From assembly GCA_023159155.1 (NCBI GenBank), contig JAJNNX010000036.1:310001-374000 (forward strand): a stretch of 64,000 bases of DNA. Direction: 5' to 3'. Source of the stretch: Ustulina deusta. Its lineage: Eukaryota; Ascomycota; Sordariomycetes; Xylariales; Xylariaceae. Each line of letters opens with the position of its first letter. The stretch's first letter is position 1. Positions 1-64,000 of this stretch are shown here, in pieces. A program made the translations under genes and the position numbers. The notes under the pieces were generated by a model. The model saw only the letters and a program-made list of their open reading frames with translations. It was not told where the DNA came from and did not search any database.

Positions 1-2616
1 ACACAATAACACGACTATAATTCGCGGGAGAGAAAAGCGGCCCATGGAGCAAACACTGTGTGACGAGGGTGGTCGGGAATTCCCATCCCAACAAGACGGA
101 AGTGCGAGAAGAGTCCAAAAGCAATATGAGCACAAGAGAGGGAGTAGGGAGTAGGGAGGGGGAGGGGAATCCAGGAACCTCCCCTCCAACCGCGTACGGA
201 TTAGAAAAGGCTAGTCCTTTTTTTTTTTTTTTTTTTTTTTTCTTCTTCTTTCAATAAGCATCGAGGAGGCACCGCGTTAGGGTGGCACGACAGACGGCCA
301 GGTGCGGCGGAAATTGTCTCTGTGCAGACTGAGCAGGACAAGGACAATATGCCATGTGGACAAAGTCGAAGCCGTGGCACGGTCGCGCGGTTGCGGGAGG
401 GAAGAAGGTGAATCAGATCGACTACGTAGACGGGAGGACGAGACACTGAAATATAAAAGGGTATTTCTATCCCGACTACGGGTACGGGCCGTCCCTACAG
501 AGGACTTACTTATTTATCCCTGATCATGTGGCATCCAGTCGAGACAAGAGGACGAGCAACGGACGTATTGGGGATTCTCGCACTGATATCCGCATCGATG
601 AGAACAAAAACCATCACGACCTACGGTATATAGATAAGTAGGTAGATGTAGGCGCGGCCTAGACGATGCCGCATCACACTACCGGGGCATGGTGTTTATC
701 AGCCGCGTGCAGACGAATAATGCAACGATTTCTTTCTCGTCGCCGGCTGTTTGCTCAGGTGGTCAAGGTCATAATTAATTTGGCGCCAATATAAGTCATG
801 TCCCTCACTCCGGCAATGCATGATCTTCAACAACGCAAATGAAGGGGCGAGAAGGGAAAAAACTCCACCATCGTACAAGAAATATTAGGGAGTCAGAGGT
901 GAGATTAGCAGGCAAACGGGAGGCCGCCGAGAAGACATATCATACCACTCACCGCTTTGATATTGAGACAAACCACGATTTCACCGTCACGAGGCGGGGG
1001 AGGGGGGAGATTCGTGATGGGCTAATATGAACATTGGCATGGCTTATAATGGCCAGTGAAAGAAGAAACGATGCTCTATTCGCTCCCCCGGCAGCAAATA
1101 ATATGGTCATTGGCTTGACTCGCATCTGGGAAAAGGTGTGTAACTCGAGACCATGTGGCCTGTGTTCTCGCGGTACTATGGCAAAATCTTGGTATTGATA
1201 ATTCCACGACGAATCCCTATGCAGAGGACGGTATTTCATGTCGCAGGCTGCTGCATTGCAGGGATGGCTTGTGTCGCCTCACTGGGGTCTGTTAGTCTGG
1301 AACATGTCCTGTCACGCAACCTCTGGTGAAAATGCCCTTGGCAGAGGACTGACTATAAGGCTATCCGATTATGTGGTATTATGGAGCTAGGTATATACAC
1401 CAGTGTTAGAGAAGCGAGACTTCACTGTTCTCCCTGGAGAAAGATGGGAGTAGCTTTCAGGCGGCACACTGGCAGGAGCATCAATTCGTCGAGAGTGCCT
1501 GCCATCTATGGCGCCGAGAGGGCTTGCAGTGTAGCCGAACGAATCAGGTATGGTCGAAAACCAGACCACGAGATCGAAAGACTGGGATAGCTCGCCTCTT
1601 GCCCATCCTCACAAACCACCGTCATCTTCCCCGCGTCCCCAAGCTGACTGACATGGGCGTAGAGCCAAAGGCCTACTTATATTCACATCTGCCAAGCATT
1701 TGCGACTGTCCCGGCAGGCATCGACCTGTGCTGTGCTACTGTGGTGTGTACAGATGTCTCATTTTGTGCGCATAAGAGTGGAAACGAGCTGCTCGTTATC
1801 ATGTGATGCCCACGAAATTCCTCTGGTCTCCTCTCCGGTGCCAGACGCGCAGTCTAGCAACCAGCGAGAAAATGGGGGTGACATGCACCAGGTTCTCAAA
1901 ATGTGACATCGGCCATCTCGATAACGTTAAACGTTAAGTGAGCAAGCTTTATTTTGACAGCTGAATTGCCCTGTGATGAGTTAGCAAGGAGGCCGCACCT
2001 TCGGTTGGGGGCTGCAAGTCAGGTAGCTTCTGCGCCCGTAGACTAAAAAATAAGATAATCGAGTCAATATATCACAAACAGTTATGATGTGAGGCGCTGT
2101 GGATAAAAAAGAAGAGCTGTGAAGAAGCCCGATCGTATTCTCCCCTGCCACTTGGCTATGGATCTGCACCGGCCTGATCGCATGTGAAATATAGCGAGGG
2201 GTAGTGAGAAATCGATAAGGTGATAGGCATCGACATAACCCCGTCGAGCTGTACACCCATCGCACTATATACTACAAATCGCCACAAGCCAGGCTCAAAA
2301 TTGGGAAAAATATGGAATGCAACAAAAATGGGGTATCTCGATGTGCAGTAGTCGGAAAACGCCTGGGTCCGTGATTCGATCGTTTTTTCGTGTCCGCCTT
2401 AACCTCTATCAAATATCCCCCGATTCTCTGTTCGCCGTTTCCCTTCCATCGGTAACGCCTTATCATCGTCTCATAGTTGTTTATCGGCTGTCGTCTACAC
2501 TTGGTAGAGGAACCCTGTCATGTATGGTGATTCTCTCCAATCTGGGAAAAGGTGGTCTCGAAAGAACAGCCATTGCTGCTGCGTGCTCAGGCAGACTTTG
2601 AGCTTGTAGTCGGGAG
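1..2616. other. Left-end intergenic region, no supported gene
   Basis: The first 2.6 kb carries only short, overlapping open frames without recognisable domains, codon bias or convincing intron signals. Base composition is normal (not RIP-like). The right end must contain the 3' UTR of the poly(A) polymerase gene transcribed leftwards. Besides the poly-T tract noted separately I see no repeat, tRNA or element end here. A gene whose body lies left of the window cannot be excluded. Confidence 0.5.
218..241. repeat. Poly-T tract (24 T)
   Basis: A run of 24 T is followed by a CTT-rich pyrimidine stretch. It is a simple homopolymer and probably length-polymorphic. No transposon boundary or duplication is visible beside it. 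Confidence 0.9.
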
Positions 2617-5214
2617 TTACCACTGAGCATGATCTGTGCTATTTGCCGTTTCTGTGACGTTATATTCTGATGTCTCTCCGAGCTCCATCTTTTGTAGCCA
2701 GTTTCGTTGGTCCTCGAAATGCGCATAGTTTCCGGCAAATAATGGATACAGTAAAGTATTCTTGATGCGGTTCGACGAGGCTGAGGGAGTCTCGTTGGCA
2801 AATTGCGTCATGGTCTTCTGAAGAGTGTCATATGCTTTAGCAAAACAGTCTTTGATCACATCATAATTTGAGGAGCCGCCCGCGATGTCATTCTCGGGGT
2901 TGTTTGGGTCAATGATAGAGAGTCGGTCGAGATTGCGATAAATAAGCATGGTCGCTTTGGCCTAGATTTCGACATCAGCACACCAACGTGTTAACTTTGT
3001 TAGATTACCCACCTTGTTAAGAGTTCCAGGTGGATCCATACGAATGGCAACCTTCTTGTAGTTGAACAGATTGCCATAGTAGTTCAGGAATTCCATAAGG
3101 AGTTGACCTAAGTGTTCGTCCTTCATTGAACCACTCTGAACTTGGGGCATCATTTGTAGCAAGTGGACTACCATGCATATAACGGAAAAGCCACCGATCC
3201 CACCATTGACAGGCTCATTAAGAGACCGCATAAGCAAGAAGTGTTTGATGACTGCAACTAAAGGAGGCATGGCGGGGTACTGCCTTTTCCACTTGCGAAA
3301 GGTGTCGATCGCATTGTAACCATCCATCTTCTCGAACGAGATATCTACCTTCAGGCCGGTGTGATCGTCAGTGTATTTGAGAAGAGGCACCTTGGCCCTG
3401 GTAATGGTCTCGACTGTGTTTCGAAAGGCGACCTTGTGCATCTCAAGGTGAGATCTCATATGAAAGAGAAATTTCTTCTTATCAAATACAGGGTACTTTC
3501 CATCGATAAATTCTTGGGAACAGATGGCGATATCCATGTCGGCAGTAGGTAAGTAGAGACCAGACATGAAGGAGCCGAAAGGCAAGATCCTAGCGTTACG
3601 CCATTTCTTCTGAACGAGGGATTCAAGTTTTGAAATCAACTCTTGGCGGAGCTTCTCCTCAAAGTCGCGGGGGCTGACGTAAGCATAGAACTCCCTGATC
3701 TCGCGGTGTAAACTAGGACCATTAGGGTTCAAAGATACAAGTAGTTGTATGATTAAGACTTACCGAGTGCCCATGTTAGGAACGCCAGAGTGATCGTCAA
3801 CAGCCCAAGGACATGGGTTTCGGCCTGGCACAGGTTGCCAAATAGGCACAACTGAACCTCCAGACGGCATTCTGTTCACCTTTTTCACATTCAGTAGCGC
3901 ATGGGGTTGTTTGATTTCATCGTCAATAGTTCTTTTGCGATTGCCTAATGAAGCAGAGGCGGTGAGATCGACGGACACAGCATTCTTGTTGCCCTGCTTG
4001 GTGGGGTTAGGAGGTTGAGATTGCGGGGTCTGCACCTTCTCTGCACGCTGCGAGGTAGGAACAGGCGGTTTAGGCGGGAGTGTTGACGACGGCGCGCGCG
4101 GTCCCGTAGGCGCGTTAGGCCGCAGGTTTTTTGCTACTCCATCCAATACCTGACCTGCGGTGTCGTCGTCCGAGAAGTCACAGGATATGAAGTCGGCTGC
4201 TTCGGTCGGTACAGTGGGTTTTTTGGCTTCGGCCTCGACGCGTGCCTTTCGAATCAGCTGCACGACATCCTTCTTGCGAGTGGTTTCTGGGGGTGGGAGG
4301 GCAGTGTAGGGATCCGGATTGGACCATTTCGGTATATTCTGTGATGCGCTCCCAGCAGGGCCGGGTGCGTCGGTGCGGGTGCGCTTCGCAGGACGGTCTG
4401 CCGCATTCGAATCGGAGTCGCCGTTGTCCGAGATGTCCATATCAACCTCGTCACTATCGGAAAGCTCATCAACATCTCTGTACGTCGCGCGGACAGCCGT
4501 GTCGCCTAGCATAAGCTCGGCCGTGTCGTCGAATCGCTTGGAGAGCAGCAACCGGTCGACTGCTTTCTCCCGCTCGCGGCGCTGATACGGACCTGAGCGG
4601 CGTGGTTGGTTCCGGGTCCGGCGCGAGTCGTCATAGCGAGGCGCAGAGGCGTTGGTGCCTCGGTCGTCGTGGCTGCGAGGAGTGCGAGTTAGATGGCGTT
4701 GTCGATGGTCGGAGCCATACGAATCATACCGCGGATAACTGGGTGCTCTGTTAGACATGACGCCAGGCGGCGCCTCTTGACGGAAGGTGAATTCCGCGCG
4801 GGGTGGCCGGTATTCGTCGCGAGAGTTGCGATAATCGCGAGGCTCCCGTGAGTCCCGTGAGTCCCGTGAGTCCCGAGAGTCTCGAGAGTCTCGACCATCT
4901 CTATTCGACCCGCGGGGCTGGCGCAGGTCCGAGTAAGGGCCGCGAAATCGATGGCCATCAGATCGATCGCGTGGGAAGTAGCTATCACGGCCATCACGGC
5001 CGTCGCGGTCGTCGCGGTCGTCGCGACCATCGCTTCTATCCCATTTCTGGAAAGAAGGAGGAGGCGGTGGCGGGGGAGCATGGCCGGAGGGCGGTGGGAG
5101 TGGCGGCGGATAGGCGTCGTATCGATCGTAACCCGGAGGAGGCGGTTGAGAATACGGTTGTAGATGTGGAGGAGGGCCCAAGGCTGATGTATAGTGGTTA
5201 TTCCTGGTATGCAT
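2617..5214 (-). CDS. TRF4: TRF4/Cid14-type non-canonical poly(A) polymerase
   Basis: Three exons: 5214-3764, 3712-3013 and 2961-2617, giving about 831 residues. Introns of 51 and 51 nt have donors GTAAGT and GTGGGT, acceptors CCTAG and TCTAG, and consistent phases (2, then 0). Residues 1-480 are a low-complexity, probably disordered, Pro-, Arg- and Asp-rich extension with RDSRDS and RDGRD runs. The nucleotidyltransferase core follows: G530-S531, the metal aspartates in TADMD (D542, D544) and D607 in LKVDIS. The PAP-associated domain contains IIDPNNPEND and GGSSNYD (about 733-751). Known role of the family: nuclear poly(A) addition to aberrant RNAs for exosome decay (TRAMP complex). The C-terminus is short after the PAP-associated domain. 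The ATG at 5214 is the first in frame of the long exon; an upstream non-coding exon is possible. Confidence 0.9.
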
Positions 5215-7802
5215 CTTGTAACACGATACTAGTCTCAGGGCTGCTCGCTATCTACAGACTTGCAATAAGAGACAATTTTATGCATCTGTTGTACCGCGAA
5301 ATCCCAGAGTCAAAGTGCGCCTACCCAAAATCATGAGGGAATGGAATGTGATGTGTCAGTGGGATTGGCTGGATGCGGTGGCGCGGTGAAATAATAAAGA
5401 AGTGGAGCCGAACCGATGCATTTTTTTTTTTTCCAGCCGAGCATTGCACCTGCCCGTCGGTATGCGTACCTACCTAGGTTTGTGTGGAGCCTAGTACCTA
5501 GGTACCTGTGCGGACTCTAGATACCCAGGTACCGACCTTGGTAATCCGGACTGAATAGGTACACTACGCGCTTCTAAACCCGAAACAGGTGTTTACCCTT
5601 GGCATCAAGTACCTGGGGTCAATCAACTACACTTGCTTGCTATACCAATGGGAATGTGGTACAGATCAAGAGATTGTATCTTTCTCATCCCTTATCAATG
5701 AATGTTGACATTCCCAGAAAACAACCTACTGCTCATCAAGATGTTATCTATACTGGCCAAGTGTTCCGAGGCCGGTAATTTAAAACATCCCGCTGTGCTA
5801 AGTAACTTTTTACTCCATATGCAAGTGGTACTTTACTAATATTTTACGGTAGATAAGTACCTCAACAGTTGCCACTCCCTTGTAGAAATATGCTATTGAT
5901 GCTGCTAGCAGTCTTGAGGGTGTTGCTTACTTATGTACCTAATACTTGGTTTGTGTTGAAGGTACCTCTAATGTAGGTACTCTCAGAGTATCGAATCATA
6001 AGCCTTTCTTACAATTGGCGCTGCACCAATTACAAACTACCTCCTTGCTACCTAATGTTAGGATCTAGAATAACATTACCCTTATTCAGCGATATACAAG
6101 CTTTCCATGTCGGTAACATTAGAATATAGCAGTTCATGTTCTACACTACATAGGAGTAGTGTTTATGGGGGACTACCTAGTATCCTCTTTGGCTATGAGC
6201 AACCGCATGATTTGAAGAGTTCCTGATATCCAGGTCATTAATTACAACACCACTGAACTAGGGCCCGCCTTGTGGCTGAAGGGACTCATCCCCTTTGTCT
6301 TTGAATATGTCGAGCCTGCAGACCTTCTAAAATATACCATTGAGTAGGAAGTGGCATGAAGAACAGGCTCTGCACCGTTGTCACAGTTGATTCTTGACTG
6401 TGGGAACAATCGAAGGATTTAAGGCCCCAATAACATGCTACGAAGGCGGGTGGATAAACACGGTCGCGATGAGCTACCACAACTCCCTCTTCGTAATACT
6501 AGACAGATATTTTAGCGACTGTCCATGCTGGGAACAGGGGCAACGGCCTTCAAGCAACAAGTACGTGTCCCCTCATCATCTAAGAAAGATGTTTTGGCTA
6601 CGGTTGAGTTCGGTCTTTTCTCCCATCCATCCCCAAACCCAACTCATAGAGAGAACAACAACAATATCCACCACCACAAGTAAGGTGTGAACAAAAGGAT
6701 TACCCAACCGAAGCCGCAGACTCAGTCTGCACCGAGAAACACACCCAGAGCGACAATGGGCCCAACCGAACTCATACAAGCGGCGCAGGAGCCCTGTCCT
6801 GACTATGGGACGTAATGAGAGGAAGCTAAGCAGGAAGCGAAACCGCAAAGACGAAGGCCCTGTTCGACCTGATGACGCAAATTTCGGGAGACTTCGGTTT
6901 TCAAGATCGACAACCACCTCGAACACCACCTAGTCAACCGCAGACACCTATACCCCCACAGGTCCGGTACACCCCGCGATCCACCCCAGCGCTGAAAGGT
7001 GGGGGAAATTATGTGTGTAAAGACGATGCTGGGACATCATCGCACTCCGGCCAGCCACGAAAGATCCAGAAGGATGGGAACACGCAATGTTTGTTCTCGA
7101 GTCCTCCATTCCTCGCCTCCGCCCCCGCTTAAGCTAGAGCCCAAGAATTAAGGATGCACCACAATTTAGCCGACGGAGCGAAGTGCTATACAAATCAGCC
7201 TGGGGTAGCTGGTTACCAATCAGTATCGACATCATGTGTTCGGTGTTGGTGCAGCACTAAGCACATAAGCATCTGCTTGGATCCGTGTGACAAGCTGTAT
7301 ATGAGTATTAGCAGTTTAGATGATCAGACATGTGGGCGGGATAAATATCAAATAATTAGCTACTACTAATATTGAGATGTTTGCACGGACGGTTAGTCTA
7401 GGGTATAGGGAGTTGAACTGCATCATCATTCTTACATTTATCAGACTATGAGCATATAAGAGATAGTGATAGACAAGGTCTCACATCCTCTCACATCGGT
7501 ACACGGGCTTACCTGTTAATGTAATGGATGATTGCACCGACCCAAGCCGCCCATGGAGTGAGACCTCAAGATCAATTTGGCCATCAAACAGTAACATGCA
7601 GTTTCATTACATCGCGTTAAAGCGGCCATGCCGCAACAATCGTCCGATCGTCCTATATATCCCGATACTGCAAACCCCCATCACAGCTCGTCATGCTTAG
7701 TTCCAGAAGCCGTCTTCGCCGACGTCTTATCACCAGCGCCACTACCAACGGTCAGTCAGCCGCACCAACGAGAAACAAAACGGGAAAGCCAGCAAACAAG
7801 CC

Positions 7803-7804
<2 letters not shown>
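5215..7804. other. Intergenic region with TACCTAGGTA-type motifs
   Basis: This 2.6-kb gap lies between the 5' end of the poly(A) polymerase gene and the 3' end of the amidohydrolase gene. About 5465-5545 and scattered positions to 6000 carry many palindromic TACCTAGGTACC-like words, a common feature of ascomycete intergenic DNA. A T11 run lies near 5420. Open frames at 6576-6929 (minus) and 6872-7132 (plus) overlap each other and show no domain or splice support. The stretch next to 5215 should hold the polymerase promoter. Confidence 0.5.

Positions 7805-7834
<30 letters not shown>
7805..7834. repeat. (CAAT)7 microsatellite
   Basis: Seven tandem CAAT units lie directly behind the 3' end of the amidohydrolase reading frame. 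On the gene strand they follow the stop codon within 10 nt. Confidence 0.9.
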
Positions 7835-7835
<1 letters not shown>

Positions 7836-7840
7836 GCAAC

Positions 7841-9611
7841 TCACCGGAAAAGCGGCCCATACCCAGTGCCCTCGCCGCGCACGACATCGACGTCCTTCGC
7901 ATTCCCATAGAACGAATGGCCCTCGGCGCCGAAGAAGCTGCCCGTCAGCACCGGCAGCGGGCGGGCCAGGACCTCGGCGCGGATCTTGGCGGCGCTGCGC
8001 AGGAAGCTCTCGACGAGCTCGGGGTACTTGGCGTAGGTCAGCCTGCCGTCGCGCTTGCGGAACTTGCCGTCGACGAGGACGTGCGCGACGTCGCCGACGT
8101 TGGCGTGCAGGATGACGGCCGCCACGGGGTCCGCCCACCCCAGCATGCCGGGCGACCGGCCGTCGAAGACGACGAGGTCGGCCTTGGCCCCGACGCGGAT
8201 GGCGCCTAGGTCGGGCCGGCGGAGCGCGAGGGCGCCCTGGCGCGTCGCGAGGAGGAAGGCTTGGTTCACCGACACTTGAGCACGGGGGTGGGGTAATTAG
8301 TACGGCGCTTGTCCAGCCTATCCTGCACTACGCTGGACCAACAACCAGCTGGGAAACAGCCCGGGAAGCGAAGCGCAGGGAAACGGAAAAGGGGCACTCA
8401 CTCGGGTTTCGGGCAGGGATGTCCCAGTGATGCAGGACCTCGTCGAACAATCGCGACCGCGTGCGCTGCAGCCACAGGCGCGCCTGCGTGATCATGTCCG
8501 TGGAGAAGGTGAGGTGGGTGTCGACGCCGAGGGCGGCCTGGTCCTGGATGTGGTGCGAGGAGGTGTGGCCGTGGCCGTAGTGCATTTCCGACTCGGGCGT
8601 GATGGAGAGGAACTGGTTTGTGGCGCGCAGGAGCTTGGCCTCTGCGGCCGTGAGGCCGGGTCCGTGGGAGAACACCACGGCCGTGCTTGTGTTCAGCACG
8701 CCGAAGGAGTGCACCAGGGACGGCGAGGAGTCGACTGTCGTAGCGGTCCCGTCAGCCTTTTTCTTTTTTTTTCTCCGAAGGCGGGGGTACGAGGTGGGAG
8801 ACTTACTTGGCCAGGCACCACCGAGCCAATGGATCGTCAAGACTGCGGGTTTGGCATCCCTAAGATATCGCGTCAGCAACAAAAGTGATCGTAGCCTGGG
8901 TGCGATCGACCCATTCGCTCACTTGATTAAATTAGCCACGGCCTTCGTGTTCTCAGGTGCACCGACATCCCAACCGTCATACGCAATACCAAGCGTTACG
9001 AGGTCATCTGGGAAAGACCTCTTGTTCCACTTCTTCCAGTCCTTGATCTGGTCCGGGACCGAGTACCCATTCGTGGGATCAATCGCAGGGGCCCAAAAGA
9101 CGCGGGCACCGCTCTCGATCGAGGCATCCAGGCCAGCCTCGGCTCGATCCGTCGACCACATGTTATGGGCATGGTCGAGAGTCGTCGTCACACCAGCGTT
9201 GATGGCTTCAAGTAGCCCCGCGAGCTGGCTATCATATACATCTTCGGCAGTATAGAGGGGTCCAGCGGCGTGGCTAGAGAAAGTCAAAAAGTATTCCGCC
9301 AGCGTCGAGTTCGAGCCCAACGTCTTGAACGCCGTCTGCCATCCATGGCGATGTGTGTCGATGAACCCCGGGGTGATGATCTTGTGGGTGCAGTCCACGA
9401 TCTCTGCATCCGCCGGTATTCCTTTCGGGTTGGCCTCGTCGTAGAGGCCCGCGATACGGTCATCTGTTACCAACAATGCGCCATCCCGGATGACGTTCAG
9501 GGAACTGCTGTCTTCATCGAACGCGATGATGGTGCCGCCCGAAAGCAGCACTGAAGCTGAGAGCACCGCGCCGGTGTAGCCGGCAAGGGCGGCAAGCAAG
9601 GTAGAACGCAT
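7841..9611 (-). CDS. Secreted amidohydrolase (MTA/SAH deaminase or chlorohydrolase-like)
   Basis: Four exons: 9611-8923, 8859-8807, 8734-8402 and 8274-7841, coding for 502 residues. Donors are GTGAGC, GTAAGT and GTGAGT, and the phases agree at every junction. The start at 9611 gives a signal-peptide-like N-terminus (MRSTLLAALAGYTGAVLSAS). Metal-ligand motifs of the amidohydrolase superfamily are present: DTHRH (H87, H89), DHAH (146-149), TIHW (H240), FSHGPG (H271) and GVDTH (D319). The C-terminal part returns to the small beta-sandwich with GAKADLVVFD. The superfamily hydrolyses or deaminates ring and amide C-N bonds with a bound metal; the substrate cannot be read from sequence. A secretion signal is unusual for the cytosolic deaminase branch. 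A GTGAGT overlaps the stop codon, so one more short 3' exon is possible. Confidence 0.88.
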
Positions 9612-10872
9612 ATTGCCGCGTTTGGTAACAAGTGAGAGAGACTCACTCCAAGACCTGAGCGAGAGAATGATAGTGCCGACTCTTATGTGAATCTCGTTCT
9701 GTCGGCCCTCGCGGCGATTGATATACCTCCGCACCACATTTGTTCAATCTCCGTGCTGCTGTGCGACCGCTTTCTCCCTCGCGCTCACGCTGCAGACCGC
9801 GATTTTTCATCATCACTAATGACGTTCGTTCGGAGTTTAGCAACACGTAAACGGGCCGCGAGGGGTCCGGAGCCGCGACGCACGTGCGGGACCTATCAGA
9901 TCGTCCCAATTCGCCTGGGAGCGCGTTCTCCAGTCTTGTCGTCTCCAAAACGTTAGATGCAGTGTAACGCCGGTGGGCTGATGGCATTTTGCCGGTGGGT
10001 TGATGACATCTTGCTGGTGAATTGTCCCTTGCCGACTGAGAAGAAAGCGTACCGGCATTTATTAATCAGATCTTGAAATCTAGCCCCCGACCCTCTATTT
10101 TTATTTCCCTTTCCGTGAGACATACCTAGCTGACTGCATTTGTATGCGTACAGACACATTGAGACCATCAATTGCGCGTGTAAGCTTATCCGAGTACACT
10201 TTTTATGGACTCCACCAAGCCCTTGATCGAATAAATACCAAGTTCCGGATAGCTAGTACCTACCTAAGGCAACTTGTACGTGTTATTGTGTGCATTTCTT
10301 CGAGTCGGGAATCTCCCTTGGTAGCGAGTTGCTATTATAGGCTAACCTGACTACCCCGCTCGCGTATTTAACTCCGGGCCGAGCAAAAACTCGGGGACGA
10401 GAGGGGCACATTCCCCGTCATTAGCCAAGTTTAAATCCAAGTATGCGGAAGAGAAGACGTTCTGCAAGCGGATATAATTATTCTCCATCTAGTCTAGGTA
10501 GAACTTGCCCGAGTCGACTACGAGTACTACCCGCTGAACTGGTAATGTCACAGCGGCCAGCATGTATGCCGTTGTGCCAACAATCCAAAAGGTCAGCAAT
10601 ACCCCAAGGCATCGAGTATCCGGGCTTCCGTACGTATATATACGCCTTCGAGTACGATCCGCGTACGCCAGTGCATGCCAACAACTTATGGCGTGACAAC
10701 CAGCGAGATAATTACTTGTAAATACTAGATAAACTAGGCCATCAAGTCCTGCCTGCCCCAATCCAAAAACGGTCCACTGGTGTACCTTCCGTACAATATC
10801 TTTTGTCTAATAGTGAAGTGATCGTACCTACTGAGGTGAAGTACTCATCTCATCCGCGATATGGCCATCTTG
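9612..10872. other. Intergenic region upstream of amidohydrolase
   Basis: About 1.26 kb separates the amidohydrolase start from the 3' end of the ankyrin gene. The first several hundred bases should hold the amidohydrolase promoter and 5' leader. Short open frames on both strands overlap and lack domain or splice support. A small direct repeat of gccggtgggttgatg-like words lies near 9967-10020. Nothing else is recognised. Confidence 0.5.
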
Positions 10873-13410
10873 TCAACAGCCGTTCTCTTCGAGTGCGCTG
10901 CGTATCTGTGTGCAAAGCATTGCGCGTTCTCGAATAAGATCAGCTACAGCCCAGTAACCTCTCTCCTCGGCCAACTCGAGTGCGCCAGCGAGTCCATTTT
11001 CTCCTCGCTCCCAACTCAAAGCTCCCAGATCAAGCAGAAACTTTGTCATGTCCAGTCGTCCAAAACATACAGCGGCATCCAGCGCGCACCATCCATCCTC
11101 TCCAGAAGGTGGTGCATTAATATCGGCGCCATGGTTGAGTAATACCATTGCTGTTTCGATGTCGCCCGAGGATGCAGCAGCTTGCAACGCAGTCCGTCCT
11201 GCAACGGGAGCAGCGGGGGCATTCACGTCAGCGCCGTTGACAATCAAAAACTGGACTAATGCAGTTTTAGTGCTGCGCTCTCCGCCCGATTTAGAAGTCG
11301 GTCTTCCACACGCAGCTTGGAGAGCTGTGCCCCCATACCTACCTTTCCCAGGTAAGTTAATCTTCGCACCATTGTGGACGAGATTCTTGACTAGCTCCAG
11401 CCTGCCAGCTCCGGCCGCCGCCTGAAGAGGTGTGCACCGGCCCTCCCAATTGGTGTTCTCTTCTGTGCCTCGGCCGGAGTATGTGTTGACATTGACCCCG
11501 CTGTCAATAACCATTTGAATCAAGTCTATTGCGGCGCCATACTTGATCAACAGGCTAAGCACGCCGCTGTTAACGAGAGGAATGCCGCTGGTCAGGAGAA
11601 GGTTAAAAATTGGCAGACCACAGTCTAAATATCTTTCATCAGGATGCCGGCACATGCGATGATCTAGAAAGCATACCTCGAGTAAACAGGGCTAGGAGGG
11701 CAATGTATTGTGAAATCCACCTTGAGCCACAAGAATGTATGCGATTATGTCAAGGATGTCTTTCCGATGCTTTCCAGTTGTAATCGCATGTAATAAAAGA
11801 CTATTCGGCTGCGAGTTGCCCGGATGAGGGCACAATGAAGCACCTCGACCCACTAAGTATTTTAGCATTGAAGTGGTAAGTGCCAACCCACCATCTAATT
11901 CCTGAGCCCACACACTAAAGTAAAGATCATAACGTGAAGCGGGCCGTTGGATCATGGTTGGAAACGGGCGATCGACTCTTTCGAAGAAGGCACCAACAAC
12001 GGTAGAAAGCTTGCCATTGAAGAGAATCCCAGCATTGATGTCCACTCCAGCCTCTAACAACCAATCCACTGCCTCATAGTTATCGAGCATAGTGGCCATA
12101 ACGAGAGCTATAGTTCCATGGGTTGCGAAGTCAGCGCCATAGCCAGAAAGGAGCTTCAATAGGTCCGTTCCTCGACGCTCGACAGCCACAGCCATTACAT
12201 CTGCGTCTATGACCGCCCCTTGTATGAGTAGTTGATTGAAGATGATGAGGATCTCTGGTTTGATACCTTGCTGCTTAATGGCGGCGACTAAGCGCCCTAG
12301 AGGAAGTGACAGGTTCAGGTCTTGCGGGAAAGCTCCGAAACTAATTCCACGCTCCAGAAGCGTATGTGCAACATCGAGATCAAACCGCACAATAAATTGC
12401 TCAGCGAGAATCATTTCGAGCAGTTCTCGAACATCTGACGACCGGGAACACGATGCGTCAAGATACCGAGATAGATGATCTCTTCCGCTCTCCGCTGCAA
12501 TGTATAAACCGGAGCGCGTGAGCTGTGTAGCAACCTTTTTGCTATAGCGAGCAAGGTAATGGAATATTTCCTTGTTCAAGTTGTAAGTGACATCCAAAAC
12601 TGTGGGGCGCAGGTGTATCGGGGTTTTGAAATCCACGTAGAGATCTGATACTAATAGCGCCTCACGAGCCCATCTAAAAAGGGCAAGAGATCTCTGTTCG
12701 GTTCCGACAAAATTATCCTCTATACACTTACGATTGAGCCAAGAGGGTGTGAGAGAATCGACGTTCAACCCAAATTCAATGAAGATATCAAACGCCTGTT
12801 GCACGGCTTCCATTTCAAAGCGAAATGGTATGCGCATAGGGATCCATTTGTCATTGTGAGCACTAGAGGATAGCCCGGTCCGAATTATGAATATAGCATG
12901 GAAAAACAGGCATGTCACCTAATTTCGCGGGTACTCAAAATTATGACCACCCACTCCGTGTTTCTCTGGGTGGAATGAAGATATGTTGGTATCGCGATCA
13001 CACCCCTGCGGGAGTGGGCAATTTTGAGCTACATGCTCTATGATGAGTCGTGCACAATCGACATATCCGGCAGAAACCGCGGCAAAGATCGCAGTGTCAT
13101 AGTGCTGATGTTCCCCTTTTAGCGAGCCCTGGAGCTGGTACAGGAATATCTGCTGGAGAAAAATGGATTTTGGGGATGCGACTTTGCCAATTTCCAGTAG
13201 AACTTGACATGCATGGAGACAGTTCATTGCCGCGGCATAAAAAATATATTCAGGGACCGCAGGGGCGAGCCAGTACGGATGATCATGCGCAATAGCTTCA
13301 ACCAGCACTTGGAAATCATCTCTACGGTCGCGCCGAAATAGATATCTCAAAGCTTTTTCGAAGACAACCTGGATGCAATGCGAGTTAATTGCCAAGAGCG
13401 AGATGAGCAT
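10873..13410 (-). CDS. Ankyrin-repeat protein
   Basis: Three exons: 13410-12935, 12862-11721 and 11663-10873, giving 802 residues. Introns of 72 and 57 nt (GTACCC...CTCTAG, GTGGAT...TCTAG) keep frame with phases 2 and 1. The C-terminal third holds at least four ankyrin repeats, recognisable by TPLQAAAGAGRLELVKNLV, TALQAAC, TALQAAASSGDIETAMVLL and CALDAAVCFGRLDMTKFLL, each ending in a GA-D/N-INxP turn. The middle has weaker ankyrin-like helix pairs (YIAAESGRDHLSRYL, ALVMATMLDNYEAVDWLL). Ankyrin proteins are protein-binding scaffolds; no catalytic domain is seen. The 5' end is uncertain: the frame stays open upstream of the ATG at 13410 towards the GGTTT repeat, so an extra first exon may exist. 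The gene borders the RIP island. Confidence 0.8.
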
Positions 13411-13475
13411 GCTGAGAGGAAAATAAGCGAAAAGCTCATCAAAAAGGCGGGTTTCATCTGAGCCGGAAGAGTGCT

Positions 13476-13500
13476 GGTTTGGTTTGGTTTGGTTTGGTTT
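13476..13500. repeat. (GGTTT)5 microsatellite
   Basis: Five tandem GGTTT units lie just upstream of the ankyrin gene start, about 100 bp before composition shifts to A+T. It is not the canonical TTAGGG telomere repeat. Confidence 0.85.
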
Positions 13501-13943
13501 GGTGAATTTAATGCTGGGGGAAGACCTAATGTCTTCATGCCTCTCTAGGGGCTTACGGCGTGCGAAGCTACCTAAACTATCTATCCTACAACCTTGCGGG
13601 AAGACATTTTAGTATATAAAATATTTCGCAAATCTAACCTATAAATATGCATAATAGTTAAACCGCTTCTATTAGCCCCGCTTTTTAGGCTTATGCTTAG
13701 TACTATATAGTTATAATTAGTTTTTTTATAAAAAAACAAACCAAAATCTATATATATATAAAATTATTATATAAAAATAGTAAATCTAATAATAATATTA
13801 TTTATAATTATTTTAGCTTTTTATTAAATAATTATTTTATAGCTTATGCTATAGCTTTTATAGTATTAGGTATTATATATTAAGAGTTATAAGATTTTAG
13901 TAAAAAAAAAAAAAAATTTTTTTTTTTGCTATTAATATACTTT

Positions 13944-14128
13944 AAGCATACTTTAAACAAAAAGCAAAACTTTTTAAAAAATATTAAACTATTTACTAAA
14001 GTTTTTAAAAAGTAATAACCCTAAGCAAAAACTTAAACTTTTTATACCTTCCGAACTATTATTATTAAAAAACTAAGTTTTATTTTTTTAGATATACTTA
14101 ATATTTATTATATAGCTATAAGCTTATA
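13944..14128 (+). repeat. Left arm of ~190-bp inverted repeat (holds empty target site)
   Basis: Reverse-complementing the right arm reproduces this segment with RIP-type differences. The matching right arm is split by the X insertion into 19312-19409 and 38729-38821. Positions 14029-14033 (AAACT, i.e. AGTTT on the other strand) are the unoccupied equivalent of the X target site. The arms enclose about 5.2 kb (14129-19311) and probably mark an older DNA element or an inverted duplication; the exact ends and any duplication could not be fixed. Confidence 0.7.
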
Positions 14129-17100
14129 AAATTAAAAATAAATATAAAAAGGCATACAAAAATAATAATTATATATTTTTTTATTTAAATAGCTAAAGTC
14201 TAGCCTAGTAATATTAAGTTAGTTTTAGCTACTAAGCAAAAATAGTATAATTATAATTAAAGTTTGCTAGCTAAATATTTTATTTTTTCTTTAAATATAA
14301 TTAATTCTAATTAATATATTAAACAAATTAAATATATTTATATAGTTATTTAGCTTTTAATTAAAGTTTTAAAAGTATATATTATTATAAAAGTTTATAA
14401 CTTTTATAAACTTATAAAAGCTTACTAAGTTAGATAGCAATTTTTATTAGTATATTTTAGGTTTAAAGTATAATAGGCCTAAGTTTAGCTATTTTTTTTT
14501 AAAAGCTTAGAACTTTTAATAAAAAACAAAATATTTAAAAGTTTTAATTTTATTATATATATAGTTATAAGTATTAATATAATTAAACTTTTTATAATAT
14601 TAATTAAAATTGCTATATTTAGAACGTGCTATTAAGATTTTATAGATTTTTTATTTAATAGCTTTTAATAATTTTTTAAAACAACTAAAGTATATTTTAA
14701 GTTTAAGCTATATATATTTATTAAGCGTTATTAATTTTTATTATTTTATAAATTATTTATAAAAACCTAGCTTAACTAGATATTTAATCTTTAAAAAGGT
14801 TAGTAAAGCATTATTAAATATAAAAAAAAAAATATTTTTTTTTATTAATTTATTAGTTATTTTATTATTTTTAATATTTATATAGTTTAATACTTAATAA
14901 ATATATATATTTATTATGTTTATTATAGCTTAAAATTTTAAAAATATATTTTAAAAGCTATTAATAAGTTTATTATATAGCTTTTAGATTATTAAAATAT
15001 TATTAATATATATATTTATTAGGTACCCCCGGGCTATTTATATAATATATTATAAGCTATATCTAGCTTTTTTAGCTTTTTTATTAAAGATTTTTATAAT
15101 ACTTAGGTAGCTATTGCCCTAGGCTATTAGTTTAGTATTATAGTATATAGTATAGCTATACTTTATAGTTTTTCTTTATAACTTAAAACTATTTAAAAAA
15201 ATAATTATATAAGTTAATAATAAACTATTATACTACTTAATAAATTTTTTTATAGCTTATTTTTTTATATTTATTATAATTTATTTTATAGATTTTTTTA
15301 TATAATAAAATATTAATAGTTATAGTTTTAAAAAATCTAGTAATATTATTATAGTTGCTTAAAATCTTATTTTAAGTTTTTAAAAGCTTTTTATACTTTT
15401 TTTTTTAGCAATAAAAATAAATATAATTTATAAAACTAGTAAGTATTAAAAGTTTACTGCCTTTATTTAAAAAGCTATTCTAGTTTAACAAATTTTAAGT
15501 GCTATTTTAGCTATAAATAGGCCTAAATTATAATAAAAAGTTTTATTAAGTATAGTTTTCTATACTAGGAGAACTATTTTTATAGTAGTCTTTAAAACAT
15601 AACTAATATCTTTTAAGTGACCCTAGATCTTTATATTAATATTGCAGCTATATAACTAGGCCTTATTAAACAATAGTTTAGTAAAACTAAGGTATTACAC
15701 TTTTGCTTTAAATATTATAACTAGAATTATATATATATTAATAGTTTTATATATTATTATAGCTAATAGTTTATAAATAATATTAGCTAACCTTTTAATA
15801 TAGTAGGCTATATTTAGGATAGCTATTATTTATTACTTAATATAATTGCAAAAAATAAATCTTTTGTTAAACTAGACCCCTAGCTACCTAACTAGGCTTT
15901 AGGCTTGCTATATATAATAGTTAAAGCTAAAAAGCTGCACTTCTAGTATGTTTTTTTTTTTTAATTTTAAAAAATAGATAAGTTTTATTTTTTTTATTTT
16001 AAAGCTAACCTTATTATTTATGCTTTATTATAGAACTTATAAAATATCTTATTTTATTAGTTTAATATTTTTTTTAAATATAAAGCTAATATATAGTAGT
16101 ACTAGATTATTAATATAGCTAAATCGCTTTTTTATATTAAAAAGTAGTATTTCTGCTATATATAGCAAAAAAAAAACTAGTAAAATAAAGAACTTTTATA
16201 AAAATCCGTACTTTAGTAAGAATAGTTTAGTAATATAGTTTTTTAGTTATATTTTAGTAGCTTTTTTACTAAAGAAAAAGTATATAAATTTAATTATTTT
16301 TAAGGCCTAACTTTGTTAGATTATTTAAAATAATAAATGTTTAGCTAGTACTATATTAAAAGTTTTCTATATATTTATAATAATTAGAGTAGCTATTAGT
16401 CTGTTTTTTAGAGCATATTTAATATTATAGGTTAAACAAGCTAGCAGGTTAACTGTTAACCTTTTTAGTAGTGCTTCCGCTTGCTATAAGCTAATAATGC
16501 TATATACTAGTAAAATTCTAGCTATTTTTTTAGCAAAAAGTCTTTTAAAGCTTTTTTTTAAGCATAATAAAAAAAAGATTAAGCGCTAAAACTTTATGTT
16601 TATATAGTTTTTTTTGTTTAGTTTATATAAAATTACTATTTTTATAGTTTTATAAACTACCGGAAAATACTTTATTTTTAAATAGCTTTTAAATAAGCTT
16701 TTAATATATTTTTTAATATATTTTTTAATATATTTTTTAATATATTTTTATATAAGTTTAATTAAACTAACTAAATAAGTATTAATATTTAAAGCAGTAT
16801 TTTTAGACTTAATAGTAGTTATTTTTAGCTTTTTTATAAAAATATAAATATTTTAGGATAAATAGTTGCTAAAGATAATATAAGCTTTTTAGAAGTTATA
16901 ATCTAAGTTATTAGTTATAGAAAAGTAGTTAAAAAAATATTTCTAAAAGCTTAAATTTTATTAGTTATATTTTTGATTATTATATTGTTTATATTTAAAA
17001 AAAAAAACTTAAAATTAAGCTAAAGTTTGTGCTAGTTTAAAATTTTAAACAGGTCTATATTTGATTTAGCTTAGTTAATAAGGTTTTATTAGTAGTTTTT

Positions 17101-19311
17101 TTTAGCTTTTTATATAATTGCTTTAAAAATATATGCTTTAATAATATAAAAAGTACTATAGGTTTTTTATATTATTTTAAATTTATCTAAAGCTATTATA
17201 TATTTTAGTATTTACTATAAAGCGCTATAGTTTATGTTTTGTTTTTATTTATTTATAGCTTGTAATATATTATTTATAAAATCTACTAATTATTAAGCTA
17301 GGTTGTTTAGTTTAAAGCTAGTAAAGTTTGGGCCTAGGGTAAGCAAGGCTAGGCTGCTTATTTTTATTGCTTTTATAAAAAAAAGTATTTTTAAAAAAAG
17401 GATTATTATTTAGAACTGGTCTAAAAGGATTTTTTTTTTAATAGGTAAAATAATAAAGATTATCGCATAATTGGTGCTGGAGTATAAGGTATTATTTATT
17501 TTAGCTATAGCAAAAAGTATATTTAAAAATATAAAATTAAGAATATTGTTATTCTAGTAGGTTAAAATATCTATTCTATTTATATAAATAAAGTTATAAG
17601 TATTAGTTTAGCAAAAGATTTTTTAGCTACTATTTAAGTAACTAGTTATTTTTAGCTATTAAATTATACTTTTAGTGTTTATATTGCTTATAATAATATA
17701 TTTTAGTAATAATATATATTTTATAAAAATTTAGGTTATATTTGTATTATTAGGTTTTTTTGGTTATTTATATATATTTATAGTTATAATATTATTTATT
17801 AATATTTAAATAATATTTTTAGTAAGTTGTAGTCTAGTTTGTTTTGTTTTAAAAAAAAGATTTTTAGATATATATTATAGCTTAAAATTTTTATTTTTTT
17901 TTATTTTAGTTATTTTAAAAAACAAATAAAATAAAGTATAAATAGTTAATAATTTTATTTTTGCTATTTTATCTATATTATAGTTTTTATATTAAAGCAA
18001 TATTTATATTGTTTTAGTTATATAATTATAAAAATATATTTATTGTTTTTAAAGCTTTAATATAGTTAGTTTATATAATTTAGAAAGCAATAGGTTTATT
18101 ACTTTTATAGTTATGCCTAAAGTGTTTATTAGCTTTATTATTGTTTTATAAATATTACTATAACTATATTAAAAATATAAGTATAGGTATAATTTAGGTT
18201 TATAAAGCGTTACTACAAACACAACATTTTTTAAACTTAGGTATTCTATCTAATAAGCTAGGTTAAGGGAATAAAGCAAAATTGTTCTTATTTTTTTTTT
18301 CTTTTTGTCTATATTTATTAGCTATATAGAGCTACTACTAAAGCTTTTGTTTTGTTATCTATACCTAATTGTTAGCTTTTTGCCTTGCTAAGTTGTAGTT
18401 TTAGATTATATGCTTAGCTTTATGCCTAGCTATAAGCTAGGGTTTTGTATTAAAAAGATAATAATTATTTTAGGCCTAGCTAGATTGTTTAATATAAATA
18501 AGCTAGAGACCAGGGTTAGAGTTATGTTTATTTTTATATTTAGTGCTTAGTATAGGTTATTATTGGTTGTTCTAGTAAGGTTTAGTATTAGGGCGGGCGC
18601 TATAACTATAGGTATTACTAGTACTTGTATTTTTGGTGCCTTATTTATATAAATTATTTAGGCGTTTTAGAATTTTTTTAAGTATATTTAATAGTATAGC
18701 TTGCTGCTTGCTAGGCAAATATTAATAAGTTTTTTTTTAAAAAGATATATAATATGTTTTTATTTTTTTATTAGTTTTGCTAGGCAGTTTTTATAAAAAG
18801 CTATTGCTAGGCTATAGCAGTTTATATATTTAGAGTATTTATTATAAAGGATAGCGTGGTTAGGCCTTAAAACATTGCTGCAGTTAAAGCATTTATTCTT
18901 TTTAGCATAGAACCTATTTAAATGCCACTTTTAGTATTTAGGGTTATACTGTTTAGTCTAAAGCTTTTTTTTTATTAGTTATAATAGTACACTAGCCCTA
19001 TATAGTCTAAAAGGTCTAATAGTAGTTTTAAAAAAAACTAGCTAAATATTTTCGATTTATTTTAAGCCTTATTTTAAAAGGCGTACAAAAATAAAATCAA
19101 GCTTTATTTGCGTTTTTATTTCTTTATAAATAAATATTTTAATATATTATTTTTTGCTATTTAAAATAATTAAAAATATTAAGCAGTTTAATATAATATA
19201 GTTATATTATTTTTTAAAAGTTTTAATAATATGAGCTAAATATATTTTGCTAATTTTTATTTTATAATTTAAAAAAAATTATTAGATCTTTTTATTTTAG
19301 GGCTTAATAGT
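14129..19311. other. RIP-degraded interior between the inverted arms
   Basis: A 5.2-kb A+T-rich stretch with no intact coding frame. A four-fold 14-bp tandem repeat (TTTTTTAATATATT) lies at about 16694-16750. On the minus strand near 18840-18920 there are several Cys codons in a broken frame (CFNC, later NCYS) that could be the remnant of a zinc-knuckle domain, as found in gag proteins. The element class is not established. Confidence 0.4.
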
Positions 19312-19409
19312 AAAGCTTACAGCTATATAATAAATATTAAGCATATTTAAAAAAGCAAAACTTAGCTTTTTAATAATAATAATTCAAAAAATATAAAAAG
19401 TTTAAGTTT

Positions 19410-19654
19410 TGTCACAATTAATCGAATAAAGCTTCCATAGCTAGTTTATTAATACTATAGATAAAGACTCTAAGCTAAAAAAAAAAAAAAAAAAAAAAAA
19501 AAATTCAGAGTTTACAAAGTAAATAAATATAAACTCTATATATATAGCTATAGAATTAAGTTAGTTTATATATAAACTTTTTATCTTATTGCTATATAGG
19601 TCTAAAATCTTTGCAGGTCTTACTAAAACTATACAAACTATACTAACTGTTATA
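19410..19654 (-). repeat. LTR A of element X copy 1
   Basis: About 245 bp, starting TGTCACAATT and ending CTAACTGTTATA. It contains a long A run (19471-19502) flanked by CTCTAAGCT and CAGAGTTTA. The same unit recurs at 31150-31384, 37028-37260, 38492-38728 and inverted at 62073-62309. Confidence 0.85.
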
Positions 19655-22600
19655 CTACCTCTTTCTAAAACTAAAAGTTTAAATATAGTTTTAATTTAAA
19701 GTTATTAATAATATTAGGTTTATATAATCTTTTTATATTATATTGCTTTATTATTATTTTTATAATTTTATAAAAAATCTAAAAGCTTTTTTATAAGTTT
19801 TATAAAATTAGTTAAATTTAATTAATACGTTTTTAAAATTTTAAGTTATATACTAAGTATTATTAAAGTTATAGCTTTTTTAAACAATTTAATATTATAA
19901 CTTTTTGCTTTTTTTATATATTTTTAATTGTTTTATTTATTTAACTTTAAATTCTGTTTTATTATTAATATTTTTAATTAAAAATAATAATTAAATTTAT
20001 TAAAATAAAAAATTATTGCTTGTTTTTTATAATTAGTTAGTATAAAATAAGTTTTTTATTTTATAAGAATTAGGCAAATCAAAAATATAACTAAATTTTT
20101 GTTTTTTTAAAATTTTAAAAAATCTAATTAATTAAAAGTTCAATCTAATAGTTAGTACTTATATTATAAAACTTTTCTTTTTTAAAAAGACTTTGTTTTT
20201 TATTTTAAAATCTACTAAGCATTTTTTTTTATTAGTTTATAGCTTATATTGTTTTTATACAAAAGTTACTATATTATATATTATTTTTTAAACGTTCTAG
20301 GTTTAGTAAACTAGTTTAAGTACTTATTGTTTAGTATTAAAGTTTATAATAGTTTTATTAATATTTATTATTAAACAGTTTTATGTTTTAATTTTTATTG
20401 CTATTTTTAATAATAATATATTAATTAATAAATATTATAAAAAATTATATATAAAATCTAAAACAAAAAAATAAATATTTTAATTGTTTTAATATTTATT
20501 AATATAAAAATAAAATTATTAGTTTAATTTTTAATTAGTTAATTTTATTGTTTCTTAAATCTAAAAGTAGTAAATATTACTAAAATAGTACTTAATACTT
20601 ATAAAATTATTAATTATTATTATAAACTTAAAAATAAATAGTCCTATATTATTTAATATTTATATATTTAATATATTAAAAAATCTATATAAATTTTTAT
20701 AGTATTATATAGCTAGTAATTTTATAATATTTATTTTTTTACTAAATAAAGTTATAATTAAATAATTAAACTTATTTATAAATATTTATATATAGTTATA
20801 ATTTTATTAGTTAAATAATATATTTTTATTATTTATTACTATATATTGCTATACTATAGCTAATATAAACAATAAATAAAAAAAACTAGAAATCTTATTT
20901 TATAATATTTTGTTTTTTTTATAGTTATAATAATTATATATATATTGTTTATAATTATGTTTTAAATAAAACTAATAATATTTTTGTTCTAATATTTTAA
21001 TTATTTTATATTAATTTTAGTATATAATAATTAAAAATATATAAGCTTTTTAAATTAAAACTATATAAAAAAAAATAATCTTATTTAAAATAACTTTAAA
21101 TATATATAGTTTTTTGTTTTTATTTTTTAGTTCTTATAGCTAATTTTCTTATTTAATCAGGTTTACTAAGTTAGCTCTTTAAAAAATATTAAATAAAAGA
21201 TTTATAGTTAATATAAAACTTAGTATTTTATTAAGCAAAACTAATACTATTGTTTGTTTTTTAGTTTTTTTAGCTTTAATTATAAAAAACTTAGCTATTT
21301 TTTTTATTAAAATATTAGCTACTATATTTTTTTATTTTAATTAGTATTAAAAAATAATATTAAAATTTAATAAAAAGTTAGCTTAATATATTTATTATAT
21401 TAATAAAATTTATTTATTTAAAAAATTTAATAAAACTTAATAATTAATTATTATAAAAAATTTAGTTTTAAAGAACTTTAAGTAGTAGTATTCTAAAGTT
21501 TATACTATTACTAAAAATTTATAGTTTTAAATTAAATAAGTTTGCTTAATTAATATTATTATTTTAAAAAATTTTTTTATAAGTTTTTAGGTTATATTTT
21601 TTTATTACTACTAAATAACTTTTTTTATTATATTATATAAAATATTTATTTTTACTTGTATTAATTAGCTAGGCCTAAAAAAAACTAAAACAAATATTTT
21701 ATAAGCTAGCAGTTTTATATATTTAAAAATTTATTTTTGTTTTAGTCCTATTATAAATAGCTTATTTTTTTAATAGTTAATTTAAAAAGGCAACAATTTT
21801 ACTAGCATAATAAATAAATATATAAATATAATTATAAAGCTTAAAAAATAACTAAATCAATTTAGTATTTTTAAAATTATTAAAGTCCTAATTTAAAATT
21901 GCTTAAATTTTTATAAAATTAATTCTAATTTTTATAAAATTAATTCTAATTTTTATTTTAGCTTTTATAACTATTTCTAAATAATTAATAATAAATATAT
22001 TAAAACAAAACTTTTTAATATTTTTTTAATATCTAGCTTAATATAAGCAGTAAATTATTTTTTTATAATAAGTCTAGTACTATTTTTTAGTTTTAAAATA
22101 AATTAAAATATTATTTATATAAGCACTTGCAAACTTATTTAAAAATTCTTAAATTTATATATTAATAAAAACTTACTACTAAACAGGTTTTATTTTTAAA
22201 CCAAAAAATAAAACTTTTTATTAAAATATTTTTTTATAAGTTTAAAAAAAAATAAAGTAATATAATTTTATAATTAATAATAATTAATAAAAAGCTTTAA
22301 TAATATTTAGTTTAATAAATTAAATAATATTACAACAATTAAATATAATACTACTAATATTTAGAACTAATATAATTCAATTTTTTAAATATATATTTTT
22401 TTATGAGTAATTAATTATAAACTTATATTTAGTTAACCTAAGTTTAAATATAAACAAAACAAAAATAATGTTTAAATTTATATTTTGTTTAATAAAATCT
22501 ATAGCTAGCAATTTATTTATAAACTTTTTTTTAAGTAAAATAAACTATATAAATATATAATATTAATAAAAACTAAAAGTATATTTTTTATTATTAAGTT

Positions 22601-22707
22601 CTAGTACTATATTAAACTTTAGTTATAATAATAGTAAAGTTTTAAATTCTTTTTTTAAAAAAAACCTTTTTAGATATAATAGCTAAAAAAGCAAAAAGCT
22701 TTATATT

Positions 22708-22961
22708 TGTTGTAATAATAGTGTTGACTACGCATAAAGCTACTGCTAACTATATATAAGACTATTTGTACAATACTAGCAATTAGCTGATTGGTCCAAT
22801 TGCGTAGGCGGTATATATATATAGAATTTTTTTACTATATAAGAATTCTCTATATAAAGGTCCTATTTTTATACGGATAGTTAAAAAAATAGATCAATAT
22901 ATATAGTTATTTATTTTATTTTTTTATTATATATAATATTATACTCCCTAGCTATTTAATA
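22708..22961 (+). repeat. 5' LTR of element Y
   Basis: 254 bp, with the core GTGTTGACTACGC near its start and a conserved GGTCCAATTGCGTAGGCGGT segment. It matches the LTR at 29704-29957 apart from mostly C/T and G/A differences. Confidence 0.88.
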
Positions 22962-25900
22962 CTAATTAGTATTTTTGGCTAAAAAATATAGATTAGCAAA
23001 AATAAAAACAGAATCCTAACCTAGTTATATAGACCGCATATTCTGTATTGTACTTTAGTTCCTCTAGTAGTAAGCCAATAAAAAAAAGAAATTAATTACT
23101 TATTTGTACTTTAGTTTAGTTTTTATATAAAAATATAATTAATAGTGCGTAATTATACTATTTTTTGATTATTATTATATAAATTATATAAAAGTTCGTA
23201 TTATAATTAAACTTTTATTTTATTTTTTATATTTATAAATATATTAAATAATAGCTAATTATACAAAAGCTATTAAAAGCAAACATATAAAAATACTAAA
23301 GCTTTTAAAAAATAACTTTTAATATTTTTAACTAACTTTTTATATAAGTTTATAGGTAAAAAAATTGCTAAGTATACTAGTATTTCTTTAGTTATTATAT
23401 AAAAAATAATTAATTTTTATATATATAATAATACTTTATATAACTTTTATATAGTAACTAGAAAAAAAATCAATATATAAGCTATATATTTATATATTAA
23501 GTATAGCTAAACTTTATATAAACTAAAAGATTTTTAAAAAGTATTAGCAAAAAATATTAAGTTAATTAAACTATAAATATTATAAATAATTAATAATAAG
23601 ATTATTATAAAAATATATAATATATTTTATATAAAAAGTATTTTAAACTAAAAGCTAGCAAAGCATTTAAAAAAAAACCGTATTGCATAATTTACAAAAA
23701 ATAAATATATCTTAGCATATAAACTTTAACTCTTTATATAATAATTCTAAATATTACTAGCGTCCTTTACTCTAAATTAATAACATTTTAATTAAAACTA
23801 TAATAATAAAAACCTTCCTATATAATAAAATAATTTTATAATATTTATTTCTAAAACTAGGGCATAATCTTAAAAAAACCTCTATATATAAAATCAAAAA
23901 AAACTTTTAACCTAAAACAATATACTACTATATAATAATAAAGCACTAAAAATATACTTCTAAAAAATATTCTTAACTATAAAACGCTACTTATTTTTTG
24001 CACTAATTAATAACCTAGCTATATAAGCCAAAAGCATGCTATATTTTTAATATATAATAAAATACCTAGTTTTATAATACCCCTTATAAACCTTTAAATA
24101 ACTAATATTTTATATAATACTAAATATAAAAATATTTATATTCTGTATTTAGATCTTATTTATATATAATATTTAAAATAGAATTATTCTAGTAGCAAAA
24201 TATTAAATATTTCTAAAAACTTAGCAAAAAAAAAAAAACTATTCTAAAAAGCCGTACGATCTACTTTATAATAAAACATAATAGTTTATTAATTTTTATT
24301 ACAAAATAAAAATTATAAAAAAATAGTTCTATATAATATTTCTAGCTATTTTAACTAATTATATAAAAAACTACTATATATATTATATTAGTCCTAATTA
24401 TATATAAAAAAAAACATATAATACTATAAATTTATACTTTAATATAATTATAAATTATAACTAATATTAAATAAACTAAACTAATATTATTTTTATATAA
24501 GTATATAAATAAATAAAAACCCTTTTTTTATATAAAGTATTAAAAGTTATAATTAATAAACTATTAAAAATATAAAAAATATTTAAAGCAGAATATTTAG
24601 AAAAAATATACTTTAGTACAACTATTATATAAGTATATAAAAGTATGCTAGAATTTAAAACAGTACTTATTTTTTAAAAACTTATGTTTAAAAGTTTTTT
24701 TTTTAATTTTTGTTTATACTTCTAAGTTAAAAGCAACCTATTAAACAAACACTTTATATAAAAAGCAAAGAACATTTATTATATAAATAAGCAATATAAC
24801 TATACTAATTGCCACTCCGCATAATATAAAAGTACTAGACAATACCTTTATAATTTCTAAAAACAATACTCTAGCTAAAATTATACAAATACCTATTCCT
24901 AAAAAAATATTTATATAAACAAAAAATGCTTTATTTACTAAAAAAAAAAATATTAGTTAATAAACTATATTTTAAAAAAAAAAGCTTATATAAAAAACTA
25001 ATACTTTAATATATACAAAATAATATTTAATAATAAACTAACTTTAGTAGAATTTTTTATTTATTTTGCTAAATATAAAAGTTATTTAAACTTATATAAT
25101 AAAAAAAATTTTTTTTTTTTAATATATATAATAAAAATATAGTATAATATATTATAAATAATATATTTATATATTATATAACTTAAAAAAATATTTAAGC
25201 AATAATGATAAACTAGCTTTTAAACTCATTTGTATTAAACAACTAGTATTATATAAAATACTAAAGTATTATTTAAAATATAAATGTTTTAAAGTTTTTA
25301 ATTATAAAAAAGCTGCAAGTAGAAATATATATATAAAAAAACCTTAATATAAAAATTATATAAATATTTAAAATAGCTAAAATAAGCTTTAATAAAAATT
25401 ATATAATAATTTTAATTAGTATAATAAAAATTAATAATAAGATCGATTATATAATTTTTTATATATTAAATATTTTTATTTTATTTTTATTTTTATTAAA
25501 AGATATAAACTATTTAAAAACTTATTTTAATAATATAAAAAATATTATTATATAAAAAAACAAAAGTACTTTTTTTATTATATATAAATAGAGCTATTTT
25601 TTTTTAATATTTATTTATATAAAATAGCTAGCTATTTTACTAAAGTTAAACTATAGCGCTTATATAAATGCTTTAAGCACTTTTATATAAAAAAACTATA
25701 TAAAATATTAATTTGCGTAAAATATAAAATTAAGCAGCTAATTTTAAAAAAAATCTAAAAGTTCTATTATTATTACTAAACATATAATAAAGCTCTATGC
25801 TGCTTTAAGTTTATAATTAAAAATAATTATAAATTTAATTATAAAGTAGTTATAAATATTATATAAATAAAAAACTAAAATATACTATATATAATTAATA

Positions 25901-28900
25901 TTGAAATATTATTTTAAGTAGTTATTTTTTTAAAATCTATATTTATATAAAATATATAAAAAGTATTATATAAATGCTAGATTAATATTTATTAAAAACT
26001 TTTTAATAATATTATATATAACTTAAAAACAAATTTTTTATTAAATAAATTTAAAGAATATATAAAAATAATAAATATATAATGCTATAAAATATTTATT
26101 AAAGTATATTAAATAATTAAAAAAATAAAACAAGTATATAAACTGCTAAAATATATATATAATATTTTAAAAAAAATAATAATATATAAACAAATAATAA
26201 ATCAATTTTATAAATAGTAATTAAAGCATTAAACAATATAGCCGGACTAAACAGCCTTATACTAACTTTTTTTATTTTTAAAGCATACCTATATATTAAT
26301 AAAGATTTTTTTTTTTGAGCCCTTATACAAAAAGTAGTAGCTATTTAAAACATAATAAAAATAATATATAAAAACTATATAAAAATTAAAATCAATTATA
26401 TAATTAAAAAATAAAATAAACTATTTTTATATAATATATTTATATTTTTTTTCTGTAGTAAAGTTTTAGTATAAAAAAAAAAAAAAAAAAAAAGCCTATA
26501 TAAAATTAAAGCAATTAAAAAATCAGATATAATTATTGTTTTAATAAATAAGCTAATATGTTTCTATTATATATAAATCAAACTATACTATTATATAAAA
26601 AATACCTAAACTAAAAATATAAAAAATAATAATATATAATTAGTATAGCTAATAATAATATAAAAAAAACATAGCTAGCTAAAAAAAAAACCTACTATAT
26701 ACTTGTTATATAATACCTAAATACTACAAACTTTCTTAACTACAAAAAAATATTAAACTTTTAAACTAGCAACCAAGCTTTATATAAACAAAATTATTAT
26801 AACCTTTAAAAAATTATTTAAAAAATTAAATATAATAAAAATTAATAAACTTATTATATAAAGTATTTTTAAGTTTATTATATATAACCTAAATATATAT
26901 AAAAAAAAATATATTTTTAAATTTTGCTTTATATAAAAAATAAAAAATAAAAATACTAAGCTATATAAAAAATTAAAACTAGTTATATAAAAATATAATA
27001 ATATTAAAAAAAACATAGTTCTAACCTAATCGCTAATAATCTAACAAATAAGCTAACAGTTAATTTTAGCCCTTAGACCTACTTTTATATATGATTTTAA
27101 AACATTATATAAGCTTAAAAATATTACCTAAGCTTATATCCAGTTAAAAAACAAACTATTGCGCAATATTTATGCTTGTCTACCCCTAGAACTAAAAAAT
27201 AAATATTTTTTAAGAACTATTCTATAAATTATATAATTTTTATATAGCTTAACTAAATCTAGGCTATACTAGTTTAAAACTTATTATTAATACTACTAAA
27301 AAAAACTTAAAATATAAATATTTATATATAATTTATATTTATTATTTATATATAATAGCTTAGATATTTTTAAAATAATTAAAATATAAATAAATAATAT
27401 TTTAAATTTTATAACTCTAAACTTTTTAATATATAAAAAAAAAAAACTTTAGCAAACAAAACTTTATATAAAACTAAAAAAAACTTTATTTTTTAACTAT
27501 TTAATCAAATTTAATAATAAAAAGATTTTTTTATATAAATATAATATTATAATAACTTAAAAAAGCCAAACTAAAAATTTAGCTAAAATTAATTTTTATA
27601 TAAAAAGGTTTGCTTAAGCTTATATTTTTTAATAAGCCTAAAAAACATATATTAGCAATATATACTAATTAAAAGCTATATATAACTTTATTATTGCAGC
27701 CCAAATAACTAAGCTATAATTATATAATATTAAAATATAAAATAAATAGATTAAATAGCAAAAAGATAACCTAACTTAAAAACTTATATTTATTTTATTT
27801 AATTTTTATTATATAAAATTATTTATTTTTATAAACAGCTTATTTATAAACAATATAAATATAACTTTTTAGTTTAGCTTTATTATTATATTAGTAATTA
27901 AAACTTATATAAAAAATATAACAAACCTAAACTTTAAAATTAAAAAAAATATTATATATTAAAATTTAAACAAATATAAACAAATTATATAGTATAATAA
28001 ATAGCTTTAATAATATTATTACTTTTTATATAATTTTTTAAAAAGTTATAAAAGTACTTAACCTATTTTTAATACTTATTATTTTATATTTAGATTTAAA
28101 ATTATTATATAATTATTTAGTTAAGCTAGAAATAATATAAAAAAAAAAACTAATAATTAATATTATATCTTTTTAAAAATTATATAAAAAAAAAAAAATT
28201 TCTAAAATATAATAAATTAATAGTAAAAATAATCTAGCAAATATATTTATTAAATATACTCCGAACTAAGCATTAAAAACTTTAGTTTTTATTAATAAAC
28301 TGCTTGTATAAATCAAAACATTTATTAAAAAACTATAAAAAATATATTTATATAATAAAAAATAGCTAATAACTAGGCTATATATAAAAAAGCAAATATT
28401 ACGTATAAGCATTAAAAGAAATAAAAAAATATAAAAAAACAACGAAAATTTGTTTATATTTTAAAGAGCTAACGTATAACTACCCCCTTTTTTTTTTTAA
28501 ATAAAACCTTTTTTTTCCTTTTTTTTTTAACTGCAGTTAAAGTATTATATTTTGTATAAGCGCTAGACGTAAGCGTTGCATATATTCCTTTAAAAACTAA
28601 AGACCTAATAATATACTAAAAATAGTACTTTAGTATAATAATAATAGCTGCTATATAGACTATTTATATAAAGCAAAAATATTATTTTTTAATTTTAAAC
28701 TAAGATAGCCTAAAAATAGCTTTTTTAGCAAATAAATTTAGCTTAAACGTCTGTAAAAACATTTAATAATAATACTTAAAACATAATATTAATAAACAAA
28801 GCAGTAGCAATAATGCTTTTTTTGTCCTATTATATAATAAAACATATTAGTTATTAAATATACTAAAAATTATTTATATAAAAATAAAAACTAGAAATAT

Positions 28901-29040
28901 ATATATATTTATATAAAAAGTCTATATAAAGGCCTAGTAGGCCTGATTTTTTATAAAAAAGCTATATATTTTTATACAGCTATTGTTTTTTATACAAACA
29001 AAATTTTAAAACTATAAAATATTACCTAGAGCAGGCAGCG

Positions 29041-29280
29041 CTAAACATAAGCGGGCAGAAGTAGTAGTAGATATACTATTATTATTATTGCTACTACTAA
29101 TAGTACTGCTTAGATTGCTGTTAGTATAACACTTAAAATAGCAAAAAAGCTTTATATATAATAGTAATAGTAGTAGTAGCAGTAGTAGTAGTAGTACTAT
29201 TGTTGCTAATAATACTATTACTATTGCTATTACTATTATTATTACTATTGTTATTATATAACAACTATTATTTTTAGGTT
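29041..29280. repeat. AGT/ATT trinucleotide-rich stretch inside Y
   Basis: Dense AGTAGT, ACTACT and ATTATT triplets occur between about 29059 and 29265, shortly before the 3' LTR of Y. It is a low-complexity region, possibly a microsatellite that expanded after insertion or survives because it has few RIP target dinucleotides. Confidence 0.6.
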
Positions 29281-29703
29281 AATATAACCTTAAAGTAATA
29301 GCTAGAGTATATATATAATGTATGTATGTGTATATATGTACGCCTAAAAAAAAAAAAAAAGAAAAAAGAAGAAAAAGCAATATAAAAGCGGTCTGTTTTA
29401 TATATAATAGCTATAAGTATTACGTTTTATTTAATCTTAAGTATTTTTAAATAATATATAGAAAGTAGTTATATATAGAAAATAGTTATGTATAGAAAGT
29501 AGTTATATATAAAAAGTAGTTATATATAATAGGCAAACTATAAAAAGCCTTTTAAAAAAATAGCAATTTAATATGCTATTAAATAATTCTATTAGCTATA
29601 GATTAGCTATATACTATAGTTTATATTTTTTTTATGTTTAGAACTTCTTATTTTTTTAGCAGTTATATAGAAATGCACTATAGTTAAAAAAAAAAAGAGC
29701 TAG

Positions 29704-29957
29704 TATTATAATAATAGTGTTAACTACGCACAAAGCTACTGCTAACTATATATAAAACTATTTATATAACACTAGCAATTGGCTAATTGGTCTAATTGTG
29801 TAAGCGGTATATATATGCAGAATTCTTTTATTATATAAGAATTCTCTATACAAAGGTCCTATTTTTGTATAGATAGTTAGAAAAATAGATCAATATATAT
29901 AGTTATTTATTTTACCTTTTTATTACGTACAATATTATACCCCCTGGCTACCCAACA
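29704..29957 (+). repeat. 3' LTR of element Y
   Basis: 254 bp, the same length as the 5' LTR, ending CCAACA next to the ATATT duplication. Its first base pair reads TA instead of TG, consistent with a RIP G-to-A change. Confidence 0.88.
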
Positions 29958-31149
29958 ATATTAATTTTATATATTAGAAGTCTTTTCTTTTTAAAAATAA
30001 AATTAGTTTATTATTAAAAAATTTTTATAATACTACTTAATTAATTTAAATCTATTTTTCTTATAAAATATTAATTATTTTTAAAATTTTTTTAAGTAGT
30101 TTAGTATAATTATTTTTAGTTATTATAAACTTAATTGTAATAAGTTCTTTTAGAGTTTTTTTAACTAATTATTTTTATTTATTCTAATAAAAATAATTCT
30201 AAAAATCTTATATAATTTTTTTAATAATAGCTTAGTTTTTATTTTTTTAAAAAGTTATTATATAAACTCTTTTTATTTTAAGTTTAAAAGTTCTAAGTTT
30301 TTATTTTTATTTTTTTAGTTTTAATTATTTCTAAAATAATTATTTTATTTTTAAAAAATTGTTTTAATATTTAATAGTATTTTTTTAACGCTTAATTATA
30401 TTAATTTATATTTGTTTATATTTTTAGGTTTATATTTTGTTATTTATAACTAAAAAGTTTAACTATAATTATTAGTAAAAATTAAACTAATAAAAATAAA
30501 TTATCTACCTAAATTAATTATTATAATATATATTAAATATTTATAAACTTTGCTAACTATTTTATTTTAGTAGTTATAAAGTTTTTAAAATTTAGCTAGC
30601 CGAACTATTTTTATTTTCAATTATTGTTTAACTTATTATATAAACTTATAACTAATTATTAAAAAAATATAAGCTTTAATATTATATAAAACTAAAGTTT
30701 TTATTTTAATACTATTAATTTATAATTAAATAAATATTTTAAAAATAATTTATTTATTTTAGTTATATATTTTAGCTAAAATAAATAAAAAAACTAATAA
30801 AAAAAATTTTATTAGTTCTATTTATTTTTTAAATTAAATAAACTACTAAAGCTATTTTTATTATAGCTTTTTTTTGCTAATTAAATATTTAAAACTTTAA
30901 ACTTTTAGTTAAAACAATTAATTAATATATATATATATTTTTTTTTATAAATAAAACAAATCTTATTATTTTAATAAACTTTTTTTTTTTATAATTAATA
31001 CTTATTTTAATTATTTTAAAATTAGCTAAAAATTAATAAACTAGTTTATTAAAAGCTTAATTATTTAAGTTAGATTTTTGCTTAGTTAAGCTAGCAAATT
31101 TAATTTATTAATAATTTTTATAAGTTTATTTAATATTATATATTAATTT

Positions 31150-34100
31150 TGTTACGATCAGTTAAGTAAAGCTTCTATAGCTAGTTTATTAATACTATGA
31201 ACAAAGACTCTAAGCTAAAAAAAAAAAAAAAAAAAGAAAGAAGTCAGAGTTTATATAATAAGTAGATATAGATTCTATATATATAGCTGCAAAGTTAGGT
31301 TGGTTTATATATAGACTTCCTATTTTATTGCTATATAGGTCTAAAGTTCTTGCAAGTTTTGCCAAAACTATACTAACTGTTATACTACTTTTTTTTAAAA
31401 CCAAAAGTTTAAACATAGTTTTAATTTAAAGTTACTAATAATATTAGATTTATATAATCTTTTTATATTATATTGTTTTATTATTATTTTTATAATTATT
31501 TATAAATTTATTAATTATTACTATATATATTTATTTTTATATTTTTATAAAAAGTTTAAAAGTTTTTTTATAAGTTTTATAAAATTAGTCAAGTTTAATT
31601 AGTATATTTTAAAATTTTTAAGTTATATACTAAATATTATTAAAATTATAGCTTTTTTAAGCAACCTAGTATTATAACTTTTTATTTTTTTATATATTTT
31701 TAATTATTTAATTTATTTAATTTTAAATTTTGTTTTATTATTAATATTTTTAGTTAAAAGTAATAATTAGATTTATTAAAATAAAAAGTTATTATTTATT
31801 TTTTATAATTAGTTAGCATAAAACAAGTTTTTTATTTTATGAAAATTAGACAAATTAAAAATATAGCTAAATTTTTATTTTTTTTAAATTTTAAAAAATC
31901 TAACTAATTAGAAGTCTAATCTAATAGTTAATACTTGCGTTATAAAACTTTTTTTTTTTAAAAAACTTTGTTTTTTATTTTAAAATTTACTAAATATTTT
32001 TTTTTATTAGCTTATAGCTCGTATTGTTTTTATATAAAAATTACTATATTATATATTATTTTTTAAATATTTTAAGTTTAGCGGACTAGTTTAAATATTT
32101 ATTGCTTAATATTAAAATTCATAATAATTTTATTAATATTTACTATTAAAAAGTTTTATATTTTAACTTTTATTATTATTTTTAGTAATAATATATTAAT
32201 TAATAAATATTACAAAAAATTATATATAAAGTTTAAAACAAAAAAATAAATGTTTTAATTGTTCTAATATTTATTAATATAAAAATAAAATTATTAGTCT
32301 AGTTTTTAATTAATTAATTTTATTGTTTTTTAGGTTTAAAAGTAATAAGTACTACTAAAATAATGCTTAATACTTATAAAACTATTAATTATTACTATAA
32401 ACTTAAAAATAAATAGTCCTATATTATTTAATATTTATATATTTAGTATACTAAAAAATCTATATAAACTTTTATAATATTATATAGCTAGTAACTTTAT
32501 AATGTTTGTTTTTTTATTAAATAAAATTATAATCAAATAGCTAAACTTATTTATAAATATTTATATATAGTTATAACCCTATTAGTTAAGTAGTATATTT
32601 TTACTATTTATTACTATGTATTGCTATATTATAGCTAGTATAAACAATAAATAAAAAAAGCTAGAAATCTTATTTTATAATATTTTATTTTTTTTATAGT
32701 TATAACAATTATATATATATTATTTATAATTATATTTTAAATAAAACTAATAGTATTTTTGTTTTAATATTTTAATTATTTTGTATTAATTTTAATATAT
32801 AATAATTAGAAATATATAAACTTTTTGAATTAAAGCTATATAAAAAAAAATAGTTCTATTTAAAATAACCTTAGGTATATATAGCTTTTTATTTTTATTT
32901 CCTAGCTCTTATAGCTAATTTTTTTATTTAATTAAGTTTACTAGGTTAGCTTTTTAAAAAATATTAAATAAAAAGTCTATAGTTAATATAAAACCTAATA
33001 TTTTATTAAATAGAACTAATACTATTATTTATTTTTTAACTTTTTTAGTTTTAATTATAAAAAGCTTAGCTATTTTTTTTAATAAAACATTAACTATTAT
33101 ATTTTTTTATTTTAGTTAATATTAAAAAGTAATATTAAAGTTTAATAAAAAATCAGCCTAATATATTTATTATATTAATAAAATCTATTTATTTAAAAAA
33201 TATAATAAAGTTTAATAATTAATTATTATAAAAATTTTAGTTTTAAAGAGCTCTAAATAGTAGTATTCTAAAATTTATATTACTACTAAAAATTTATAGT
33301 TTTAAATTAAATAAACTTACTTAATTAATATTATTATTTTAAAAAAATATTTTATAAGTTTTTAGGTTATATTTTCTTATTACTACTAAATAATTTTTTT
33401 TATTATATTATATAAAATATTTATTTTTATTTATATTAATTAGCTAAACCTAAAAAAAACTAAAATAAATACTTTATAAACTAGCAGTTTTATATATTTA
33501 AAAGTTTATTTTTATTTTAGTCCTATTATAAATAGCTTGTTTTTTTTTAATAATTAATTTAAAAAAGCAGCAATTTTACTAATATAATAAGTAAATATAT
33601 ATATATAATTACAAAGCTTAAAAAACAACTAAATTAATTTAATACTTTTAAAATTATTAAAATCCTAATTTAGGATTGCTTAGATTTTAGTAGAATTAAT
33701 TCTAATTTTTATTTTAGTTTTTATAACTATTCCTAAATAATTAATAATAAATATATTAAAACAAAACTTTTTAATATTTTTTTAATATTTAGCTTAATAT
33801 AAACAATAAATTATTTTTTTATAATAAATTTAGTACTATTTTTTAATTTTAAAATAAATTAAAATATTATTTATATAAATACTTATAAACTTGTTTAAAA
33901 GTTTTTAAATTTATATATTAATAAAAGCTTGCTACTAAACAGATCTTACTTTTAAACTAAATAATAAAACTTTTTATTAAAATATTTTTTTATAAGTTTA
34001 AAAAAAAATAAAATAATATAATTTTATAATTAATAATAATTAATAAAAAGCTTTAATAATATCTAGTTTAATAAATTAAATAATATTATAATAATTAAAT

Positions 34101-37100
34101 ATAATACTATTAATATTTAAAACTAATATAATTTAATTTTTTAAATATATATTTTTTTATTAATAATTAATTATAAACTTATGTTTAATTAATTTAAGTT
34201 TAAATATAAATAAAACAAAAATAATATTTAAATTTATATTTTATTTAATAAAATTAATAACTAATAGTTTATTTATAAATTCTTTTTTAAATAAAATAAA
34301 CTATATAAATATATAATATTAATAAAAGCTAAAAGCATATTTTTTACTATTAAGTTTTAGTACTATATTAAACCTTATTTATAATAGTAGTAAAGTTTTA
34401 AATTTTTAAATTTTTTTTTTTAAAAAACCCCTTTTAAATATAATAATTAAAAAAACAAAAAGCTTTATATTAATTCTATATACTTAGGGTTTTTTCTTTT
34501 TAAAAATAAAATCAGTTTATTATTAAAAGTTTTTTATAATACTACTTAATTAATTTAAATCTATTTTTTTTATAAAATATTAATTATTTTTAAGTTTTTT
34601 TTAAATAGTTTAGTATAGTTATTTTTAATTATTACAAACTTAATTATAATAAGTTTTTTTAAAGTTTTTTTAGCTAATTATTTCTATTTATTTTAATAGA
34701 AATAATTCTAAAAGTTTTGCATAATTTTTTTAATAATAGCTTAGTTTTTTTTTTTTTTAGGAATTATTATATAAATCCTTTTTGTTTTAGGTTTAAAAAT
34801 CCTAGGTTTTTTTTTTATTTTTTTAGTTTTAGTTATTTCTAAAATAATTATTTTATTTTTAAAAAGTTATTTTAATATTTAATAGTATTTTTTTAATATT
34901 TAATTATATTAATTTATATTTTTTTATATTTTTAGGTCTATATTTTATTATTTATAATTAAAAAGCTTAATTATAAATGTTAGCAAAAATTAAACAAATA
35001 AAAATAAATTATTTAGCTAAATTAATTATTATTTTTAGGTTTTTATTAAAATATTTTATTTTATTAATTATTTAATATTAATAATAATATTATAACTAAA
35101 ATTAATAACTTAAAACGTTTAGTCTTTAAATTATTAACTATTAATTTTTATAGTATATATTAAATATTTATAAATTTTGTTAATTATTTTGCTTTAGTAG
35201 TTGTAAAGTTTTTAAAGTTTAGCTAGCTAAACTATTTCTATTTTTAATTATTGCTTAACTTATTATATAAATTTGCAGTTAATTATTAAAAAAATATAAG
35301 CTTTAATATTATATAAAACTAAAGTTTTTATTTCAATATTATTAATTTATAATTAAATAAATATTTTAAAAATAATTAATTTGTTTTAGCTATATATTTT
35401 AATTAAAATAAATAAAAAGATTAACAAAAAGATTTCTATTAATCCTATTTGTTTTTTAAATTAAATAAACTACTAGAGCTATTTTTATTAAAGCTTTTTT
35501 TTACTAGTTAAATACTTAAAACTTTAAGCTTTTAATTAAAGTAGTTAATTAATATATACTTTTTTTTATTATAAATAAAACAGATCTTATTATTTTAATA
35601 AGCTTTTTTTTTTTTTATAATTAGTGCTTATTTTAATTATTTTAAAATAAATGTTTTAGAACTTCTAAAATTAGCTAAAAATTAATAAGCTAGTTTACTA
35701 AAAGCTTAATTATTTAAATTAGATTTTTATTTAGTTAAACTAGCAAGTTTAATTTATTAATAGTTTTTATAAGCTTGTTTAGTATTATATACTAATTTAA
35801 TAATTTTACTAATAAATAATTTATAAAAAATAGCTAAATTTATAAAAGCTTTATATAAGTTTTTTTTTTAAATTTATATAAAAATAGTCCTATAATTTAT
35901 ATTTTTATTATAACTTAGCTAATTAATATTTTTAAGCTAAACTATTAAATATAAAAATAAATTTATTAATATTTTTATTAGCTCTATATATATAAGCTTA
36001 AAATATTTTATAAGCTATAGCTATTTAATTAAAGTTATAATAAACTATTAATAAAGCTTAAATTATTTTAATAATACTATTAAATAGTTTTTTAGTTAAA
36101 TAAAAATATATTTTTATTAATTTTTTAGTATATTTTTTTAACTAGCTTATAATATACTAAAATTAACTATTTTTAGTTCAAAACATAGTAATATTTTTAT
36201 TTAGCTTTTTTATTAGTTTATAAACCTAGTTATTAAATAAGGCTTTATTTCTTATAAACTTACTAAAATTAGTTCTTTATATTTTAGTTTTTTTAATATA
36301 AACAAAGTTTAAAGCATTAAAAAATAAACTAATAAAATAAAAAATAAATAAAGCAATAAAACTAAAAAGTTTAAAATTAATACTTTTAAATATATTTTTT
36401 ACTATTAAATTATAGTTATTTTTTAAAAGTACTAAAATAAACGTATTAAAAAATCAATGCTTTATATTTTTTATTTATTAAAAAAGTTTAACTAAAACTA
36501 ATATAAAGTTGCAAGCTTATATAGCTATAATATTTAGTATTATATTTCTAAATATATTATTTATTTTAAATAATTTTAGTTCTAGTTTAAATTTTGCTTT
36601 TTTAAATCTTAACTTTTTATTTTTTTTAGATTTTTTTTTAAATATTAGTTTGTTTAAAGCGTTTATAAAAAAATCTAATATTTAAATTTTTTTTTTTTTT
36701 TAAAAAAAAAATTTTAAAATTATTTAATAGTAAAAAACTAGCTATATTTAAAAGCTAGAATTATTTTAATTGTTTAAAAACTAAAAATAAAATAAAAATA
36801 TTTAAAGTTAGATTTTTTATAAATTATTAACTTTTAAATAATATAAAAGTTAAAAGTTTTATTAAAGTTATATTAAAATTAAATTTATATTATAAAATAT
36901 ATAATCTTTTATATTAAATATATAACTAAAAAAAAAAAAGTTTATTTATATTTTATTAATTATAGCAAAATAAAAAATATATATTTATTAAACATTTATT
37001 AATAAATAATTAGTAAGCTTAAAGTAGTATTATAATTAATTAAGTAAAGTTTTTATAGCTAATTTATTAATACTATAAATAAAAATTCTAAACTAAAAAA

Positions 37101-37260
37101 AAAAAAAAAAAAAAAAAAAACAGAGTTTATAAAATAGGTAGATATAAACTTTATATATATAGCTGCAGAGTTAGGTTGGTCTATACGCAGACTTTTTATT
37201 TTATTGCTATATAGGTCTAAAATTCTTGCAAATCTTGCTAAAACTATACTAACTATTATA
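31150..37260 (-). mobile_element. LTR retroelement X, copy 2 (nested in copy 1)
   Basis: A complete 6111-bp copy between LTR B (31150-31384, TGTTACGATC...) and LTR C (37028-37260). The 5 bases AATTT lie before LTR B (31145-31149) and again after LTR C (37261-37265). The interrupted body of copy 1 resumes after the second AATTT with the same sequence that follows this point inside copy 2 (near 35800). This is therefore insertion of X into X, not a tandem array. The body aligns throughout with copy 1, mostly with transition differences. The purine tract next to LTR B is RIP-mutated but recognisable. No intact coding frame remains. Confidence 0.87.
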
Positions 37261-38491
37261 AATTTAATAATTTTATTAATAAATAATTTATAAAAAATAT
37301 TTAAATTTATAAAAGCTTTATATAAATTTTTTTTTTAGTTTATATAAAAATAGTTTTATAATTTATATTTTTATTATAATTTAATAAATTAATATTTTTA
37401 AACTAAACTATTAAATATAAAAATAAACTTATTAATATTTTTATTAGTTTTATATATATAAACTTAAAATATTTTATAAATAATAATTATTTAATTAAAA
37501 TTATAATAAATTATTAATAAAACTTAAATTATTTTAGTAATATTATTAAATAATTTTTTAATTAAATAAAAATATATTTTTATTAATTTTTTAATATATT
37601 TTTTTAATTAGTTTATAATATATTAAAATTAGCTATTTTTAGTTTAAAATATAATAATATTTTTATTTAATTTTTTTGCTAATTTATAAACCTAGTTATT
37701 AAATAAGATTTTATTTTTTATAAATTTATTAAAATTAATTTTTTATATTTTAGTTTTTTTAATATAAATAAAGTTTAAAGCGCTAAAAAATAAACTAATA
37801 AAATAAAAAATAAATAAAACAATAAAATTAAAAAATTTAAAATTAATATTTTTAAATATATTTTTTATAATTAAATTATAATTATTTTTTAAAAATATTA
37901 AAATAAATATATTAAAAAATTAATGTTTTATTTTTTTTATTTATTAAAAAAGTTCTATTAAAACTAATATAAAATTATAAGTTTATATAACTATAATATT
38001 TAATACTATATTTTTAAATATATTCTTTATTTTAAATTGTTTTAGTTCTAGTTTAAATTTTGCTTTTTTAAATTTTAACTTTTTATTTTTTTTAGATTTT
38101 TTTTTAAATATTAGTTCGCTTAAAATATTTATAAAAAAATCTAATACTTAAAAATTTTTTTTTTTTTAAAAATTTTTTTTTTAAATTATTTAATAATAAA
38201 AAACTAGTTATATTCAAAAATTAAAGTTATTTTAATTATTTAAAAACTAAAAATAAAATAAAAATATTTAAAGTTAAGTTTTTTATAAATTATTAGCTTT
38301 TAAATAATATAAAAATTAAAAATTTTATTAAAATTATATTAAAATTAAATTTATATTATAAAATATATAATTTTTTATATTAAATATATAACTAAAAAAA
38401 AAAATTTATTTATATTTTATTAATTATAATAAAATAAAAAATATATATTTATTAAATATTTATTAATAAATAATTAATAAGCTTAAAATAG

Positions 38492-38728
38492 TATTATAAT
38501 TAGTTAAGTAAAGCTTTTATAGCTAGTTTATTAATATTATAAACAAAAACTCTAAACTAAAAAAAAAAAAAAAAAAAATCAGAGTTTATAAAGTAGATAG
38601 ATATAGACTCTATATATATAGCTACAAAGTTAGGTTGGTCCGTACATAGACTTCCTATCTTATCGCTATATAGGTCTAAAGTCCTTATAAGTCTTGCTAA
38701 GACTATATAGACTATACTAACCGTTACA
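38492..38728 (-). repeat. LTR D of element X copy 1
   Basis: 237 bp, beginning TATTATAATTAGTT and ending CTAACCGTTACA. It is followed by AGTTT, the partner of the duplication left of LTR A. Confidence 0.85.
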
Positions 38729-38733
38729 AGTTT

Positions 38734-39609
38734 TTGCTTAAGGTTATTACTTTTTAGGAACTTTAGTAAATAGCCTAATATTTTCTAAAAGGTTTTATTT
38801 TTTGTTTAAAATAATGCTTAATATTTTATTTAAAATAATATTTATTATTTTATTTTAAATAAAATAAGTTTTATTTATTAGGTTAATAGCTAATTTAGAG
38901 CTTTTTAAGATTATAGTATAGCTGTTATTTGTTTAGTTAGTGCTTAAGCTCTTATTAATAAAAGGGCTATTTAAAAGAGCACTAAATATATTTATACTAA
39001 AAAAAAAGGATTAATTAGTAGTACTATAGTATAAAAGTAGTACTTTTAAAAATAGGGCTATTTTTAAGTAGTTTAAAAAGATTTTTATTATTTTTTAAGC
39101 ATAGATATATTATTTACTTTAGTAAAAAAAAACTATACTATTTAGTAATCTAGCAACTATTATAAATATAGTACGCTAGTTGTTTTTTTTTTTTTTAATT
39201 TTATTAAAAACAAAAATTAAGGTTTTAAATACTAATTTTTTTTTTAGCTAAGTATAGACTAAAATAAATATTTTAGCAAGTTATAAGTATTTTTAAGCAA
39301 TAATAAGTTTTTTTATAAATATAAAATTAATAAGTGCTAATATTATAACTATTTGTTTTTTCTTTTTTGCTAGCTATAATAATATTAGTTAGTCCTTTAA
39401 AGTTAAAGGGCCTTTATTAATTATTGCTTATAACGCAACGTTGTTTCGATAGGGCGTTATAGCTATTGCTAGCTTACGTATAGCTATAACAGCTGTTATA
39501 AACGTTAGGACAGAGGCAGGGCCCTTTAGTATTTTAGTTGTTTTTATAGAGGTGTTAAGCAAATGGCTGTAGATTAGGTGTGTGTACTAACAGTGGGTGC
39601 CAAGAAAAA
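38734..39609. other. Right margin of the A+T island
   Basis: The first ~90 bases complete the right inverted arm. The rest is A+T-rich with a gradual return to normal composition after 39.4 kb. A perfect 16-bp palindrome TATAACAGCTGTTATA is at 39485-39500. No element end or duplication was identified at the outer border. Confidence 0.5.
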
Positions 39610-40658
39610 TTATTTAAAAGGGAAGGTGGAAGAGTGCTGGTTTGCCAGCATATGTACAGTTTCGAGGAGATGGCGAAATTTAATAGTCAATCCCAGTGTC
39701 GGTAAATTGGGGACAGAAGAGTTAGAATAGAAGCCAACATGGCGGCCTGTCAACTGTGAATCGGGTTCAAGGTCTAGGTGATCACTGTGAGCCATTGAAC
39801 GAATGATGGATGACTCTTCGAAAAATCCTGTAATAACAAGAGGCTCAGTCCAAGTTATACGAGACAGGAAAGTTAGTGCTGGTACGAAATCTATTGAACT
39901 CACTGGATAGCTCTAGCTTGAGGACATACGTAGGCAGGTGTTGAAGTAAAACCTTCTGAAAATCCGAACTCGCACTGGGTAGGTCTAATACGGACATTTC
40001 ATTCGGGCTCCTAATCCTCGTATATAGTGGTGGATGTGCGGTCTGCTGAAGTGTGACCGGTGGAAGTTGGGATGAAACAATGCCATGAGAGGAATTATTG
40101 TTTCGATTTCGAAAAACCAAGGATAGCGGCGGTGATCGCCTTCCAGGGGAAGGTGTTCGTACCACCACCTCTGGAGGAAGTTGCCGTTGTTGACCTACTC
40201 GAGTGCAGGATCACTCTTAGCGGTGACTTTCAAGTCAATGCTTGCAGGTTGGGATGTTTTACCATCATGGCTTGACCTAGCCCCTGAGCGTCTAATTTCC
40301 TTCCAGGCGTTGACCGAGGGAATCTTTGTTCCACAAAGATATACTGCACTATTTCTTTCTCCTCTCCTTTGGAGTTCCTGGTAGACAGCGTGCCAGTCTG
40401 TCTTCTTCAGCTTCTTGCGAAGGCGCATTTGGCGAAGTTTTGATTCATAAGTCGACAAACTACAGACGTCAGTATTCAAGCGCAATAACATGTACAGGCA
40501 ACCAACGGCGTAGCAGGGAACTCATAATCCCTTTCCATTATTGTTTTAATGTCGACAAGCTTTTTCCTCTCAACTTGGTACAGCTGCCGTAGAGTCGATC
40601 TGTGTTGTTCCCATATGTCATCACTCCGTCCTCCGGGCGGTTGTACAAGAGGAGGCAT
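39610..40658 (-). CDS. Clr5-domain protein, probably C-terminally truncated
   Basis: Four exons: 40658-40507, 40459-40263, 40194-39904 and 39827-39610, giving 285 residues. Introns of 47, 68 and 76 nt keep phase at each junction. The start at 40658 places the Clr5 domain at the N-terminus: DIWEQHRSTLRQLY, LVDIKTIMERDYEFPAT, then STYESKLRQMRLRKKLKK and DWHAVYQELQRRGE with AVYLCGTKIP. An upstream in-frame start at 40757 would add 33 residues of poor quality. Clr5 is a fungal N-terminal domain named after a fission-yeast silencing factor, often fused to ankyrin or TPR regions. Here the tail is short and its stop lies within 20 bp of the A+T island, so the original C-terminal part was probably lost at that border. 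Confidence 0.78.
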
Positions 40659-41333
40659 TTTTGGCGTGCCTAAGCAGGCGCAAGGACAGGATGTGATTGT
40701 ACGAGAAATGAGGACAGTACCGAAATCCTGACCGAGGTTGGAAAGAGAGAGCCTCATTTATCATTACTTATATGAATGGTTCTTTGTCTAGCCCAATCAG
40801 GCTCTGAGCAAGAGACGCCAACTACATAGTAGGATGAAGGTAATTAACCCGTACCTAATTAGGCACTGAACTCTATCATCCACAGCCTGCCTACATATTG
40901 CATAGGAGTGCGCCACCCCAATACTACCATGAAGCAAATAGGCAACGACAAGCGGTCTGCATAAGCCTAACCAGGGCGCCGCATTACGAGAATTAACCAA
41001 TCGGGTCAATATATTCCATCCACCAGTCACCTGCTGGACATTTCCTGCTGACACGGGTTTGGACAATATGTGCGGGATCGGTCAGCCCCCACTGGATGCA
41101 TGATTAGACGCCTCGTGCCTAGCATGGCTGTCCATCGCCATAGCCGATTTCGACTGCGAATGGTGGAAATGGCTCGCCTTCATCGCGTATCTGCGCATCC
41201 GAACATTTCTGAAACGTTGGGGTCCGGTCCCCGTTTCTGTTCGTAATCTCGGCATGGCGATAGCGGGTGATGTCGTCTCGAAGTGACTGGAGAGAGGGAT
41301 ATTCTTTAGGAACACCGTCGAGTTCGTCCCATA
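40659..41333. other. Intergenic stretch with an orphan reading frame next to the TIR element
   Basis: 40659-41080 shows no supported gene. From 41333 back to about 41119 the minus strand reads WDELDGVPKEYPSL, RDDITRYRHAEIT and onward to a stop. This frame continues across the TIR element if that element is removed (see findings). The family is not recognised. Confidence 0.4.
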
Positions 41334-43257
41334 AGCTAACACCCCCCCTTGCGAACCACCCCATCGCGACCCAGCTAAAAACGCGCTACTGACCCCAACC
41401 ACCTCAATTAAAAATTGTTAAATAACGCGACCGCGTTCAGTTCTTATGTTCTCTTTTTACCCTTATTTTCTTTAGAATTAACTCCTTTTTATTGCAATGC
41501 TTTTATATAGCGACTAATAGCGTGCGGCAGCTGTAGTTCGTACTGCTTAACTTAGTACTTCGCAAAAACAAGCAGCTATTTAATAAAGTATTAACTAGTT
41601 ATATATATACTGCTGCTTTAATAGTATTTTAACTAAAAAGTAGTTATACTAATACTTTTAGATCTTATTTTTATATTTTAAAACTAAACTAGCTAATTAA
41701 GCTATAGGTTAGGCTAAGCTAAATTTTATATTTTTAATAATTAAATTTAAATATATAGCTAAATATATACTATTAGTTTTTAGAAATCTTAAAATATTCG
41801 GAAAGTTATAATATATATGTTTTTTTTTTATAATCTTAAGTTAAAAACTATTAGATTAATATTTATTAGCTATTTATATATTAATAAAATAACTATAGTT
41901 AATATTAAATTATTTTTTAAATATTTTAAAGTTTTTAAATTAATAAATATATTTTTAGAATAATTTTTTAATACTAATAAAATAAGTATTAGTTAAAATA
42001 TAAAAAAAAGTTATTAAGTTATTTATAAAGCTTTAATATATATAGCTTTAAAAAAAAATATTAAAAAAAACAAATAAATAATATTTTTTAAATATATTAG
42101 CAATAAAAGTATTGCTTTATTATTACTACTTATTTTTAAAAAAATTAATATTTAAAATTAATAATTTTTAAATATAAATTATAATTTATTTAAAAACTAG
42201 TAGTTTAAAATTTTGCTTAATAAATAAACTTATAATTTTATTATTATTAATTAGCTTATTAATATTTTTATTTTATTTGTTTAAAGCTATTTTAATAATA
42301 TATAAGTTGTATTAATATATAATAACTATAACTTATATATAAATAATAATTTTTTATAGTTTTATTTTTTAAATAAAATATAGCTTGTTTTTTATAAACT
42401 ATACTATAGCTATATTATATAAATATTAAACGTTAAAATTTTTAGTTTATTAAAAAAAAAGCTTAAAAATAAAATTAAAAAAATATTTAAAAACTGCTTT
42501 AATATTATACTTTTAAAAAAAAATATAATTATAGTATATAAATAGGTTTATAATACTATTTTATTACTAAAAACTATTAAAAAAATATAAACAATAGCTA
42601 AAATATAACTAAAAAATATTTAATTACTATTATTTTTAAAATATATTATATTTAAAAATAAAAATATTACTTATAAAGTTTAGCTAATATTTATATTAAT
42701 TAATTAACTTAAAATACTTAAATATTAGCTTAAACTAAGCTAAATAAAAATTGTAATATTTATAAAAAACTAAAATTTATAATATATAACTTAGAAATTA
42801 GCTAAATACTACCTTTTTTTTAATAACTTATCGCAAAGGCTGTTTTTTATAAAGGCTAGCAAGGCCTTTAACTAAAAAGCTAAAAAAATTACGATTTTAA
42901 AAGCATATATTAAGCTATTAAAAGCTAAACTAGCTAAAAAAACTATATTAAAGCGTAAGTTAATTAAATTGCTACCTAATTATTGTTTTATTTGTATAAC
43001 CTATATATAGCAAGTCAAACAAAAATTGTAACAGCGAACGCTATATATAAATAAAGCTAAAGATAAGGATGTACTAGAAACAGAAAAAACAAAAACTAAA
43101 GATATAATTAAGGTTAAAACGTTTTAATATTTAATAAAAACACTAAGGTTAGCTGTAAATATTATGTTATGCTATAAATAATAGCTTCGAAAGTTGGTGG
43201 GTGGCTATTTTGGTGGCTGGGTTGCGATGGGGTGGTTCGCAAGGGGGGGTGTTAGCT
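41334..43257. mobile_element. pogo/Fot1-like TIR transposon, RIP-degraded
   Basis: The ends AGCTAACACCCCCCC...GTTAGCT form near-perfect inverted repeats of about 45 bp; the shared core includes TTGCGAACCACCCCATCGC. TA flanks both sides (41332-41333, 43258-43259), the target duplication of Tc1/mariner elements. The length of 1924 bp is close to Fot1-type fungal elements (about 1.9 kb). The G+C-rich termini contrast with an A+T-rich, RIP-degraded interior in which no transposase frame survives. Family assignment rests on the duplication and the size only. Confidence 0.75.
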
Positions 43258-43439
43258 TACGGCGTTGGCTATGGAGCCTTTACAGAAACTGTAGAGAGGA
43301 GTTTCCATCAGCCACGAAGTTAAGATACCGGCATTCCACGGCCCGAGGCGTTAATCGCCTCTCGCTAACCTCCCGAGTAGGTAATAGTAGTCCTGGTTAT
43401 ATACCGTCAAACTGTCTCTTGCACTTGTCAGCGCGCCAT

Positions 43440-43925
43440 CTAGTGAAATCCCAATTAAGGTACACGGAGGACTTCATGGCCGATTTAGCTAAAGAGGCCT
43501 TGGGCTTCTGGGATAACCCCGAGAAGGACTCAGACACATCTCTTCGCTTGATGAGCGGCCTTCTCAATTTTGGAGACAAGAAATATGGTGATAACACCCC
43601 GGAAGGTTAGTGGCTTTTTTATTATGGCGACAACCTACCGGTCAGTTGATATACGCCCTCTAGGAACGTTGTTGGGTCCGGTTGCCAATCTACAAAGACT
43701 AGGGATGTCGTACATGGAATGTAAGTGAAAGTGCTGAAAGTCTTACAACAATTAATAGGGACTGACTTTCTTGTTTCAGTGAGCCACAAGGAGATCGAGA
43801 ATCGCTACCCCTTCAAAGATTTGCCCTCGGAATGGATCGGCCTCTATGCTCCCGACAATGGCATCATTAATGTCCAACTTCTCTTGCGGACCTTGCTAAG
43901 CTTAGCTAAGGATTATGGCCGAATA
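43440..43925 (+). pseudogene. Fragment of FAD-dependent amine (sarcosine/pipecolate-type) oxidase
   Basis: Three spliced pieces: exon to 43605, 43664-43720 and 43780 to about 43925. Introns of 58 and 59 nt (GTTAGT...CTCTAG, GTAAGT...TTTCAG) restore one frame. It reads TEDFMADLAKEALGFW, LRLMSGLLNFGDKKYG, LLGPVANLQRLGMSYMEL, EIENRYPFKDLP and LYAPDNGIINVQLLLRTL, then LAKDYG. This matches the central part of monomeric sarcosine oxidase-like flavoproteins. The N-terminal dinucleotide-binding motif (GxGxxG) and everything after LAKDYG are missing, so it is a gene fragment. It begins about 200 bp right of the TIR element and is followed directly by the Atg33-like remnant. Confidence 0.65.
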
Positions 43926-43950
43926 TTTTGCTCCTAATCGGCCGAATTAG

Positions 43951-44330
43951 GGTACTTCATACACTCTTCCGACCCTCATGGTTCCAGCTCTGCTCGAGCG
44001 CTCCTCCGCCTCCACAGCAGCCAAAGCCTTCCGATCGTTAGCAACAACAGCGAGCACCCACCTCGTCACACTGTCCGGTGTCTCAGGCGCCGCCTTCTTC
44101 CTGGCCTTTGTGCTGCCGCCCAGGGGATACAGACATCCCGATCGGGCGAAGTCAATGGCCGTAATGGCGTTGAAGCGACTTTGCATGCTGGGCAGAATGG
44201 CCCAGCACAGGCATGAAGCTTGAGCGCGGGGTCTCTACAACCCGACGAGGGGCATCACCGTGGAGAGGTGAACGACTTACCGTCAGGGGACGGACCCTCC
44301 GAACTTGAGGACGGACACCTTGGACGCCAT
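43951..44330. pseudogene. Scrambled Atg33-like gene remnant
   Basis: The minus strand from 44330 reads MASKVSVLKF followed by a probable 1-nt frameshift and a donor GTAAGT at 44280. The plus strand from 43951 reads TSYTLPTLMVPALL, SASTAAKAFRSLATTASTHL and GVSGAAFFLAFVLPPRG, preceded by an AG acceptor. In Atg33-type proteins (mitochondrial membrane proteins linked to mitophagy) these two pieces are consecutive. Here they lie on opposite strands, so the second exon has been inverted. The C-terminal half is not found. Identification is from remembered family pattern, not from alignment. Confidence 0.5.
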
Positions 44331-44736
44331 GGCGCCTAGCAGGCTGACGGAGAAAATGCCGGTGTTGTCGGCGTTAAGATGGCTGGATGTGCAGAGATGG
44401 AAACAACATGAAAGGAGGAGCCGGGAAGGTGGATGTCCAGCATTGAAAGTCCGAAACTTTCAAGTTAATAGCAAAACTAAAGCTTACTTAAACAAAAGTA
44501 CTTTAACATTGAAAGTCCGAGACGAAGTTGACAGCCCTTCCGCCGCCTCCGATACGAACTATTTCGTATTGGTATATATCTTTTCTTTGTTCTTCTGCTT
44601 CAATTCCAGCCTTGTGTTCCTCGGTACTGCCCGGCTGGAGTCTATTTGGAACATAGTCTAAGACTGTCCATCATTTGTCTCCGTCCGGATTGTAATACAC
44701 GACGGATCAGTCATTTAGCGAAGCAAACAGATCAAC

Positions 44737-45713
44737 ATGCCCACTCCCAAGAGCTGGTTATTTGAGTAACGTCTGGAAAGACGGCATATTTGGCAGGTCC
44801 ACACAGTCTCTTACAAATGAAACCTCAAAACGCCTATTGCTACTAACATTCATAGGTGGCTGGGTTGTGTTTGTGACAAGTGTTGCAGGCACCATTTGTA
44901 GTGCACAAACAAGAGCTATAGTTTACCTTGGCGCCAAGGCTTGTATTATTGGTCGCAATGTGCAGAAAACCGAATGTGTTGCCGCCGATATACAAAGTTC
45001 TAGGGATTAGCGGCTGTAATGTTCGAGATGTATGCAGTACTCCTTATTACAATGCTTAAAACGACAATATACTGGCATAGTTCTGTGTGTAGCCCGAGCA
45101 CTTCAAGAAGGCTGCTGAACAATATGTCAGGGAATTAGGTGCGATTGACTTCGTTATGTATGTCTATCCTATATCTCTCTGGCTATTGCTAAAATCATCT
45201 CAGTGCTAGCGCAGCAGGCAATTTTGTGCTCCTATCACGGGTCTTAGTTCTAACGGCTTTCAGTCAGTCATAGAGATCAACGTTCTTGGTATATACAACG
45301 CCGTCAAGGCAGCGATACCATATCGCATTAAATCGGTCAAACTCCAGCCCAAATCCTGACGGTCGCACCGGCGGTCGCATTCTTTATGTCTCTGTAACGT
45401 TCCACGCCGCTGGGATGCCCATGCAAACCCACGTCGTAGCGGCTAGCGCTTCCATGGATCTATTAGCGCCGCCGTAGCCCTAGAATTCGGCCTTCGTCGC
45501 GTAACCTTTAATAATTGCTCCCGGGGCTATTTGAGAAACTGAGAGCTTGGAGCGCCTACCTAGGCAGCAACATAATTGGTGCCATGGAGTTTGGTAGGGG
45601 CATCCCGTCCGGTCGACTTGGTACCATTCGCGTCATAACGGATGCTCATCTTCAGCAATACGGGCAACTAACTACGTCAACAGCGAAGTCCTCGTCGTGA
45701 ACGGGGCCGATTA
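44737..45713 (+). pseudogene. 2,4-dienoyl-CoA-reductase-like SDR pseudogene
   Basis: A short-chain dehydrogenase is readable over its whole length but in several frames. Pieces in order: YLSNVWKDGIFG, an intron relic with CTACTAAC and ATAG, AGTICSAQTRAIVYLGAKA, CIIGRNVQKTE, CNVRDV, KAAEQYVRELGAIDFV, ASAAGNF, EINVLGIYNAVKAAIPY, NPDGRTGGRILYVSVTFH, ALEFGLRRVTFN, GRGIPSGRLGTIR and, near the end, NSEVLVVNGAD followed by TAG at 45711. The family reduces 2,4-dienoyl-CoA in peroxisomal beta-oxidation with NADPH. At least five frameshifts or stops separate the pieces, and the TGxxxGxG nucleotide-binding motif and the catalytic YxxxK are degraded. It is certainly non-functional. Confidence 0.8.
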
Positions 45714-46103
45714 GAGAAATAAGGGGATAGATATAAGGCGAGATCCCGATATAAGATACTCGACTTCTTGTTGAAGGGCAAATTTTTAAAGGATTTGCAA
45801 AAGTGGCCGGAAGGAGAAGCTTAAGCTTTGAAGCAGTAACATGCGATATCCCACTGGCGACCGACTGCATCATTATCTCTGAAGGACTGAGAGCAGACGC
45901 TTGTGCGCCAGTCAAGCTCTGAAACGTGGTACAGCACAACTCTTCTGGTTTAAACGTCAACGGGTATGCTAGCAAATCAAGATCACCGAGGTTCATCATG
46001 GGGGAAGCTCACATTAGCGTTTTGAAACCATTTTGGGCATCCCTGTGCGTTTCCGACTAAGACTGGGTGCCGAGCTATAGAACTGGTATTCAGAGCCAAA
46101 GCC
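45714..46103. other. Intergenic region between pseudogene and kinase
   Basis: About 390 bp between the SDR pseudogene and the 3' end of the kinase gene. A minus-strand open frame (45652-45999) overlaps the pseudogene tail and shows no domain. It should contain the kinase 3' UTR. Confidence 0.5.
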
Positions 46104-47859
46104 TCAACGCTGCTCGTAAGTTGCTTGAACAGAGACCTTCGGTGCGGGCTGACTGAATATTGGGGGTACCGGCAGCGTCGGATCGACTTCTTTAGTAAAG
46201 GGGGACAGGTCCCTTTGTGCAGTAGCTAGTATCACTTGTAGCGCTTTATGTGTGTCGCCCGCCCCAAGGCGCTCCTCTGGCATAATTTTGAGCAGACCAC
46301 ATTTGACGAGTGTGACGATGGCCTCCACGGCTGTATTTTCAAACCATATATGGTTTTCCATCTCCCGGACTGCTTTATTCACCACGGGATGCACCTCCAT
46401 TGCCTCCTCTATGGCCTGGTTCCTTGGGTCAGACCCAGCGATAGGTCTGTAATATGCATGATCCGGGGGGTCACGCTTAATCAAACAGCTTGAAATAGCC
46501 GCGTAGTCGTACAGAAGCCATATGACAAACTCCAGCATGATGCAGCCCACTACAAAACTCGGGGTCAGTAGCCGTCAGAACTGTGAGGGTTTCAGGTGCG
46601 TGCGGCGCCCTTAAGACATTAATTTAACTCGAGGAAGCCCCTTGCTCTAGCCCTAGCTAGAATAGGGGGATAATAATGCTGAGAATTGCTTACTAGACCA
46701 GCAGTCATATTTTCGTGATCGGCTCCGCCGGTTTTTGAAGGAGTCGTGCGCCTCTGGGGCTTCATAGATAAAAGTCGAAGCCTTAGTGGTGGTGGGGTTA
46801 TCCCGAAGACCGGTTTCTGTCTTATGAGTCCTAGACACGCCAAAGTCTGCAATCTTCAAGGTGCCCAGTTTGGCAATACCATCGTTGAAGTGAAGGATGT
46901 TAGATGGCTTCAAGTCTCCATGACGGGTCTTAGCCTCATGGATCAACTCTAGGGCATGTGTAAGGCCGGTAATTTGTTGAAGAGCCCATAGGAAGACATC
47001 AGGTGTCCTTTTCAGTTCTTGTGGACCATTGGCTTCCCAAAAATCCCACAAGTCCCCGCCACCAGCCCATGGGAAGAAGATGGAACGTGCTTGGTCGCAG
47101 CAAGCCAAGGGCTTACTGAGGTGTTCATCCTCAATCATCTGGATCAGCTTCAGATTCGCCAATTCTTCACGATAATAACGGGTTTTATCAGCTTTCGGTC
47201 CATCATTGAATTGCTTGATGGCAATGCAGATTTCGCCGTGTGGCTTTGTTCCATTTTGTTAGCCTCGCTCGAGAGAAGAGAATTTGGGGTGAACTCACTT
47301 TATCCTTGATCCCCTTGTAATGTGATGGCCACAGCGTACCTTTGTACACAGTGCTGTAAGTGGTCTCAGCGACCTCTTCGTAATCAAACGGCAGCGTGGC
47401 GGACGGCTGAAGGCGAATTGGTGTTAAATTGCCGGCTTTGAAGTCCAAGATAGGTGCCCAGACAACCCACTGAGTTTTGAGGAACATATCTGCGAGATCT
47501 GTATAGTCACGGCAGTTGTTGAATGCATCGAAGCTCTTCTTGCCGCACTGTGATCGGAGGCAATTCCCATCCTTTACAAGAGGAAGATGATCGTCGGTTA
47601 GCCCATCCTGTAACAGAGCATCAATAGAATCGTATCTGCCTAGGAGTACTAGGATAGCGATGACTTTGCTTGCTCGTTGGACTTTGTCTTCCAGCTCCCA
47701 GTCCCAGCACGGGAAGAGCCATCGGGCCCAAGTGCGGGGAAGCTCGTCCTTAACACTTTCGGCCGTAATGATAGCGCGAATGATGTCCGGCCGGATATGT
47801 TTCCTCTTTGTAAGGCAGCATCGCTCCCTGGCATCCTTGAGCTCTTTACGCAAGGTCAT
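46104..47859 (-). CDS. Fungal-specific serine/threonine protein kinase
   Basis: Three exons: 47859-47299, 47243-46694 and 46549-46104, giving 518 residues. Introns of 55 and 144 nt have GTGAGT and GTAAGC donors, with phases 0 and 1. An N-terminal helical region (about 1-150) precedes the kinase domain. The glycine-loop region reads AETTYSTVYKG; the VAIK lysine is K197 (IAIK); the catalytic loop is HGDLKPSN (D297); the DFG motif is 320-322; APE is 349-351; the F-helix DCWSMGC spans the last intron. All catalytic residues are present, so it is probably active. The HGD instead of HRD loop is shared with the kinase domain at 52424-53650, and the N-termini of the two also correspond, so they are paralogues. 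The ATG at 47859 is the first in frame; the frame is open further upstream, so an extra 5' exon is possible. Confidence 0.82.
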
Positions 47860-49008
47860 TGAAGAAGTGTTGGCCAAGGTTCGAGGACTTGCAGAGATAT
47901 ATCTGTGGATTGATTAAGTCTTACAATACTCGGTGATCGCTGTGTTGGAGGGGTTGATGCTGCTGCGCGCGGGCTGGAAGCGAAGCACACGAGCGTAGGG
48001 TCACGGCCCAGATATACGCCAGTGACCGCGCATCGCCTTCTTCTCGTCCTTCTCTCTAAGCCGCCTGTCGCCCATAATCAAGGCGTCGGACCAGGCGATA
48101 TCATACGCATCTGCGTGCATCACACCATGAGCGGGCGCGGGCTACCCTCGGAAGCGGGGGAGGGGACGGCAGCAGTAACTGAACGAATCATCTCGCGTGC
48201 CGTGAGACGATTGAGGCGCACATGCAAGCACTGAGGTATGACGCATCCGCCCACGCTCCAGCTGATTGGCCACCGCTGAAGTGAAGGAGGTGACGTATTG
48301 TGGTTGGGTGACAGTCATCAGGAGTCAGCCCCATGGAGTAATGCCCCGGACATGGCGTGGCAGGTGTCGGAGTGCCCGAAGAGCCTCCGTGTTGCCTAAA
48401 CCTGGATCATCTGGATCCCGTCCCCCAAGCAGCGAGCACGATGAGAGAGGACGTGTAGCCCTCACACACAGGTTCAGCGTGCACGAAGGCCCGGGTATTG
48501 GTGCAGCCCATGACTGCCGGTGATGAGTAAACGCATTTATTAATACATTGATGATAAAAGCCGATTCAGCGACTGCGGGTTTGGTGTTCGTAGTACATAG
48601 AGGGATGGTGCGGTGCCAGCAGGTCTACGGCCTGTTTTAGTCTGGACTAATCACGTGACAAAGCACATTCATTCCCCCGATTGGATAGCCTACCTAGGTA
48701 TTTATTATCCCTCCTCCATGGACTGATTCGCTTCACTCGACTCAGCACACAATCCAGATCATGTCTCTTTGTTCAACCCTCAATTGCGCCATATTTGTGT
48801 GTTTTCTGTTTGGCTTCGGCCGTCTTCCTGACAGTGTACCACTACATTATCCATGCTCGAAGCCGGCCAATCGATTCCGATCACGTCTTCGGCATGTGCG
48901 CGATTAACATGAGTTTATGTAGACCAGCAGAGCGACGTCTGCTTGTTCCTTTGCTCTTCTGACACAGTCCCCCCCGGCTCCGAACGCTTTCTTTCGCCTG
49001 TTTTTCCT
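47860..49008. other. Intergenic region between kinase and DUF2235 genes
   Basis: About 1.15 kb with normal base composition. It should carry the kinase promoter and the 3' end of the DUF2235 gene. Open frames at 48022-48234 and 48266-48523 have no recognisable domain. No repeat or RNA gene was recognised. Confidence 0.5.
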
Positions 49009-50557
49009 TCAAGCATTTTGCAGCCCATCGATATAGTCTTTCAGAAATTTCCTGAGCTTTTCGAGCTCTTCCCCGGATCCAGGGACTTGAACCTTCTCGG
49101 CAAATGCAGTTCGGTCTGTCGGGCTCCGGCACTCAGCTGTTGGCGGCGGCGGCGGCGTACACCATGATTTGAGCTGGTTGAACTCTTCGTCGTTCGCCGT
49201 TAGGTCGTGTTCATCCAGGGTGTTGTTCTGTGCTCCATCCGCAAGGCGCCACTGCTTTACTCCGTGCGTGTGCACCGTCTCTGGGTCTATCTTCCACCCC
49301 TCGAGAGCGCGGCACTTGTACCGAGATGGGGTTTCTTGCTTGGTTAGCCTCACGGTGAAATGGATCTCATTGAAAACGCTTTGGGAGCCTGGGGTGTCAG
49401 TTATGGTCGACCGGAGGTAGCCACTGCGTGTCCGTCGGCCAAGCAGCCGCCAGTACCATGCTGGCTCCGTTGCCTTGACTACAGATGCATCCAATATTGT
49501 CAGTCTCGAAGCTAGGTCCTGATTTGGCCAAGGGGATTCGTACCTTCGCGCGGGAGATGATGCAGAACTGGGGTGCCGTTGACCCTCTTGAACAATCTGC
49601 TCACCGAACAATCCCAGTCCAAATACTTGCTCTTCGTGTGCTTGCTGATCTCTTGGTTGTTAAAAGATACGCCAAGCCGATGCAATTTCCCAATCATCCA
49701 CAGGAGCGTGACCAGTCCAAGAGCAGCGTCCTCACTGCCACCGACGTCGCTATGGCCTCCAAGGAACCAACACTGACTGACGCTGGTATTCTCTTCCTTG
49801 GATCGCCACACGACTGGCGCGAATTTCCTCCTCTCCTCGTTGAGTGCCAATGCTTGAAAAGCATACCGGACGTGCTCTGGAACCTGCTCCCCCACGAATG
49901 CCAGGGGTCGCGGCGGTAGTTGTGCCGCCAAGGAGGACACTGTATCCCACAGAGCCAGTGCTTTGATTTCGACTTTGCGCAGCGCGCCCGAACGCTCCAG
50001 CTTCTCAATCTTTTTTTCCAACTCCTTGGAGACGCTCTCAATTTTCTGGTTCGCCCACAGCGTGAATAAACCTCTAAGGTAGTACAGATACTCTTTTGGC
50101 ATTAGGCCTGTCTGGCTGATGAATGACGCCAAGCACTGCGCGGCAAACGCGCCACGTGAAAATCCGATCAAATAAATCTCGTCATTGTTGTCAATGAAGT
50201 TGTAATTATGTGAGAGAAAACTGTATGCCTCGCGGACTTTCGTGGAAAGTCCTACACATTGACACGATGAGTTAGTAACTCGACTACCGAGAGAGAGTTC
50301 GCTGTCAATCGCCCGGAGCTTCTAAAGAAGACGTGGGCCGTACCTCGGCCTGTCATTGCGTCAATCGCTTGGACAGGTCTGCTCGTCCCATTGCCAACAC
50401 CACTGCTGTAATAGACCATTTGGAGAGAGCCATCGCTGGCCTGAGATTGAAGACACCGTGCTAGAGTTGCAACGTTTGTTAGGGGGGAGTTGTTATTGAC
50501 CCCATCCTGCCATGTGCCGTCCAAGAAAACGAAGAGTTTCTTGCTTGCTATCTTCAT
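49009..50557 (-). CDS. DUF2235 (T6SS Tle1-like phospholipase fold) protein
   Basis: Three exons: 50557-50344, 50251-49605 and 49518-49009, giving 456 residues. Introns are 92 nt (GTACGG...GTGTAG) and 86 nt (GTGAGC...AATCAG), phases 1 and 0. The N-terminus LFVFLDGTWQD is the typical entry strand of the family. The nucleophile elbow is GFSRGAF (S103), and GGHSDVGG (H238, D240) carries the second catalytic segment. The family is an alpha/beta hydrolase group that includes bacterial type VI phospholipase effectors; fungal members are common and mostly uncharacterised. The last ~170 residues contain a proline run (CTPPPPPT) and a short charged C-terminal helix. Its place beside a kinase and a kinase-HET gene suggests a defence or incompatibility role, which is inference. 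Confidence 0.85.
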
Positions 50558-51523
50558 CACGTCCACTACGGTCTGAATCTCAAAATAGCGTCGTAATAAG
50601 ACTTAACTGTGATAGGGAAAACGATGCCGTTACTCCTGTAAGGAATTAACGGTATGTAAGGCACTCCGCGGCATTAACGTTGCGGCCTCGCTTTATCCGA
50701 GGAACACACTGCTCACACGTACTGTCTATTGGAGGCGGAGTGCTACATGGGCTTTGACCTAAATAGTTCAATTGGTCAATCGGCCAAGACGAACAGGTTT
50801 GGCCCCCACTCAATAATGTCCTCTTTTGGAGGTGGCTTAGTACCTTGTTCAGCAGTTCATCCATTAGAAGCCTCGAAAACAGCTATTACAACAATGATCG
50901 ATCCAATCATTTGTTGCCCTCGGTGAGCATCATGCATGTTACAAGGGCTTTCCATGATCATGTATCGAATGGTGCTAGCTGAAGAGGTCTTTGATAAGGC
51001 AGGCTGTCAGCGCCTGTGTGAGTTGGAGGGTGCCAAAACTGCAAACCCCTCATCGAGATGAAGCTTCCTATCTGCAGAGTCTCATTGTTGAGTCATCTGA
51101 TCCTTTGCCTCCACCTTGGCTTGAAGTCCTACAACAAGTGTAAAGGTCTGATTGGCAGTGTTTTCATTTCCGCGGTCTTCTGAATCGGCGATCTCTGGAT
51201 GCGCCATGCCTGATTCGAGAACAGGAACTGTCCACTCCCCGCATCTCTGAGTAGACAGACACAGATGTGTCTGCCTACCCTATTCCAGCTTTGTTGCTGA
51301 CGCGTCTGCCTACTTTGTCCCAGGTTTGTTGCTACTGGAAATGCCGCAATTCGCGATGGCTAAGACTCGAGGAGTCTGTTATTGGGTTGGGACCACGCTT
51401 CAGGTGCGTGCCCTTCACAGCCAGCAGGACTGTGGCCTTTAGTCCGGGAAAACCCCTTACCTAACATGAAAATCGCTATAGGCATTCAGAAAGTACTTCG
51501 AACGACAGCCACAGAATCCCGGG
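50558..51523. promoter_or_regulatory. Divergent intergenic region between DUF2235 and kinase-HET genes
   Basis: Just under 1 kb separates two genes that start on opposite strands, so both promoters should lie here. A near-duplicated phrase (GTCTGCCTACYYTRTYCCAG) occurs around 51269-51322. No binding site can be assigned with confidence. Confidence 0.4.
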
Positions 51524-54500
51524 ATGGGAGCTTCGACTTATAGCTATTCTACAGATGAACATCAAGGAAACGAATTGGGATTGAGCGGAGAGCGAGACCA
51601 CCCAGGAACAGCAGGTGATCCCACCGTCCGACAAGGCACGACTTTCTTAGACTCGCAAACTCCCCAGCAGGTTCTACACAGCTCGACCATCAAACTCGCC
51701 CAATACCAAGAGACTAACATTTCATCGAGTGTTGACTCTACCATGCTCAATATTATTCGGGACGATATCACCGAGAAGCTGGGGGAGTCAAATGCGAACA
51801 AAGAAGAGCGATTTCTTATACGGAGCTCATTAGAGCCTCTGCTGACATTTCAGACTGTGGAACATATCCTTAATGAGGCGAAATGGCTGGGAGGCGGGGT
51901 CGATATTCCGACATTAGCTACGTTCATTATAGACCGGGCACTTTCGGTATTCGCTATCCTGATCAAGATGGACAGACCGCATTTGATCAAGAGCTTTCAT
52001 AGGGATGATTTCAACGAGAACATGCTACCAATCAGGTATGAGGGAGCGAGGTCCAAATGGTCTGTGAAGTCTTATTTCAACAAGGCCTCAAACGCGGCTT
52101 CCGACGCGGCTCTCCAGGAAATCTTCACTCAAGATGGATGGACGTATTCCGACGTCGCGGAATTTTGCGATACTAATCAATGGCACTTCTTTCCGCTAGT
52201 ATTTACTAAGGAAAGGTTTCGCTACAAAATTTCCTCCGATATGCGGTTACCGTATACTCCAGCTGCTATGGAGTTGAAGACCACCCATTCAAATTATAGT
52301 CGCGTCGAGAAGAGGAGCATTTACGCCGAATGCTTCGAATCCAGCATTGTAAGAATCCTTGTCCCTAGGTATCCCGGTGTCATTATTCCTTGGCTATGTC
52401 CCAAATGCACTAACTTGCAATAGCAAACAGTTTTAGACGACGATAAGAATTGGTGCGTCGCAGTCAAGAAATTAATCCATTCCAATGGAGAAGAGGCCGA
52501 GAAAGAGGCTATAGCGCTGGAAGATATACGTAAATCTTCAAACGTGCACCTCATAAAAGCCATTGCCTACATCCGCACAGAGCCGAAAGTAGAATACTCT
52601 TTCGTGTTTCCCTGGGCCGAGCATGGAAACCTTTGGGACTTCTGGGTCCGTCAAGAAGGTGCACCGAGAGATCGTGGATACTTCATCAGAGTCTTTCGAC
52701 AACTCACGTGTTTAGCAAGTGCTATTAACCAGTTATCTGATAAGGGTCTACGCCATGGCGACCTGAAGCCCGAGAACGTCGTTTGCTTCAAGACAGATGA
52801 CGGCCTGCCTGCTGGCGAGGAGAGGGAGCTTGACGCTCTGGTCAGACTAGTCATTATAGACGTCGGGCTTGCCAAAATCCACGACGAAAATACTCAGTTG
52901 CGTGCCAAAACTGACACGAGGGTCTCGACTAGGAGATATGCCGCCCCCGAGCTAGAAACCCATGAAAAATTATCACGGCGGTTCGACGTCTGGTCGATGG
53001 GATGCATATTTTTGGAATTTGCTATATGGCTAATTTACGGAAAGCAGAAGCTTCTGGCGTTCACCACTGGCCGCTTTCCTTCTGAGACTGAGAAGTTCAA
53101 GTTCTTCGTCACCAGACCGAACCACGAGCATCTTGATTCCGGCGAGGGTTCAAAGCAGATCGCCGCCCGGCACCCCACGGTGAATGGCCTTATTTCTGAG
53201 ATGCGAAACACCCCTTGGTGTTCCAATGGCACCGCGATTCGACGCCTGGTCGATCTAATATCTAACAAAATGCTAGTCGTCGACCTCAGTGATGATAACC
53301 CCCCCAAACCTGGGACAGAGAGCCAATCCACCTGCAAATGCGTCCAAGACGCTCACTTAGTATCGTCCCGCTCTGCAGAGAACGATTCCGACGCAGACCA
53401 TGAAAGTACCCCAAAACGAAACCCCTCCGCCTCAGTGCCTAAAATTCATATATCAAAGGCTCCGACAATGAGACACGCAGCCGAGAACGACAGCCCCAGC
53501 AAGCCAGGTCGCCCCTATGCCCGTGTTATAATGGAAGAATTGGAGAGCATTCTTACCGACTTGGAGAATGGGAGCATCGACGCGATTATGTTGGATGATA
53601 AGGCGACTAAGCCCGCCGAGGCTTCAGGTCTCCTCAACATTGCCCATCGTGTACGCTGAATGTGCCCTCTCCAGGACAATAAGAGCTAATTCTTCGTTCC
53701 TCCAGCACCTTGTGAGTTATTCTGAAAATATATCCTATTTTGGTCACCATGAATCATTGATCTCATTAATTCAATAGGATGTGAGTGCCCTGCACAGTCT
53801 TTTCTAATCTGGCCATGAAACGTAGCCTCTTACCAATGCATGTGCTTAGTACACTGTAAGCGACCGTGAATAAGCCCAATCATGAATTTATTAGATAGTT
53901 CAGAACTGATCAGATCCTTGGTTTTCCCGGTTATTTAGAGAGTAAGTCCCGAACTTGAGTTTCCCTGCTGAAGATGATAAAGACTGACAAGAGTTCGACT
54001 ATTAGTTCGTGAGTTCCCCTCAGTGCTGAGAGTCAATGCTGACTTATGCGTGTCTACAATGTGTGATTAACTAGTGTTCTACAGACGGTGAGTTTAATCT
54101 TGAGGTGCCGTTGTTTCCTTTACTTGTGCCAGAGAGTGTCATAACCTAACGCTTTCAATTGATGCCTTTCTCTAGCCGGTAAGCATTCCCCTCAACCCTT
54201 GGCCGCTGGACTTCAGAGAGTTTTACCACCTTGGCAATACTTTGTTATCATTAACAGTTTTTCAGTTAAACGACGATTGGGATTATGCCCCTGATGATGT
54301 CATTGCAAGAGATGTTTTCAACAGCCTTGACCTAATCCCTTCCTCACCGCGATTGAATATTCCTTCTACACTCTGCGGTCGTTGCCGTGGCCTGAGTCTT
54401 TGGTCTCCAACATGCAGTTTCTCAGATTCGCCAGGCGGATTAGCGGATAAAGCGAACCGTGAAGGCTGTGAGCTTTGTCATCTACTTTTGCGGAGCATAC

Positions 54501-56304
54501 ATGGCCGGGTTAGCCAGTCTGGCAACCAACAAGTCCACTTCTTACGAGCCGGCTGTCATCTAACCCTTAGAGATGATCGAAAGCAGATCGTGGCCAATCT
54601 TTGCACCACGCTCCGTACGTCCTAGAAACAATCACTAGTCTTCTGTATCCAGTCAAGATTTGCTGACACACAACCAGTCTCCCAAAATACCCCTCTTCAT
54701 GATGTACAGATTGGTTTCCCCGAGCTACCCGCAGCCGCCAGCGAGACACATCTCAAGATCCTGAAAGAATGGATTACAGATTGTGACCACAATCACGAGT
54801 GCTATCCTAAGGCCGACGCTTTCATCCCAACACGGCTCCTCGACATCAGGAATAAAGGCTCCGGTACTATCCAGCTTCTGGTTAACAATCAAGCCCACAG
54901 CAGGTTTGGACATTACGCGACACTCTCGCACCGATGGGGGTCACCTCAGCAGCACAACTTTTGTACGTACAAGTCGAACATCGAAGAACTAAAGCAGGGC
55001 ATAAAGATAGCAGCCCTGCCGCGCACCTTTCAGGATGCCGTGTGCATCACTTACGGCCTTGGTCTGCAATATCTCTGGATCGACTCCCTTTGCATTATCC
55101 AGGACGACCCTTTCGATTGGGAGACAGAGTCCAAACTTATGGAGCGTGTGTTTAGCTCAGCTTACTGCACTATCGCCGCGAGCTGTTCTTTCGGGAGCGG
55201 AGATGGCTTTCTTAAACCGCGCCCGGCGAGACGATCTGTCATGATGCAGGGGCTCCAGGACTCTGATGCAGCGTACTTTGTGTGCGAGACTATTGACGAC
55301 TTCTTTCGGGATGTGGAACAAAGCGAGCTCAACCAGCGCGGTTGGGTTTTGCAGGAGCGGGCCCTGTCGCGGCGTACAATCTACTTCACGGAGAGACAAT
55401 CCTACTGGGAATGTGGTGGAGGGGTGCGGTGCGAGACGATGACCAGAATGAAGAAGTAGGTGTTTCTGTTATTACCCCTGTCTACCGTTCTGATTTCATC
55501 ACACCATTCTCTATCCGTGTACTATGTATAACGTGTCGGAGCATTGACTTGGAGATTCAACATAGTCGCAAGGCATCTTTCCTCGGTGATCCCAACTTTC
55601 CGCGATCGGTCGACCAGTTCGCCAAGGGATTGAGAATAGAAATCTTCCAAGATCTCTATGAGCGATATTCGAGACTAGCCTTGTCATACCCCTCGGATCG
55701 ACCTATAGCTATTAGAGGGCTCGAGAGTAGACTCATCAACACGTTCGGCACCCGCGGCGGCGTCGGCATCTTCGACATCTATCTGCACAGGTCCCTGCTC
55801 TGGCAGCGAGCCGGCGACACCCTTAAGTCTATCACGAGTTTCCGCGATGCACCAGTCCCCTCGTGGTCGTGGATGGCCTACGACGGCCCGGTCCGCTACC
55901 TGACCGTCCCCTTCGGGGAGGTTACGTGGTCCGAGAACATCATCTCGCCATTTTCCAAGGACAGCAGCCGAAATGCTGTGGTGAGCGGAGCTTTCAGGGG
56001 TGACAAAGTTATCGCGACCTCTCCACTAGAACTGGAAGCGCCGGTTTGGAACCTTCTTGACGCTGAGAGTGGGCAGAGAATCATGGACGACCCTGGCAGA
56101 GCTTTCGACCAGCCTATCCAGTGTGTTGTTCTTGGGAAGAGCAAGATGCCACCGGTGGATGAGTCCCAGGTGCACTGGGTGCTATTGGTTCACCCAAGAA
56201 AGGTTGCCGACAATGTCGCTTTGTATGAGAGGGCCGGGGTAGGTGTCCTGAGGAAACGCCACATTGCGTTTGATGGGCCTCAGGAAAGAAGAAGGATCCA
56301 GTAG
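51524..56304 (+). CDS. Protein kinase-HET domain fusion with micro-exons
   Basis: Model: exons 51524-52348, 52424-53650, seven micro-exons (53706-53711, 53778-53780, 53850-53855, 53939-53941, 54006-54008, 54085-54087, 54176-54178), then 54266-54614, 54678-55455 and 55566-56304. The sum is 3945 nt, or 1314 residues, with all phases consistent. Residues 1-275 match the N-terminal region of the kinase at 46-48 kb. The kinase domain has VAVKK (K290), HGDLKPEN (H386-D388), a DVG in place of DFG (D421) and AAPE (E451); the glycine loop lacks its glycines. A Ser- and Lys-rich linker leads to the micro-exon peptide HLDYTRFTP. The HET domain (heterokaryon incompatibility; controls cell death between unlike hyphae) starts near 887 with YATLSHRWG, then YLWIDSLCIIQDD, AYCTIAASC and RGWVLQERALSRRTIYF (about 1031). 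If the micro-exons are not used, these would be two adjacent genes, a kinase ending at 53659 and a HET gene from about 54266. I prefer one gene. Confidence 0.7.
53651..54265 (+). other. Micro-exon chain joining kinase and HET parts
   Basis: Eight introns (55, 66, 69, 83, 64, 76, 88 and 87 nt) follow each other and are separated by exons of only 6, 3, 6, 3, 3, 3 and 3 nt: CACCTT, GAT, TACACT, AGA, TTC, ACG, CCG. Seven of the eight donors fit GTRAGY (GTGAGT, GTAAGC, GTAAGT) and the first is GTACGC; every acceptor is YAG or AAG-like. Each micro-exon is a whole number of codons in phase 0, and the frame that leaves the kinase exon enters the HET exon correctly. Confidence 0.68.
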
Positions 56305-56385
56305 AAGCTATAATCCGCAGTATATGGGACGCAGAGGAGGTTGTTTTTTAAGCTTAAGATCTGTCTTATTTCATCTTTACTAATA

Positions 56386-56485
56386 AGCTAACCACCCGGG
56401 TTGCAACCCATTACGACCCAGCCACCAAAATAGTCACCCACCAAAATAGTCACCCACCAAATTTCGAAGCCATTGTTTAGACTAA
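56386..56485 (-). repeat. Terminal fragment of the pogo-like TIR family
   Basis: It begins TA|AGCTAACCACCC and continues with ACGACCCAGCCACCAAAATAG and ACCCACCAAATTTCGAAGC. These match the reverse complement of 43170-43257 apart from a 16-bp tandem duplication (56422-56437 and 56438-56453). No partner end was found downstream, so this is a truncated or solo terminus. It starts 81 bp after the stop of the kinase-HET gene. Confidence 0.7.
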
Positions 56486-57043
56486 GTTCATTAGACTTCA
56501 TGTGCTTTTATTATTATCATTTGACATTCAACAAGGCGAAAAATATGTATCGATGTAGTTGAGCAACGCGGTTATGATCTCACCGGACCGATCACTTTTC
56601 CTACTAACGTCTTTAATATACATTGTTTTAGCGATGTATTTCACACGTGACATGCCAAAGACACTGGTAGAAGAGCTGTTGCGAAGCTTTTTGATAGCCC
56701 GAGATCTATCCTTAACAACCCGGGCCCCACAAGACCAACATGAAGCTTAAATAAACAATGATATAAGCTTTCAAAACTGTTTTAGTTAAAATGTCATATT
56801 GCAAACTTGCTAGAAGTGGTGAAAGTGATTGATCGGGTGATATGAATGGCCGGCTGATAAGTGACGTTAGACAAGTTTGGATGGCACGAGCATTTGCGAG
56901 GTCTCTGCCCTGTCACTTTAGATTTCTACTCCCCCACCACATCAATTTCTCTGCATCTCCCAAGTTGTTCCAACACCACCTTCATTGCCGCCCACTACAC
57001 GGCATCATTTCATACCCAGACTTCGGTTTGCTATCTCATTCTG
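56486..57043. other. Region right of the TIR fragment, no supported gene
   Basis: A short plus-strand frame at 56559-56750 has a hydrophobic start but no recognised family; it may be transposon remainder or chance. The rest carries no clear feature apart from the presumed promoter of the next gene. Confidence 0.4.
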
Positions 57044-58234
57044 ATGCATCGCTTTCGCATTAAGAACACCATCGCTCCCGCATTTAGGCCGCCTCAGCAG
57101 ATAGAATCGCGGATTCCTCGCCTATCTGCTCGGGCGCGGCGCTCTGCCCCAGCACTCGGGAACAGAGTTCTCGTGGACAGGACGCCCTGTGCAGCAAAAC
57201 AGGTGGCAAGCAAACTCTTCTGCAGCTCCGCGCCCATGCAGAGCGGTCAGAGCACCTGGTTACCCGCGGGAGCGCCCGAGTTTGCGCATATTAAAGCCCA
57301 CTCGACGTGCCCCGAGTTTGTGGACGAAGTCTGGGGGTTTGTGGTTAGTGTCCAGAAATGGGTTATTTGGGACTAAGTTGGCTCTCGGAGCTAAGCACGA
57401 TTGACAGGTCTATCGTTGTGCTGAATCAAACGAAGAAACCTGGAACCGCATGCTGCAGCACATTCGCGATGCAATAGAGCGTGAACTAAAGGAAAACGGC
57501 CAAGAAGGCCTGATAGCTCATCATGACCTGCATGTTATTGACGACAAGTCATTATAGGTACGTCAAATGTTATCACCCGTGTCGGCTCTGGCATGGATCA
57601 ACTGACATGACCTATCATTTCTAGTAAGCATAGTACTTAAGTTCTTCTACCGGGACTGGGCCTGAATAGGTGGCTTTTGTTCATAAAGAAGGCTTCTGGC
57701 TAATTTTCCTCCTGCTTAACTAGCGGGGTCACCTCTCACCAAGTGCGAGAGCATTTCCGAGCCTGGGCATCCAAGAACCTCGCAGCTAGACTCAAAGCCG
57801 ATGCGGGTACGACTATTGAGGACATCAGCTGGAAGCCTGCGACATTCACCGCGCGTTACCAGTTTTGTTTATTCATCGACTCGGTCTGCCTCGAATCACT
57901 TGATCACACGGAGAGTGTGAATGGTTTGAACTTCCCCGTTGTCAAGCTACTCGACAAGGAATGGCCGAGACCCGACCTAAGCCCTGAGGAAAGACAGAAG
58001 TTAGTGGAGCAGCCTGATATCAACGATTTCGAAATCCCCGAAGACTATGCTGACGAGGCGGATGTCGGATGGATGTACGTGCCTCTTTATCAGTACGTGG
58101 AATGGTACGACTCGATATGCCGTCCGTCCAGCTGGCATGATATATACGTAAGACCGCCGTATGTCTCCAGTGGTGACAATGATGAATGTAGTCTTCCCGG
58201 GCACTGGAGGAGACCGGAAATTAAGTTGGATTAA
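57044..58234 (+). pseudogene. Uncharacterised fungal protein, probably broken at a splice donor
   Basis: Three coding blocks: 57044-57343, 57408-57557 and 57724-58234. The first junction (GTTAGT...GACAG, 64 nt) is in phase and gives VDEVWGFV then VYRCAESNEETWNRML. The second block ends IDDKSL plus TAG immediately before a GTACGT donor, a stop in frame. The third block reads HQVREHFRAWASKNL, TARYQFCLFIDSVCLESL, DEADVGWMYVPLYQYVEWYD and ends RRPEIKLD. It needs two carried-over bases, which would be available if the second exon were one G shorter. I recognise the pattern of a widespread fungal family of unknown function (pattern WGxxVYR...RFxxWA...VGWM). It may be a recent pseudogene, or the third block may use another donor. 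Confidence 0.55.
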
Positions 58235-58399
58235 GTTGGATTGAGCTCTATTTGATACCATCCCATAGCTTGGAAAGCCCGACTAATAATATGTACCTTC
58301 CTCACCGCACGATCACGAAAGCATCGATTGTTGCTGCCGTGGTCAATGTATGATCAAGTATCATCAGAGGTATGCCGAGTGTGCTTCCCTGCGCATACT

Positions 58400-59370
58400 G
58401 TACGTATCTTTGCAAGACGCTTGCTCTACTTCACGTTCAGGGTGCTAATAAAAGGTCCGAAACAGGCCGGAAGGCTTTTTTTTTGGATCTCTCAAAAGCA
58501 GAGACTCCAGCGCATCAATGGTAGTGGTGATCCAAAAGCCGCCTGTATCTACTGGAAGTGAAGAGTAACGGCAATCTACGCCGCTCCTGGATCTTCTACA
58601 TCTGTACCTTGGGAGCCGAGATGCACGAGGGTCACAGCACATTTTGGACCATCCACCTCTAGACCTATACATCCGAAAACTGCTCTGCCGTAGGATTACG
58701 CAAGTGTCAAGAAGGCGACCTGAACAAGCTGTGGGCCAAGATCTCTCGTCCTTAAAATCCAGACTTGTTGAAATGCTATTCTGGACTGTGTATAGATATG
58801 TACCATATGCGCACAGCTCCGGTGGACCTGCAGACCCTCTCTTGCCAAATGACAAGTCTGACAGAACAGATGGACCAGATCAACAATACGTAAGAACCTC
58901 GGGAATTCACTTTCAATCTCTTCTGCTCATTGTTGACACTTACAGTTTATACGAGCTGTATGTATTATCCTTTGTCTCTCGTGTGGTGACGGCAAGGCTG
59001 ACAGCGGCGCAGAAAGGAGTTCATAGGGAAGGAGTAGGTCATGACTGTCGAATGCAACGGATGTTGGATAGACAGCTAAAGGCGAGCAGGTTTCAGAGTC
59101 AACAGGAGGAATGGGACAGGCCTCTGGACGGCCTTCAGGTCATTCTTCAGGAGAGTCTCGGATCGCTCGCGCCCGACTGGGTCGATCCCAGCTTGCTAGA
59201 GAATGGTCAAGATGGGATGTAGAATGGAGGTATTTCGTGATCACGGCTGTCGGGTCGTTCGCGAAGTCGATCATGCTCTCTGTGCGTAAGAAAAAGAACA
59301 ATATTGCGACCTCGTCTTCTCAACTGCTATCTAGCCTGGCCCGCCGGTCAGCAACAGTGAGGCAGAAATG
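58400..59370 (+). pseudogene. Frameshifted gene remnant, family not recognised
   Basis: Coherent coding-looking pieces occur in changing frames: RRSWIFYICTLGAEMHEGH, PLDLYIRKLLC, CQEGDLNKLWAKIS, SLKSRLVEMLF, MTSLTEQMDQINNT with a GTAAGA donor, then RTSGIHFQSLLLIVDTYSLY and, near the end, VEWRYFVITAVGSFAKS. The order and the hydrophobic final piece suggest a decayed protein with a coiled-coil and a C-terminal membrane segment. The number of frame changes is too large for normal introns. No function is assigned. Confidence 0.4.
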
Positions 59371-60443
59371 ACCGATCTGAAAAAGTCCCTCGTTAAAGGA
59401 TCGTGAAGTGAGCTAGGTTTAACGATAAGTTTCCCGGCGTTGGAGGAATCTACTAATGTCCCACCAGGTTATTCAATAGTCCCAAACATGCCGACGTGAA
59501 GATTCACATCGGCGAATACGAGTTTGCCTCCCCACTCTGTTGTCCTTGCGAGCCGAAGTCTGTGTTTCGAGGAAGGTCTAGGCGAAAGTTTCTACGAGGG
59601 GCAGACGAAGCAGTTCCATTTCGAAGAAAAGGGTAGTATGCATGCTCACTAGAAAGTGTTCGAATACATGGATACCGGCGACTATTCAGAAGACGCCGCG
59701 CAAGAGCTCGCAAGTCAAGGTTGGCAACGTTATTGCTGTTGTTAACAAAAAGCGTGCCCAAGCAAGCCTTACCGTACATAACGCACGGACGCGCAACCAC
59801 TTTCGATCCTGGCCCGAGACGCCTAGCACCCACTCACATTCGCTTCAGTTCTGGTCATTCGCATCTAATTAATATATGGAATGCAAGTGCATCTCCGACT
59901 TGGTCGACCTCTAAAAATGAGGAATACCTCTAAGTAATTAGCCCAGGACTAGTCTCTGCAACTTAACCCAATAATTCTGACACCAGGTGGCCCCGTGGCG
60001 CGGCCCTGGTGGATTTCGTAACACTTCTCTAGGAAGATCGGGATTATCCCATGTGATGGTGGTAGTAAGGGGTCCGCAAAGCCACCCTCATATTCCCCGT
60101 ATTTATGAAAAAACGGCAGCTTAATAGATGATTACGTCGCTTGCAGTGATCTAGGTTAAAAATTGCGTGATTCTGCCGTGAGGATTACTGCGTTCGCTAT
60201 GATTAACCATGCGACGTAGACATGCTATATACCCCCCAACTATTCAATTTAGACTTGGTAGAACTACCCCCGCACTACACCAGCATTGCCTTGCTTGTTG
60301 ATTGTTCCAGATGGAGAGGCAAGTCGCGATAGGGTGTAATCTCTCTTCATGACATTGGGGGGGGGGGGGGGGGGGGGGGCTTGTCGTTTGCCTGCCTGCC
60401 TAAGCTAGGAGTGTTATCCAGTGGTAGCTTGGCAACTTCTCCC
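59371..60443. other. Intergenic region with poly-G tract
   Basis: About 1.07 kb. Two overlapping frames near 59642-59933 have no domain support. It contains the poly-G run listed separately and the 3' flank of the trefoil-like gene. No other feature is visible. Confidence 0.5.
60357..60379. repeat. Poly-G tract (23 G)
   Basis: An uninterrupted run of 23 G, followed by CTTG. Such G runs are hard to sequence and may form quadruplex structure; the true length is uncertain. Confidence 0.9.
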
Positions 60444-60992
60444 TCATAACTTGACAAACGCCCACCGAGTAGCTTCGGCCGCGGTTTTCACCTCGATCAA
60501 CTCGCCACCGTCACCCGCGATTCCCATTCGCCGAAAGGACGACTCGTCGATTGTTAGTAAGTGGTATCCTCCCTCCTCAAGCGGGCGGAGGCAGAATGAT
60601 TCCCAACCCTCGAAGTGTTTGAATTTGGCTTGGAAGCCGCCTGTACCGTCACGTCCCAGATAGTTACCCGAGACTGCTTCGCGGAATCCGAGCCATCCAC
60701 CATCACGCTCAACACAGTGCCAGTGCCATCCACCACTCGTTCCACTAACCAGTTTCAAAGACAGGTGCCCTTCTTCCATTGTGATTGCTCTGCCTGTGTC
60801 GAAGTCTCCGATCATGTATGTTCTGCCGGGCACAGGAACACTCGCGATGCCATCGTCGTTTGTAGTAAAAGTGGCGCAGGAGACAGAGGCATCGTCGTCA
60901 GTTGTGTGTGTGGGAGTATTAACGGCACCGGATGTACTGGGCATTGTTATTTTGCTGGTGCTTCCAGTGGTTGTCATGGTGGAAAATCGCAT
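60444..60992 (-). CDS. Beta-trefoil/fascin-like small fungal protein
   Basis: A single exon from the ATG at 60992, 182 residues (the frame is open a little further upstream through a GTG). The first ~45 residues are Ser/Thr-rich and without structure. From about residue 55: PGRTYMIGDFDTGRAIT, GGWHWHCVERDGGWLGFREA, SGNYLGRD, FEGWESFCLRP and GGYHLLTI, then TRWAFVKL at the end. Repeated short strands with W-H-W-C and GxxLG words fit a ricin-B/fascin-type trefoil family found in many ascomycetes. The ligand is unknown and there is no signal peptide. Intact and without introns. Confidence 0.7.
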   Translation of the reverse strand: MRFSTMTTTGSTSKITMPSTSGAVNTPTHTTDDDASVSCATFTTNDDGIASVPVPGRTYMIGDFDTGRAITMEEGHLSLKLVSGTSGGWHWHCVERDGGWLGFREAVSGNYLGRDGTGGFQAKFKHFEGWESFCLRPLEEGGYHLLTIDESSFRRMGIAGDGGELIEVKTAAEATRWAFVKL

Positions 60993-61194
60993 CACAGGAA
61001 AACCTGTCTTGCTTATGAGTAGTTGGTTAAAGCAGTATTGCCCAAATAACTGTCATATCTGCCGGTGATCTATATCGTATTTATTTCGCTTTCAGCTCGG
61101 GATTCTGCAGAACTTTGATAGTATCTAGTCACTTGTCCTGTTGGTATCTTCTAGTAGTTTCTGATGCAGGCAGCCGCGTCTCCTCCCTTGGGGG

Positions 61195-61557
61195 TAGGGT
61201 TCCCTGAACCCAACCCAAGGCCAAGAACCCAAGGACCCAACTGGGCTTTGGGCCCCCAACACAGGCCAAGGTTGGGTTTTAGGCTTTGCTAAAAACCCAA
61301 AGCCCAAATAAATAAATATATTTTTTAAAAATATTAAAATATATTATTTAAAAATTTTATTATTAATTATTAATTATTTTTTATTATATAAAATATATTA
61401 AAAAAATAATTTAACATATGTAATGTAATAATTTATGTACTAATCTTTGAGATTTTTAGGCCCAATACGCGCTAAGTGAGCCCATGGGCTTTTTAGTGGG
61501 GAGGCCCACGTAAAAAAAAGCCCATGGGCTTTCTTGGGGGCCCAAATGGGAACCCTA
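61195..61557. mobile_element. hAT-type MITE with 8-bp target duplication
   Basis: 363 bp. Ends TAGGGTTCCC...GGGAACCCTA form a perfect 10-bp inverted repeat. CTTGGGGG flanks both sides (61187-61194 and 61558-61565), an exact 8-bp duplication typical of the hAT superfamily. Sub-terminal regions are full of CCCAA/TTGGG and GCCCATGGGC words; the centre (about 61300-61440) is A+T-rich. There is no coding capacity, so it is non-autonomous. Confidence 0.88.
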
Positions 61558-61565
61558 CTTGGGGG

Positions 61566-62072
61566 CTGTGCGGCTATCCGCTAACGGTACAGAATCAGCT
61601 CAATTGTTTTCTGATGTGCCAGCCGCAGAAATGTCAATACAGGACCCTTAATTAGGGGTATGGAAGAGCTTGCACCCTTGCAGCTACTGCTCCCTGGCCA
61701 AAGGCTGCCTCAAAAGCGGCAAAGTCTAACTGCACCTCTTCCGAAGTACAGAAGCCGGACAGGTTTATAGTGCTTTTTGCGTAACTAATTGCATAGGTAG
61801 CTATTCTAACTTCTTATATACTAAGTAAATACCTATATTAATAAATTTGTAACAACCCTGCTATATTAAACTAGCTAATATAGTAGTTTGCTATAGTATT
61901 GTAGTAAACATAGGTTTGTTCGATAAGAAATTAATGTTATGAATAGATCTGCTTTTTGTATATTTGTAGCACTTATTAAAAAAAAAACTTTTATATAACT
62001 AGTTCTAAAAACTAGCTATATACTTAAATTAAAAAAAAAAAAAAAAACTATTTAACTATAAAATATAACAAA
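61566..62072. other. Transition into the right-hand A+T-rich repeat
   Basis: Normal composition to about 61.8 kb, then increasingly A+T-rich with TAGCTA words. No gene was recognised. The bases before the LTR (62068-62072) read ACAAA; the partner duplication would lie outside the window. Confidence 0.45.
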
Positions 62073-64000
62073 TATAACAGTCAGTACAGTCTTAGCAAGA
62101 CCTGCAAAGACTCTAGACCCACATAGCAATAAAATAAGAAGTCTACGTACGGACCAACCTATAACTCTGCAGCTATATATATAAAGTCTATATCTACCTA
62201 CTCTATAAACTCTAACTTCTTGTTTTTTTTTCTTTTTTTTTTAGTTTAAAGTTTTTATTTATAATATTAATAAACTAGCTATAAAAACTTTATTAAACTA
62301 ATTATAACACTACTTTAAGCTTACTAATTATTTATTAATAAATATTTAATAAATATATATTTTTTATTTTGCTATAATTAATAAAATATAAATAAACTTT
62401 TTTTTTAAGTTATATATTTAATATAAAAGATTATATATTTTATAATATAAACCTAACTTTAATATAATTTTAATAAAACTTTTAATTTTTATATTACTTA
62501 AAAATTAATAACTTATAAAAAACTTAACTTTAAATATTTTTATTTTATTTTTAGTTTTTAAATAATTAAAATAGTTTTAATTTTTAAATATAGCTAGCTT
62601 TTTATTATTAAATAATTTTAAAAATTTTTTTTTTATAAAAAAAAAAAAAATTAAGTATTAAACTTTTTTATAAACGTTTTAAATAAACTAATATTTAAAA
62701 AAAAATCTAAAAAAATTAAAAAATTAAAACTTAAAAAAGCAAAATCTAAACTAAAGCTAAAATAACCTAAAATAAATAATATATTTAAAAATATATTAAA
62801 AAATATTATAGCTATATAAACTTATAATTTTATATTAGTTTTAATAAAACTTTTTTAATAAATAAAAAAAAAAAATATTAATTTTTTAATACGTTTATTT
62901 TAATACTTTTAAAAAATAACTATAATTTAATAATAAAAAATATATTTAAAAGTATTAATTTTAAATTTTTTAGTTTTATTATTTTATTTTCTAACGCTTT
63001 AAACCTTATTTATATTAAAAAAACTAAAATATAAAAAATTAATTTTAGCAAGTTTATAAAAAATAAAGCTTTATTTAATAACTAAATTTATAAACTAGTA
63101 AAAAAACTAAGCAAAAATATTATTATATTTTGAACTAAAAATAGCTAATTTTAATATATTATAAATTAATTAAAAAAATATATTAAAAAATTAATAAACA
63201 TATATTTTTATTTAATTAAAAAATTATTTAATAATATTACTAAAATAATTTAAGTTTTATTAATAATTTATTATAATTTTAATTAAATAATTATTATTTA
63301 TAAAATATTTTAAATTTATATATATAAAACTAATAAAAATATTAATAAATTTATTTTTATATTTAATAGTTTAGCTTAAAAATATTAATTTATTAAGTTA
63401 TAATAAAAATATAAATTATAGAATTATTTTTATATAAAATTAAAAAAAAATTTATATAAAATTTATATAAATTTAAATATTTTTTATAAATTATTTATTA
63501 ATAAAATTATTAAATTAATATATAATATTAAATAAACTTATAAAAATTATTAATAAACTAAACTTATTAGTTTAATTAAACAAAAATCTAATTTAAATAA
63601 TTAAATTTTTAATTAACTTTAAAAATTTTAAAATATTTATTTTAAAATAATTAAAATAAGTACTAACTATAAAAAAAAAAAAAACCTATTAAAATAATAA
63701 AACTTGTTTTAATTATAATAAAAAAAAATATTTATTAATTAATTATTTTAACTAAAAACTTAAAGTTTTAAATATTTAACTAGTAAAAAAAATCTATAAT
63801 AAAAATAGCTTTAATAGTTTATTTAACTTAAAAAATAAATATAACTAATAAAATTTTTTTTATTAGTTTTTTTATTTATTTTAATTAAAATATATAACTA
63901 AAATAAATTAATAATATTAAAATAAAAACTTTAATTTTATATAATATTAAAACTTATATTTTTTTAATAATTAGTTATAAATTTATATAATAAATTAAAT
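62073..64000 (+). mobile_element. Partial LTR retroelement X, copy 3 (inverted relative to copies 1 and 2)
   Basis: 62073-62309 is the reverse complement of the X LTR (TATAACAGTCAG...AATTATAACA). Beyond it, 62310 to the window end reverse-complements the X body next to LTR C and LTR D (compare 36600-37027). The plus strand is A-rich, as expected if this copy runs in the opposite direction. It is RIP-degraded, with no coding frame. The element runs off the right edge. Confidence 0.82.

Follow-up and report, generated by a model that had tools for sequence, protein, structure and literature searches.

The kinase-HET gene of Ustulina deusta described here is in all likelihood a single tol-like gene in which the tether from the kinase to the HET part ends in nine residues, HLDYTRFTP, that are spread over seven consecutive exons, none longer than two codons. 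It lies in a window of 64,000 nt, the whole stretch of DNA that was analysed, from a genus of which Kretzschmaria is a synonym. Judged from genomic sequence, it is very probable that the micro-exons are genuinely coding and belong to an old linker, rather than to one created when two genes were recently fused. A run of seven exons of 3-6 nt with a match in a deep paralog constitutes an extreme test of spliceosomal exon recognition: it leaves no room for exon definition, exon-bound regulators or paired spliceosomes, and the order of intron removal can thus be studied directly.

A reading with 12 exons from 51524 to 56304 closes as a frame of 1,314 aa plus stop codon (Table 1). Exon 1 comprises 275 codons and is without match to any Pfam family. 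The predicted protein carries both domains that characterise tol-like proteins, PF00069 (E 1.9e-20) and PF06985 (E 4.6e-30), and shares domain architecture and sequence with tol-like kinase-HET proteins; Pfam shows kinase and HET only, and not the composition of a NACHT-ankyrin receptor. Both domains would be part of one polypeptide, with the frame closing through the array, and would be fused as they are in the homologs. The putative array consists of five exons of 3 nt and two of 6 nt, and the introns measure 55, 66, 69, 83, 64, 76, 88, and 87 nt in this order. A preliminary description of the region had placed seven acceptor-codon-donor units between the kinase and the HET exon, separated by eight introns of 55-88 nt, and had the kinase frame enter the HET exon by way of whole codons. 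Each unit is present to the base at its position, the intron lengths were measured as claimed, and all micro-exons are whole codons entered in phase 0. The last intron of the array (54179-54265, 87 nt) is free of in-frame stop codons, so that its retention would add 29 residues and leave the protein unbroken.

Table 1 Predicted exons of the kinase-HET gene and its micro-exon array (window coordinates)
Feature	Position	Strand	Basis
Exon 1, kinase-HET gene	51524..52348	+	Start taken as ATG at 51524 (inferred)
Exon 2, protein kinase domain and tail	52424..53650	+	Pkinase E 1.9e-20; ends ...LLNIAHR in phase 0
Micro-exon array, 7 micro-exons and 8 introns	53651..54265	+	Splice sites, frame, chance tests, open parses
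Micro-exon 1, CACCTT, His-Leu	53706..53711	+	HRHL in P0003, P0005, P0006; HRGL in P0012
Micro-exon 2, GAT, Asp	53778..53780	+	DYT motif in relatives
Micro-exon 3, TACACT, Tyr-Thr	53850..53855	+	DYT and [DE]Y motifs in relatives
Micro-exon 4, AGA, Arg	53939..53941	+	AGA also in the C91 paralog; EYR in P0033, P0041, P0055
Micro-exon 5, TTC, Phe	54006..54008	+	RF or RY in P0033, P0041, P0055
Micro-exon 6, ACG, Thr	54085..54087	+	RFTP in P0033
Micro-exon 7, CCG, Pro	54176..54178	+	Pro commonest five before the conserved Trp in listed homologs
First HET-side exon, LNDDWDY..., C..C motifs	54266..54614	+	Reading frame
HET domain exon	54678..55455	+	HET E 4.6e-30; frame
Last exon, C-terminal part to stop codon	55566..56304	+	Reading frame

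The splice signals of the array are regular. The window micro-exons are followed by the donors GTGAGT (four times), GTAAGC (twice), and GTAAGT (once), and the donor that opens the array is GTACGC. Over the 22 introns of four loci of this genome (the window and the paralogous loci C91, C41, and C31 described below), the branch-point-like motif CTRAY is located 8-40 nt from the acceptor in 14 (shuffled mean 3.5; 14 reached in 0 of 2,000 shuffles) and the looser YTNAY in 21 (shuffled mean 12.7; 21 likewise reached in 0 of 2,000); the strict motif is missing from both C31 introns, which are weak. Parses leading from the kinase exon to the HET exon were enumerated with introns of 44-100 nt, the detector donors given below plus the first donor, any AG acceptor and exons of at most 60 nt, a design which excludes longer introns such as the join that skips all units. 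For the window, 564 paths were obtained, two of which are in frame and open, namely HLDYTRFTP and HLDYTRSSTISSVLQTP; when the intron limits were widened to 40-130 nt, 10 of 2,790 were open, and all of these contain DYT and the final P. At C91 a single path of 340 is open (NTYRHVN) and at C41 one of 20 (YNP).

Chance does not readily produce such a series. A train detector was defined as AG, 3 or 6 nt and GT[AG]NG[TCA], with gaps of 44-100 nt, and scores the window array as a train of seven. In 300 dinucleotide shuffles of the whole window, searched on both strands, the longest train was one unit in 143 cases, two in 154, and three in 3. In 14 of its 32 stretches of 2 kb the window has a G+C content below 0.23, and shuffling of the 615-nt stretch itself is therefore the fairer test; in 20,000 such shuffles the longest train never exceeded three, a value reached in 8. 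The preliminary claim that seven such units are very unlikely by chance is borne out by these values. In a wider scan with units of 3, 6, and 9 nt, 68 sequences with about 252,000 unique 31-mer positions were searched, and trains of at least four occurred at three kinase-HET loci only, those of the window, C91, and C41, each of which is present several times among the 68 sequences. At C91 and C41 one of the units detected is in fact where the kinase exon ends, and the scores of 8 and 4 correspond to seven and three micro-exons, respectively. In the same sequences, frame-breaking unit lengths (2, 5, 8 and 4, 7, 10 nt) gave trains of at most three, as did the reversed sequences. The scan amounts to about 0.25 of 56 Mb of genome, and since about 157,000 of the 188,000 unique positions outside the window belong to kinase and HET loci, it is not a random sample of the genome and leaves room for trains elsewhere. 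Trains of at least two were absent from three NACHT/ankyrin loci of this genome and from the loci L062 and L064.

Searches of the same genome with the kinase and HET parts revealed further kinase-HET pairs on C91, C41, and C86 and HET genes on C31 and C84. The C91 locus (L060), whose HET exon is 48% identical to that of the window, has seven single-codon exons, AAT ACT TAT AGA CAT GTG AAT (N-T-Y-R-H-V-N), between the end of the kinase exon and the HET exon. The four micro-exons closest to the HET exon have the same codon offsets in both genes, with R-F-T-P in the window and R-H-V-N in C91, and the fifth encodes YT in the window versus Y in C91. At C41 (L061), three micro-exons, TAC AAT CCC (Y-N-P), precede an exon that begins with RTSKLRDVW. 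The C86 locus (L062) has no micro-exons: its linker ADYTLPPLEDWEY is uninterrupted, and the stretch ...TRTTKADYTLPPLEDWEYPVD forms a single open frame. The HET gene on C31 (L063, C31:902500-908500) retains two candidate units, GCG and TTT, before LNDIW, on the reverse strand at about 2245-2400; no match to the kinase domain at E of at most 1 was obtained within 6 kb, and one chance match outside this domain (E 0.28) lies on the opposite strand. The stretch before this gene is AT-rich, and an open frame further upstream resembles, by motif, what we take to be an aminoglycoside-phosphotransferase-type kinase. At C84 (L064) a HET domain is present, with neither a kinase match in 6 kb nor a train. 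Thus, one genome offers a natural series of seven, three, two candidate, and zero micro-exons, in which repeated gain can be weighed against block loss.

Residues like those encoded by the micro-exons recur in database proteins of other fungi. Two homolog searches, for which 120 of 456 and 120 of 439 matches were listed, yielded 224 proteins together, and a search limited to residues 640-780 gave 12 proteins, all within the first of these listings. Kinase and HET Pfam domains occur together in 117 of the 120 homologs listed in the first search; according to precomputed domains, the exceptions are P0055 and P0066 (HET without kinase) and P0084 (kinase without HET). With a small profile, the point at which the HET side begins could be located in 186 of these 224 listed proteins, and the 14 preceding residues were scored; as the listed homologs are interrelated, the following counts are not independent. 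The motif [DE]Y[RTN] occurs before the HET side in 24 of the 186 and is absent from the other 162 (three control windows: 0, 1, 1), and DYT occurs in 15 (controls 0, 0, 0). The enrichment of [DE]Y (34, versus 1, 12, and 11) is no more than moderate over two of the three controls, and Tyr alone (74, versus 37, 41, and 73) is not enriched over the farthest one. Proline is the commonest residue five positions before the conserved Trp (50 of 186 listed, 29 of them outside the DYxxP class).

Several of these junctions can be aligned with individual arrays, for which length differences of one or two residues between the window, C91, and the one-piece linkers are needed. EYRFTP, EYRFEP, and EYRYTP directly before L (P0033, P0041, and P0055) match micro-exons 3-7, and the C86-type DYTLP-PL, two residues shorter, matches D-YT and P-L. 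Y-N-P-RTSK of C41 is matched by DEYN (P0077, P0082, P0086, P0107, and P0110) and TYNVPQLSK (P0114), all in the 27-row tree group that holds C41 and C31, and by EYPRTSL of P0095, a member of C41's own clade; T-Y-R-H of C91 is matched by QYTHT-L (P0104) and TYTHA-F (P0172). Together with HRHL and HRGL (Table 1), these motif classes provide each window micro-exon with a counterpart in some database protein. The whole HLDYTRFTP was found in 0 of the 186 listed junctions, among which are those of all 15 database proteins that belong to the clade of the window, and TYRHVN likewise in 0 of 186. On the combined evidence of array, frame, open parses and homologs, the earlier proposal of a real micro-exon linker between kinase and HET appears well founded.

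The position of the encoded residues within the protein can be approached by the predicted fold of P0055 (843 aa, alignment of 70 rows, mean pLDDT 84.5). EYRYTPL at 233-239 is located where a tether of low confidence (213-233, below 50) meets the well-predicted HET part, which makes it probable that the micro-exons specify the final residues of the hinge. Since the block 231-240 has a mean pLDDT of 61, the fold shows no more than that the tether ends in this motif.

Short fungal introns are thought to be recognised across the intron, and a study by Romfo from 2000 reportedly deals with this subject in fission yeast. In the mechanism that we propose, the spliceosome would pair the sites across each short intron, and given such intron definition together with strong donors and close branch points, the length of an exon would be irrelevant to its splicing. 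Two spliceosomes cannot share an exon of 3 nt, and the introns would hence be removed one after another. Inclusion of the micro-exons would be mainly constitutive, and the array would go back to a common ancestor of several kinase-HET subfamilies, some branches of which would later have lost the introns as a block. A further step, that the array is ancestral to the major kinase-HET subfamilies and was retained because skipping of single codons tunes the hinge between kinase and HET, we consider unlikely; if true, few known conserved series of codon-sized exons would be longer, and automated gene models would have overlooked this one.

Regulated skipping of codons is possible and compatible with the 3n lengths. 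In its full form, with micro-exons singly included or skipped to give many linker variants, it is an unlikely account, which may coexist with the constitutive array. By arithmetic, all 128 subsets of the seven units remain in frame, and NACHT-ANK genes of Tuber provide a precedent, as far as the relevant passages of three articles go (PMC4986451, PMC3689799, PMC10197012). Yet the window micro-exon donors are uniformly GTRAG[TC], and a one-piece version of similar length in L062, and probably in other fungi, points to a sequence that is needed as such.

A second alternative holds that the 615 nt are removed as one intron and that the units serve as decoy or recursive splice sites and encode nothing. 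The product would be in frame, as every unit is 3n, and several database proteins read this way: P0001, which is 97% identical over 89% of the query and passes from HR directly into LNDDW, P0004 and P0008 of the window's clade, and 15 of the 26 listed database proteins of the C91 clade, in which ...A[LM] leads straight into the HET side. Direct splicing from 53650 to 54266, the outcome which the preliminary description had set against its array, is therefore implied by the protein model of P0001; we read such models as the product of gene predictors that handle exons of at most 15 nt poorly (compare PMC8831610). Real skipping would give the same picture, and if the models were based on RNA, skipping would be real. 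Decoys, however, need neither lengths in multiples of three nor residues that are found in relatives, whereas the open parse is nearly unique at three loci, residues like the encoded ones recur, and P0003, P0005, and P0006 share the HL that micro-exon 1 encodes. Complete skipping is thus very unlikely. In P0125, P0130, and P0131 of the C91 clade, the array region is filled differently across the gene models of the species, two of which apparently read into the first intron, and this suggests that predictors struggle at the array. The gene models of a large fungal recognition family may lack residues at the joint of kinase and HET.

A recent splitting of the linker by stacked invading introns (stwintrons or introner-like copies) is extremely unlikely, although stwintron propagation is described for Xylariaceae and Hypoxylaceae in the relevant part of PMC12403724. 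The intron bodies are no more alike, within the array or between paralogs, than shuffled ones (best local score 19 versus a shuffled mean maximum of 21), a genome search in which very common words are skipped turned up the 731-nt stretch only once, and the array is common to deep paralogs. In a stwintron, an inner intron splits a splice element of an outer one; at the level of un-nested parses, every unit carries both a donor and an acceptor, each complete. Tandem duplication and introner copying were rejected as far as tested, on the dissimilarity of the intron bodies and the single copy returned by that search. The alternative of two separate genes, with a kinase gene that stops at codon 53657-53659, in frame if intron 1 remains unspliced, and a HET gene that starts in the intervening stretch, has a negligible probability, because the first HET-side exon has no in-frame ATG and requires an upstream exon, the next exon has none until the middle of the HET core, and both domains are joined in nearly all listed homologs.

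The history of the array was approached with a quick tree of 189 HET cores, rooted at the midpoint, in which 65 of the 186 inner branches are starred. A branch with an SH-aLRT value of 97 separates the window, C41, and C31 from C91 and C86. Micro-exon carriers are thus found on both sides of the main split, and the non-carrier C86 groups with C91; C84, for which neither a train nor a kinase half was found, joins the side of the window by a branch that is long and unsure. The simplest reading of these sequences is an ancestral array that was lost as a block in the C86 line, the alternative being two or more independent gains. The preliminary description had offered two modes of birth. Gain of introns inside a pre-existing linker is possible, and since the window array matches that of a paralog across the main HET split, it would have occurred early or twice. 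Intron-mediated joining of two genes is not supported, given the fusion in 117 of 120 listed homologs and the linker of L062 in one frame, and a recent two-gene fusion is rejected on the same grounds. With a midpoint root and the DNA of one species, the ancestral array is something that we infer.

Tandem symmetrical micro-exons are also known from the MEGs of Schistosoma, where secreted proteins are encoded largely by such exons, whereas in the window they account for 27 of 3,945 nt. Closer to the present case, alternative splicing of micro-exons of 3 bp or of codon size is a source of diversity in the NACHT-ANK genes, or NLR sensor domains, of Tuber melanosporum, according to the passages on this subject in PMC4986451, PMC3689799, and PMC10197012, two of which credit the work to Iotti 2012. 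As portrayed there, these nank genes likewise have several codon-sized micro-exons in a fungal gene family tied to self/nonself recognition. They differ in encoding NACHT-ankyrin instead of kinase-HET proteins, and in being alternatively spliced with "multiple" or "tens of" micro-exons, which one citing review relates to diversification of the sensor domain; the present array has seven, lies in a linker between domains and has a match in a paralog. In Trichoderma virens, another filamentous ascomycete, one micro-exon acts as a glucose-dependent switch in the transcription factor Xlr2, and the section of the article concerned states that functional micro-exons were undescribed in filamentous fungi before (PMC11121469); Xlr2 has a single micro-exon and the window an array. 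Plant micro-exon clusters, e.g., in APC11 and VPS55, are described in the pertinent part of PMC8831610 as conserved tiny exons that are often missed in annotation, with intron-free copies of such genes in some lineages; the clusters mentioned there comprise single or two adjacent micro-exons, compared to seven in the window. No micro-exon array in kinase-HET genes was found in the literature searched, which covers few subscription journals. Codon-sized micro-exons as such have already been reported for Tuber, and the new element would be their arrangement as an array in another recognition family.

In the window, the kinase-HET gene is part of a gene island flanked by AT-rich blocks (14000-40000 and 62000-64000, G+C about 0.09-0.23), which presumably reflect repeat-induced point mutation. 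A second kinase homolog, in two pieces and 31-37% identical to the kinase exon, is located about 5 kb away on the minus strand (46290-47228) and contains no micro-exon train of at least three. The kinase-HET gene is adjoined by a Tle1-like phospholipase-type domain (PF09994, E 1.1e-46) at 49512-50321, also on the minus strand.
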